Source: Clostridia bacterium (lineage in GTDB: Bacteria > Bacillota > Clostridia > Christensenellales > Aristaeellaceae). From it: a stretch of 42,493 bases of DNA. The position numbers and the translations under genes are program-made. The stretch spans positions 1-42,493 of the forward strand of contig JAFQIB010000024.1 in NCBI GenBank assembly GCA_017397765.1, read 5' to 3'. This document shows positions 1 through 42,493 of this stretch, piece after piece. A model generated the notes under the pieces. It did no database searches. It was not told the origin of the DNA and saw only the letters and a list, made by a program, of their open reading frames with translations. Position 1 is the first letter of the stretch, and each line of letters starts with the position of its first letter.

Positions 1-2
1 GC

Positions 3-41
3 CCCCGCGAGGCCATTGCAAAGGAGTACGACTCCGGGTAA
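3..41 (+). CDS. Possible C-terminal tail of an upstream gene (partial)
   Basis: Frame 3 is open from the window edge and ends at TAA (39-41), giving the tail PREAIAKEYDSG. The codons (CGC, GAG, AAG, TAC, GAC, TCC) match the bias of the confident genes here. Two strong hairpins follow (70-118 and 128-153), as expected after a gene end. Twelve residues are too few to name a family, and frames 1 and 2 are also open at the edge, so this is a weak call. Confidence 0.3.
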   Translation, partial: PREAIAKEYDSG

Positions 42-69
42 AGACGAGATTGGAGAGGCGGGGGAGAGT

Positions 70-118
70 CCAGAGAGGGGTGGCAATCGATGGGCTGATG
101 TTTGACACCCCTCTCTGG
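70..118. repeat. 13-bp perfect inverted repeat
   Basis: Positions 70-82 (CCAGAGAGGGGTG) are exactly complementary to 106-118, with a 23-nt loop. There is no T-run after it, so it is not a classic intrinsic terminator. It lies just after the possible gene end at 41. Confidence 0.6.
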
Positions 119-127
119 CCCTCTTTG

Positions 128-153
128 CTTCTTTCTCGGGACCGAGAAAGAAG
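128..153. repeat. Near-perfect 12-bp palindrome
   Basis: CTTCTTTCTCGG (128-139) and CCGAGAAAGAAG (142-153) are separated by only two bases. As RNA this would fold into a long pyrimidine/purine hairpin with a 4-nt loop. It follows the inverted repeat at 70-118 directly. Confidence 0.6.
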
Positions 154-541
154 ATCTCTCACAAGTGACCTGCCATAAAGATACAAACATCTAACGATCG
201 CACATCTCTACAAATCCCAGTTTGTCTCGCTCGCCCAATTCCTCCAAAACAGACAAGCAGCCCTGATGCTGCGCAATCACGCAGCGCTCCCACCGCTCGC
301 CTTTATCCACGGCAGCCTCATTGTGACATCCCACGAAGGGCGGCCCCTGTTTGCATCATTCACATGGCATGCCGGCGCTTTTCCGGCGGCCTGTGTGGCG
401 AAAAAACCTGTTATACAGCAAATATTCGCCTTTTTGCAGGGCAAAGAGGTGCGTTGCCTGCGTTTGGCATGTGATATCCGGAAAATAGGCTGCCGGATTG
501 CCAAGGTTGGTGAAAACGTTCGCAATTTCTGATTTTCCCCC
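154..541. other. Intergenic stretch without a convincing gene
   Basis: The 88-codon ORF at 266-532 has no ribosome binding site, an atypical composition and no recognisable domain. The only notable content is the segment 204-226, which matches 32595-32617 at 22 of 23 bases (see the REP-like entry there). The prs promoter begins at 542. Confidence 0.6.
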
Positions 542-570
542 TTTTCATAACGATGAAAATGCTGTATAAT
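542..570 (+). promoter_or_regulatory. Sigma-A type promoter of the PRPP synthase gene
   Basis: -35 TTTTCA (542-547), 17-bp spacer, -10 TATAAT (565-570). Transcription would begin near 577, giving a leader of about 73 nt. The same TTTTCA-N17-TATAAT arrangement occurs ahead of rimO. Confidence 0.7.
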
Positions 571-649
571 AGTCGGTGGGAACGTTTTCGTTCTGCCTGA
601 CTGACGATGCAAACAGATGCGACCAACATACGGAATGAGGTAATTCGGC

Positions 650-1867
650 GTGACTGATTTCGTGAGCACCTGGAATGAGGAGTCCTTTCTGACTACCCCT
701 GTGGGCCCGCTGGGCCTGATTGCCATGCGAGGTACGGAGGAAATTGCCGGCAAGGTGAACCAATGGCTGCTGATGTGGCGTAAGCACACGGAGGCAACGA
801 TGCCCGGCGATATGACGACAACCCCCGGCATGGGCCGCGATGACTTTCTTGTGCGGACGTCCTGCCCCCGTTTTGGCAACGGCGAAGGCAAGGGCCTGAT
901 CAAGGATTCTGTCCGCGGTCTGGACCTGTACATCCTTTGTGACGTGGGTGCATACAACTGCACCTATGACATGTACGGGCAGAAGGTCCCCATGTCTCCG
1001 GACGATCACTACATGGATCTGAAGCGCACCATTGCTGCCGTGGGCGGCAAGGCCAAGCGCATCACGGTCATCATGCCGATGCTCTACGGCGGCCGTCAGC
1101 ACCGCCGCGCCAGCCGCGAGTCCCTGGACTGCGCGCTGATGCTGCAGGAGCTGGAGCGCATGGGTGTGAACAACATCATCACCTTTGACGCCCATGATCC
1201 CCGCGTGCAGAACGCCACGCCCGAGGGCGGCTTTGAAAATGTGATGCCCTCCTACCAGATCTTCAAGGCCCTGCTGAAGAAGGAAAAGGCCCTTCAGCTG
1301 GACAAGGAGCACCTGATGATCGTCTCTCCCGACGAGGGCGCGCTGGACCGCAACATCTTCTATGCCTCCGTGCTGGGCGTGGATATGGGCATGTTCTACA
1401 AGCGCCGTGACTATACCCGCATCGTCAATGGCCGCAATCCCATCGTCGCCCACGAGTACATGGGCAATGATGTGGACGGCAAGGATGTGTTCGTGGCGGA
1501 TGATATCCTCTCCTCCGGCGAATCCATGATTGATGTGGCCCGCAACCTGAAGTCCCGCAACGCCAACCGCATCTTTGCGGCGGTCACCTTCCCCCTCTTC
1601 ACCAACGGCCTGGAGCTGTACAACAAGGCATACGAGGAAGGCCTGATCGACGGCGTGATCTCCACCAACCTGACCTACCGCACCCCCGAGCTGCAGGCGG
1701 CTCCCTGGTTCATTGAGGCGGATATGTCCAAGTATATCTCCTACATCATCGCCACCCTGAACCATGACCGGTCCCTGTCCAAGCTGCTGTCTCCCTCCGA
1801 CCGCATTGCGGCTCTGAAGGCCCGCTACGAGCAGGAGCAGGTGGCCAACGGTATCAAGCTGGTGTAA
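650..1867 (+). CDS. prs: Ribose-phosphate pyrophosphokinase (PRPP synthase), long type
   Basis: Makes 5-phosphoribosyl-1-pyrophosphate from ribose-5-phosphate and ATP for purine, pyrimidine, histidine, tryptophan and NAD synthesis; cytosolic. At 405 residues it belongs to the long clostridial form rather than the usual 310-320 residue enzyme, the extra length being mostly N-terminal. The flexible catalytic region is visible near residues 146-162 (YGGRQHRRASRES), and the PRPP-binding loop at 282-292 reads VADDILSSGES instead of the usual DD-x3-TGGT. The stretch ITFDAHDPRVQ matches the family's conserved Asp/His segment. The start is GTG at 650, chosen because GGAATGAGG lies about 9 nt upstream and the conserved N-terminus begins there. 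It is a single-gene unit between its own promoter and the terminator at 1965. Family assignment is very secure. Confidence 0.95.
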   Translation: MTDFVSTWNEESFLTTPVGPLGLIAMRGTEEIAGKVNQWLLMWRKHTEATMPGDMTTTPGMGRDDFLVRTSCPRFGNGEGKGLIKDSVRGLDLYILCDVGAYNCTYDMYGQKVPMSPDDHYMDLKRTIAAVGGKAKRITVIMPMLYGGRQHRRASRESLDCALMLQELERMGVNNIITFDAHDPRVQNATPEGGFENVMPSYQIFKALLKKEKALQLDKEHLMIVSPDEGALDRNIFYASVLGVDMGMFYKRRDYTRIVNGRNPIVAHEYMGNDVDGKDVFVADDILSSGESMIDVARNLKSRNANRIFAAVTFPLFTNGLELYNKAYEEGLIDGVISTNLTYRTPELQAAPWFIEADMSKYISYIIATLNHDRSLSKLLSPSDRIAALKARYEQEQVANGIKLV

Positions 1868-1964
1868 CGGGGAAGCCGCACAGGAAAAAGGATGAACAGG
1901 GCGGCGCAGCCCTTCGCTTGCAATCCTCCCTGAAATTGATTTGCGGCGGACAATGAAACAATCC

Positions 1965-1999
1965 GAACCCGCAGGCTGGATAAGGCTTGCGGGTTCTTT
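1965..1999 (+). terminator. Intrinsic terminator after prs
   Basis: GAACCCGCAGGCT (1965-1977) pairs with GGCTTGCGGGTTC (1984-1996), including G-U pairs, over a 6-nt loop, and is followed by TTT. It lies about 100 nt after the prs stop. Confidence 0.75.
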
Positions 2000-2123
2000 G
2001 TATTTGCTTCGGCAGGCTGGAGAAAATTGATTCCGGTGGGGGAAAACGTTGGCAGCAGCCTGTCGCAGCGGCCTGGAAAGCGCGGTAAAGCCGTCGGGGC
2101 AAAAGCTGTCCGGCGCGCCCCCC

Positions 2124-2152
2124 TTCCCAAATCGGCGGATTTATGGTAAACT
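2124..2152 (+). promoter_or_regulatory. Probable extended -10 promoter of ftsY
   Basis: TGG-TAAACT (-10 at 2147-2152) with an extended TGn element, 17 bp from a weak -35 TTCCCA (2124-2129). Start of transcription would be near 2159, only about 23 nt before the ATG. Confidence 0.45.
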
Positions 2153-2181
2153 GATATGGACTATCTGACAGGAGGAAGCTT

Positions 2182-3090
2182 ATGTCTGAAAAGAAGGGGC
2201 TTTTTGCCCGTTTGCGCGAAGGTCTCAGCAAGACCCGCGATCAGCTGACCGGCCGTGTGGATACGCTGGTCAAGGAGACCCGCAAGATTGACGAGGATTT
2301 TTATGAGGAGCTGGAGGATATCCTGCTCCTGTCCGACTGCGGCATGAAGGCCACCATGGCCATCATGGATGAGCTGCGTGCCCGTGTGGAGAAGGATAAG
2401 GTCAAGGATGCGGAGGAAGCCCGCAGCATCCTCAAGCAGATCATGATCGAGCAGATGGATATTCCCCGTCCGCCGCTGCGCTGGCCCATGGTGATGATGG
2501 TGGTGGGCGTGAACGGCGTGGGCAAGACGACCACCATCGGCAAGCTGGCGCTGCGCTTCCAGTCCATTGGGCGGCGCATCATCCTCTGCGCGGCAGACAC
2601 CTTCCGTGCCGCGGCGGCAGAGCAGCTGACCGTCTGGGCTCAGCGGGCCCGCGTGCCGATCGTCAAGCATGCCGAGGGCGCTGATCCTGCGGCGGTGGTG
2701 TTTGACGGCATCAAGTCCGCCAAATCCCAGGGCGCGGATCTGCTGATCGTGGATACCGCCGGCCGTCTGCATAACAAGAAGAACCTGATGGATGAGCTGA
2801 ACAAGATGCGCCGCGTGATCGACCGGGAATGGGCCGAAGCGGAGGTGCGCTGCATGCTGGTGCTGGACGCCACCACCGGCCAGAACGGCCTGGCCCAGGC
2901 CCGCGCCTTCAAGGAGGTTTGCGAGGTGGGCGGCATCATCCTGACCAAGCTGGACGGCACGGCCAAGGGCGGCATTGCGCTGGCCATCCGTCAGGAGCTG
3001 GAGGTGCCGGTCTGGTATATCGGCGTGGGCGAGGGCATTGACGACCTGCAGCCCTTCAACGCCAAAGAATTCGTCGAAGCCCTGTTCTAA
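2182..3090 (+). CDS. ftsY: Signal recognition particle receptor FtsY
   Basis: SRP-type GTPase that docks ribosome-SRP (Ffh) complexes at the membrane for co-translational insertion. The 302 residues comprise the NG domain with almost no acidic A domain, as in many Gram-positive FtsY proteins. The N-terminal helical bundle is followed by the P-loop [10 protein letters not shown] (109-118), the DTFRAAA motif, G3 DTAGR (191-195) and G4 TKLD (255-258) with the closing GTAKGG. The start ATG has a strong AGGAGG about 7 nt upstream. The Ffh partner gene is not in the window. A pair of GC-rich direct repeats follows the stop, so it is probably monocistronic. Ffh itself is excluded because no methionine-rich M domain is present. 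Confidence 0.97.
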
Positions 3091-3098
3091 GGGCTCTG

Positions 3099-3188
3099 CC
3101 AAGGGCGCTGCCCTTGGAACCCGGCAGGGGGGCGGTGTCCCCCTGCACCCCCAGGCCCAAGGGCGCTGCCCTTGGAACCCGGCAGGGG
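3099..3188. repeat. Two copies of a 32-bp palindromic repeat
   Basis: 3099-3130 and 3157-3188 are identical over 32 bases. Each contains the self-complementary core CCAAGGGCGCTGCCCTTGG followed by AACCCGGCAGGGG, and each GCAGGGG can pair with a downstream CCCCTGC. A degenerate third unit (AAGGGTCTTCGACCCTT) lies near 3212-3228. It begins immediately after ftsY and could act as its transcription end. Confidence 0.8.
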
Positions 3189-3545
3189 CTTACGCCGCCC
3201 CTGCACCGGCGCAAGGGTCTTCGACCCTTGACCCATTTCGCGGCGGAGCTGGGCGGTTTTGGCGGGGAGTGTGTGCGTGCGGCTGGGAGTGGATGCGGCG
3301 TTGTGGGCCGCGCTCGCTGTCGCGCGGGCTATGCGGATGAGCGGTTGTGAGGCTGGAAAGGCTTTCTCTGGAGAGGGCTTGCTGCCTGCTTTCATCTCCG
3401 CGCCAAAAGGCTCCTTTCTTGAGGGAGCTGGGTTCGTGCGCGGATGGGACATCTGCGAGCGAGGATGGAGGGAGCTCCACCGGAGGAGATCGGTTGGTTG
3501 ATTCCTTTTCTTGGGGACGCAAGCAAAGGAGGCGTCTGTGAAACC
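3189..3545. other. Gene-free region with decayed REP-like sequence
   Basis: No ORF here has a ribosome binding site or recognisable product. The part around 3410-3500 contains GAGGGAGCTGG and GGAGGGAGCTCC, resembling the REP-like unit at 18437-18532 but too diverged to align fully. No clear promoter for the downstream permease was found. Confidence 0.4.
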
Positions 3546-4727
3546 ATGAAGCAATTGCCCTGGAAAATCTGTCTGCGGGCGGGCGTCACCGTTGTGCTGG
3601 TGTACCTTGCCTGCCATTACTGGTCTGCCTTCGTTCATGTGCTGGGGGTGGCCTTGTCGGCTGCCTCGCCGCTGCTTGTCGGTGGGGTGATTGCCTATCT
3701 GGCCAACATCCTCATGTCGACCTACGAGCGGCATTTCTTTGTGAAGCGCAAGAAGCCGATCTACGGAAAGCTGCGCCGGCCGGTGTGCATGGCGCTGGCC
3801 TTCCTGACGGTGGTGCTGGCGGTGGTCTGGATGCTGACGACCGTCCTGCCCGAGCTGGCCCGCTGCGTGGAAATGATTATTGCCGGGCTGCCCGGGGCTT
3901 TGACGAAGGCCTACAATTATCTGGATGAGAAGATCCAGCTGGGCGCGCTGCTCAAGGATATGAACCTGACAGTGCCCGGTGCGGACTTTGACTGGCGCAG
4001 CGCCATCACCAACACGGTCAGCTTCATCATGACCGGCGTGGGCGGCGTGGTGGGCGCGGCAGCGACGGCGGTGTCCGGCGTGGTTTCCACCGTGGCGACA
4101 CTCTTCATTGCTGTGGTTTTCTCCATCTATCTGCTGGCGGGCAAGGAGCATATCGGCGGTCAGCTGCTGCAGGTGATGCGCACCTATCTGGGCGACAAGC
4201 TGACGGACCGCATCGTCTATGTCCTGAAGGTGGTGGACGATTCCTTCCACTCCTTCATTGTCGGCCAGTGCACCGAGGCGCTGATCCTGGGCGCCATGTG
4301 CTTTGTGGGCATGATGGTCTTTGGCTTTGACTATGCGCCCACCATCTCCATTCTGGTTGGCTTTACCGCGCTGATCCCCGTGGCCGGCGCCTACATTGCA
4401 GGCGTGGCCGGCGCGTTCATGATCTTTGTCAACAGCCCGCTGGAGGCTTTGCTGTTCGTGGTGTTCCTGGTGGTGCTGCAGCAGGTGGAGGGCAATCTGG
4501 TCTTCCCCCGCGTGGTGGGCTCGTCCATCGGGCTGCCGGGCGTGTGGGTGCTGGCGGCGGTCACTGTCGGCGGCGGCGTCCTGGGGATTCCCGGCATGCT
4601 GATCGGCGTGCCGCTGGCAAGCGCGGCCTACCGGCTGCTGAGCCGCGACGCCCGGGCCCGCGGGATGGGCAAATCCCTTTTCGATATGCCCCATGAGGCC
4701 AAACGGAAAAACCCGCTCTTCAAATGA
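3546..4727 (+). CDS. AI-2E family (UPF0118) membrane permease
   Basis: Polytopic membrane protein of 393 residues from the AI-2E transporter family, whose members export small molecules such as autoinducer-2 or act as sodium/proton antiporters; the substrate here cannot be told. Hydrophobic segments alternate with a large central loop, about eight membrane passes in total. The family's C-terminal signature is visible in segments such as LIPVAGAYIAGV, VVLQQVEGNLVFPRVVG and GIPGMLIGVPLA. The frame is open back to an ATG at 3444, but ATG 3546 fits the family N-terminus and has AAAGGAGG upstream, though at a rather long spacing of about 13 nt. The methyltransferase gene follows after 47 nt, so the two are probably cotranscribed. 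Confidence 0.85.
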   Translation: MKQLPWKICLRAGVTVVLVYLACHYWSAFVHVLGVALSAASPLLVGGVIAYLANILMSTYERHFFVKRKKPIYGKLRRPVCMALAFLTVVLAVVWMLTTVLPELARCVEMIIAGLPGALTKAYNYLDEKIQLGALLKDMNLTVPGADFDWRSAITNTVSFIMTGVGGVVGAAATAVSGVVSTVATLFIAVVFSIYLLAGKEHIGGQLLQVMRTYLGDKLTDRIVYVLKVVDDSFHSFIVGQCTEALILGAMCFVGMMVFGFDYAPTISILVGFTALIPVAGAYIAGVAGAFMIFVNSPLEALLFVVFLVVLQQVEGNLVFPRVVGSSIGLPGVWVLAAVTVGGGVLGIPGMLIGVPLASAAYRLLSRDARARGMGKSLFDMPHEAKRKNPLFK

Positions 4728-4774
4728 CACGGCCGGGCATGCCCGGACAGTTCCTGCAAACACGGAGGTATCCT

Positions 4775-5500
4775 ATGCCATCGCTTTCTCCCTATCGGTC
4801 CGATCTGGACTATGCCTATGCGCCGGGGATGTTCCCGGCAATGGAATGCCTGCTGCACCGGCCTGATCTGGCCCGGCGCGTGCTGCTGCATACCAAAGCT
4901 GCCGGAACGGAGGGCGCTCAGCGGCTGATTGAGCTGGCGGGCAAATGCCATGTCCGGGTGGAGGAAGCAGACCGGGCGCTGGGGCGCATTTCCGGCAAGG
5001 AAAACTGCTTTGCCGCGGCGGTCTTTGAGAAATTCGACGATCTCCTGGACGCCCAGAAGCCCCATGTGGTGCTGCACAATCCCTCGGACTGCGGCAATGT
5101 GGGCACGATCCTGCGCACCTCCCTGGGCTTCGGCGTGGAGGATGTGGCGCTGATCCGGCCCTGCGTGGACGTGTTTGATCCCCGGGTGGTGCGTGCCAGC
5201 ATGGGCAGCATGTTCCAGCTGCGCATCCATGTGTATGATACCTTCGACCAGTACCGGCTGGCGTATCCGGAGCATATGCTCTACCCCTTCATGCTGGACG
5301 GCTCGAAGTCCCTGCCGGACGTGCTGGCAGGGGAGGTACCGGCGCGCTGGTCGCTCATTTTCGGCAACGAGGGCAGCGGCCTTCCTGCGGAATTTGCAGC
5401 GATGGGACAGCCGGTCCGCATCCCCTCCAATGAGCGCATCGACTCCCTGAACCTCTCCATCGCAGCGGCGATCGGCGTCTATGGCTTTACCCGGAAATGA
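4775..5500 (+). CDS. TrmH/SpoU-family RNA 2'-O-methyltransferase
   Basis: SPOUT-class methyltransferase, predicted to use S-adenosylmethionine to methylate a ribose 2'-OH of tRNA or rRNA. The three family motifs are visible: motif 1 as NPSDCGNVGTILRT from residue 102, motif 2 as FGNEGSGLP (196-204), and motif 3 as IPSNERIDSLNLSIAAAIG near the C-terminus. The N-terminal 90 residues would be the substrate-binding part. The frame is open from an ATG at 4724 that overlaps the permease stop, but ATG 4775 has GGAGG 6 nt upstream and is preferred, giving 241 residues. The target nucleotide cannot be inferred. A composite hairpin repeat starts 29 nt after the stop and its first hairpin may end the transcript. 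Confidence 0.9.
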   Translation: MPSLSPYRSDLDYAYAPGMFPAMECLLHRPDLARRVLLHTKAAGTEGAQRLIELAGKCHVRVEEADRALGRISGKENCFAAAVFEKFDDLLDAQKPHVVLHNPSDCGNVGTILRTSLGFGVEDVALIRPCVDVFDPRVVRASMGSMFQLRIHVYDTFDQYRLAYPEHMLYPFMLDGSKSLPDVLAGEVPARWSLIFGNEGSGLPAEFAAMGQPVRIPSNERIDSLNLSIAAAIGVYGFTRK

Positions 5501-5528
5501 TCCGGCGGGCTTTGGCCGTCAACGAAAT

Positions 5529-5810
5529 AGCAGCGAGCATCCGGATGATCCCGGATGCTCGTTTCAGACTGTCAAAAAACCTCCGGGAGGTGTCGGAGGG
5601 CCCGCAGGCCCTCTGACTGTCATCGTATCCGGGGGCTTTGCCGCCGGGGCGGGGCGTTTTCGGCTTTCAGCCGAAAACATTCCTTACACGGAGGAGCGGC
5701 TGGGAGGGCCTTTCAGACCCGACCAGCGACGGAGTGCAATCCTCGAAAAAGTGCCTAAAGCACTTTTTCGACACGCAGCAGCGAGCATCCGGATGATCCC
5801 GGATGCTCGC
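5529..5810 (+). repeat. Composite hairpin repeat, copy A
   Basis: Flanked by two identical 33-bp direct repeats (5529-5561 and 5777-5809), each of which is itself a hairpin (CGAGCATCCGG / CCGGATGCTCG). Inside are three more stems: GTCGGAGGGC / GCCCTCTGAC (5592-5617), GTTTTCGGCT / AGCCGAAAAC (5656-5678) followed by TTCCTTACACG, and TCGAAAAAGTGC / GCACTTTTTCGA (5743-5771). The same order of modules occurs inverted at 29041-29317 and begins again at 42423. Pairing is kept where bases differ between copies, which suggests a structured RNA or a hairpin-based mobile element. No ORF is shared between the copies. Confidence 0.85.
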
Positions 5811-5898
5811 TTTCATATGGCCCTGCAGGCCGCATGCCCCGGGAGGCCTCCTGCGCGGATGCAGAGGACGGATGCACAGAACATATCGGACAACACAA

Positions 5899-5943
5899 AA
5901 CGGCGCTGACGGGATCGGGACATTGTCCTCCGTCAGCGCCGTT
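5899..5943 (-). terminator. Intrinsic terminator of the MATE operon
   Basis: Perfect 14-bp stem AACGGCGCTGACGG (5899-5912) / CCGTCAGCGCCGTT (5930-5943). Read on the minus strand it ends in GTTTTGTG, 12 nt past the MATE stop. Confidence 0.8.
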
Positions 5944-5954
5944 GTCATATGCGG

Positions 5955-7352
5955 TTAAGCTCTGGCCTCGATCCTGGCCTCCAGGGCGGCCAGCTTCTTC
6001 CTGGCGATGAAGGCGTAGCACAGCATATGTACGCCGAAGGTCACCGCCCAGGAGATGGGATAGGAAACGTAGAGGATGTCCAGCGTGGGGGTGGCGGCAA
6101 AGACCGTCAGAATCCATACCACGCGGAAAAGGCAGGCGCCGGTGAGGCTCACGATCATGGGCATCACCGAGTAGCCCACGCCGCGCAAACTGCCCACCAC
6201 CACGTCCATCAGGCCGCACAGGCAGTACAGCGGCAGCAGGTAGAAGAGCCGCTTCATGCCGTAGTCCAGCACCGAGATGCCGGTGAGGGGGTCCAGTGCA
6301 GCAGGATCATCCAGGTACAGGGAGAGCAGGGGTCTGCCGAACAGGTACATCAGGTTGCCCATCACCAGGCCGATGACTGCCACGGTGCCCAGGCAGACCC
6401 ACACGCTGCGGCGGACGCGCTTGATCTTTCCCGCGCCCAGGTTCTGGCTGGCGAAGGTCAGCGCCGCCTGGTGGATGGCGTTCATCGACGTGTACACGAA
6501 GCCCTCCAGATTGCTGCCGGCGGAGTTGGCCGCCACGACCACCTCGCCGAAGCTGTTCACGGAGGACTGGATCAGCACGTTGGAGATGGAGAACAGGCTG
6601 CCCTGCAACCCGGCGGGCAGGCCGACCCTCGCGATATCGATCAGCTGGCGCTTGTGGATGCGCAGCTCCTGCAGATCCAGATGCACCACGCCGTGGGAGC
6701 GCATCAGGCAGATGACCACCAGCGTTGCGCTCACGGCCTGGGAGGTCACCGTGGCGATGGCGACGCCTGCCACGTTCAGGTGGAAGACGATCACCAGGAT
6801 CAGGTTCAGCACCACGTTGATCACGCCGGCGATGGACAGGTAGATCAGGGGGCGCTTGGTGTCGCCCACGGCGCGGAGGATGGATGCGCCGAAATTGTAG
6901 ATCATGTTGAAGGGCATGCCCAGGAAGTAGATCTTCATGTAGGTGGTGGCCAGGTCGAGGACGGGGTTATCCATCATCCTGAGCAGCGGGCGGCAGAAGA
7001 GGAAGCCTGCTGCGCCCACAACCAGGCCTGCGATGATTGCCAGGGTCATGGCGGTGTGGACGGCCTTGTGGACCTCTGCCGGGTCGTTCGCGCCGAAGGA
7101 CCGGGCCACGGCGACGCTGCCGCCCACGCTCAGGCCGATAAAGACGTTCACCATCAGGTTGATCAGGCTGCCCGTGGAGCCCACGGCGGCCAGGCATTCC
7201 TTGCCGGCCCACCGGCCCACGACCACCATATCTGCGGCGTTGAAGAGCAGCTGCAGGATGCCGGAGGCGATCAGCGGCAGGGAAAACATCAGCACCTTGG
7301 GCAGCAGCGCGCCCTCGGTCATGTTCATTTCATATTTGCTGGAACGTGCCAT
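5955..7352 (-). CDS. MATE family multidrug/metabolite exporter
   Basis: Twelve-helix inner-membrane transporter of the multi-antimicrobial extrusion family, 465 residues, expected to export cationic or organic compounds using a sodium or proton gradient. Two homologous halves are visible, each beginning with a Pro/Gly-rich first helix: near residue 25 (FSLPLIASGILQLLFNAADM) and near residue 250 (RVGLPAGLQGSLFSISNVL). The N-terminal Met-Thr-Glu-Gly segment and the conserved SILRAVGDTKRP loop are typical of clostridial members. The ATG has AAGGAG upstream at good spacing. It is the third gene of the operon headed by the metallophosphoesterase-fold gene, 48 nt after the glucuronidase. The substrate is unknown. 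Confidence 0.92.
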   Translation of the reverse strand: MARSSKYEMNMTEGALLPKVLMFSLPLIASGILQLLFNAADMVVVGRWAGKECLAAVGSTGSLINLMVNVFIGLSVGGSVAVARSFGANDPAEVHKAVHTAMTLAIIAGLVVGAAGFLFCRPLLRMMDNPVLDLATTYMKIYFLGMPFNMIYNFGASILRAVGDTKRPLIYLSIAGVINVVLNLILVIVFHLNVAGVAIATVTSQAVSATLVVICLMRSHGVVHLDLQELRIHKRQLIDIARVGLPAGLQGSLFSISNVLIQSSVNSFGEVVVAANSAGSNLEGFVYTSMNAIHQAALTFASQNLGAGKIKRVRRSVWVCLGTVAVIGLVMGNLMYLFGRPLLSLYLDDPAALDPLTGISVLDYGMKRLFYLLPLYCLCGLMDVVVGSLRGVGYSVMPMIVSLTGACLFRVVWILTVFAATPTLDILYVSYPISWAVTFGVHMLCYAFIARKKLAALEARIEARA

Positions 7353-7400
7353 AACAGCATCTCCTTTGTCAGAGACCGGCCCATGCCGGCGGGGAAGAGA

Positions 7401-10235
7401 TTACAGCAGGGCGCTCTCACGCGGCCCCAGGTAGCTGGCGGGCAGCTGATGGCCCTCAGGCCAGATCAGGAGGCGCTCCAGGCTCAGGTTGGGGTCAACC
7501 GCACCGATGGTAACTTCGTTCAGGCCCGCCCGGCAGCGGATGCTGGCCTGCACCTTGCGGATGTGGCTGACCATGGCGGCGCACCAGCGGGGATCGCTGT
7601 TTTCACCGGCACGGTAATCCGCCGGGACGCAGGTGACGGTCTGCATGCTGCCGTCGGGGCCGGTGAGGGTGCAGCGCATGGGAACGCCGGGCTGCACGGG
7701 GCTGGTGGGGGTGAGCCACATTTCGCATACATAGTCACCCGCCGTTTCCGCGAAGAAGCGGTAGGTAAGGGCCGGCGCGCTTTCGCCGGGCTGGAAGGCG
7801 GCTGTGGTGGGGTACACCTTCACGGCGCTGCCGCTGCGGCCGTAGCCGGGCAGCACCCGGAAGGCAGCGTTCTTTGCATCCTGCTTCCGGCAGAAGTGGG
7901 GCGCTTCAATGGTGACGACCTGTTTGACCGGCATGTAGGCAGGCTGGGCGTTTTCGGCATGCTTTTTCGCAGCAACGTCCACCGCTACCCGGCCGTCGTC
8001 CGCCAGGATCAGCAGACGGCACTGCTGCAGTTCACCGCTCAGCCTGCTGTGGTCGCAGGTGAGGGTCACAAAGTCCAGATCGCAGGTCTTGCCCGACCGG
8101 GGCGTTACGGTCAGCCAGTCGGCCTCGCCTTCGATGCGCCAGGTCAGCTCGCCCGTGCCGGCGTTGGCGATCTCGAGCTTCACCTCGGTCACGCCCGCAT
8201 CGCAGAAATCATCCGCCGGGATGACCATGGGGCCGAAGTAGGCACGCCCGCAGATGCGCTCGTCATCCGCCCGGGAGACACTCAGGCGGGGCTCCTTCCA
8301 GGGATAGACGTAGGTGCGCAGGGGCATCTTGCAGCCGTCCTCATTCCACATGGTGAAGCCGATGTGGGCCTCGCGCTCCATGCCGGACCATTTGCCGTCC
8401 CGGAAGGCGGCGTATTCGGCGCACAGCGCCTCATCCTCGGCCATGCATTCGGCCACCCGGTCGGCAAAGTAGTTGGCGACAGGACGGGCCTGGGCGGCGT
8501 GGTGGGCGTTGGTGCCGGCCATCAGATGCATGTCCAGCAGGTTGATGCTGCTGGTCAGGGGCAGGTGCACCAGGGAGTAGTAGGCGTCCTTCGCCGGCTG
8601 GGTGAAATGGGCATACAGTGCATCGCTGGCCCGCCAGAGGGATTCGCCCAGCTCGTACATGCGCACGGATTCGTTCTCGTGGCAGGGATGATAGACGCTG
8701 GCGTTCAGCGCCTCGGGACGGCGCTTGCCGTTGAGGTCGTACAGGTCGGTCAGCACCTGGGCCACGGCGGTCTGCTCCGCCTCATCCAGCCCGGGGAAGG
8801 TCTCGGCGGCAAAATGGTCCACCCACTTGCGCCAGTTCAGCACATCGTGGCTGCCCCACTTGTCATAATCGTAGGCCAGGTCGAGGAACTGGTGGAGGCT
8901 GACCTCATTGCCCTTCAGGTCGCCGGTGTTGAGGATCCACACGTCGCGGATGCCGTAGTCGTAGGCCAGGCACATCTGCTCCCACAGCTTGGAGAAGGGG
9001 GTGGAGGGCATCCACTCGTAGCTCACCGGGCCGCCGTGGTAGTCCACATGGTAATACATGCCCCAGCCGCAGCCGCGCTTTTTCAGGGCGGCGGTCATTT
9101 CCGGGGTGGGCAGGCTGCGCATGAAACCGTGATTGTCCTCGCACAGCATGCAGACTGTGTCGGTCAGGCCTTCCCAGTCTTTGAGGCCCTGGACGGTCTC
9201 ATTGCCGTAGAAGAAGGGCTCGACCTCCTTGTACAGCGCCAGCAGCCGGGGCTGATCCTTCGATTTGGGGCCGGCGTGCTGCTGGATGAGCGCCTCCTGG
9301 GTGGTGATGACGTCCTTGAGGTATTCGATGTTGGCGCGAAGGCCGGAATCTTCGCCCAGCATGGCGCTGTCCGCCTCGCCGCGCATGCCGATGGTGATCA
9401 GATGCTCGTACTTGCCGGAGCGCTTCAGGCCGTCCTCCCAGAAGCGGGTGATGCCCTCGCGGTTGCGCACGAAGTTCCAGTCCGTGCCGTACTTGCCGCC
9501 GGCCTGGATGGAATGCTTGAATTCCTCGCCTGCCCGCAGGCAGGGCTCATGATGGCTGTTGCCCACCACGATGCCGTATTCGTCCGCCAGCTCCTCGTTG
9601 AGGGCGCCGGGGCCTTCCTCGGCGAAGACGCTGGCCCACATGGCGGGCCACATATAGTTGGCCTTCAGCCGCAGCAGCAGCTCGAAAACGTGGTCGTACA
9701 TCTGGGCGTTCACGCCGCCGAAATGCTCCATGCACCAGTTGCCGAAGCAAGGCCACTCGTCGTTGATGAACAGGCCGCGGTAGCGGACGCTGGGCTCCTT
9801 CGATACGGTGCAGAGATCCTCCCGGAGTTTGATCTCCGCGCAGGGGACGGGATCGACATCGCCCCAGTAGCATAGCGGCGACACGCCGATATACCGGGAC
9901 AGCTCGAACATGCCGAACTCGGTGCCGCGCTTGTCGGAGCCGAGGATGACCAGATTGCCGTCCGCCATGGCGATGGTGAAGCATTCCCACTTGCCGCGGA
10001 TCATTTCCGCCTGGGGCAGCTTGCCGGAGGCGATCAGCTGATCCGCCAGCGCGGAGCAGCCCAGGGTGGCGCACAGCACATGGGGCGCGTCGGGCTTTTC
10101 CCGAAGCAGCGCGGGCTTGACGCCGGAGACCTTTTCCACGTCGGCGATCACCTTGCCTGCCACGCGCAGGACGCCGGCATAAGCGGTTTCTTCCACCACG
10201 AAGGGAAGGGCGGTACCGTTTTTCGTCAGAAACAT
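7401..10235 (-). CDS. Glycoside hydrolase family 115 alpha-glucuronidase
   Basis: Predicted to remove alpha-1,2-linked (4-O-methyl)glucuronic acid side chains from glucuronoxylan or its oligomers. The 944 residues show the GH115 pattern: an N-terminal domain, the segment RYRGLFINDEWP (151-162), NYMWPAMW (193-200) and GNSHHEP (225-231), a long central domain rich in Trp and Tyr, and a C-terminal beta-rich part. There is no signal peptide, so it should act in the cytosol on imported oligosaccharides. It begins 12 nt after the metallophosphoesterase-fold gene and precedes the MATE gene, forming one operon. No sugar transporter or other xylanolytic gene is in the window. Family assignment is secure; substrate is inferred from the family. 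Confidence 0.9.
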   Translation of the reverse strand: MFLTKNGTALPFVVEETAYAGVLRVAGKVIADVEKVSGVKPALLREKPDAPHVLCATLGCSALADQLIASGKLPQAEMIRGKWECFTIAMADGNLVILGSDKRGTEFGMFELSRYIGVSPLCYWGDVDPVPCAEIKLREDLCTVSKEPSVRYRGLFINDEWPCFGNWCMEHFGGVNAQMYDHVFELLLRLKANYMWPAMWASVFAEEGPGALNEELADEYGIVVGNSHHEPCLRAGEEFKHSIQAGGKYGTDWNFVRNREGITRFWEDGLKRSGKYEHLITIGMRGEADSAMLGEDSGLRANIEYLKDVITTQEALIQQHAGPKSKDQPRLLALYKEVEPFFYGNETVQGLKDWEGLTDTVCMLCEDNHGFMRSLPTPEMTAALKKRGCGWGMYYHVDYHGGPVSYEWMPSTPFSKLWEQMCLAYDYGIRDVWILNTGDLKGNEVSLHQFLDLAYDYDKWGSHDVLNWRKWVDHFAAETFPGLDEAEQTAVAQVLTDLYDLNGKRRPEALNASVYHPCHENESVRMYELGESLWRASDALYAHFTQPAKDAYYSLVHLPLTSSINLLDMHLMAGTNAHHAAQARPVANYFADRVAECMAEDEALCAEYAAFRDGKWSGMEREAHIGFTMWNEDGCKMPLRTYVYPWKEPRLSVSRADDERICGRAYFGPMVIPADDFCDAGVTEVKLEIANAGTGELTWRIEGEADWLTVTPRSGKTCDLDFVTLTCDHSRLSGELQQCRLLILADDGRVAVDVAAKKHAENAQPAYMPVKQVVTIEAPHFCRKQDAKNAAFRVLPGYGRSGSAVKVYPTTAAFQPGESAPALTYRFFAETAGDYVCEMWLTPTSPVQPGVPMRCTLTGPDGSMQTVTCVPADYRAGENSDPRWCAAMVSHIRKVQASIRCRAGLNEVTIGAVDPNLSLERLLIWPEGHQLPASYLGPRESALL

Positions 10236-10247
10236 ATGGTTGCCTCC

Positions 10248-11318
10248 TCAGTACAGATGGGGGGTCAGCACCAGCATGGTGGCGCCGGGGGCGTTGAACA
10301 GACGGAAGGGCATGAACCAGGGATAATCCGTACCTGCGCCAAGGCCGGGGCTGATGTGCTGCCACACGCCTGCCAGATAGCCCATGCCGGTGACCTTTTC
10401 ATCCTCGGGGAAGAAGCCCAGCTCCGGCACATAGACCGCGCCAAGGCCGGGAATCCGCCACTGGCCGCCGCAGTAGCCGCCGGAGAGGATCAGGGACACC
10501 TTACTCATGGAAAATACCTTGCTGGTTGCCCAGGCGCGGGACTCTGCCACCGCCTCCCGGGACAGGGGCATATGGCTCACGGCGATCTGCACATGGCTTT
10601 CCTGCATGGAGGCGATCTTTTCGCGGATGCGCTGCATGCGCTGCACCTGATATTCCGCGGTGCGCTTCAGGGCTGCCTGATCCGCCGAGAGGGGCTCCAC
10701 CTGGGCGTTGAGCATATCGATCTGGTTCTGCCAGGCCTTTTCGGTGCTGACGGTATCCATGGTGTACAATTCCTCGGGGGTGAACCAGACCGTGCCCTTG
10801 CCGGCGGTGACGGCGTAGGGCTCATCCAGCAGGATCACGCCTGCGTCGATGAGCTGCTGCGCCCAGTCCGCATAGGCGGAGAGGCTGGCGTGGGCGGTGG
10901 TGGCGTAGAGCGCCGGATCGCCTGCGCCCGGCAGCAGCAGCACCGGCGTCCCCGTCGGCATCTGGCTCACCAGATCCAGCACGGGCTGCACATGACCGCT
11001 TTCCCCCACCATGTTGCCCGAGAGCACGACAGCACCGTAGCCGCTGCGATTGCCGATGGCCTTCTTGACGGCGGACTGCCGGTCACCCAGCTCCGCGCCG
11101 TTCAGGTCGGACAGGTGCAGGATGGTGAAGTTGTCCAGCGCGGTGGGCAGATCGGAAATGGTGACGTACTCGCGGGTATAGGCGACGGTGTGGGTCATGG
11201 CCAGGTTGGCGGTGAAGAGCACCGCCAGCAGCAGGAGGATGACGACGATGAAGCCGATCAGAAAGCCCCTGCCGCGATGGCTTTCCTCGACGAAGATGTA
11301 TTGCTGACGGCGTGCCAT
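10248..11318 (-). CDS. Membrane-anchored metallophosphoesterase-fold protein with degenerate active site
   Basis: 356 residues: a short cytosolic segment, one membrane helix (about 19-41), then an outward-facing calcineurin-like phosphoesterase domain. The fold motifs align in order but most metal ligands are altered: motif I LSDLN (70-73; the usual D-x-H has Asn), motif II SGN (100-102; usual GD), motif III PGAGD (130-134; usual GNHD), motif IV SHMP with His249 kept, and motif V SGGYCGGQ (279-286; both His of GHTHGGQ lost). It is therefore probably not a normal binuclear-metal phosphatase. An insertion at about 185-245 is helical and charged. ATG 11318 has GGAGG about 10 nt upstream; the upstream ATG in the same frame (11408) would include the promoter. 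First gene of the GH115-MATE operon. Confidence 0.75.
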   Translation of the reverse strand: MARRQQYIFVEESHRGRGFLIGFIVVILLLLAVLFTANLAMTHTVAYTREYVTISDLPTALDNFTILHLSDLNGAELGDRQSAVKKAIGNRSGYGAVVLSGNMVGESGHVQPVLDLVSQMPTGTPVLLLPGAGDPALYATTAHASLSAYADWAQQLIDAGVILLDEPYAVTAGKGTVWFTPEELYTMDTVSTEKAWQNQIDMLNAQVEPLSADQAALKRTAEYQVQRMQRIREKIASMQESHVQIAVSHMPLSREAVAESRAWATSKVFSMSKVSLILSGGYCGGQWRIPGLGAVYVPELGFFPEDEKVTGMGYLAGVWQHISPGLGAGTDYPWFMPFRLFNAPGATMLVLTPHLY

Positions 11319-11352
11319 AGGATCGCAACCTCCGCAAATTTTCTCAGCATAC

Positions 11353-11381
11353 ATTATAGTGCTTCTTCCTGCCAAGCGCAA
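11353..11381 (-). promoter_or_regulatory. Promoter of the metallophosphoesterase-GH115-MATE operon
   Basis: Minus strand: -35 TTGCGC (11376-11381), 17-bp spacer, -10 TATAAT (11353-11358). Transcription would start near 11346, about 28 nt before the ATG at 11318. This rules out the longer ORF start at 11408. Confidence 0.7.
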
Positions 11382-11443
11382 GGGGCGCAGGCGTAAATAA
11401 ATCGTCATATTCAGCAGAAATGCAGGCAGACCGGCCCAACATT

Positions 11444-11466
11444 TCCGCTGCCTGTGGTACTATAAA
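11444..11466 (+). promoter_or_regulatory. Possible promoter of the sigma-factor gene
   Basis: A TATAAA at 11461-11466 sits about 40 nt before the GTG start. No good sigma-A -35 lies 17 bp upstream (AACATT at 11438-11443). The gene may use another sigma factor, possibly its own product. Confidence 0.3.
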
Positions 11467-11508
11467 GGCAGAAGCTTCTGACCAATCCCTTTGAAAGGCG
11501 GTGTGCCC

Positions 11509-13104
11509 GTGCGCGAACGATTTGCGGCCTGGGTGGAGGAATACTCGCTGTCTCTGCTGCGGTGGGCCCGGGGAAAGACCGGTGACCCGACCGCTGCCGA
11601 AGATCTGGCCCAGGAGGTCTGGCTGCAGTTCTTTTCCGCTGTCAGACGGGAGGCGGAGGCCGCGCAGGCCATCGCCCAGCCGGAGCATCTGCTGTGGAAG
11701 GTTGCCCGCCATGTGTGGCTCAAATCCCTGCGGCAAAAGGAGCTGCTGCCCCTCATGGCAGACGCGCCCGCCCCGGAGGACTTTGCCGCAGACATTGCCC
11801 AGCGGCAGGAGGACGCCCGGCTGCGTGCCTGGGTGCACCAAAAGATTGTCAATCTGAACAGGCTGCAAAGGGAGATTTTCATCCTGTACTATGTGGAGAA
11901 GGTGCCGCAGAAGGAGATCGCCCGCCGCCTGGGTGTGAAGGAAAGCACCCTGCGCTGGCACCTGTCCGACACAAGACGCAAGATCAAGGAGGAAGCAGAC
12001 CATATGACGGACACCGAATTTGTCTACCGCCCGCGAAAACTGAATCTGGGCATCAACGGCCAGGCTGTGGCCCGGCTGGATACCACCCGCATCAACAGCA
12101 ATCTGCTGATGCAGAACATTCTCCTGGCCTGCTATGAACAGGGCCGCACCGCCGCAGAGCTGGCGGAGATGCTGGGCGTGGCCCGGCCCTACATCGAACA
12201 CGATATCACCTGGCTGGCGGAGCGGGAGTTCCTCGCCGAAGAAAAGGGCCGGTACTTCACCACGTTCATGATCAGCACCTGCACGCAGGAGCATCGGATT
12301 TACTGCGTGTACGAGAACCACAAGGCGGCCCTGTCCGGCGCGATCTGCCGGTATCTGCTCGACCATGAGGCGGACATCCGCCGCATTGGCTTCACCGGCT
12401 GCGACAAGCCTATGAACAAGCTGCTGTGGACGCTGATCTACTTCTTCACCATGGTGCTGGATATGCCCTGCAATCCCCCGGAGAAGCCCTACCGTCCCGA
12501 CGGCGGCCGCTACTGGCCGCTGGGGTTTGACCGCAGCGACTTTGATCCCGACAGTCCCCGGGCGAACTTTGCTTACAATGGCGGCATGTGCAGCGACGGC
12601 TTCAACTGGTTTGGCCTGCACAACTTCGGGCAAAGCGAAATTGAGGACATGCTGGACGGCTGGACGCCGGAATACCTGCGCCTGCGGACGCTGCTGGTGA
12701 AGCTCATCCACGGCGGCTTTGACCCTTCTCTGGTCACGGAGGAGGAAAAATTCCCCCTGGCCCAGCTGATCGAGAAGGGCTTCCTGTTCATGGAGGACGA
12801 CCGGCTTGTGCCGAACTTCCTCATCTTTACCCGGGCGCAGCACGAACAGCTCTGCCGGGAGATCTTTGCGCCGCTGGCAGAGACCCTTCAGCCGGAGGTG
12901 ACAGCCCTTGCCCGGGACCTGCATGCATTGAGCCTTTCCAATCTGCCGGCACATCTCAAGCACCTTGCACCCCTGGCAGAGGCCATGGCCCAGCATGAGG
13001 TGGGCTACATGACCGAGCTCCTGGCCTTCCGGGACGGCACGCTCTATCAGCCTGCGGACAAGCGGGATGGAGAGTTCTTGACGATGGCGTATATCTGCCG
13101 GTGA
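11509..13104 (+). CDS. ECF-type sigma factor with winged-helix-like segment and large C-terminal extension
   Basis: Sigma-70 family regulator of 531 residues, about three times the usual ECF length. Region 2 covers about 1-75 (AAEDLAQEVWLQF, then WKVARHVWLKSLR). Region 4 covers about 108-165 (LQREIFILYYVEKVPQKEIARRLGV, shown here as motif description only in part: REIFILYY and KEIARRLGV). A second helix-turn-helix follows at about 203-255 (AAELAEMLGVARPYIEHDI, then a wing-like segment). The last 275 residues match no domain I recognise and contain no membrane helix. GTG 11509 is preferred over the TTG at 11491 because AAAGGCGG lies about 7 nt upstream. It is divergent from the phosphoesterase-GH115 operon, 190 bp away, so local control is possible. 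No anti-sigma gene is adjacent, suggesting that the extension itself may control activity. Confidence 0.8.
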   Translation: MRERFAAWVEEYSLSLLRWARGKTGDPTAAEDLAQEVWLQFFSAVRREAEAAQAIAQPEHLLWKVARHVWLKSLRQKELLPLMADAPAPEDFAADIAQRQEDARLRAWVHQKIVNLNRLQREIFILYYVEKVPQKEIARRLGVKESTLRWHLSDTRRKIKEEADHMTDTEFVYRPRKLNLGINGQAVARLDTTRINSNLLMQNILLACYEQGRTAAELAEMLGVARPYIEHDITWLAEREFLAEEKGRYFTTFMISTCTQEHRIYCVYENHKAALSGAICRYLLDHEADIRRIGFTGCDKPMNKLLWTLIYFFTMVLDMPCNPPEKPYRPDGGRYWPLGFDRSDFDPDSPRANFAYNGGMCSDGFNWFGLHNFGQSEIEDMLDGWTPEYLRLRTLLVKLIHGGFDPSLVTEEEKFPLAQLIEKGFLFMEDDRLVPNFLIFTRAQHEQLCREIFAPLAETLQPEVTALARDLHALSLSNLPAHLKHLAPLAEAMAQHEVGYMTELLAFRDGTLYQPADKRDGEFLTMAYICR

Positions 13105-13151
13105 CAGCCCCAAAGTCCCCGGTTTTCTGAACAATATGCCCCCGAAGGTTT

Positions 13152-13178
13152 CCAAAGGGCGACCGGAAAGCCCTTTGG
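13152..13178. repeat. Hairpin after the sigma-factor gene
   Basis: CCAAAGGGC (13152-13160) pairs with GCCCTTTGG (13170-13178), and a smaller hairpin GCCTC/GAGGC follows at 13181-13194. No T-run follows, so termination function is uncertain. No gene lies between 13105 and 13279. Confidence 0.5.
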
Positions 13179-13232
13179 TCGCCTCGGCAGAGGCGAAACC
13201 CTTATGCAGAGGCATGCCCTTGCAGACAATCA

Positions 13233-13264
13233 GAGCCCGCAGAGGCAAAATCCTCTGCGGGCTC
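13233..13264 (-). terminator. Terminator of the Veg-like gene
   Basis: Perfect 13-bp stem GAGCCCGCAGAGG (13233-13245) / CCTCTGCGGGCTC (13252-13264) with a 6-nt loop, 15 nt after the stop of the minus-strand gene. It could also serve the convergent sigma-factor gene. A T-run is lacking on both strands. Confidence 0.6.
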
Positions 13265-13279
13265 CGGGTCTGTTCGGCG

Positions 13280-13534
13280 TTACGCCGGCGGCAGGATCTC
13301 CACGCGCCGGGTCAGCAGATCAGCGTAGGTGAAGGTGTGACGCTGGGGAATGCCGCAGCTGGTCTCCTCCACGCAGAAGACGTGCTTGTATACGCCGACG
13401 ATGACGGCCGGTGCGTCCTGCACTGCCTTGGCGTGGCTCAGAGCGATGTTCAGACGGATCTGCGGATTTTCTTTGCAGATCGCGGCCACATATGCCCTGC
13501 AGCCTTCGAGGGTGGGGGGAATGCTGGTTGCCAT
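13280..13534 (-). CDS. Veg-like small protein
   Basis: 84-residue protein whose C-terminal half resembles the Veg family of Firmicutes. The pattern V-x-G-V-Y-x-x-V-F-x-V followed by FTYADLLTRRVEI matches the Veg pattern in which a YPSVFVV strand is followed by SYSYADVLT-x-x-VEL. Veg in Bacillus subtilis is a short, highly expressed protein linked to biofilm gene control. The N-terminal half (TLEGCRAYVAAICKENPQIRL) is more diverged. The ATG has GAAAGGA 8-10 nt upstream. It is monocistronic, with its own possible promoter at 13660 and terminator at 13233. The assignment rests on pattern memory and is moderate. Confidence 0.6.
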   Translation of the reverse strand: MATSIPPTLEGCRAYVAAICKENPQIRLNIALSHAKAVQDAPAVIVGVYKHVFCVEETSCGIPQRHTFTYADLLTRRVEILPPA

Positions 13535-13659
13535 GCTGTGTCCTTTCGGTGCAATACGTCGCGGCAGGAGCGATTGACCGGTTTGATCGGTGCGGCTTGG
13601 CCGGCTGCCGTCGGCCGCAGATGCAAAAGCACACCGGAAGCGGGAGGCTTCTTGCTGCT

Positions 13660-13668
13660 ATTTTAGCA
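13660..13668 (-). promoter_or_regulatory. Possible extended -10 promoter of the Veg-like gene
   Basis: On the minus strand TGC-TAAAAT (13660-13668) forms an extended -10 element. No good -35 is present at 17 bp. The leader would be about 118 nt and contains a GGCCGAC/GCAGCCGGCC-type hairpin. Confidence 0.35.
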
Positions 13669-13703
13669 TACTTTTTGGCAAAAAGCATGCGGCGGCGCGC
13701 AAA

Positions 13704-13738
13704 AAAACAGGCTGACACATGCTGCGTCAGCCCGTTTT
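13704..13738 (-). terminator. Intrinsic terminator of rimO-pgsA
   Basis: On the minus strand AAAACGGGCTGAC pairs with GTCAGCCTGTTTT over a 10-nt loop (one G-U pair), followed by a run of T. It begins 10 nt after the pgsA stop. Confidence 0.85.
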
Positions 13739-13747
13739 GATATGCAC

Positions 13748-14320
13748 TTATTTTGCGTTGCGGATCACGTCAAAATTGCGCTTGAAATAGTCCACGCCGC
13801 TCCAGACGGTGATGGCCACCACCCAGAGGACGATGATCCAGCCGATCACGTCCACGATGGTCAGCAGCACCGGCACATTGGGGAAGACCACCGGCGCAAG
13901 GCGGCCTGCGATCATCAGGAACAGCACCAGCACGATCTGGCTGACGGTCTTGATCTTGCCCAGCTTGCCGGCAGCAATGACCCGGCCCTGGCCGACGGCC
14001 ACCATGCGCAGCCCATCCACCGCCAGCTCCCGGGCGAGGATGAGGATCACGGCCCAGTGGGGCAGGAGACCTGCATGGGTCAGCATGATCATGGCGGACA
14101 GATTGAGCAGCTTATCGGCCACCGGGTCGATGAACTTGCCGAAATCGGTCACGATATTGTCGCGGCGGGCAATGTGGCCGTCCAGATAATCGGTGTAGGC
14201 TGCTGCGCCGAAGACGGCTGCGGACAACAGCACCATCGGCCAGCCGGGCAGGTACATCAGGAGCACCATCAAGGGAATCAGCGCCACGCGCAGAAGGCTC
14301 AGTTTGTTCGGTGTATTCAT
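13748..14320 (-). CDS. pgsA: CDP-diacylglycerol-glycerol-3-phosphate 3-phosphatidyltransferase
   Basis: Integral membrane enzyme that joins CDP-diacylglycerol and glycerol-3-phosphate to phosphatidylglycerolphosphate, the committed step to phosphatidylglycerol and cardiolipin. The CDP-alcohol phosphotransferase signature D-x2-DG-x2-AR-x8-G-x3-D-x3-D is complete: D44, D47-G48, A51-R52, G61, D65, D69. Length (190 residues) and membrane helices fit PgsA. The start ATG overlaps the rimO stop by one base (TAATG), indicating translational coupling. The rimO-pgsA order is common in Firmicutes. A paralogue acting on serine or another alcohol is less likely given the neighbour and the size. Confidence 0.93.
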   Translation of the reverse strand: MNTPNKLSLLRVALIPLMVLLMYLPGWPMVLLSAAVFGAAAYTDYLDGHIARRDNIVTDFGKFIDPVADKLLNLSAMIMLTHAGLLPHWAVILILARELAVDGLRMVAVGQGRVIAAGKLGKIKTVSQIVLVLFLMIAGRLAPVVFPNVPVLLTIVDVIGWIIVLWVVAITVWSGVDYFKRNFDVIRNAK

Positions 14321-15645
14321 TACAGCATTTCTCCCATCAGGTCGTAGGTGTCAGCCTGGGTGATTTTCACGTTGACAAAAGTACCAATCTCGGGAACCGG
14401 CTTTCCCTTGCGGGTGAATACGATTTCTCCGTCGGTTTCCGGGGCCTCGCGGTGGCTGCGGCCCAGAATGAAGCCGTCCTCCGCCACATCGGTGACCAGC
14501 ACCTTCTCGGTGGTGCTCACGCGGGCCTGGTTGCGCTTCAGGCTGATGGCGCTCTGCATAGTCATCAGGCGGTCAAGGCGCTCCTGCTTGATCTCCTCGG
14601 GGATCTGATCCGGCATGCGGGCGGCGGGGGTATCCTCCTCGGGGGAGTAGGTGAAGGCGCCCAGCCGGTCAAACTCGGCCTCGCCCAGCACGTCCAGCAG
14701 CTCCTGAAACTGCTCCTCCGTTTCGCCGGGGAAGCCCACGATGATGCTCGTGCGCAGCGTCAGCCCGCGCGCCCTTGCGCCCTTGATGCAGCGCAGGATG
14801 TCGGCCTTGTTGCCCCGGCGGTGCATCCTTTTCAGCACCGTGTCGTTGACGTGCTGGATGGGCAGATCCAGGTATTTGCAGATGTTGGGGGTGTCCGCGA
14901 TCACGTCCAGCAGCCGGTCGTCGGTTTCGTCCGGGTAGCAGTACAGGACGCGCAGCCAGTCCACGCCGTCGATGGCGGCGGCCTTCTTCATCAGCTCGGG
15001 GAGCGTCGTATGTCCGCCTGCATCGGTGCCGAAGCGGGTGGTATCCTGGGCGACGAGGATGTGCTCGCGTACGCCCTGCTTCGCCAGCTTTTCGATCTCC
15101 ACCAGCACGTCCGCCTCGGGCCGGGAGCGGTAAGCGCCGCGGATCAGCGGAATGGCGCAGAAGGTGCAGCGGTTGGAGCAGCCCTCGCCGATGCGGGTGT
15201 AGGCGGAATAGAAGGGCGTGGTCAGCACCCGGTCATGGGCGTAGTAGGAATTGTCGTCCGCGCAGTAGGAGCGCTTCTCGCCCTTCAGGGCGCGCTCGAT
15301 GGCGGCGGGCAGCTCTTTGTACTTGTTGACGCCCATCAGCAGGTCGATCTCGGGGATCTCCGCCTTCAGCGCCTCCTCATAGCGCTGGGCGAGGCAGCCG
15401 GTCACCACCAGCAGCCTGCACCTGCCGGTCTGCTTGTACTGGGCCAGCTCAAAAATGGTGTCGATGGATTCCTCCTTGGCGGACTCGATGAAGCCGCAGG
15501 TGTTCACCATCAGGATATCCGCCTGTGCGGGATCGCCGGTGAATGTATAGCCATGGTCTGCCAGCAGGCCCAGCGCGGTTTCAGAGTCCACGCGGTTCTT
15601 GTTGCAGCCCAGGGAGATCATGCCAACGGAAAGGGGCTTTGTCAT
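14320..15645 (-). CDS. rimO: Ribosomal protein S12 methylthiotransferase RimO
   Basis: Radical-SAM enzyme that adds a methylthio group to the conserved aspartate of ribosomal protein S12. The N-terminal UPF0004 domain holds the auxiliary-cluster cysteines C14, C50 and C84. The radical-SAM motif C156-x3-C160-x2-C163 lies in GEGCSNRCTFC. The C-terminal TRAM domain is the last 65 residues or so. Features such as ISLGCNKNRVDSE and IVGFPGETEEQF favour RimO over MiaB. 441 residues is the normal length. ATG has GGAAGGAG upstream. First gene of the rimO-pgsA operon. Confidence 0.95.
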   Translation of the reverse strand: MTKPLSVGMISLGCNKNRVDSETALGLLADHGYTFTGDPAQADILMVNTCGFIESAKEESIDTIFELAQYKQTGRCRLLVVTGCLAQRYEEALKAEIPEIDLLMGVNKYKELPAAIERALKGEKRSYCADDNSYYAHDRVLTTPFYSAYTRIGEGCSNRCTFCAIPLIRGAYRSRPEADVLVEIEKLAKQGVREHILVAQDTTRFGTDAGGHTTLPELMKKAAAIDGVDWLRVLYCYPDETDDRLLDVIADTPNICKYLDLPIQHVNDTVLKRMHRRGNKADILRCIKGARARGLTLRTSIIVGFPGETEEQFQELLDVLGEAEFDRLGAFTYSPEEDTPAARMPDQIPEEIKQERLDRLMTMQSAISLKRNQARVSTTEKVLVTDVAEDGFILGRSHREAPETDGEIVFTRKGKPVPEIGTFVNVKITQADTYDLMGEML

Positions 15646-15690
15646 GCTCTGACTCCTTCCAGGGAATTGCGGAAAGTGATCCGTCCGCCC

Positions 15691-15719
15691 ATTATATCAT
15701 GTTTTGCCGGATTTGAAAA
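15691..15719 (-). promoter_or_regulatory. Promoter of rimO-pgsA
   Basis: Minus strand: -35 TTTTCA (15714-15719), 17-bp spacer, -10 TATAAT (15691-15696). The leader would be about 40 nt. Confidence 0.75.
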
Positions 15720-15792
15720 GGCGCGATTCGCGTTCGACGCCGCTTTGGACGGAAAAATGACGGCATTTGTCAGCGCTGCGCTGCGGCACGGC

Positions 15793-15821
15793 TTGACAAG
15801 CGGCGCGTTCTGTGCAAGAAT
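15793..15821 (+). promoter_or_regulatory. Promoter of the DUF402 gene
   Basis: -35 TTGACA (15793-15798), 17-bp spacer, -10 AAGAAT (15816-15821). The transcript would start near 15828. This lies after the ATG at 15812 and so supports the GTG start at 15845. Confidence 0.6.
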
Positions 15822-15844
15822 CAGCCGGGAAGGGAGCGAGATGG

Positions 15845-16411
15845 GTGAAACGCAAAAGGCTTGACCGGGACGGCTGGGGCTTCCAGCACTTCCCGTATGC
15901 ACAGATGCGCCTGGATACGGAGGACTTTCACGGCATGGTCTGCCTGATCCGCCTGACCAGCGGGAAAACCTGCTGCTGGCATATGCCCAGGGCGGGCCGC
16001 GTGGCGGTGTGCGGCGAGGGCATGACCTGGCTGCAGCTGATCCCCGACGGCGCGCATCATGTGCTGACGGCCATGATGAACCGCCGGGGCCGGGTCAATG
16101 TGTGGTATGCCGATGTGATCGACCGCATCGAATACGATGCGGACGGCGTGGCAGCCTTTGTGGATATGTACCTGGACGTGATCTTCTCTCCCCGGGGCGA
16201 CGTGAAGGTGGATGACCGGGACGAGCTGGACGCAGCCTGGCAAAGCGGCGAGCTGTCGGATGCCCAGCATGCCCTTGCCCTGGCGGAAGGGGAGCGGATT
16301 CAGGCGGCCTACTGCCGGGACACTGCCGCCACGCACAGGCTGTGCCGCCGCCTGCTCAGGCTGGCCCGGGAACGGCAGCAGGACGCAGCGGTGCTGCGCC
16401 GGAACAGCTGA
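15845..16411 (+). CDS. DUF402 domain protein (possible nucleotide or phosphate-ester hydrolase)
   Basis: 188-residue cytosolic protein of the DUF402 fold, whose characterised relatives include nucleoside tri/diphosphate phosphatases of Gram-positive bacteria. The central family signature is present: WYADVIDRI (87-95), then DMYLDVIFSPRGDV (107-120) and DDRDELDAA (123-131), which supply the conserved acidic residues, followed by a charged helical C-terminus. GTG 15845 has AGGGAG 8 nt upstream and sits just after a good promoter, whereas the in-frame ATG at 15812 would lie inside that promoter. It is monocistronic, with its own terminator at 16430, and divergent from rimO. The substrate cannot be inferred. 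Confidence 0.75.
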   Translation: MKRKRLDRDGWGFQHFPYAQMRLDTEDFHGMVCLIRLTSGKTCCWHMPRAGRVAVCGEGMTWLQLIPDGAHHVLTAMMNRRGRVNVWYADVIDRIEYDADGVAAFVDMYLDVIFSPRGDVKVDDRDELDAAWQSGELSDAQHALALAEGERIQAAYCRDTAATHRLCRRLLRLARERQQDAAVLRRNS

Positions 16412-16429
16412 CATACAGAAAACAGCATC

Positions 16430-16457
16430 GGGAAGCGCTGCGGCTTCCCTTTTTTTG
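16430..16457 (+). terminator. Intrinsic terminator after the DUF402 gene
   Basis: GGGAAGC (16430-16436) pairs with GCTTCCC (16443-16449), followed by a run of seven T. It is 19 nt after the stop codon. Confidence 0.9.
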
Positions 16458-16520
16458 CTGTCAGGCATGCGCCTGCCGGGGCGGGCGGATTTGTTTTGAT
16501 GACTTTTGCGCCGCTGCCCC

Positions 16521-16549
16521 TTGCAATCTTTGGCATTAGCCATTATAAT
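16521..16549 (+). promoter_or_regulatory. Promoter of glnS
   Basis: -35 TTGCAA (16521-16526), 17-bp spacer, -10 TATAAT (16544-16549). The start of transcription would be near 16556, giving a leader of about 95 nt. Confidence 0.85.
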
Positions 16550-16561
16550 GATAGAATGTAT

Positions 16562-16627
16562 CCTGGGCGCAATTCGTTCTGCGCCCGGGATGCGGAATCA
16601 GAGGATTCATGGCAGCTGACGGCTGCC
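16562..16627 (+). other. Structured glnS leader with three hairpins
   Basis: Three consecutive hairpins fill the leader. The first pairs CCTGGGCGCA (16562-16571) with TGCGCCCGGG (16580-16589). The second pairs GAATC (16595-16599) with GATTC (16604-16608). The third pairs GGCAGC (16611-16616) with GCTGCC (16622-16627). No T-box signature sequence is present. The role is unknown; mRNA stabilisation or attenuation is possible. Confidence 0.45.
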
Positions 16628-16650
16628 TGAAGATATGGAGGAGGATTCGT

Positions 16651-18384
16651 ATGGAAGAAACGACGACGCGCAGCAACTTTATCTGGGACGCCATCGATCA
16701 GGATCTGGCCGAGGGCCGCTATACCCAGGTGCACACCCGTTTCCCTCCCGAACCCAACGGCTACATGCACATCGGCCACTGCAAGGCGCTGATCATGGAC
16801 TTCCTGACGGCAGAAAAGTACGGTGGCCTTTCCAACCTGCGCTTTGACGATACCAACCCCGCCAAGGAGGACACCGAGTACGTCGAGGCCATCAAGCGGG
16901 ATATCAACTGGCTGGGCTTCAACTGGACCGGCGGCCTGTACTATGCCTCCGACTATTACGACAAGTGCTACGAGATCGCCGAGGACTGGATCAAGCGTGG
17001 CCTGGCCTATGTGGACGAGCTGGACAAGGAGCAGATGCGCGAATATCGCGGCACGCTGACCAAGCCCGGTAAGAACTCCCCCTGGCGCGACCGCCCCTGG
17101 GAGGAATCCCTTGATCTGTTCCGCCGCATGAAGAATGGCGAATTCGCCGAGGGCACCTACACCCTGCGCGCCAAGATCGACATGGCGTCCCCCAATATCG
17201 TCATGCGCGATCCCGCCATGTACCGCATCTTGTATAAGGAGCACTGGCGCACCGGCAACAAGTGGTGCATCTACCCCATGTACGATTTCGCCCACCCCAT
17301 CGGCGACGCGCTGGAGGGCATCAGCCACAGCCTCTGCTCCCTGGAGTATGAGATCCACCGTCCCCTGTACGACTGGGTGGTGGAGAAGTCCGCCCACATG
17401 CTGCCTGCCCGTCCCCGTCAGATCGAGTTTGCCCGCCTGAACATGACCCGTACGGTGATGTCCAAGCGCAAGCTGCGCGCGCTGGTGGAGGGCGGCTACG
17501 TCCGCGGCTGGGACGATCCCCGCATGCCCACCCTGAGCGCCCTGCGCCGCCGCGGCTACACCGCCAACGCCATCCGCGACTTCATCAGCCGCATCGGCCT
17601 TTCCAAGGCGGACTCCGTGGTGGATACCGCCGTGCTGGAGGCCTGCGTGCGTCAGGACCTGGATGCGAATGCCGCCCGCGTGAGCGCTGTGCTGCGTCCC
17701 ATCAAGGTGGTGCTGACCAACTGGCCCGAGGCCGAGAAGCGGGAGCTGGTGGTGGAGAATCACCCCAAGAATCCCGACATGGGCACCCACACCGTGACCC
17801 TTTCCCGCGAGATCTACATCGACGCGGAGGACTTCATGGAGGTGCCTGCCAACAAGTTCCAGCGCATGTACCCCGGCTTCGAGGTGCGTCTGAAGGGCGC
17901 CTGCATCGTCAAGTGCGAGGGCTGCACGAAGGATGAAAACGGCAATGTCGTGGAGATCCAGTGCACGGTGGACTTCGATTCCTTCGCCGGCTGCGAAGGC
18001 TCCGGCCGCAAGATCAAGGGCAAGGTGCTGCACTGGGTGAATGCTGAGGACGCAGTGCCCTTCGAGGCCCGCCTGTACGAGCCCCTGCTGCCCGCCGAGG
18101 GCGAGGCTGTCGAGGAGGAGGCCGAAGAGGTTGCTGTCGATACCGAGGAAGAGGCCGCCGAAGAAACCGACGCCCTCACCCGCAAGGATTACGACTTCCT
18201 GAAGCAGATTTCTCCCAACACCCTGACGGTGCTGCATGGCTTTGCCGAGCCCGCCATCCGCGACTGCGAGAATGGCACCAGCTTCCAGTTTGTGCGCGTG
18301 GGCTACTTCTGCAAGGACCCCGACTCCACCAGCGAGCTGCCGGTGTTCAACCGCACGGTGGAGCTGAATGGGTTGAAGCTGTAA
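16651..18384 (+). CDS. glnS: Glutaminyl-tRNA synthetase
   Basis: Class I aminoacyl-tRNA synthetase that charges tRNA-Gln with glutamine. The 577 residues show the HIGH motif (40-43, in PNGYMHIGHCK), the class-defining FPPEPNGYMHIGH context that separates GlnRS from GluRS, and the KMSKS-like VMSKR (269-273). The C-terminal anticodon-binding beta barrels are interrupted at about 484-510 by a strongly acidic insertion (runs of EEEAEE and TEEEAAEE) absent from typical GlnRS. ATG 16651 has GGAGGAGG 6 nt upstream; the earlier in-frame ATG at 16609 lies in the structured leader. Many Firmicutes lack GlnRS and use GatCAB, so its presence beside gltX is informative. Probably leads a glnS-DUF559-gltX transcript. 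Confidence 0.96.
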   Translation: MEETTTRSNFIWDAIDQDLAEGRYTQVHTRFPPEPNGYMHIGHCKALIMDFLTAEKYGGLSNLRFDDTNPAKEDTEYVEAIKRDINWLGFNWTGGLYYASDYYDKCYEIAEDWIKRGLAYVDELDKEQMREYRGTLTKPGKNSPWRDRPWEESLDLFRRMKNGEFAEGTYTLRAKIDMASPNIVMRDPAMYRILYKEHWRTGNKWCIYPMYDFAHPIGDALEGISHSLCSLEYEIHRPLYDWVVEKSAHMLPARPRQIEFARLNMTRTVMSKRKLRALVEGGYVRGWDDPRMPTLSALRRRGYTANAIRDFISRIGLSKADSVVDTAVLEACVRQDLDANAARVSAVLRPIKVVLTNWPEAEKRELVVENHPKNPDMGTHTVTLSREIYIDAEDFMEVPANKFQRMYPGFEVRLKGACIVKCEGCTKDENGNVVEIQCTVDFDSFAGCEGSGRKIKGKVLHWVNAEDAVPFEARLYEPLLPAEGEAVEEEAEEVAVDTEEEAAEETDALTRKDYDFLKQISPNTLTVLHGFAEPAIRDCENGTSFQFVRVGYFCKDPDSTSELPVFNRTVELNGLKL

Positions 18385-18436
18385 GCAACGAGGCGAAGGT
18401 TCCTATGTGAGAGAGTGAAGGCGCAAGCTGCGTGTG

Positions 18437-18532
18437 CTCCCTCAGTCTTCGCTCGCGGCTTTTCAAGCCGTTCGCGAATCCAGCTCCCTCCCGGAGGGAG
18501 CTGGCAGAGAGCTTGCTCGCTGACTGAGGGAG
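18437..18532. repeat. REP-like palindromic element between glnS and the DUF559 gene
   Basis: Bounded by CTCCCTCAGT (18437-18446) and its inverse ACTGAGGGAG (18523-18532). Inside are two hairpins: CGGCTT/AAGCCG (18456-18470) and CCAGCTCCCTCC/GGAGGGAGCTGG (18480-18504). The right half (hairpin, CTGGC, small hairpin GAGC-TT-GCTC, then CTGAGGGAG) has the same plan as the elements at 32130 and 32525. Confidence 0.75.
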
Positions 18533-18574
18533 AACGCGGCAGCAGCGGAACCAACGAGACCGGAGGTGTGAGAA

Positions 18575-18934
18575 TTGTCTCTTGAATACAACAAGAACCT
18601 CATCCCCTTTGCCAAGTCCCTCCGCAAGCACGCCACACCCCAGGAAAACCACCTCTGGTACGACTTCCTGCGCAGCTACACGCCGCGCTTCCAGCGTCAG
18701 AAAACCATTGGCCAGTTTATCGCGGATTTCTGCTGCGAGAAGGCCAAGCTGGTCATTGAGCTCGACGGCTCCCAGCATTTCACCCCTGAAGGCCACACCT
18801 ACGACGAAGCCTGCACCGCCGCCATCGAAACCTTCGGCGTGACCGTGCTGCGCTTCACCAACCGCGAGATCGACAGCGGCTGCAGGGCTGTCTGTACACA
18901 AATAGAGGCAGCCGTTCGTGCGAGGCTGCAATGA
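18575..18934 (+). CDS. DUF559 (Vsr-like) endonuclease domain protein
   Basis: 119-residue single-domain protein of the DUF559 family, a PD-(D/E)XK nuclease fold related to Vsr mismatch endonucleases. The predicted catalytic residues fall in FIADF (D51) and VIELDGSQH (E62, D64, H68), preceded by the family's LWYDFLR and RFQRQKTIG motifs. The start is TTG at 18575 with GGAGG 8 nt upstream; no ATG suits. It sits between glnS and gltX, right after a REP-like palindrome, and is not part of any visible restriction or repair operon. Its biological role is unknown. An association with the REP-like element is a hypothesis. Confidence 0.85.
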   Translation: MSLEYNKNLIPFAKSLRKHATPQENHLWYDFLRSYTPRFQRQKTIGQFIADFCCEKAKLVIELDGSQHFTPEGHTYDEACTAAIETFGVTVLRFTNREIDSGCRAVCTQIEAAVRARLQ

Positions 18935-18948
18935 GGAGGTGACCCGAC

Positions 18949-19059
18949 ATGCCTGCCCCTTCCGCCTGGACGCATAAGAACATTTCCATCCTGCTGTGGG
19001 TGCAGGGCTTTGAAGGCCTGTCAGATCACCCCGGCACCAACGGAGATACCACTGAATGA
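18949..19059 (+). CDS. Possible 36-codon small ORF upstream of gltX
   Basis: ATG 18949 has a strong GAGGAGG 9 nt upstream and runs to TGA 19057-19059, encoding a peptide that begins MPAPSAWTHKNISILLWVQG. The stop overlaps an in-frame upstream ATG of gltX (19056). It could be a translated leader that couples translation into gltX or a decayed remnant. The peptide is only weakly hydrophobic in its middle (ISILLWV) and matches no family I know. Confidence 0.4.
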   Translation: MPAPSAWTHKNISILLWVQGFEGLSDHPGTNGDTTE

Positions 19060-19082
19060 TGAATAGTAAGGAGATAACCGAT

Positions 19083-20534
19083 ATGTCCAACCAAGTCCGT
19101 ACCCGATTCGCGCCCTCCCCCACGGGCTTCATGCACCTGGGCGGATTGCGCACGGCCCTGTATGGCTACCTGTTTGCCAAGAAGATGGGCGGCAAGTTCA
19201 TTCTCCGCATTGAGGATACCGACCAGGAGCGCTTCGTGGAGGGCGCGACCGAGGTCATTTACGATACCCTGCGCGGCTGCGGCATCAACTGGGACGAGGG
19301 TCCCGATGTGGGCGGCGAGTATGGCCCCTACATCCAGTCCGAGCGCAAGGCGACCTACCTGCCTTACGCCAAGCAGCTGGTGAAGACCGGCCACGCCTAC
19401 TACTGCTTCTGCACCAAGTGCGAGCTGGACGAGCGCCGCGCGGCCGCCGAGGCCCGGGGCGAGGTGTTCAAGTATGACAAGCACTGCCTGAAGCTGACCG
19501 AGGAGGAGGTTCAGGCGAAGCTGGATGCGGGCATGCCCTACGTCATCCGCCAGAACGCCCCCACCACCGGTGAGACCAGCTATGACGACCTGGTCTTCGG
19601 TCACATGACCTTCCCCAACGACACCCTGGACGACATGATCCTCATCAAGGCGGACGGCATGCCCACCTATAACTTCGCCAATGTCATTGACGATCACCTG
19701 ATGGGCATCACCCACGTCATGCGCGGCCTGGAGTACATCTCTTCCACCCCCAAGTACAATCTGCTGTACGAGGCCCTGGGCTGGGAGATCCCCCAGTACA
19801 TCCACATGGCGCCCGTCATGCGTGACGCCACCCATAAGCTCTCCAAGCGCGACGGCGACGCCTACTACTCCGACTATGTGGAGAAGGGCTACCTGACCGA
19901 GGCGCTGATCAACTACCTGGCCCTGGTGGGCTGGAACCCCGGCAACGACCGCGAGTTCTTCACTCTGGACGAGCTGGTGGAGGCCTTCTCGGTGGATCGC
20001 CTCTCCAAGTCCCCCGGCATCTTCGATGTGGATAAGCTGACCTGGTTCAATGCTGAGTACATCCGCAAGCTGGACGCCGAGAAGTACCTGGAGCTGGCAA
20101 CCCCCTGGTTCGATCAGGTGCTCGCCGGCAAGGGCATCTGCTACAAGCGCCTGGCGGAGCTGATGCAGACCCGTACCGAGGCCTTCAACCGCGTGCCGGA
20201 TATGGTGCGCTTCCTGGGCGAGCTGCCTGCCTACGAGGCTGACATGTTCGTGAACAAGAAGGCCAAGACCACCCCCGAGGTGGCCAAGGCTGCCCTGGAG
20301 CTGCTGCGTCCCGTCATCGAGGGCATTGAGGACTGGACCGAGACCACCATCCACGACGTGCTGATGGCGAAGATTGCCGAGGCCGGCATGAAGAATGCCA
20401 CCGCCCTGTGGCCGCTGCGCATTGCCATTTCCGGCCAGATGTCCACCCCCGGCGGCGCGATCGAGATTGCGTGGCTGCTGGGCAAGGACGAGTGCCTGCG
20501 CCGCATCGATCTGGGCCTGGCGAAGCTCGGCTGA
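19083..20534 (+). CDS. gltX: Glutamyl-tRNA synthetase
   Basis: Class I synthetase charging tRNA-Glu. The 483 residues show the N-terminal VRTRFAPSPTGFMHLGG with the HIGH variant HLGG (18-21), the RIEDTD motif, a Cys cluster YCFCTKC near 102-108 with a further Cys in YDKHC, and the KMSKS variant KLSKR (252-256). The C-terminal half is the all-helical anticodon-binding cage of bacterial GluRS, ending in the typical ALWPLRIAISG and GKDECLRRI segments. ATG 19083 has AAGGAG 9 nt upstream; the ORF can also begin at 19056, which would add nine residues not typical of the family. No promoter was seen, so it is probably read from the glnS promoter. Whether it also charges tRNA-Gln is unlikely given glnS. 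Confidence 0.96.
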   Translation: MSNQVRTRFAPSPTGFMHLGGLRTALYGYLFAKKMGGKFILRIEDTDQERFVEGATEVIYDTLRGCGINWDEGPDVGGEYGPYIQSERKATYLPYAKQLVKTGHAYYCFCTKCELDERRAAAEARGEVFKYDKHCLKLTEEEVQAKLDAGMPYVIRQNAPTTGETSYDDLVFGHMTFPNDTLDDMILIKADGMPTYNFANVIDDHLMGITHVMRGLEYISSTPKYNLLYEALGWEIPQYIHMAPVMRDATHKLSKRDGDAYYSDYVEKGYLTEALINYLALVGWNPGNDREFFTLDELVEAFSVDRLSKSPGIFDVDKLTWFNAEYIRKLDAEKYLELATPWFDQVLAGKGICYKRLAELMQTRTEAFNRVPDMVRFLGELPAYEADMFVNKKAKTTPEVAKAALELLRPVIEGIEDWTETTIHDVLMAKIAEAGMKNATALWPLRIAISGQMSTPGGAIEIAWLLGKDECLRRIDLGLAKLG

Positions 20535-20584
20535 GAGGAAGGCTGTCCCGGCCTGCGCTGAGCATCCTGATTTCTGCATAGAAC

Positions 20585-20622
20585 AACGCGCTGCATCTGG
20601 TTTGCGGATGCAGCGCGTTTTT
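20585..20622 (+). terminator. Intrinsic terminator after gltX
   Basis: AACGCGCTGCATC (20585-20597) pairs perfectly with GATGCAGCGCGTT (20607-20619) over a 9-nt loop, followed by TTT. Confidence 0.92.
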
Positions 20623-20773
20623 GTATGCCGGTTTGGCAGCCGATGCTGAAAACGGCAGCGCTGTGCGGGCAGCTTGCTTTTTCGGGCGAAAGATGCAACC
20701 GTTTCCGACATCAGAAAAACAAAAAACGGAGTCAAAAAATGCAATAAAATGGAAGGAAATGTATATTTTATTC

Positions 20774-20802
20774 TTGCGATCGGGGGACAATTGCGGTATA
20801 AT
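20774..20802 (+). promoter_or_regulatory. Promoter of the Cna-B surface protein gene
   Basis: -35 TTGCGA (20774-20779), 17-bp spacer, -10 TATAAT (20797-20802). The leader is about 130 nt and ends in CAAGGAGG just before the ATG. No known riboswitch consensus was recognised in it. Confidence 0.85.
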
Positions 20803-20939
20803 CAATATGCTGGAAAAGTTTGTCTGCTGTGCCGGATGCAGGTGGAGCGGAACGGCTTCGAAACCGGATAAGACGTGCTGATACATGCCCGCTGCGTCGT
20901 TTGCCGCAGCTGTCCATATGATTCAAGGAGGCGTGCTAT

Positions 20940-23900
20940 ATGAAGAGAATTGCTGCGATGCTGCTGGCGTTCGCGATGGTCTTTGGCCTTGTCGGAACCG
21001 CAGCCCCGGCCGATGCGGCGGAGCGTCATCCGTCGGAGTATGTGTATACCGATTACGGTCGCGGTTACCATCTGGTTTCTTTCCTGAATGGGTATAACGT
21101 GATCGCCTTCGGCAATGCGCACAGCGAGCTGCATATGATGGGCGCGATGCTGGTGCAGGGCAGCTATACCGGCGCGGAGCTCAACTCCGGCTTTGCGGAC
21201 GGCGATCATCTGCCGCCCTCCTTTGTGAAGGGTCTGATCAACGCGCCCCAATCCGTGTATAACTCCCGCAATCACAACGATGTGGCGCCGCTGTATGTGG
21301 GCGCTGCCAATACGGTGACGACCTGGGAGGAGAACGGACGTACCAAGTACAGCGTCAACGGCGTGCGCACCGGCAACGACAGCACTACGCCGGTGTATGT
21401 CAATGATGCATTCTTCAATTTCAGGGAGGCCTATGAGGTCATCAAGGCGGATCAGGCCGCCATGTACAGCCGCGCCACGGTTGTGACGCCGGTGGATGAG
21501 GTCATTACGGTGCATGTCGGCGATAATGTGCTGATCGAGAGCCTGGACGGCGTGAAGCGGATCAACATCATCGGCGATCTGAACGCGACGATGAATACCA
21601 CCATCAATGTGGGCGAGTCCGGCGAGGTCACCGTCCCCCGCGAGCTGATCAACGGCGCCCAGCCTCAGGTGCTGGAGCAGAACGAGGCCGGTACCGCCAT
21701 TGTGTTCAACTTCCCCTATGCGGACGCGGTCGTGCTGCCCACGCAGAACTGGATCGGGCATGTCATCGCACCGGATGCGGACGTGAGCCAGGCGTCCGGC
21801 AACTTCAACGGTACCATCATCTGCGATGACCTGTATACGGCTGCGGAAGGCCATATCTACAGCTACAACACGCAGGATACCTCCTGGGATACGGTGTTCA
21901 GCCTGGAAAAGGTGTGGCATGACCACAGCGACGCGGACGGTCTGCGCCCTGATGCCATCCGGGTGCAGCTGCTGGCGGACGGCGAGGCGGTGGAGACGGT
22001 GACGCTCCGGGCGGCGGACGGCTGGTATTATGTCTGGCCCACCCTGCCGGAGCGCAATGAGCAGGGCGACGTCATCAGGTATTCCGTGAAGGAGCTGGAC
22101 GTGCCCCAGGGCTATACCGCCGAGTATGATGCAGACGCGCAGCGCCTCATCAACACCCATGAGCATGAGACCGTCGATATCCGCGGCACCAAGACCTGGG
22201 TGGGCGACGAAGCCGTGGGCAGCGAATACCGGCCTGCGACGCTGACGGTGCATCTGCATGCGGACGGCGAGCACATTGCTGCCCAGACCATCACCGTCAC
22301 CGCAGACAATATCCAGTATTACGAGTTCAACGATCTGCCCAGGAACAAGGGCGGCAAGCCGATCGTTTATACCATCCATGAAGATCCCGTGCCCCATTAT
22401 CTGGGCACAACCAACGGCTATGACCTGACCAATACCTATAATGTGGAATCTGTTTCGCTTTCCGGCGTCAAGACCTGGAACGACGATATGGACCGCGACG
22501 GCCTGCGCCCCACCGCCATCACGGTGGAGCTGCTGGCCAACGGCCAGGTGACGCAGGAGCAGGTGGTCACCGCAGCTTCCGGCTGGACCTACAGCTTCAG
22601 TAACCTGCCCAAGGTGGACACGAACGACCGGGAGATCACCTATACGGTCCGGGAGAAGAATGTGCCCCAGGGCTACCGGGCCACAGTGAACGGCACGGAT
22701 ATCGTCAATGACCATACCATTGAAACCGTTGACCTTTCCGGCAAAAAGATCTGGGAGGATGATAACGACAACGACGGCAAGCGCCCCGCCTCCATCTCTG
22801 TGGTGCTGCTGGCCAACCAGCAGCCTGTAAAACGCGTTGAGGTGACGGAGCAGGACGGCTGGGCCTGGTCCTTCACCGATCTGCCCAAGAATGAGGGCGG
22901 CAGGGAAATCAAGTACACGGTCCGTGAGACCGTGACGGATGAGGACGGCAATGAGCTGCCCTGGACGAAGGACTATGTCAGCACCAATGCCGGCATGGAT
23001 ATCATCAATACCCACGAAAATGAAACGGTGGATGTTGCAGGCGCCAAGACCTGGAACGACGATGACAACAATGACGGCATGCGCCCGGAAAGCATCACCA
23101 TCCGCCTCCTGCAGGACGGCAAACAGCTTGACGCCGTGACCGTGACGGAAAAGGATGGTTGGGCCTGGGCCTTTACCGACCTGCCCCGCTACACCGGCGG
23201 CAAGGAGCATGTCTATACCATTGCCGAGGATGCGGTGCCGGGCTACACGGCCGCTGTGGACGGCTATGACGTGACCAACACCCATGAAAGCGAAACCATC
23301 GACCTGCTGGGCCTGAAGGTCTGGGACGATGCGGATGACCAGGACGGTAAGCGTCCCGCCCGACTGACGGTCTATCTGCTTGCGGATGGCGAGCGCACCG
23401 GCGATTCCCGTACCACCACCGCCGACCGCAACTGGTACTGGATCTTTGAGGAGCTGCCCAGGTATGCAGAGGGCCGGGAAATCGTCTACACCTTCGAGGA
23501 GGAGGCCGTGCCCGGCTATACCGGCCCGGTGACCGCGCAGATGAGCACCCTGCCCCAGGGCTACGGCGATATCGGCTATCAGCTGACCAACGCCTACAAG
23601 CCCGAGGAAGTGGAAATCAGCGGCCAAAAGACCTGGAACGATGAAAACGACCAGGACGGCAAGCGGCCCGACAGCATCACCATCCGCCTGTGGAAAACCG
23701 TGGGCGATCAGCATAAGGAAGTTGCCAGCAAGGCTGTGACGGAAAAGGACGGCTGGCAGTGGAACTTCGGCAAGCTGCCCAAATATGAAGGCGGCAAGCT
23801 GATTACCTACACCATCACCGAGGACGCCGTGGCAGGCTACTCCACCATCATCACCGGCTACGACGTGGAGAATGCCTACACCCCCGGCAAGGTCAGCATC

Positions 23901-26900
23901 AGCGGCGTGAAGCACTGGAATGACGCCGACAATCAGGACGGCAAGCGCCCCGAGTCCATCACCGTGTACCTGAACAAAACGGTCGGCGGCGTGACGACCA
24001 GCCATGTGGCCTCCAAGGTCGTGACCCCCGACGCTCAGGGCAATTGGAGCTGGAGCTTCATCAACCTGGATGAATATGAGCACGGCGAGCTGATCGAGTA
24101 TACCATCGAAGAGCTGAAGGTGCCGGAATACACTGCGGTGGTGGATCAGTATGACCTGATCAACACCCATGTGCCGGAGACGGTGGAGCTTTCCGGCCTG
24201 AAGGTGTGGGCGGACAACGACGATCAGGACGGCATCCGCCCCGCTTCTGTGACCATCCGCCTGATGAAGACGGTGGCTGGCAAGACCACGGAGGACCGCT
24301 TCGCCGTGGTGACGGCTGCCAACAGCTGGAAGTGGCATTTTGTTGATCTGCCCAAATATGAGAACGGCCAGCTGATTACCTATACCATCACCGAGGATGC
24401 GGTGCCTGGCTACACCGCCGAAATCACCGGCGCGGACGGCCGCTACACCGTGACCAACACCCACAAGCCGGAGACCGTGGAGATTTCCGGCGCGAAAACC
24501 TGGAATGACGCGGACGATCAGGACGGCGTGCGCCCGGAGAGCATCACCATCCGCCTCCTGCAGGACGGCGCGGAGTACGCCGTCCGGACGGTGACGGAAA
24601 AGGACGGCTGGCAGTGGACCTTTGCCGAGCTGCCCCGGTTTACTGCGGGCAAGGAGCATGTCTATACCATCACCGAGGATGCGGTGGCGGCCTATACCAC
24701 CACCGTCTCCGGCAGCAATGTCATCAATGACCATATCACGGAAACCGTGGAGGTCAGCGGCCACAAGGTCTGGCAGGATGACGGAAACCGCGACGGCAAG
24801 CGCCCTGTCAGCATCACCATCACGCTGCTGGCCAACGGCAAACCGGTGGACAGCAAAACGGTCACGGCGGCCAACGGCTGGATGTGGACCTTCACCGATC
24901 TGCCCAGGTTTGAGAAGGGCGAGGAAATCGTCTATACCATCACCGAGACCCCTGTGACCGGCTATACGGCCGAGATTGAGGGGTACATCGTCACCAACAC
25001 CTACACCCCCGAAATAACGGCGGTTTCCGGCAGGAAGATCTGGAACGACGCAGACAATCAGGACGGCGTGCGCCCCGACAGTGTGGTGATCGAGCTGCTG
25101 GCGGACGGCAAGCCCACCGGCCAGACGGCGACGGTCAATGCGGTGTCCGACTGGGCGTATGCCTTCAACAGGCTGCCTAAATTCCGCGACGGCGGCACGG
25201 CCATCGTGTACACTGTCCGGGAACAGGCTGTGCCGGCAGGCTATGCTGCCAGCGTGAACGGCTATGACGTGACCAACACCTATCAGCCCAGGACGGTGGA
25301 CGTGCTGGGCCTGAAGGTCTGGGATGACAGCAACGATCAGGACGGCAAGCGGCCCGACCGCCTGACGGTGTACCTGACCAAAAACGGCGAGCGCACCGGC
25401 GATACCCGCACCACCACCGCAGACCGCAACTGGTACTGGCTCTTCCAGGAGCTGCCCGTGTATGAAAACGGGAAGGCGATCGTCTGGGGCTTCGAGGAGG
25501 AAGCTGTGCCCGGCTACACCGGCCCGGTGACCGAGCAAATGACGGCCCTGCCCGAGGGCTACGGCGATATCGGCTATCAGCTGACCAATGCCTACGAGCC
25601 CGAACTGGTGGAGATCAGCGGCAGCAAGACCTGGGATGATGCGGACAATCAGGACGGCAAGCGCCCCGAATCCATCACCGTCACCCTGCGCAAGACGGTG
25701 ACCGGTGCAGACGGCAAGGTCATCAGCGCAGATGTGGAAACAAAGACGGTGACCGAAGCGGACGGCTGGGCCTGGCGCTTTGGCAAGCTGCCCAAATACG
25801 AGGGCGGCCGCGAGATCATCTATACCGTCGTAGAGGCCCCGGTGGCGCTGTATACCACCGTGACCAGCGGCTATGACGTCATCAACACCTATTCGCCCGA
25901 GGAAACGGCGATCAGCGGCGAGAAGCACTGGCATGACCATGAGGATCAGGACGGTCTGCGTCCCGATGCCATCGAGGTCAGGCTGTACAAGACGGTGAAC
26001 GGCCAGAAGGCACTGGTGGAAACCAAAACGGTGACCGCTGCCGACGGCTGGGCCTGGCGCTTCACCGGCCTGGATGTGTATGAGGACGGTGAACTGATCG
26101 CCTATGCCATTGAGGAAGCGCCGGTGCCGGGCTATGAGACGGTGGTGGATCAGTATGACCTGATCAACGTTCACGAGCCCGAAACGGTTGAGGTGGCCGG
26201 CGTCAAGACCTGGGAGGACAATAACAACCAGGACGGCAAGCGTCCGGCCAGCATCACGGTGAACCTGCTGAAGTCCGTTGACGGCGGCGAATTCACGGTG
26301 GATCGCTCCAGCCAGGTGACTGCCGCCAACAGCTGGAAGTGGCACTTTGTCAACCTGCCCAAGTACGAGGGCGGCAAGCTGATCACCTACAAGGTGGAGG
26401 AGGTCGTCCCGGCAGGCTACACGGCGGTGTACACCGAGAACGGCATCACCAATACCTATGAGCCGGAGACCACCTCCGTCAGCGGCGTCAAGACCTGGCA
26501 TGACAATAACAACCAGGACGGCAAGCGCCCCGACGCCATCACGGTCAGGCTGCTGAAGAACGGGGTGGATACCGGCAAAACGGCGACCGCCTCTGAGACC
26601 AACGGCTGGAAGTACACTTTCGCTGATCTGGCCAGATACGAAAACGGCAAGGAAATCACCTACACCGTCGAGGAAGTGGTTCCCGAGGGCTACACCGTTG
26701 CCTACAGCGGCAACGACATCACCAATACCTACGCGCCCGAAAAGACCTCCGTCACCGGCCTGAAGACCTGGGCGGACAATGATGACCAGGACGGCCTGCG
26801 TCCGGACAGCATCACCGTGAAGCTGCTGAAGAACGGCGCGGATACCGGCAAGACCGCGGAAGCCACGGCGGCTTCCGGCTGGCGGTATACCTTTGCCGAG

Positions 26901-28853
26901 CTGGATAAGTATGAGGGCGGTCAGGAGATCGTTTACACCGTGGAGGAGATCGTGCCTGCGGGCTATACTGCCTCCTACAGCGGCACCGACATTACCAATA
27001 CCCATGTGCCCGGCGAGACGGAAGTCTCCGGCGGGAAGACCTGGAAGGACAACAACGACCAGGACGGCAAGCGGCCCGACAGCATCACCATCCATCTGCT
27101 GAAGAACGGCGTCAGGCTGGATTCCGTGACCGTAACGGCGCAGGAGGACTGGAAGTGGACCTTTGCCGGACTGCCCACCCATGAAAACGGCAAGGAGATC
27201 GTCTATACCATTGCCGAGGACGCAGTGCCCGGCTACAGCACGGCTGTGGACGGCTACAATGTGACCAACACCATGACGGAATACGCCACTCTGGCGGTCT
27301 ACGGCACCAAGCATTGGCAGGACGGCAACAACGCCGACGGCATCCGCCCTGCGGCGGAGGTGGGCATCACGGTCAGCCTGCTGGCAGACGGCCAGGCGGT
27401 CAAGACCATCGAGGTCTTCCCGGATGAAGCCGGCAGCTGGACCTTCGATTTCGGCGACCTGCCCCGCTACCGTGACGGCGGCGAGGAGATCGTCTACACG
27501 GTGACCGAGGGCAAGCTGGTGAACGGCTATGAGCCCCAGGTAGCCATGATGAGCCTGGAGGACGAGCTTCAGATCAGCCTGACCAACACCTACGAGTACA
27601 AGACCGTTGACATCGCAGGCGAAAAGGTCTGGGATGACAACAACAACAATGACCGCCTGCGCCCCAATGCAGTGACCATCAATCTGCTGGCGGACGGCGT
27701 GGAGGTGCTGGAGCAGCAGGTGACGGCGGCCAACCGCTGGCGCTTCGCCTTCACCGATCTGCCCATGAACCGCTATGACTGGGCTCAGGGCAAGTCTGTG
27801 GAAATTGTCTACACCATCACCGAGGACCCGGTCCGCGGATATGACGCGCCGGTCATCACCGGCTCCGGCACCCAGGTTGTGGTGACCAATGCCCGCAAGG
27901 ATGAAACCGTTGAGGTGGCGGGCGAAAAGACCTGGGTGGACGACAACGACAAATACGGCCTGCGGCCCGACAGCATCACCATCCGCCTGTATGCCGACGG
28001 CGTGGAGCTGACCGACAGGGCACTGAAGGTGACCGGGGCTGACGGCTGGAAGTGGCGCTTCACGGAGCTGCCCAAGTTCCGCAACGGCCGCCTCATCTCC
28101 TACACCATCTCCGAGGACAAGGTGCCCGAATACGGCACGCTGGTCAAGGGGTACGATGTGGAGAACACCCTGGGCACCACTTCCTTCAGCGTGACCAAGG
28201 TCTGGGAGGGCAAAAACGGCGGCGCGGTCAACCTGACGCTCTATGCCGACGGCAGCGTGATGAGCCCCCAGCCTGCCCCTGTTCGCGAGGGCGATGTGTA
28301 CACCTGGAAGGATCTGCCCCTGTACAATGCCAAGGGCGAGCTTGCGCTGTACTCGGTCAGGGAGCAGTCCATGACGGGCTATCAGACCAGCTATCGGAAT
28401 CCCATGCCCTACGCGGAGGTGACCGATCAGGCCTACAACGGCGGTCAGATCATCAACAGCGAGCTGGTTTCCCTGATGGTGCAGAAGGTATGGAAGGGCC
28501 TGCCTGAGGGACAGGAGAAGCCGGAGATCGAGCTGACCCTGTACTGCAACGGCGAGGCCACGGAGATCCCGCAGCCCAAGCCGGACAGCGACGGCTGGTA
28601 TCACTACACCGGTCTGCCTGCCGTAGTGAATGGCAAAACTGCCGTTTACACGGTGAAGGAAGCGCTGGTGGACGGCTTCATAACCACCTACGCTGCGGCG
28701 GACGGCTCCGCAGCGGATGCGGCGCCCAATGGCGGCAGCATCGTCAATACCTGGATTCCTGAAACCGGCGATTCTGCCCAGCTTGCCCTGTGGGCGGCGC
28801 TGGCGCTGATCTCCGCCTGCGGTGTGCTGATGATTCGCCGCCGCAGCGCATAA
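20940..28853 (+). CDS. Giant sortase-anchored surface protein: choice-of-anchor A domain plus 24 Cna-B repeats
   Basis: 2637 residues, exported and predicted to be covalently attached to the cell wall as a stalked adhesin. Order: signal peptide (1 to about 27), choice-of-anchor A type domain (about 36-318), then 24 Cna-B domains of about 85-105 residues to about 2604, then IPETG (2606-2610), a hydrophobic helix and RRRSA as the sorting signal. By my reading every Cna-B unit keeps the isopeptide triad: Lys in G-x-K-x-W, Glu in YT-x-x-E and Asn in NTY/NTH/NAY. This predicts up to 24 internal Lys-Asn cross-links and a stiff rod. Domains 3-9 and 10-16 pair at a seven-domain offset, showing segmental duplication. 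The last two domains are short and diverged. No sortase lies in the window. ATG has AAGGAGG 9-10 nt upstream; monocistronic. Confidence 0.93.
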   Translation: MKRIAAMLLAFAMVFGLVGTAAPADAAERHPSEYVYTDYGRGYHLVSFLNGYNVIAFGNAHSELHMMGAMLVQGSYTGAELNSGFADGDHLPPSFVKGLINAPQSVYNSRNHNDVAPLYVGAANTVTTWEENGRTKYSVNGVRTGNDSTTPVYVNDAFFNFREAYEVIKADQAAMYSRATVVTPVDEVITVHVGDNVLIESLDGVKRINIIGDLNATMNTTINVGESGEVTVPRELINGAQPQVLEQNEAGTAIVFNFPYADAVVLPTQNWIGHVIAPDADVSQASGNFNGTIICDDLYTAAEGHIYSYNTQDTSWDTVFSLEKVWHDHSDADGLRPDAIRVQLLADGEAVETVTLRAADGWYYVWPTLPERNEQGDVIRYSVKELDVPQGYTAEYDADAQRLINTHEHETVDIRGTKTWVGDEAVGSEYRPATLTVHLHADGEHIAAQTITVTADNIQYYEFNDLPRNKGGKPIVYTIHEDPVPHYLGTTNGYDLTNTYNVESVSLSGVKTWNDDMDRDGLRPTAITVELLANGQVTQEQVVTAASGWTYSFSNLPKVDTNDREITYTVREKNVPQGYRATVNGTDIVNDHTIETVDLSGKKIWEDDNDNDGKRPASISVVLLANQQPVKRVEVTEQDGWAWSFTDLPKNEGGREIKYTVRETVTDEDGNELPWTKDYVSTNAGMDIINTHENETVDVAGAKTWNDDDNNDGMRPESITIRLLQDGKQLDAVTVTEKDGWAWAFTDLPRYTGGKEHVYTIAEDAVPGYTAAVDGYDVTNTHESETIDLLGLKVWDDADDQDGKRPARLTVYLLADGERTGDSRTTTADRNWYWIFEELPRYAEGREIVYTFEEEAVPGYTGPVTAQMSTLPQGYGDIGYQLTNAYKPEEVEISGQKTWNDENDQDGKRPDSITIRLWKTVGDQHKEVASKAVTEKDGWQWNFGKLPKYEGGKLITYTITEDAVAGYSTIITGYDVENAYTPGKVSISGVKHWNDADNQDGKRPESITVYLNKTVGGVTTSHVASKVVTPDAQGNWSWSFINLDEYEHGELIEYTIEELKVPEYTAVVDQYDLINTHVPETVELSGLKVWADNDDQDGIRPASVTIRLMKTVAGKTTEDRFAVVTAANSWKWHFVDLPKYENGQLITYTITEDAVPGYTAEITGADGRYTVTNTHKPETVEISGAKTWNDADDQDGVRPESITIRLLQDGAEYAVRTVTEKDGWQWTFAELPRFTAGKEHVYTITEDAVAAYTTTVSGSNVINDHITETVEVSGHKVWQDDGNRDGKRPVSITITLLANGKPVDSKTVTAANGWMWTFTDLPRFEKGEEIVYTITETPVTGYTAEIEGYIVTNTYTPEITAVSGRKIWNDADNQDGVRPDSVVIELLADGKPTGQTATVNAVSDWAYAFNRLPKFRDGGTAIVYTVREQAVPAGYAASVNGYDVTNTYQPRTVDVLGLKVWDDSNDQDGKRPDRLTVYLTKNGERTGDTRTTTADRNWYWLFQELPVYENGKAIVWGFEEEAVPGYTGPVTEQMTALPEGYGDIGYQLTNAYEPELVEISGSKTWDDADNQDGKRPESITVTLRKTVTGADGKVISADVETKTVTEADGWAWRFGKLPKYEGGREIIYTVVEAPVALYTTVTSGYDVINTYSPEETAISGEKHWHDHEDQDGLRPDAIEVRLYKTVNGQKALVETKTVTAADGWAWRFTGLDVYEDGELIAYAIEEAPVPGYETVVDQYDLINVHEPETVEVAGVKTWEDNNNQDGKRPASITVNLLKSVDGGEFTVDRSSQVTAANSWKWHFVNLPKYEGGKLITYKVEEVVPAGYTAVYTENGITNTYEPETTSVSGVKTWHDNNNQDGKRPDAITVRLLKNGVDTGKTATASETNGWKYTFADLARYENGKEITYTVEEVVPEGYTVAYSGNDITNTYAPEKTSVTGLKTWADNDDQDGLRPDSITVKLLKNGADTGKTAEATAASGWRYTFAELDKYEGGQEIVYTVEEIVPAGYTASYSGTDITNTHVPGETEVSGGKTWKDNNDQDGKRPDSITIHLLKNGVRLDSVTVTAQEDWKWTFAGLPTHENGKEIVYTIAEDAVPGYSTAVDGYNVTNTMTEYATLAVYGTKHWQDGNNADGIRPAAEVGITVSLLADGQAVKTIEVFPDEAGSWTFDFGDLPRYRDGGEEIVYTVTEGKLVNGYEPQVAMMSLEDELQISLTNTYEYKTVDIAGEKVWDDNNNNDRLRPNAVTINLLADGVEVLEQQVTAANRWRFAFTDLPMNRYDWAQGKSVEIVYTITEDPVRGYDAPVITGSGTQVVVTNARKDETVEVAGEKTWVDDNDKYGLRPDSITIRLYADGVELTDRALKVTGADGWKWRFTELPKFRNGRLISYTISEDKVPEYGTLVKGYDVENTLGTTSFSVTKVWEGKNGGAVNLTLYADGSVMSPQPAPVREGDVYTWKDLPLYNAKGELALYSVREQSMTGYQTSYRNPMPYAEVTDQAYNGGQIINSELVSLMVQKVWKGLPEGQEKPEIELTLYCNGEATEIPQPKPDSDGWYHYTGLPAVVNGKTAVYTVKEALVDGFITTYAAADGSAADAAPNGGSIVNTWIPETGDSAQLALWAALALISACGVLMIRRRSA
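23310..26460 (+). repeat. Segmental duplication inside the Cna-B gene
   Basis: Cna-B domains 6-9 (from 23310) recur as domains 13-16 (from 25308) at an exact offset of 1998 bp (666 codons). Domain 6 and 13 share LTVYL, GERTGD, RTTTADRNWYW and GYGDIGYQLTNAY. Domains 8 and 15 share VVDQYDLIN. Domains 9 and 16 share TAANSWKWHFV. The pairs are clearly diverged at DNA level, so this is old. Confidence 0.75.
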
Positions 28854-28865
28854 CCCCGGTTTCCC

Positions 28866-28895
28866 ATCGCCCCGGATATTCCGGGGCGATTTTTG
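28866..28895 (+). terminator. Intrinsic terminator after the Cna-B gene
   Basis: ATCGCCCCGG (28866-28875) pairs with CCGGGGCGAT (28881-28890), followed by TTTT. It begins 13 nt after the stop codon. Confidence 0.92.
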
Positions 28896-29040
28896 CTGCT
28901 GCAAAGCCTTTCTCCGGAGGGCGGGCGGTACGGCCAAGCGGTACCGGAAGCGGCGGGAAGCGGCGCAGACAATGCCCGGCCGCCGCTGATCTGACAGGCA
29001 GCCCGGCTCCTCTGCTGCGCAGATGCAGGCACAGAAACAA

Positions 29041-29317
29041 ACGAGCATCCGGCGTGTTGACCGGATGCTCGTCAGCGTATCGACAAAGTGCTATAGGCAC
29101 TTTGTCGAGGTTTTGCACTCACTCACTGGTCGAACGACAAGTCGTTCTCCCGGCCGTTCGTTCGTGTAAGGAAGCTTTTCCTAACGGAAAAGCGCGAAAA
29201 TCGCCGCGCATGTCGCCGATTTCCGATCTATAGTCAGAGGGCTTGCGAGCCCTCCGACACCTCCCGGGGTTTGTTGATGGTCTGAAGCGAGCATCCGGTA
29301 TTTCACCGGATGCTCGT
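29041..29317 (-). repeat. Composite hairpin repeat, copy B (inverted)
   Basis: Same modules as copy A but in minus orientation. Terminal hairpins CGAGCATCCGG/CCGGATGCTCG lie at 29042-29071 and 29288-29316. The stem TCGACAAAGTGC/GCACTTTGTCGA is at 29080-29108, where the fifth pair is C-G instead of the A-T of copy A. The TTCCTTACACG box and its preceding hairpin (GCTTTTCC/GGAAAAGC) fall within 29160-29193. The GTCGGAGGGC/GCCCTCTGAC stem is at about 29233-29258. Flanking sequence is unrelated to that of copy A. With the rest of 28896-29488 it forms a gene-free stretch. Confidence 0.85.
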
Positions 29318-29401
29318 CTTTTCTCATCGCAGGACACATCATTCCTTCAGAATCCCCCCACCAGCCGGAGCGCCTTTGCCGGTGTACGCTGCAAGGAACA
29401 C

Positions 29402-29420
29402 AGGGCCCGATCGGGGCCCT
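29402..29420 (-). terminator. Possible terminator of the HAD gene
   Basis: AGGGCCC (29402-29408) pairs with GGGCCCT (29414-29420) over GATCG. It is about 70 nt beyond the minus-strand HAD stop and lacks a T-run, so the role is uncertain. Confidence 0.35.
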
Positions 29421-29488
29421 TCAGCATGGCGTGCCGGCAAGCTTCATCAATTTACCAGGCCGCAGGGGGGGAAAGCTTTCCCGCCGTC

Positions 29489-30121
29489 TCAGCACCCCAG
29501 CACTTCCACCGCCGCCAACAGGTTCGGCAGCACCGTCGCGTTCTCCGCCGTATCCAGCACGGCGCGCTCCTGGTGGCCGCCCTCGATCAGGAAGCAGCGG
29601 CAGCCGATGGCCGCGGCAGTCTCCGCGTCATGAGTGGTGTCGCCGAGGAATACGCAGTCCTCAGCCTTCTCACCCGTGCGGGCCAGATAGTCCACCGCCA
29701 GATGCACCTTGCTCACCGCCAGCTGGTTGTTCAGCCCCAGCACCTCGTCGAACATGCCGCGCAGCTCCGGGAAGTGCTCCACCTGGGCCCGCAGCTGATC
29801 CACCTGGGAGGCGGAGATGATCACCTGCTTGTGGCCGGCCGCCTTGAAGCGTCGCACCGCCTCCGCCGCGCCCTCCGTCAGCGGGACGCAGCCGAAGCCG
29901 GCCACATAGGCCTTGTTCCACACCTTGGCGATCTTCGGGAAGTCCTCCGCCGTCACGCCCAGGTCATAGTAGTATTCATGCACCGGGTGGCGGAACTTCG
30001 CCCGGTACTCCGCCTCGGAGGTATGCCGGTAGCCGAACTGCTCCAGCGTCTGATTATTCATATTGACCACATGGGGCACATCCGCCACCAGCGTACCGTT
30101 CCAGTCCCAGAGTATCGTCAT
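29489..30121 (-). CDS. HAD-family phosphatase (phosphoglycolate phosphatase-like)
   Basis: 210-residue cytosolic HAD hydrolase that probably dephosphorylates a small metabolite. Motif I reads DWNGT (D6-W7-N8), where the general-acid Asp of DxD is Asn; this variant is found in a recognised HAD subgroup beginning with WDWNGTL. Motif II is IISAS, motif III the Lys of VSKVHLA, and motif IV GDTTHDAE. The alpha-helical cap lies between motifs I and II. ATG 30121 has AAGGAG 7 nt upstream; the longer frame to 30211 would run through the promoter. It stands alone, divergent from the helicase gene. The substrate is not predictable. Confidence 0.85.
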   Translation of the reverse strand: MTILWDWNGTLVADVPHVVNMNNQTLEQFGYRHTSEAEYRAKFRHPVHEYYYDLGVTAEDFPKIAKVWNKAYVAGFGCVPLTEGAAEAVRRFKAAGHKQVIISASQVDQLRAQVEHFPELRGMFDEVLGLNNQLAVSKVHLAVDYLARTGEKAEDCVFLGDTTHDAETAAAIGCRCFLIEGGHQERAVLDTAENATVLPNLLAAVEVLGC

Positions 30122-30158
30122 GCGTCTGCTCCTTCTTGCATAGGATAGAGATGAGTCT

Positions 30159-30187
30159 ATGATAAAGGCCGGCACGGCGCTTGTCAA
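30159..30187 (-). promoter_or_regulatory. Promoter of the HAD gene
   Basis: Minus strand: -35 TTGACA (30182-30187), 17-bp spacer, -10 TATCAT (30159-30164). It supports the start at 30121. Confidence 0.82.
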
Positions 30188-30241
30188 GCCGGCTTCGGTG
30201 GAATCGGTCATTTCGCTGCCGGGATCAGCCTGGTTCTACCC

Positions 30242-30270
30242 TTGCTCTTCCCAAAAGAATGTGCTATAAT
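30242..30270 (+). promoter_or_regulatory. Promoter of the DEAD-box helicase gene
   Basis: -35 TTGCTC (30242-30247), 17-bp spacer, -10 TATAAT (30265-30270). The transcript would start near 30277, leaving a short leader. Confidence 0.75.
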
Positions 30271-30323
30271 GCAAAATGGTGTGTTATGCGCCTATACTAT
30301 GAAACGGAATGGAAACCGCAATC

Positions 30324-31949
30324 ATGAGCTTTGATTCTCTGGGCCTGATGCCCATCATCCTCAAAAATGTCCGCAACGCGGGCTACGAAACGCCCACGCC
30401 CATCCAGCGGGCGACCATCCCGCTGGTGATGGCGGGCAAGGACGTGCTGGGCTGCGCACAGACCGGCACCGGCAAGACGGCCGCATTCGCCCTGCCGATG
30501 ATCCAGCAGATGGCGAGGAAGCCCGTCCGCCCCGGCCAGCCCCGCGTGATCCGCCAGCTGATCCTCACCCCCACCCGCGAGCTGGCGCTGCAGATTTATG
30601 AAAACTTTGTCATCTACGGCAAGACGCTGCCGGTGTATCCCTGCGTGATCTTCGGCGGCGTGGGCCAGCAAGGCCAGATCGACGCCCTGCACCGGGGCGC
30701 GGATACGGTCATCGCCTGCCCCGGCCGCCTGTGGGATCTGATGAACCAGGGCTACGTCCGGCTGGACCGGGTGGAGACCTTCGTGCTGGACGAGGCGGAC
30801 CGCATGCTCGATATGGGCTTTATCCACGACGTGCGCCGCATCGCCGCCAAGCTGCCCGCAAAGCATCAGACGCTGCTCTTCTCCGCCACCATGCCCGCCG
30901 AGGTGGAAAAGCTGGCCATGGATCTCCTCCATGACCCGGAATCCGTCAAGGTGGACCCCGTGTCCTCCACGGTCAAGAAGATCGACCAGTGCCTGTATTA
31001 TGTGGACAAGGCCAACAAGAAGCACCTGCTGGCCAAGCTCCTGCGCGACCCGGATGTGGAGAACGCGCTGGTCTTCAGCCGCACCAAGCACGGCGCAGAC
31101 CGCATCGTCCGCGAGCTGAAGAAGGAGGGCATCGAGAGCGTTGCCATCCACGGCGACAAGAGTCAGGGGCAGCGCCAAAACGCCCTGGCGAAGTTCAAGT
31201 CCGGCGAGAGCAAGGTGCTCATCGCCACCGACATCGCTGCCCGCGGCATTGACATTGCCGGTCTGAGCCACGTCTTCAACTACGATCTGCCCATGGAGCC
31301 GGAGGCCTATGTGCACCGCATCGGCCGCACAGGCCGCGCAGGCCGGGACGGCAAGGCCATCTCCTTCTGCTGCATTGATGAGATGAAGCAGCTGGATCAG
31401 GTGGAGAAGCTGATCGGCAAGCGCCTGCCCACCCGGGAGAGCGAGTGGCCCATGCTCGTCACCACCCCCACCGACCCCAAGGAAAAGGAAGCCGCCCGAC
31501 AGCTGGCCAAGGCCGCCCGCATGGCCCGCCTGGGCCGCACGGCAGAGATGCCGAAAAAGCTGAACGCCGCCGGACAGCCTGTGGCTGAGCGCAAGGGCAA
31601 GAAAGCTGCCGCGCCGGCTACCAAGGCGACCGTCAAGCCGGAGAAAGCTGTTGTCCGGCAGGAAAAGCCTGCCGTCAAGACAGAAAAGCCGCTCCCGAAG
31701 GCAGCTGTGCAGGAGTTCAAGCCGCGTTTTGGCCCGGCCCGCACCGCTGCCGCCGTCCCCGGACGCCCCGCCCTGCCCAAGGACGGACAGGCCATAGTGA
31801 TTGGCAGGGGCGGCAAGGTGCAGAGCGTTTCCGCCGTCCCGAAGCCCGCGCAGCCCAAGCAAGCCGCCAAGGCTTCCCCCCGGCAGCCGCTGGGCAAGCC
31901 GGTGCAGCGGGTGAACCGCGGCCGCGGCAGGAACGGCGAACACAGCTGA
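30324..31949 (+). CDS. DEAD-box ATP-dependent RNA helicase
   Basis: RhlE/CsdA-like RNA helicase involved in RNA unwinding, ribosome assembly or RNA decay. Motifs from the ATG at 30324: Q motif F3 and PTPIQ (24-28), motif I AQTGTGKT (45-52), PTRELA (Ia), motif II DEAD (156-159), motif III SAT (187-189), then in the second RecA domain ATDIAARGID and HRIGRTGRAGR. From about residue 395 a 145-residue basic Lys/Pro/Ala-rich tail follows (many KPEK and KTEK units, ending RGRGRNGEHS), a typical disordered RNA-binding extension. The start is uncertain: ATG 30309 in the same frame adds five residues, but MSFDSLGL at 30324 matches family N-termini. Neither has a strong ribosome site. Monocistronic, with a terminator at 32038. 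Confidence 0.94.
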   Translation: MSFDSLGLMPIILKNVRNAGYETPTPIQRATIPLVMAGKDVLGCAQTGTGKTAAFALPMIQQMARKPVRPGQPRVIRQLILTPTRELALQIYENFVIYGKTLPVYPCVIFGGVGQQGQIDALHRGADTVIACPGRLWDLMNQGYVRLDRVETFVLDEADRMLDMGFIHDVRRIAAKLPAKHQTLLFSATMPAEVEKLAMDLLHDPESVKVDPVSSTVKKIDQCLYYVDKANKKHLLAKLLRDPDVENALVFSRTKHGADRIVRELKKEGIESVAIHGDKSQGQRQNALAKFKSGESKVLIATDIAARGIDIAGLSHVFNYDLPMEPEAYVHRIGRTGRAGRDGKAISFCCIDEMKQLDQVEKLIGKRLPTRESEWPMLVTTPTDPKEKEAARQLAKAARMARLGRTAEMPKKLNAAGQPVAERKGKKAAAPATKATVKPEKAVVRQEKPAVKTEKPLPKAAVQEFKPRFGPARTAAAVPGRPALPKDGQAIVIGRGGKVQSVSAVPKPAQPKQAAKASPRQPLGKPVQRVNRGRGRNGEHS

Positions 31950-32037
31950 TTGTACCCCGCAATCGGACAAAGCTGCAAACCATGATGGACAGCGGCATTT
32001 TCACGGAAGTTCGTCTTCGGATACCGGAATCCTCAGC

Positions 32038-32077
32038 AAACAGCAGGCTATGACACAGCGCATGGCCTGCTGTTTTT
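32038..32077 (+). terminator. Intrinsic terminator after the helicase gene
   Basis: AAACAGCAGGC (32038-32048) pairs with GCCTGCTGTTT (32065-32075) over a 16-nt loop, ending in a T-run. Confidence 0.88.
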
Positions 32078-32129
32078 GATTGGCTGACATGGGATCAGGA
32101 GGACAAACTGGAATTGGCAGTGCCAAAGA

Positions 32130-32170
32130 CTCTCCCTCCGGGAGAGCTCCCGCGTCAGCGGGTGAGAGGG
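32130..32170. repeat. REP-like element (short form)
   Basis: Two hairpins: CTCTCCC/GGGAGAG (32130-32146) and CCCGC-GTCA-GCGGG (32149-32162), ending TGAGAGGG and a T-run. The arrangement matches the elements at 18480-18532 and 32525-32573, but the second stem has a different sequence. Confidence 0.65.
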
Positions 32171-32347
32171 CTTTTTTCTGTCGCATGATTACACAATTGC
32201 TTTTTCTTCAGCGACAAGACCGTTCCGCAGCTCGGTAGCCACTTTCGCGCGTCGAAGGGTCATCGACCCGCGCGCACAAAGCCGCCGGGGTGAAGCAAAA
32301 GCAGCCCCCCCCCGGACCCCCTCCATTCTCCTGAGTGGGCATAGTAG
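32171..32347. other. Gene-free, GC-rich stretch
   Basis: No ORF with a ribosome site. It contains a small palindrome around 32252-32276 (CGCGCG...TCGAAGGGTCATCGACCCG...CGCGCG) and a run of nine C near 32310. The whole interval 31950-32773 holds only repeats and terminators. Confidence 0.5.
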
Positions 32348-32460
32348 CGGCTGCATCCGAGGCGGCTCAATTGCAGAGGGGTTCTTTGAATTTCCGCCAA
32401 AGCGGAAGAACCCCTCTGCAAAATCGCCGCATCGTTCCTTTTGAGGTCTCGCTGCAGCCG
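32348..32460. repeat. Nested palindrome with a 16-bp perfect inner stem
   Basis: The inner arms TTGCAGAGGGGTTCTT (32371-32386) and AAGAACCCCTCTGCAA (32406-32421) are perfectly complementary around a 19-nt loop. Further out, GCGGC (about 32362) faces GCCGC (32426-32430), and CGGCTGCA (about 32349) faces TGCAGCCG (about 32453). The structure resembles a non-autonomous hairpin element or a processed small RNA. No T-run follows. Confidence 0.65.
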
Positions 32461-32524
32461 ATGCGGCTTGGACATTTGGCAGCCTGGAGTGAATGGAAAT
32501 CGTAAGGGGTGCGGGACTTCAAAA

Positions 32525-32617
32525 CCTTCCCCCTCGGGGGAAGGTGGCACGGCGCAAGCCGTGACGGATGAGGCCGTACGCGGCATGCTCAATCATCTCC
32601 ACAAATCCCAGTTTGTC
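32525..32617. repeat. REP-like element (long form) with a 3' module seen at the window start
   Basis: Hairpin CCTTCCCC/GGGGAAGG (32525-32544), then TGGC, hairpin ACGGC-GCAA-GCCGT (32549-32562), then GACGGATGAGG. After 20 more bases comes a 23-base segment (32595-32617, ending CAAATCCCAGTTTGTC) that matches 204-226 with one difference. This type of element is common between genes in gut clostridia, to my knowledge. Confidence 0.7.
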
Positions 32618-32726
32618 AAACCCAACAGAAGCAATCACCTGCCTGTCACCAGCGGAAAGCACGCTCTATTCCCGACAACAGATATACAGCTATCGTCATG
32701 GCAAATCCCCGCCTTTTCGGCACGCG

Positions 32727-32757
32727 AAAGGCCGCACCCTTCCGGATGCGGCCCTTT
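32727..32757 (-). terminator. Possible terminator of the SH3b protein gene
   Basis: AAAGGCCGCA (32727-32736) pairs with TGCGGCCCTTT (32747-32757) with one bulged C. It lies 17 nt after the minus-strand stop. The trailing T-run is short. Confidence 0.55.
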
Positions 32758-32773
32758 GTGTTTGGGATTTTGC

Positions 32774-35700
32774 TTACTTCTTGCCGGCGGGGCAGTGGTT
32801 GTAAGCGTATTCGATGGCTTCCTTGTGGCTGGTACTCACCGCCTCGGAGGAATGACCCAGCGAGTTGGTGAAGTGCAGACAGATCTGACCGTCCATACCG
32901 TTGTTGGGGATGGTGTCGGTGCCGTGCTGCATGCCGTCCAGGGACGCCGCGAAGGTGCGGGTACCGATGGTAATCAGGCAGGGACGGCGCTCCCACTTGT
33001 TGTCGTCCACAATCTGCTGCAGATTCTTCACGCCGTAGATCTCGCACAGGCGCTTGGAATCCGCCGCCGTCAGGGTCTCGATATCGGCGTGGTAGGCGCC
33101 CGCCCAGCGGTGTGCCCACCAGACGATGCCGGTCTTCACGTCATAGACCTTGAAGTTGGCGCCGCGGGGGATCAGCTCCTGAATGCCGCCCTCAAACCAG
33201 TCGATCTTTTCCACCGGATAGATGGAGAACTCCAGGTTGGAGGTGTCGCCCGCACCGACCTTCACCGTGCCGAACAGCGCATGCTGGGTCGCTTCGCCCG
33301 CAATGCCGTCCACCTTCAGGCCCTTGACCTGCTGGAAGAGCTTCACCGCCGTCTGCACCTGGGTGGTGAAGGAATCGGTGGTGCTGCCGGTGTAGTAGCC
33401 CTGGTTGATCAGCTCGTTCACCAGGTTGGTGACGCGGATGCCCTTGGAGCCCAGCTTCAGGGTGGTGTAGCTGCTCTCCTGCTGCATTTCGGGGGCGCTG
33501 GACAGATCGCCCAGGTTGGGGGTAGGCGTGGGCAGCGGCTTGCCGTCTGCATCACACTTCTCCACCATGTCGGAGCGGATGTAGCCAAAATCGCCCGAGG
33601 GGGTCAGCACGCGGTACCAGGTGTACTTGCCGGCGCTGTCCTCAATGGGGTTGGTATAGTAGCGGATCACCGTGCCCAGGCGCAGCTGGTCAACGATGGT
33701 GGTACCGGCCGCAGCGTTGCGGATGTACACATTATCCATGATGAGCTTCAGGTAGCCCAGGTGGGACTCCTTGTCCGGCACCACATCGGGGTCGGAGGCG
33801 ATCCAGGCGTTGAATTCCGCCTGCGTCATGAACTTGACGTACGCGCCGTGCACCCAGACCTCCTGGTTGTCGTACACCACATGATACCAGGTGACCGTAC
33901 CGACGTCCTTGGTTTCGGAGCAGTACATCACCGTGCCCAGGGGCACCTGATACTTTCTGGCAGACTCCAGAGAGTAGCTGGAGCGCAGATTGACCTTGTC
34001 AGCCGTGGTAATGACGTAGTCCGTCAGGGTCGTATCGGGTGTTTCGGGGGCAGGCGTGTTCTCCGGCACGCCATTGCCGGCCAGATAGCTTTCCTCCTGC
34101 TCAGGAGAGAGCTTGAAGGAATAGCCGCCGTGCACATAGCCGACCTGACCGTCCGCATTGATGGGATACCAGACCACCTTGTTGGCATCGGTCGTCTGCA
34201 GGCCAACCATGGGCCATACGGTGCCCTTGTCCAGCTGCTTGTAGACCTGCGTGCCGTTGGGCTCGTTGCGCAGGTTGACGCCGGTGTCATTGATCATCAC
34301 ATAGCCGAAGGCAGAGAGGGTCGGCGCGGCAGTCGGCTCGGAGCCGGCGTTGATGAGCTCCATCAGGTAAGCCATGACGTAGCCGGTCTGGCCGCTGTAG
34401 CGGATCTTGTACCAGCCGTTGGTCCGGTCTGCCGGGATGGTCAGGATCTCGACCACCGTATCCGCCGGGATGACGGTGATGATGTTATAGCCGCCCTTGG
34501 GCTCTTTGCGGAAGTTGGTATTCTTCAGCAGCCTGCCGGTGGCGCCGCTGGTCACCATATCCGTCGCCGTGGGGGTGGGCGTGGGGGTCGGGGTCACTTC
34601 TTCGCCGCCCTCCTCGCAGATCTCCGCACAGTCGCCGCGGATATAGCCGGTGCGGCCGTCCGCCGTCTTGACGTGGTACCAGCAGTACTTGCCGTACTCA
34701 CCCTCAGGCGTGACATTGCCGATCATGGGCAGCACCAGGTTCAGCGGCAGCCAGCCCTGGGACGCGCCCAGCGGCTTCACGCGCAGATTGACGTTGTCCT
34801 TCACCAGCTTGATGTAGCCATACACCGTGCTGCCGGTATCCTCCGTCGGGCCGGGCGTGGGCGTCAGCTCCTCATCCTCAATGTAGCCGCCGGTGGAGGT
34901 ACACACGCGTACGCAGTCGCCGCGCAGGTAGCCGACCATGCCGCTGTAGCGGACCTTGTACCAGGTATAGGTATCATTCTCCTCAGGCACCACGGAGGGG
35001 CCGACACAGGCCAGCACCGTATTCTTGGGCACCTGGGCCACAGAATCCGCAAAGGGCTGGATGCGCAGGTTGACGCCCTTCTTGGTGGTGATGATATAGC
35101 CGTAGGTGCTCTGGGTCGGGCCTGGGGTGACCAGCTCGCCGTCCTTTACCAGCACGACCTCGATCATGTCGTCACGGACGTAGTAGATGGTGGAGGTGGC
35201 GCTGTGGTAGACAGGATACCAGTCATACACGCCCTGGTTTTCCTTTTCACCCACGATGCGCATCATGGTGCCTTTGCCCTTCCACTGGGTTGCGGTGAGG
35301 CCGCCGGGGCCGTTGCGCAGGTTGGCGGAATCCTCAATCAGGCGGGCATAGCCGTATTCGGACACATCCGGCAGCGCATCCTCGCTCAGGGTGAGCACGC
35401 GGATAAAGGGCGCCTGGATGTAGCCGGTGGTGCCGTTGTAATACACCTTATACCAGTGCTTGGTATCGATCACAGAGGGGATCGTGCGCAGCTCGACGAC
35501 AGTGCCCTCATTCAGCTTGCCCATGGAGGCGAAGCCCGTGCCGGCGCCGGTGCGGAAGTTCACGCCGTCGGCGGTGATCACGCCGGTGGCCTTCACATTC
35601 TCATTGTCAGGATTGGTGTCCTCGATCAGGCCGCCCTTGGTGATACGGATGAAGTTGGACTGGATATAGCCCACCGTGCCGTTGTAGCGCACGCGGTACC

Positions 35701-36538
35701 AGTCAGAGGTGCTGACCTTATCCGGTACCGTCAGGATCTCGACCTCGTCGCCGGTGTTGAGCTTCTGGATGACGTTGGCATTGTTGCCGTCCTTGCGGGG
35801 TTCGGTGCGGAAGTTGACCTTATCCGTGGTAACCTCGCCCCAGGTATCGGTGACCTCCGTGCCGTAGCCGGGATCGGGCGTAGGCTCCGTGCCGGGATCG
35901 GTCAGCTCCAGCAGGTCAGAAAAGACATAGCCGGTCTTTCCGTTATAGGTAATCCGATACCAGCCGTTGGCGTCTCCCTCTGCAGGCACAGCGTTGACGT
36001 CCACCTCCGTCCCGACCTCAATGGTACCGAGGATCGCGCCCGCCGTAGTGCTCGGCTGGCTGCGGAAATTGGCTTTCGTCGTGATCTTGCCCTTGGCGCC
36101 CACCACCGCCACGCCGGAGTACTCCTCATGGTCCTCCTCCGCGAGCGCGTCATCGGTGGTACGCTGAATAAGCCGCAGCGCGGCTTCGGGCGCGGGGGTC
36201 GTCTGGCTGCCCAGATAATCCTTGGTTTCCTCCGCAGTCATCACGCGGAAGAAGTCAGACAGGATATACCCCACATAGGTGCGCCCGTTGGGCGTGGGAT
36301 GGCCGGTGCGGATGCGGTACCACAAATCATCGCCGACCTTCTTTTCGCCGGTGATTTCCGCCACATGGCCCTGATTCACCTTGAACCACAGCGCGCCTTC
36401 AGCGCCGGCGGTTTTGCGGACATTCACATTGTCGTCCAGACACACGCCGTAAACCGCTTCCTCCGCTGCAGCCATCGCAGGCACACACAGCAGCAGTACA
36501 AGCAGCACTGAAATCAGCATTTTCCAGACACGCTTCAT
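32774..36538 (-). CDS. Secreted multi-SH3b protein with peptidoglycan-binding domain and unknown C-terminal domain
   Basis: 1254 residues with a signal peptide (about 1-27, KMLISVLLVLLLCVPAMA). Eleven bacterial SH3 (SH3b) domains follow, each with a V/A-N-L/F-R core and a W-Y...GY(I/V) end. They are linked by Pro/Thr linkers such as TPTPTPTPT. Next comes one PG_binding_1 domain (LKLGSKGIRVTNLVNELINQGYY...VDGIAG). The last 165 residues or so form a conserved-looking domain with WWAHRWAGAYHADIE and QICLHFTNSLGHSS followed by HKEAI; the His and Asp pattern suggests a metal or catalytic site, but I cannot name the family. The protein probably binds the cell wall. ATG 36538 is chosen for GAGG 8 nt upstream and a signal peptide; the ORF extends to 36607. 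Monocistronic. Confidence 0.88.
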   Translation of the reverse strand: MKRVWKMLISVLLVLLLCVPAMAAAEEAVYGVCLDDNVNVRKTAGAEGALWFKVNQGHVAEITGEKKVGDDLWYRIRTGHPTPNGRTYVGYILSDFFRVMTAEETKDYLGSQTTPAPEAALRLIQRTTDDALAEEDHEEYSGVAVVGAKGKITTKANFRSQPSTTAGAILGTIEVGTEVDVNAVPAEGDANGWYRITYNGKTGYVFSDLLELTDPGTEPTPDPGYGTEVTDTWGEVTTDKVNFRTEPRKDGNNANVIQKLNTGDEVEILTVPDKVSTSDWYRVRYNGTVGYIQSNFIRITKGGLIEDTNPDNENVKATGVITADGVNFRTGAGTGFASMGKLNEGTVVELRTIPSVIDTKHWYKVYYNGTTGYIQAPFIRVLTLSEDALPDVSEYGYARLIEDSANLRNGPGGLTATQWKGKGTMMRIVGEKENQGVYDWYPVYHSATSTIYYVRDDMIEVVLVKDGELVTPGPTQSTYGYIITTKKGVNLRIQPFADSVAQVPKNTVLACVGPSVVPEENDTYTWYKVRYSGMVGYLRGDCVRVCTSTGGYIEDEELTPTPGPTEDTGSTVYGYIKLVKDNVNLRVKPLGASQGWLPLNLVLPMIGNVTPEGEYGKYCWYHVKTADGRTGYIRGDCAEICEEGGEEVTPTPTPTPTATDMVTSGATGRLLKNTNFRKEPKGGYNIITVIPADTVVEILTIPADRTNGWYKIRYSGQTGYVMAYLMELINAGSEPTAAPTLSAFGYVMINDTGVNLRNEPNGTQVYKQLDKGTVWPMVGLQTTDANKVVWYPINADGQVGYVHGGYSFKLSPEQEESYLAGNGVPENTPAPETPDTTLTDYVITTADKVNLRSSYSLESARKYQVPLGTVMYCSETKDVGTVTWYHVVYDNQEVWVHGAYVKFMTQAEFNAWIASDPDVVPDKESHLGYLKLIMDNVYIRNAAAGTTIVDQLRLGTVIRYYTNPIEDSAGKYTWYRVLTPSGDFGYIRSDMVEKCDADGKPLPTPTPNLGDLSSAPEMQQESSYTTLKLGSKGIRVTNLVNELINQGYYTGSTTDSFTTQVQTAVKLFQQVKGLKVDGIAGEATQHALFGTVKVGAGDTSNLEFSIYPVEKIDWFEGGIQELIPRGANFKVYDVKTGIVWWAHRWAGAYHADIETLTAADSKRLCEIYGVKNLQQIVDDNKWERRPCLITIGTRTFAASLDGMQHGTDTIPNNGMDGQICLHFTNSLGHSSEAVSTSHKEAIEYAYNHCPAGKK

Positions 36539-36630
36539 CTTGGTCACCTCATATCTTCGCCCTTCGGCGAGGCTTCCTGCTGACACACGCCAACAGCTCC
36601 TCGCCAAAAGGGCGAGGGTCGTCTGGGTAC

Positions 36631-36659
36631 ATTCTATTACAAAAAAGTTACCATGTCAA
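36631..36659 (-). promoter_or_regulatory. Promoter of the SH3b protein gene
   Basis: Minus strand: -35 TTGACA (36654-36659), 17-bp spacer, -10 TAGAAT (36631-36636). The leader of about 86 nt carries two CCTCGCC-type hairpins (CCTCGCC/GGCGAGG and CCTCGCC/GGGCGA), which could pair alternatively. Confidence 0.85.
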
Positions 36660-36817
36660 GGCTATTTTCCTCTGTTTTCACCGGTTTTCGGCTGGTTCTT
36701 TCCGTCGTTTGCCGTTTTTTCCCGGCGAAAGCCTGCTTTTTTGCCGCCAGGTCAGGCTTGGAACGGCCTTCCTCCCCTGCCCGTCAGCCAAAATGATGCA
36801 GCAAGCGCATTCCCGGA

Positions 36818-36846
36818 TTGACAATTTTTGATTTCCCCGCTACAAT
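36818..36846 (+). promoter_or_regulatory. Promoter of the THEP1-like gene
   Basis: -35 TTGACA (36818-36823), 17-bp spacer, -10 TACAAT (36841-36846). It overlaps the ATG-less part of the longer frame starting at 36818 and so supports the start at 36893. Confidence 0.85.
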
Positions 36847-36892
36847 ATTTATTATAGGAAACCGTTCATACCGATGCAAGGGAGAGAGCACT

Positions 36893-37411
36893 ATGCAGCA
36901 GCTGTATCTGACCGGCCCCCACGCCCCCGAACTGGCGGAAAAGCTATTTACCACACTGAACGTCCGGCCCGCCGGTTATCAGCTGCTGCCCGTTTCCGTG
37001 AGCGGCGGCGTGCGCGCCGAGGCGCTCCATCTGCTCGTGCCGCCCGCAGCGCCCATGGAGAACGACGTGCCCTGCCGCATCCGGCTGCGGCCCGGGGACT
37101 GGACGGTGGTTCCCCGCGTGCTGGATGAGATCGCCGCGCCGAACCTGCGCCGCCTGCTGGATCTGCGCCGGCCCCTCCTCCTGGGCGGCCTGACCGCGCA
37201 GATGCTGACCTGCACCGCCTTCCGGGAAGCGGTGGTGACGGTGCTGCTCAGCCCGCTGCCGGTGATCGTAGCGGCAGAGGATGATGCGGAGGAGCTGCTC
37301 CGCGCCCTCACGCCTGAAGAAACGCAGCTGTGGATGCCCGTCCCCGACAGCAGCGAAGGCCGCAGCGCCCTGCTGGAGGAGCTGATCGCCGAAGCGGCCA
37401 TGCGGCTGTGA
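36893..37411 (+). CDS. Uncharacterised protein resembling a THEP1-type NTPase that has lost its P-loop
   Basis: 172 residues, cytosolic. The layout recalls the nucleoside-triphosphatase THEP1 family: an N-terminal strand ending LTGP where the Walker A loop should start, a middle V-R-x-E-A-L segment, and a C-terminal TAFREAVVTVLLSPLPVIVAAED that parallels the family's F-x-x-AV-x-x-x-L-x-S-x-x-PVI. The loop after GP reads HAPELAEKL instead of GxGKT, and the Walker B DEIG region reads LLGGLTA. If the relation is right, it cannot hydrolyse NTPs in the usual way. ATG 36893 has GGGAG about 10 nt upstream and follows a strong promoter. The similarity is a pattern judgement without a search; it may be an unrelated family. 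Confidence 0.5.
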   Translation: MQQLYLTGPHAPELAEKLFTTLNVRPAGYQLLPVSVSGGVRAEALHLLVPPAAPMENDVPCRIRLRPGDWTVVPRVLDEIAAPNLRRLLDLRRPLLLGGLTAQMLTCTAFREAVVTVLLSPLPVIVAAEDDAEELLRALTPEETQLWMPVPDSSEGRSALLEELIAEAAMRL

Positions 37412-37450
37412 TTCTTAACGTCTTCTTCCCGTTTTCTAATCAAAACTGCC

Positions 37451-37479
37451 TTGAAGCTGCCGGCACAAACAGGTATACT
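37451..37479 (+). promoter_or_regulatory. Promoter of the phasin-like gene
   Basis: -35 TTGAAG (37451-37456), 17-bp spacer, -10 TATACT (37474-37479). The leader is about 50 nt. Confidence 0.75.
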
Positions 37480-37537
37480 GACATCGTAAGCAAGGCAAAC
37501 TACATGCAGCAGCGCAAGGATAAAGGAGGCTATCAGC

Positions 37538-38011
37538 ATGAGTGATATCAAGGATTTTCTGCGTAAGGCAGGCTACTTCGGCGTAGGGGCCGCCGCATAC
37601 ATCGTAGAGGCCGGCGGCAAGGCAATCAAATGCCTGGTCCGCAAGGGCGAGGCCACCCTGCGTGACAATCAGGACACCGTGGATGAAATCAAGCGCAAGG
37701 CCAAGGAGCTGGGCGAGAAGGTGAAGGACGCCGCCGAAAAGGCTGCGGACAAGGCCGCCGAAAAGGCCGCGGAGCGGAAGGCTGCAGAAGCTGCCGCCGA
37801 AGCCGCTGCAGCCGCGGACGACGCCGAGCCCGTCGTCGAGCCCGCAGAAGCAGCCGAGCCCGTTGAGCAGCCGGCAGAAGACATGCCGGTCAGCGAGCCC
37901 GCCGAGGCCGAAAGCCAGCCCGTGGTTCCGGACGCAATTTACCGCACCGCCGAGGCCACGGCTGATCCTGCGGAGGACGACCCCCGCCCCGAAAACACAG
38001 CCAACGGCTGA
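37538..38011 (+). CDS. Small Ala/Glu-rich phasin-like protein
   Basis: 157 residues in three parts. Residues 1-40 are mildly amphipathic (LRKAGYFGVGAAAYIVEAGG). Residues 40-90 form a charged helix or coiled coil (DEIKRKAKELGEKVKDAAEKAADKAAEKAA). The rest is a disordered acidic Ala/Pro/Glu tail. The first two parts resemble clostridial phasin-family proteins, in which a similar LTKEKAEELVDELVKRGE segment precedes a helical bundle; such proteins coat granules or interact with membranes in other bacteria. No polyhydroxyalkanoate gene is in the window. ATG 37538 has AAGGAGG 8 nt upstream, with its own promoter and terminator, so it looks well expressed. Confidence 0.6.
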   Translation: MSDIKDFLRKAGYFGVGAAAYIVEAGGKAIKCLVRKGEATLRDNQDTVDEIKRKAKELGEKVKDAAEKAADKAAEKAAERKAAEAAAEAAAAADDAEPVVEPAEAAEPVEQPAEDMPVSEPAEAESQPVVPDAIYRTAEATADPAEDDPRPENTANG

Positions 38012-38020
38012 GCACAAACA

Positions 38021-38059
38021 GCAGCCCTGCTCCATGAACCGGAGCAGGGCTGCATTTTT
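38021..38059 (+). terminator. Intrinsic terminator after the phasin-like gene
   Basis: GCAGCCCTGCTCC (38021-38033) pairs perfectly with GGAGCAGGGCTGC (38041-38053) over a 7-nt loop, followed by ATTTTT. It is located 10 nt after the stop and may also stop the convergent flavoprotein operon. Confidence 0.92.
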
Positions 38060-38070
38060 GATTGAAAGAA

Positions 38071-40173
38071 TTATTCCGCAAACAGGCTGTTCACTGCGTT
38101 GATGATGCCCTCGGAGGTGAAGGTTGCACCGGTCACGATATCGACGTTCTCACCCTTCACGAAGGGGCCCTTCTTACCAATGAACTGGCCCAGGAATTCG
38201 TCCGTGTTGCACAGGTCGCACACCGGCGGCACCTGCTGGCTGTTGTCGATGGTCAGCGCGCCGATCGTGCCGTCCTCATTCAGCACCACGCTCACGCCCA
38301 CGTCCTTGCCAGCGAAGCCAACGGCAGCGGCGGTCAGGGGCGCGGCGGCAGGCGCTTCTTCAGCGGGGAACAGGCTGTTCACTGCGTTGATGATGCCCTC
38401 GGAGGTGAAGGTCGCGCCGGTCACGATGTCGACGTTCTCGCCCTTCACGAAGGGGCCCTTCTTGCCGATGAACTGGCCCAGGAATTCGTCCGTATTGCAC
38501 AGGTCGCACACCGGCGGCACCTGCTGGCTGTTGTCGATGGTCAGCGCGCCGATCGTGCCGTCCTCGTTCAGCACCACGCTCACGCCCACGTCCTTGCCAG
38601 CAAAACCAACGGCAGCGGCGGTCAGGGGGGCGGCGGCGGGAATTTCAACTTCTTCCACTGCCACGCCGATGGCGGCATTGGCAGCCTCGATCACAGCATT
38701 GGAGGTCACCGTTGCGCCGGACAGGGCATCGATACCTTCGCCCAGATCAGGCGTGGCCTTCTTGCCCACGAACTGGGCCAGATAGGCCTCGTCCTCGGCG
38801 CAGCGGGTGCCGAAGCCGGGAGTCTCGGAGGCAGAATCAACCTTGATGCCGGTGATCACCTTCGCGTCATCCACATACAGCGTCACCTTCACCTCGGACT
38901 GGAAGCCCTGGGCAGTCCCTTCATAAGCGGTACCGGCAGGCACTTCCGCAGCGGGCGCGGTCAGGGCCGCGTTCACCGCCTCAACCACAGCCGTGGAGGT
39001 CACGGTCGCGCCGGAGAGCGCATCCACCGCAACGGGCGCGGTCTTGCCCACGAACTGGGCCAGATAGGCCTCGTCCTCGGCGCAGCGGGTGCCGAAGCCA
39101 GGAGTCTCGGAGGCAGAATCAATCAGGATCTCGGCAATCGCGCCGTTCTCATCCACCGTCAGCTGGACGGTCACCTCGGACTGGAAGCCCTGGGCCTTGC
39201 CGGTCTTCACGTCGCCGGTCAGGGTCGCGGCAGCCTCCACCGTCTCCTCAGCGCCGGAGCCGAAGGGCACAGCGTCGGGGTTGGCGGGCGCAGCCACAGC
39301 CGCATTCACCGCTTCAACCACCGCCGTGGAAGTCACGGTCGCGCCGGTCAGGGCGTCGATGTTGCCGCCGATGGCGAAGGGCGCGGTCTTGCCCACAAAC
39401 TGCTCGGCAAAGGCAGGCTCCTCCATGCAGCGGGTGCCGAAGGAGGGGGTCTCGCCGGAGGATTCGATGGCCAGGCCGGTGATCGCACCGGCGTCATCCA
39501 TGGTCAGCTGAACCTTGACCTCGGAGGCAAAGCCGCGGGCGGAGCCTTCATGGATGTCGCCCACCAGCGCCATCTGCTCCACGGGCTTCTTTTCTGCTAC
39601 GCCGAAGACCAGCACAGGCTCGGTCCGGCCGTTGCCCAGCACGCCGTTGACCGTCGCCAGCGCGGTGTTGGCGGCATTCAGCACGGCATTGGAGGTCACC
39701 GTTGCGCCGGAGAGCGCCTCAATCGCGCCGCCCTCCTTGACGTCGATGCCCACAAACTGCTCGGTCTGGTTCTCCGCCAGCCAGCGGGAGCCGAAGCCGG
39801 AGGTCTCGGCGAAACTGTTGTCGCCGATCTTCGCGCCGGTGATCTTGCCGTCGGTACCCACGCCCAGGGTCACCGCCACGGGGCCGGCATAACCGGTAGA
39901 GGACGCAGCCACACAGTAGCCGACGGTTTCGCCGCCCACCTTGGCTTCCACCAGCGCAGATGCGCCGCTGCCCTCGGGGATGGTCATTTCCACATATTCG
40001 TCCGCAGTCATCACCGCGCCGAAGGCCTCGCGCTGCGCAGCCATTGCCAGCTCTGCGATGGGGCCCTTGGTGATGGCGTTGGTGCCTGCCAGCGCCAGCG
40101 CGGCAACCAGGCAGATGATGGTCAGCGCCAGAAACGCGGGGAGCTGTTTCTTCTTGGCAGCTTCATTGGTCAT
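38071..40173 (-). CDS. Membrane-anchored multi-FMN flavoprotein (six RnfG/NqrC-like FMN-binding domains)
   Basis: 700 residues. The N-terminus looks like RnfG: KKKQLPAF, a membrane helix (about 12-32), then TNAITKGPI, placing the rest outside the cell. Six FMN-binding domains follow, each with a covalent-flavinylation type motif [ST]GATxTS at 155-161, 276-282, 387-393, 485-491, 585-591 and 681-687. In RnfG and NqrC the Thr of this motif is linked to FMN by ApbE, and apbE is the preceding gene. Domains 5 and 6 are identical in sequence over 90 or more residues and each carries CDLC (556-559, 652-655). ATG 40173 has AAGGAGG upstream. It is the third gene of the NusG_II-apbE operon, 54 nt after apbE. 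A role in moving electrons across the cell surface is inferred. No other Rnf gene is present. Confidence 0.9.
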   Translation of the reverse strand: MTNEAAKKKQLPAFLALTIICLVAALALAGTNAITKGPIAELAMAAQREAFGAVMTADEYVEMTIPEGSGASALVEAKVGGETVGYCVAASSTGYAGPVAVTLGVGTDGKITGAKIGDNSFAETSGFGSRWLAENQTEQFVGIDVKEGGAIEALSGATVTSNAVLNAANTALATVNGVLGNGRTEPVLVFGVAEKKPVEQMALVGDIHEGSARGFASEVKVQLTMDDAGAITGLAIESSGETPSFGTRCMEEPAFAEQFVGKTAPFAIGGNIDALTGATVTSTAVVEAVNAAVAAPANPDAVPFGSGAEETVEAAATLTGDVKTGKAQGFQSEVTVQLTVDENGAIAEILIDSASETPGFGTRCAEDEAYLAQFVGKTAPVAVDALSGATVTSTAVVEAVNAALTAPAAEVPAGTAYEGTAQGFQSEVKVTLYVDDAKVITGIKVDSASETPGFGTRCAEDEAYLAQFVGKKATPDLGEGIDALSGATVTSNAVIEAANAAIGVAVEEVEIPAAAPLTAAAVGFAGKDVGVSVVLNEDGTIGALTIDNSQQVPPVCDLCNTDEFLGQFIGKKGPFVKGENVDIVTGATFTSEGIINAVNSLFPAEEAPAAAPLTAAAVGFAGKDVGVSVVLNEDGTIGALTIDNSQQVPPVCDLCNTDEFLGQFIGKKGPFVKGENVDIVTGATFTSEGIINAVNSLFAE
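38083..38658 (-). repeat. 288-bp tandem duplication in the flavoprotein gene
   Basis: The units 38083-38370 and 38371-38658 are direct repeats of 96 codons. About a dozen base differences were seen, all apparently silent, so the encoded FMN-binding domains are identical apart from the extreme C-terminus. Confidence 0.85.
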
Positions 40174-40227
40174 GGGATTGCCTCCTTCAACAATAGCTTT
40201 ATGAACGTTTGGGAATGTCCCAATAGA

Positions 40228-41292
40228 TCACAGGGGACGGTATTCGTATTTTTCCTCAAACCCCTCGGTAAAGAGCATCGTGCCGTCCTTTTTGATGAAT
40301 ACGGCGTCCAGCCCCTGCGCCTGTGCCAGCGCAAGGCCCTGCTCGCTGCCCAGGACGATGCAGGCCGTTGCCAGCGCATCCGCCGTCATGGAGGAATCCA
40401 TCACGAAGGTGGCGCTGATCAGATCCGACTGGGCGGGCCAGCCGGTCTTGGGATCAAGAATGTGGTGGTAGCGCTGGCCGCCAAAGTTGAAGCCGCGCTC
40501 ATAGGTGCCGCTGGTGACCACTGTGGCGTCGCCGGTATAGACGGCAGCCAGGGATCGGGACGACTCCCACGGATCAGTGATGCCCACGGCGAATTTCGTG
40601 CCGTTGGGCTTGCAGCCCACCGTGTAGACATTGCCGCCCAGGGAAATGATGCCGGCAGTGACCCGGCCGCGGATCATCTCCGCCACCCGGTCTGCAATGT
40701 AGCCCTTGGCAATGCCGCCCAGGTCCACCTGCATCCCCGCCGGAAGCGTGACCGTGCTGCCCTCGCCCAGGGAGATCTTCTGGTCATCCACCAGCGGCAG
40801 GAGCTCCGCCCTTTTTTCATCCGTGGGCACCGCGTTGTTCACCAGGCCCGTGAAGGTCCACAGCGTGCTGATGGGCGCGATGGTCACGGAGAAGGCGCCG
40901 CCGGTCAGCCGGCTGATCTCCCGGGCCCGGCGCAGAATCTCCCACGTATCCGGATCGACCGTGACGGTCTGCCCGTTGGCTTTATTGATCCGGCTGACGT
41001 CGCTGGTCTCGATCGTCCGGCTCAGCAGCCCCTCATACCGGGCGCATTCGGCCCAGATTTCATCCATCAGCCCCTCCGGCGCACCGTAGAGGGTGATGGT
41101 CACCACCGTATCGAAGAAGAAGTTCACACCGGTGGTTTTTTCCTGCGGGTCCACTGCGGCAGCCGCGCTGGCTGCGGGCATCATCCCGCCGCCCTGCAGG
41201 GCCGTCTGTCCGCCGCTGCAGCCTGCCAGCACCAGGCAGCAAAGCACCGCCGCAAGCAGGCGAAGGACTCCGCCGCTCCAAAGCTTTTTCAT
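40228..41292 (-). CDS. apbE: FAD:protein FMN transferase (ApbE), lipoprotein
   Basis: Transfers FMN from FAD onto Thr of target proteins, outside the cytosol and with Mg2+. 354 residues with a lipoprotein signal peptide (lipobox LAGC, C25). ApbE motifs: FFFDTVVTITLYG near 58-70, DLGGIAKGYIAD (190-201), SLGGNVYTVG (217-226), SGTYERGF (261-268), HHILDPKTG (276-284) and the metal-binding TADALATA with D305. The start overlaps the NusG_II stop (ATGA), showing translational coupling. The target is almost certainly the six-FMN protein encoded next. Confidence 0.95.
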   Translation of the reverse strand: MKKLWSGGVLRLLAAVLCCLVLAGCSGGQTALQGGGMMPAASAAAAVDPQEKTTGVNFFFDTVVTITLYGAPEGLMDEIWAECARYEGLLSRTIETSDVSRINKANGQTVTVDPDTWEILRRAREISRLTGGAFSVTIAPISTLWTFTGLVNNAVPTDEKRAELLPLVDDQKISLGEGSTVTLPAGMQVDLGGIAKGYIADRVAEMIRGRVTAGIISLGGNVYTVGCKPNGTKFAVGITDPWESSRSLAAVYTGDATVVTSGTYERGFNFGGQRYHHILDPKTGWPAQSDLISATFVMDSSMTADALATACIVLGSEQGLALAQAQGLDAVFIKKDGTMLFTEGFEEKYEYRPL

Positions 41293-41660
41293 TCAGTCAC
41301 CGCCAGTTCCACGCTCACCCGGTTGGGCAAGCAGATGATAAATTGCTGGTTGGGTCGGAACTCCCAGTTATCCACCGTGACCTCGCCCATCTTCACGCAC
41401 AGCTGATTGCCGCAGGTGGAGGACTGCATCACCGCGCCGCGCTCCGTCACCTCAACCGTATTCACGCACCCGTCGGCCTGCCGGACCGTCACAGTCTGCG
41501 GCTGGCTGAGGGGGATTCTCTTGTATTCCTTGCCGTCAACGGTGATAATCACCTGATTTTCCTCTGCCGCCGGCATGGGCCGCGCCAGGGTGCTCCAGGC
41601 AAACAACGCCGCAGCAGCAATCAGGATCAGCCCGATCACCAGGAAGTTTTTCTTGTCCAT
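41289..41660 (-). CDS. NusG domain II-containing membrane protein
   Basis: 123 residues: one N-terminal membrane helix (about 6-24) and an outward beta-rich NusG_II-type domain. Conserved features are the Cys pair STCGNQLCVKMG (C83, C88), the ending IICLPNRVSVEL (C110) and a further C65. Proteins of this type commonly accompany ApbE and FMN-binding proteins in Firmicutes loci linked to flavin-based electron transfer; the exact role is not known to me. The Cys pair could bind a metal or form a disulfide. First gene of the operon, with ATG preceded by AAAGGGG at 5 nt and overlapping apbE by four bases. Confidence 0.85.
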   Translation of the reverse strand: MDKKNFLVIGLILIAAAALFAWSTLARPMPAAEENQVIITVDGKEYKRIPLSQPQTVTVRQADGCVNTVEVTERGAVMQSSTCGNQLCVKMGEVTVDNWEFRPNQQFIICLPNRVSVELAVTE

Positions 41661-41707
41661 GACGCCCCTTTCTGCCGTCCGGAAGGCGGCACAAAGATAC
41701 AGACTAT

Positions 41708-41736
41708 ATTATATCACGTCAAACCAATACAGTCAA
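41708..41736 (-). promoter_or_regulatory. Promoter of the NusG_II-apbE-flavoprotein operon
   Basis: Minus strand: -35 TTGACT (41731-41736), 17-bp spacer, -10 TATAAT (41708-41713). The leader is about 40 nt. Confidence 0.85.
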
Positions 41737-41789
41737 CCAAAGCAATAGGATTCCCATCATTTCTTCAAAAGATTTCGCAGGATTTTCGT

Positions 41790-41816
41790 TTCGATTCGTC
41801 GAATAGATGGTATCAT
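41790..41816 (+). promoter_or_regulatory. Possible rubrerythrin promoter and operator-like palindrome
   Basis: A -10-like TATCAT (41811-41816) lies about 50 nt before the start codon, with no good -35. In its place is the short palindrome TTCGA-TTCG-TCGAA (41790-41803), which could be a repressor or activator site. It does not match a typical PerR box. Confidence 0.3.
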
Positions 41817-41864
41817 ATGAGCATCATCCGATGCAGCACTGAAATCATAAGGAGGATTTGAACC

Positions 41865-42407
41865 ATGAAGAGCCTGAAGGGAACCAAGACCGAGCTGAAT
41901 CTGATGGAGGCCTTTGCCGGCGAGTCCATGGCCCGCAACAAGTACACCTATTTTGCCTCCAAGGCCAAGAAGGACGGCTACGTCCAGATTGCCGAGCTGT
42001 TTGAGACCACCGCCAACAATGAGAAGGAGCATGCCAAGATCTGGTTCAAGCTCCTGGAGGGCGGCAAGATCCAGGATACCGCCGTCAATCTGCTCCACGC
42101 CGCCGAGGGCGAGAACGCCGAGTGGACCGACATGTATGCCCGCATGGCGGAAGAAGCGGACGCCGAGGGCTTCCCGGAGATCGCCGCCAAGTTCCGCATG
42201 GTCGGCCAGATCGAGAAGGCCCATGAGGAGCGCTACCGCAAGCTGCTGCACAATGTGGAGACCGGCGTCGTCTTCTCCCGCGACGGCGACATGATCTGGG
42301 AATGCGGCAACTGCGGCCACATCGTCGTGGGCAAGAAGGCCCCCGAGATCTGCCCCGTGTGCGATCATCCCCAGTCCTACTTCGCCATCAAGGCGGAGAA
42401 CTACTGA
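41865..42407 (+). CDS. Rubrerythrin
   Basis: Peroxide-detoxifying diiron protein of anaerobes: reduces H2O2 to water with electrons from its rubredoxin-like domain. The 180 residues comprise a four-helix ferritin-like domain with E20, E53-x2-H56 and E117-x2-H120 among the iron ligands, then a C-terminal rubredoxin-type zinc-ribbon-like site C147-x2-C150 and C163-x2-C166. The N-terminus [20 protein letters not shown] is classic for the family. ATG has AAGGAGG 9-10 nt upstream. Monocistronic, with a strong terminator at 42423. Its presence supports an oxygen-sensitive anaerobe. Confidence 0.96.
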
Positions 42408-42422
42408 TTCCATTCTGAACCG

Positions 42423-42454
42423 TTTGAGCGCATTCCTCCGGGAATGCGCTCAAA
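42423..42454 (+). terminator. Intrinsic terminator of the rubrerythrin gene / first hairpin of repeat copy C
   Basis: TTTGAGCGCATTCC (42423-42436) pairs perfectly with GGAATGCGCTCAAA (42441-42454) over TCCG. It occupies the position held by the first terminal hairpin in copies A and B but has a different sequence. Confidence 0.8.
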
Positions 42455-42493
42455 CCATCAAGGAATCCGGGAGGTGTCGGAGGGCTCGCAGGC
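42455..42493 (+). repeat. Composite hairpin repeat, copy C (cut by window end)
   Basis: CCATCAA at 42455 followed by CCGGGAGGTGTCGGAGGGCT (42468-42487) and CGCAGGC matches the core of copies A (from 5584) and B (inverted, ending near 29274). Only the first inner stem is reached before the window ends. Confidence 0.8.

Follow-up and report, generated by a model that had tools for sequence, protein, structure and literature searches.

Analysis of the window, by which we mean the whole stretch of 42,493 nucleotides, identified three copies (A, B and C) of one element. Copy A follows a SpoU-type methylase gene (stop codon at 5500) and copy C a rubrerythrin gene (stop codon at 42407). The claim of the preliminary description that all copies sit just after gene ends is upheld by gene family for these two, and for copy B by open frames only.

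Anatomy of the window copies

Element copy A occupies 214 bp (5565-5778, plus strand) and runs from CAGACTGTC to GACACGCAG, as delimited by its target duplication together with an alignment of 25 copies. On its left lies a 34-nt terminator-like hairpin that follows the methylase gene (5531-5564, plus strand), and on its right a duplicated hairpin (5779-5812, plus strand) that is identical to the left one at 33 of 34 positions. Within the element, all on the plus strand, the left terminal inverted repeat (5565-5580; 16 of the first 20 bases are those of the left end of an insertion sequence described below) is followed by hairpin P1 (5592-5617), by hairpin P3 (5656-5678), which was placed from the alignment 5' of the TTCCTTACACG box, and by the box itself (5680-5690), whose CAC (5687-5689) pairs with a GTG (5734-5736). 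The arm P4 (5687-5736) contains inner blocks and is capped by a variable hairpin, and beyond it the 12-bp hairpin P5 (5743-5771) adjoins and overlaps the right terminal repeat. The alignment shows that P3 differs in sequence between subfamilies.

Copy B (212 bp, 29073-29284) lies on the minus strand between a left flank hairpin (29285-29317) and a right flank hairpin (29039-29072), both likewise on the minus strand, which have a stem in common and differ in their loops. Copy C (42451-42493, plus strand) ends at the contig end and has a start that is uncertain by a few bases; its left flank hairpin (42422-42455, plus strand, assigned by eye) follows the rubrerythrin gene and overlaps the element start with its last bases. 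The motif GGGAGGTGTCGGAGGGC occurs three times in the window, each time exactly with up to three mismatches permitted, and three occurrences were reached in none of 100 shuffles. The TTCCTTACACG box occurs twice, a count reached in 3 of 100 shuffles and weak evidence when taken alone. Copies A and B fold far below their shuffles (z of -9.7 and -10.7, respectively). The three window copies are real.

Copy number and duplicated terminator hairpins

The host genome, that of a gut bacterium, is a draft of 3.13 Mb in 158 contigs and is about 89% complete. A search of this genome with copy A and its flanks returned 75 matching pieces, and the strong ones besides copy A itself lay mostly in the middle of the query, indicating that the outer hairpins are largely unshared between copies. 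An exact core pattern was present 81 times in the host genome and at most 14 times in each of 99 relatives, with occurrences in 12 of these 100 genomes. Right ends numbered 82 and left ends 53 in the host genome, as compared to 2 with the control pattern in each case. Two-ended copies amounted to 57, with 48 in the host genome and 9 in other genomes (58 readings minus a second reading of the L164 copy; a TTCCTTACA-like box was required and contig-cut copies were left out). Measured copies were 203-385 bp long and contained no transposase gene. A covariance search, as suggested in the preliminary description, also recovered further copies: within the bacterial family a model of the core matched 13 of 120 genomes and 8 of 50 genera, with per-genome counts that are lower bounds and that reach at least 29 in the richest genomes. 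Relatives found by this model vary the TTCCTTACACG box itself. Many copies were carried by four relatives (G003, G007, G012 and G025), and G073, from a further genus, gave at least 25 model matches; of the three G073 loci shown, one has a perfect hairpin duplication, one (L262) a hairpin on the left side only, and one (L270) is cut.

To evaluate the flanks, we scored every left flank against the right flank of the same copy and against the right flanks of all other copies. Own pairs had a median score of 24 and mismatched pairs a mean of 6.1, and in 53 of the 57 copies the flanks scored beyond the 99th percentile for mismatched pairs, which is the target-site duplication of a miniature inverted-repeat element (MITE). 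The duplicated repeat was a hairpin of 17-38 nt in 51 of the 57 copies (44 in the host genome and 7 in others). Among these 51 repeats, 21 were perfect and the mean identity was 95.7%, and the repeat ended no more than 1 nt from the stem foot in 41 on the 5' side and in 43 on the 3' side. In two copies the repeat, of 12 nt in one and 16 nt in the other, was not a hairpin, and matching flanks were absent from 4 of the 57, one of which (L098) is cut by a contig end. The eight bases before the hairpin held on average 4.2 A and the eight bases after it 3.7 T (53 copies; window frequencies of 0.198 and 0.185), an A-rich and T-rich surrounding as at intrinsic terminators. Gene context, assigned with a crude GC3-based caller, was convergent at 20 of 53 sites, co-directional at 30, divergent at none and unclear at 3; hence placement beside at least one gene end extends to 50 of the 53 copies with enough flank. 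Element orientation at the co-directional sites (13 versus 17) demonstrated no clear bias.

The preliminary description counted the outer hairpins as parts of a hairpin-ended element. That the element owns its terminal hairpins and duplicates nothing could be argued from copies A and B, whose flanks both carry the stem GAGCATCCGG; this terminator stem (GAGCATCCGG/CCGGATGCTC) lies at 5535-5560, 5783-5808, 29043-29070 and 29289-29315 of the window. However, GAGCATCCGG recurs at 15 genomic places, where the loops differ, and in 53 of the 57 copies no right flank matches the left flank better than that of the same copy, which makes such ownership extremely improbable. The outer hairpins, those of copy A included, are instead the duplicated terminator of a host gene. 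Recurrence of the stem at 15 places also means that copy B could be a recombinant.

Sites lacking the element were sought in relatives. For copy A, a loose core search of 19 relatives' loci was negative, and this carries little weight because synteny is lost. Between pgk and tpi (gene families checked for L028 and L161) both filled and empty sites are present among relatives. Of 17 such loci within the genus, 7 contain the core and 3 contain remnants identified by eye. In G001 and G004 the element is absent and a single terminator of the same kind is present, G007 has a different hairpin and no core, G003 offers just 121 bases, and in G005, G012 and G014 the core was not found within 420 bases. 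It was also not found at any of 10 pgk-tpi loci outside the genus. The copies at pgk-tpi have no recognisable IS-type ends or second hairpin, and their hairpins differ in sequence with pairing kept.

The probable IS1182-type partner and cargo copies

An insertion sequence whose ends resemble those of the element was found once in the draft host genome (L216, 457-1949). It is 1493 bp long, encodes a 479-residue IS1182 transposase (NF033551 at 415 bits against a cut-off of 270, with PF13751, PF05598 and PF01609 over their cut-offs) and is bracketed by two copies of a terminator hairpin. Over 16 end bases, 11 or more match this partner in 50 of the 57 element copies on the left and in 47 on the right, a level that is attained at 16 (left) and 23 (right) of 42477 window positions. 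The matches range from 7 to 15 of 16 on the left and, more poorly, from 7 to 13 on the right, and four copies match the left end of the partner at 19 of 20 bases. The short length, the missing transposase and the IS-like inverted ends are those of a MITE.

A search of 12 genomes for IS1182-type transposases gave one match over cut-off in the host genome and one in G006, and a related transposase is present in 15 of 150 genomes searched (host genome counted). The four copy-rich relatives named above are not among these 15, so the mobiliser may be another element or may have been lost. An IS in another genus (G064), 55% identical and interrupted by one internal stop codon, has the same ends and a hairpin duplication. 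Among ten IS1182-type loci examined, the duplication was seen in these two (the partner and the G064 IS) and not in the other eight, some of which are cut by contig ends. An IS30-type partner was considered and rejected, since none of four PF13936 (HTH_38) matches in the genome, which is incomplete as stated above, exceeded the cut-off. TnpV was likewise rejected as mobiliser: together with a small ORF it lies beside element-like right ends (contigs C44 and C112) with unmatched flanks. At L144 (3678-4500) and L148, TnpV (PF14198) and a small ORF end in the right end of the element with no matching left flank.

Some copies carry genes. A 1715-bp copy in the host genome holds methyltransferase-like and GNAT-like genes inside the loop of the right hairpin and has one and the same terminator hairpin on both sides. 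A 1763-bp cargo copy in a related metagenome-assembled genome, 92.8% identical, lies at another terminator, so that the cargo form is found in two species. The two cargo proteins of L174 reached no NCBIfam cut-off among the matches listed. Separately, gene cassettes that resemble one another in their leaders and 3' stretches and are tied to the element or its targets were noticed at L150 (8040-9754), L174 (minus strand), L149 and L193, with contents of methyltransferase plus GNAT, a small membrane-type ORF or a short ORF judged by eye to be RidA-like. These may constitute a mobile cassette family of their own.

Taken together, the inverted ends, the target duplication, the many copies and the related IS suggest that the element is a non-autonomous MITE mobilised in trans by a DDE transposase of the IS1182 family. 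We assign this reading a probability of roughly 0.85, the mobilisation in trans itself being inferred. The non-autonomous mobile element of the preliminary description is thus supported, while its hairpin ends are not upheld.

Covariation, proposed mechanism and related systems

The body hairpins were evaluated in an alignment (A1) of 25 copies without large modules or cargo. RNAalifold predicted 45 pairs, 20 of them with change on both sides, and 97.8% of cells pair. Compensatory cells number 101, as compared to 30.1 (sd 5.1) in shuffled and at most 15 in slid alignments, and a tree places 33 double changes that keep pairing versus 0-3 when slid; the covariation anticipated from copies A and B is thus found in the larger set. 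The compensatory pair noted earlier in the 12-bp stem is real and general, being C-G in 14 and A-T in 11 of the 25 copies. A further measure, the number of further pair types, was not above shuffles (171 of 500 reach it). A second alignment (A2) of 36 segments was drawn nearly entirely from 44 found by a pattern containing TTCCTTACACG and CGGCYRGGAG. In A2 the TTCCTTACACG box and CGGCYGGGAG are near invariant, a conservation that is partly imposed because both are in the search pattern, and the block CGACCAGTG is almost invariant though absent from that pattern. The CAC/GTG closing stem, with arms about 50 nt apart, co-varies in three relatives' copies.

Several additional modules were observed. 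Two modules recur at hairpin tips (L012, L018, L021, L013 and L124): one resembles a three-way junction (GACTAGCG...GAGCRTAGCC) and is met at different tips, the other is a GAGCCCCTTCGGGGC module. An IS-like insert with ends like TTTTGTCAAGGGTGTTT is found in the P3 loop of certain copies and also adjoins stretches that carry genes (L145 from 2142, L080, and L150 near 7560 on the minus strand). In a viral contig, L191 (2640-2820) is a core copy without recognisable IS1182-type ends.

One explanation of the covariation is that the body functions as a structured RNA, either an sRNA or a cis-regulator, that was captured and spread by IS1182-type ends. The excess of compensatory cells and double changes agrees with this, as do the old copies between pgk and tpi, the retention of a P5 hairpin with other sequences in end-less copies (the viral one among them), and a slight excess of G-U over A-C (11 versus 3, pairs predicted from both strands) in one of two overlapping alignments. 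However, the other, larger set, whose pairs were likewise predicted on both strands, contains few G-U and few A-C cells (11 and 9, respectively, out of 999, 97% being Watson-Crick); pairs folded from one strand only favour the wobbles of that strand, as the method predicts. Also against an RNA are the lack of clear orientation bias and the terminator hairpin on each side of the element. Rfam gave no gathering-score match in the window, and below-threshold matches only for copy A and L124, so no Rfam family was accepted as the identity of the body. Of the undescribed structured RNA proposed in the preliminary description, the covariation and the absence from Rfam at gathering score hold, while the mismatches of the larger set and the orientations lean against an RNA, which we consider quite unlikely. 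The rarity of both G-U and A-C, together with the orientations, inclines us to a role at the DNA level.

The compensatory changes could also be mutational rather than selected, with template switching or gene conversion matching the arms and whole hairpins swapped between copies. The pgk-tpi copies of relatives differ by whole hairpins and yet stay paired, modules recur at different hairpin tips, and the mismatches of the larger set are without strand bias, all of which would be expected from such a process; the near invariance of CGACCAGTG outside the search pattern and the co-variation of the short, distant CAC/GTG arms would not. We regard this as a serious rival, if a somewhat unlikely one, and lean towards a DNA-level role of the body.

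A mechanism can be proposed in which the inverted ends, approximately CAGNNTGTCRAAAAA, are bound by the transposase, which finds its target, the palindrome of an intrinsic terminator, through structure and not sequence. Joining of the element ends would take place at both 5' feet of the stem-loop, and gap repair would then duplicate the whole hairpin. Both neighbouring genes would thereby keep a terminator, making insertion nearly neutral and allowing copies to accumulate. The body hairpins, kept paired by compensatory change, may act in cis at the DNA level in mobilisation or maintenance, and the loop of the right hairpin can hold cargo genes. A genus-spanning system of structure-guided transposition, in which terminators are read by shape and copied, the body is selected as DNA for use as a cis substrate and the right loop serves as a dock for cassettes, is a wider proposal that we hold to be rather doubtful. 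The terminator left on each side suggests how high copy number may be attained without gene breakage, and the same element would be a vehicle able to carry genes between species. These results also caution against taking covariation in mobile palindromic DNA as proof of a functional RNA.

Class C group II introns also insert at terminators. The present element differs from them in its inverted ends and duplicated hairpin, and the window has no gathering-score match in Rfam. IS1630 (IS30 family, Mycoplasma fermentans) duplicates inverted repeats, according to a title cited in PMC3317919; it is autonomous and has a transposase of another family, and the host genome has no HTH_38 match over cut-off. 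The element is not described in any title or abstract opening listed in searches of the literature outside subscription journals and ISfinder. IS1182-related MITEs of 159-169 bp have been reported as MITEPye1 in Paracoccus yeei and as ISMac2 MITEs in Methanosarcina acetivorans (PMC11578231, PMC3852290), and the portions of these reports consulted do not mention cargo, covariation or duplicated hairpins. For MITEPye1, the direct repeats span 4 bp and each chromosome carries 1-3 copies (PMC11578231). IS1272 and TnSha1 (IS1182 family, Staphylococcus) target hairpins with little common primary sequence, several of which are terminators confirmed by RNA-seq, and IS1272 deletes the stem-loop wholly or in part and does not duplicate its target (passages of PMC4923244 and PMC5678879). 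The family and the hairpin targets are the same here, but the whole stem-loop is duplicated and a hairpin stands on both sides in 51 of the 57 copies, unlike the loss described for IS1272. The legend of Fig 13 in PMC5678879 gives a hairpin-duplicating route as model pathway b, and this is the route to which some fifty natural insertions correspond, each with a whole terminator hairpin duplicated by an element with IS1182-type ends. IS1182-related MITEs and the hairpin targeting of IS1272 were already known; new here are the conserved hairpin body, the cargo and the duplication of entire hairpins at about fifty sites.
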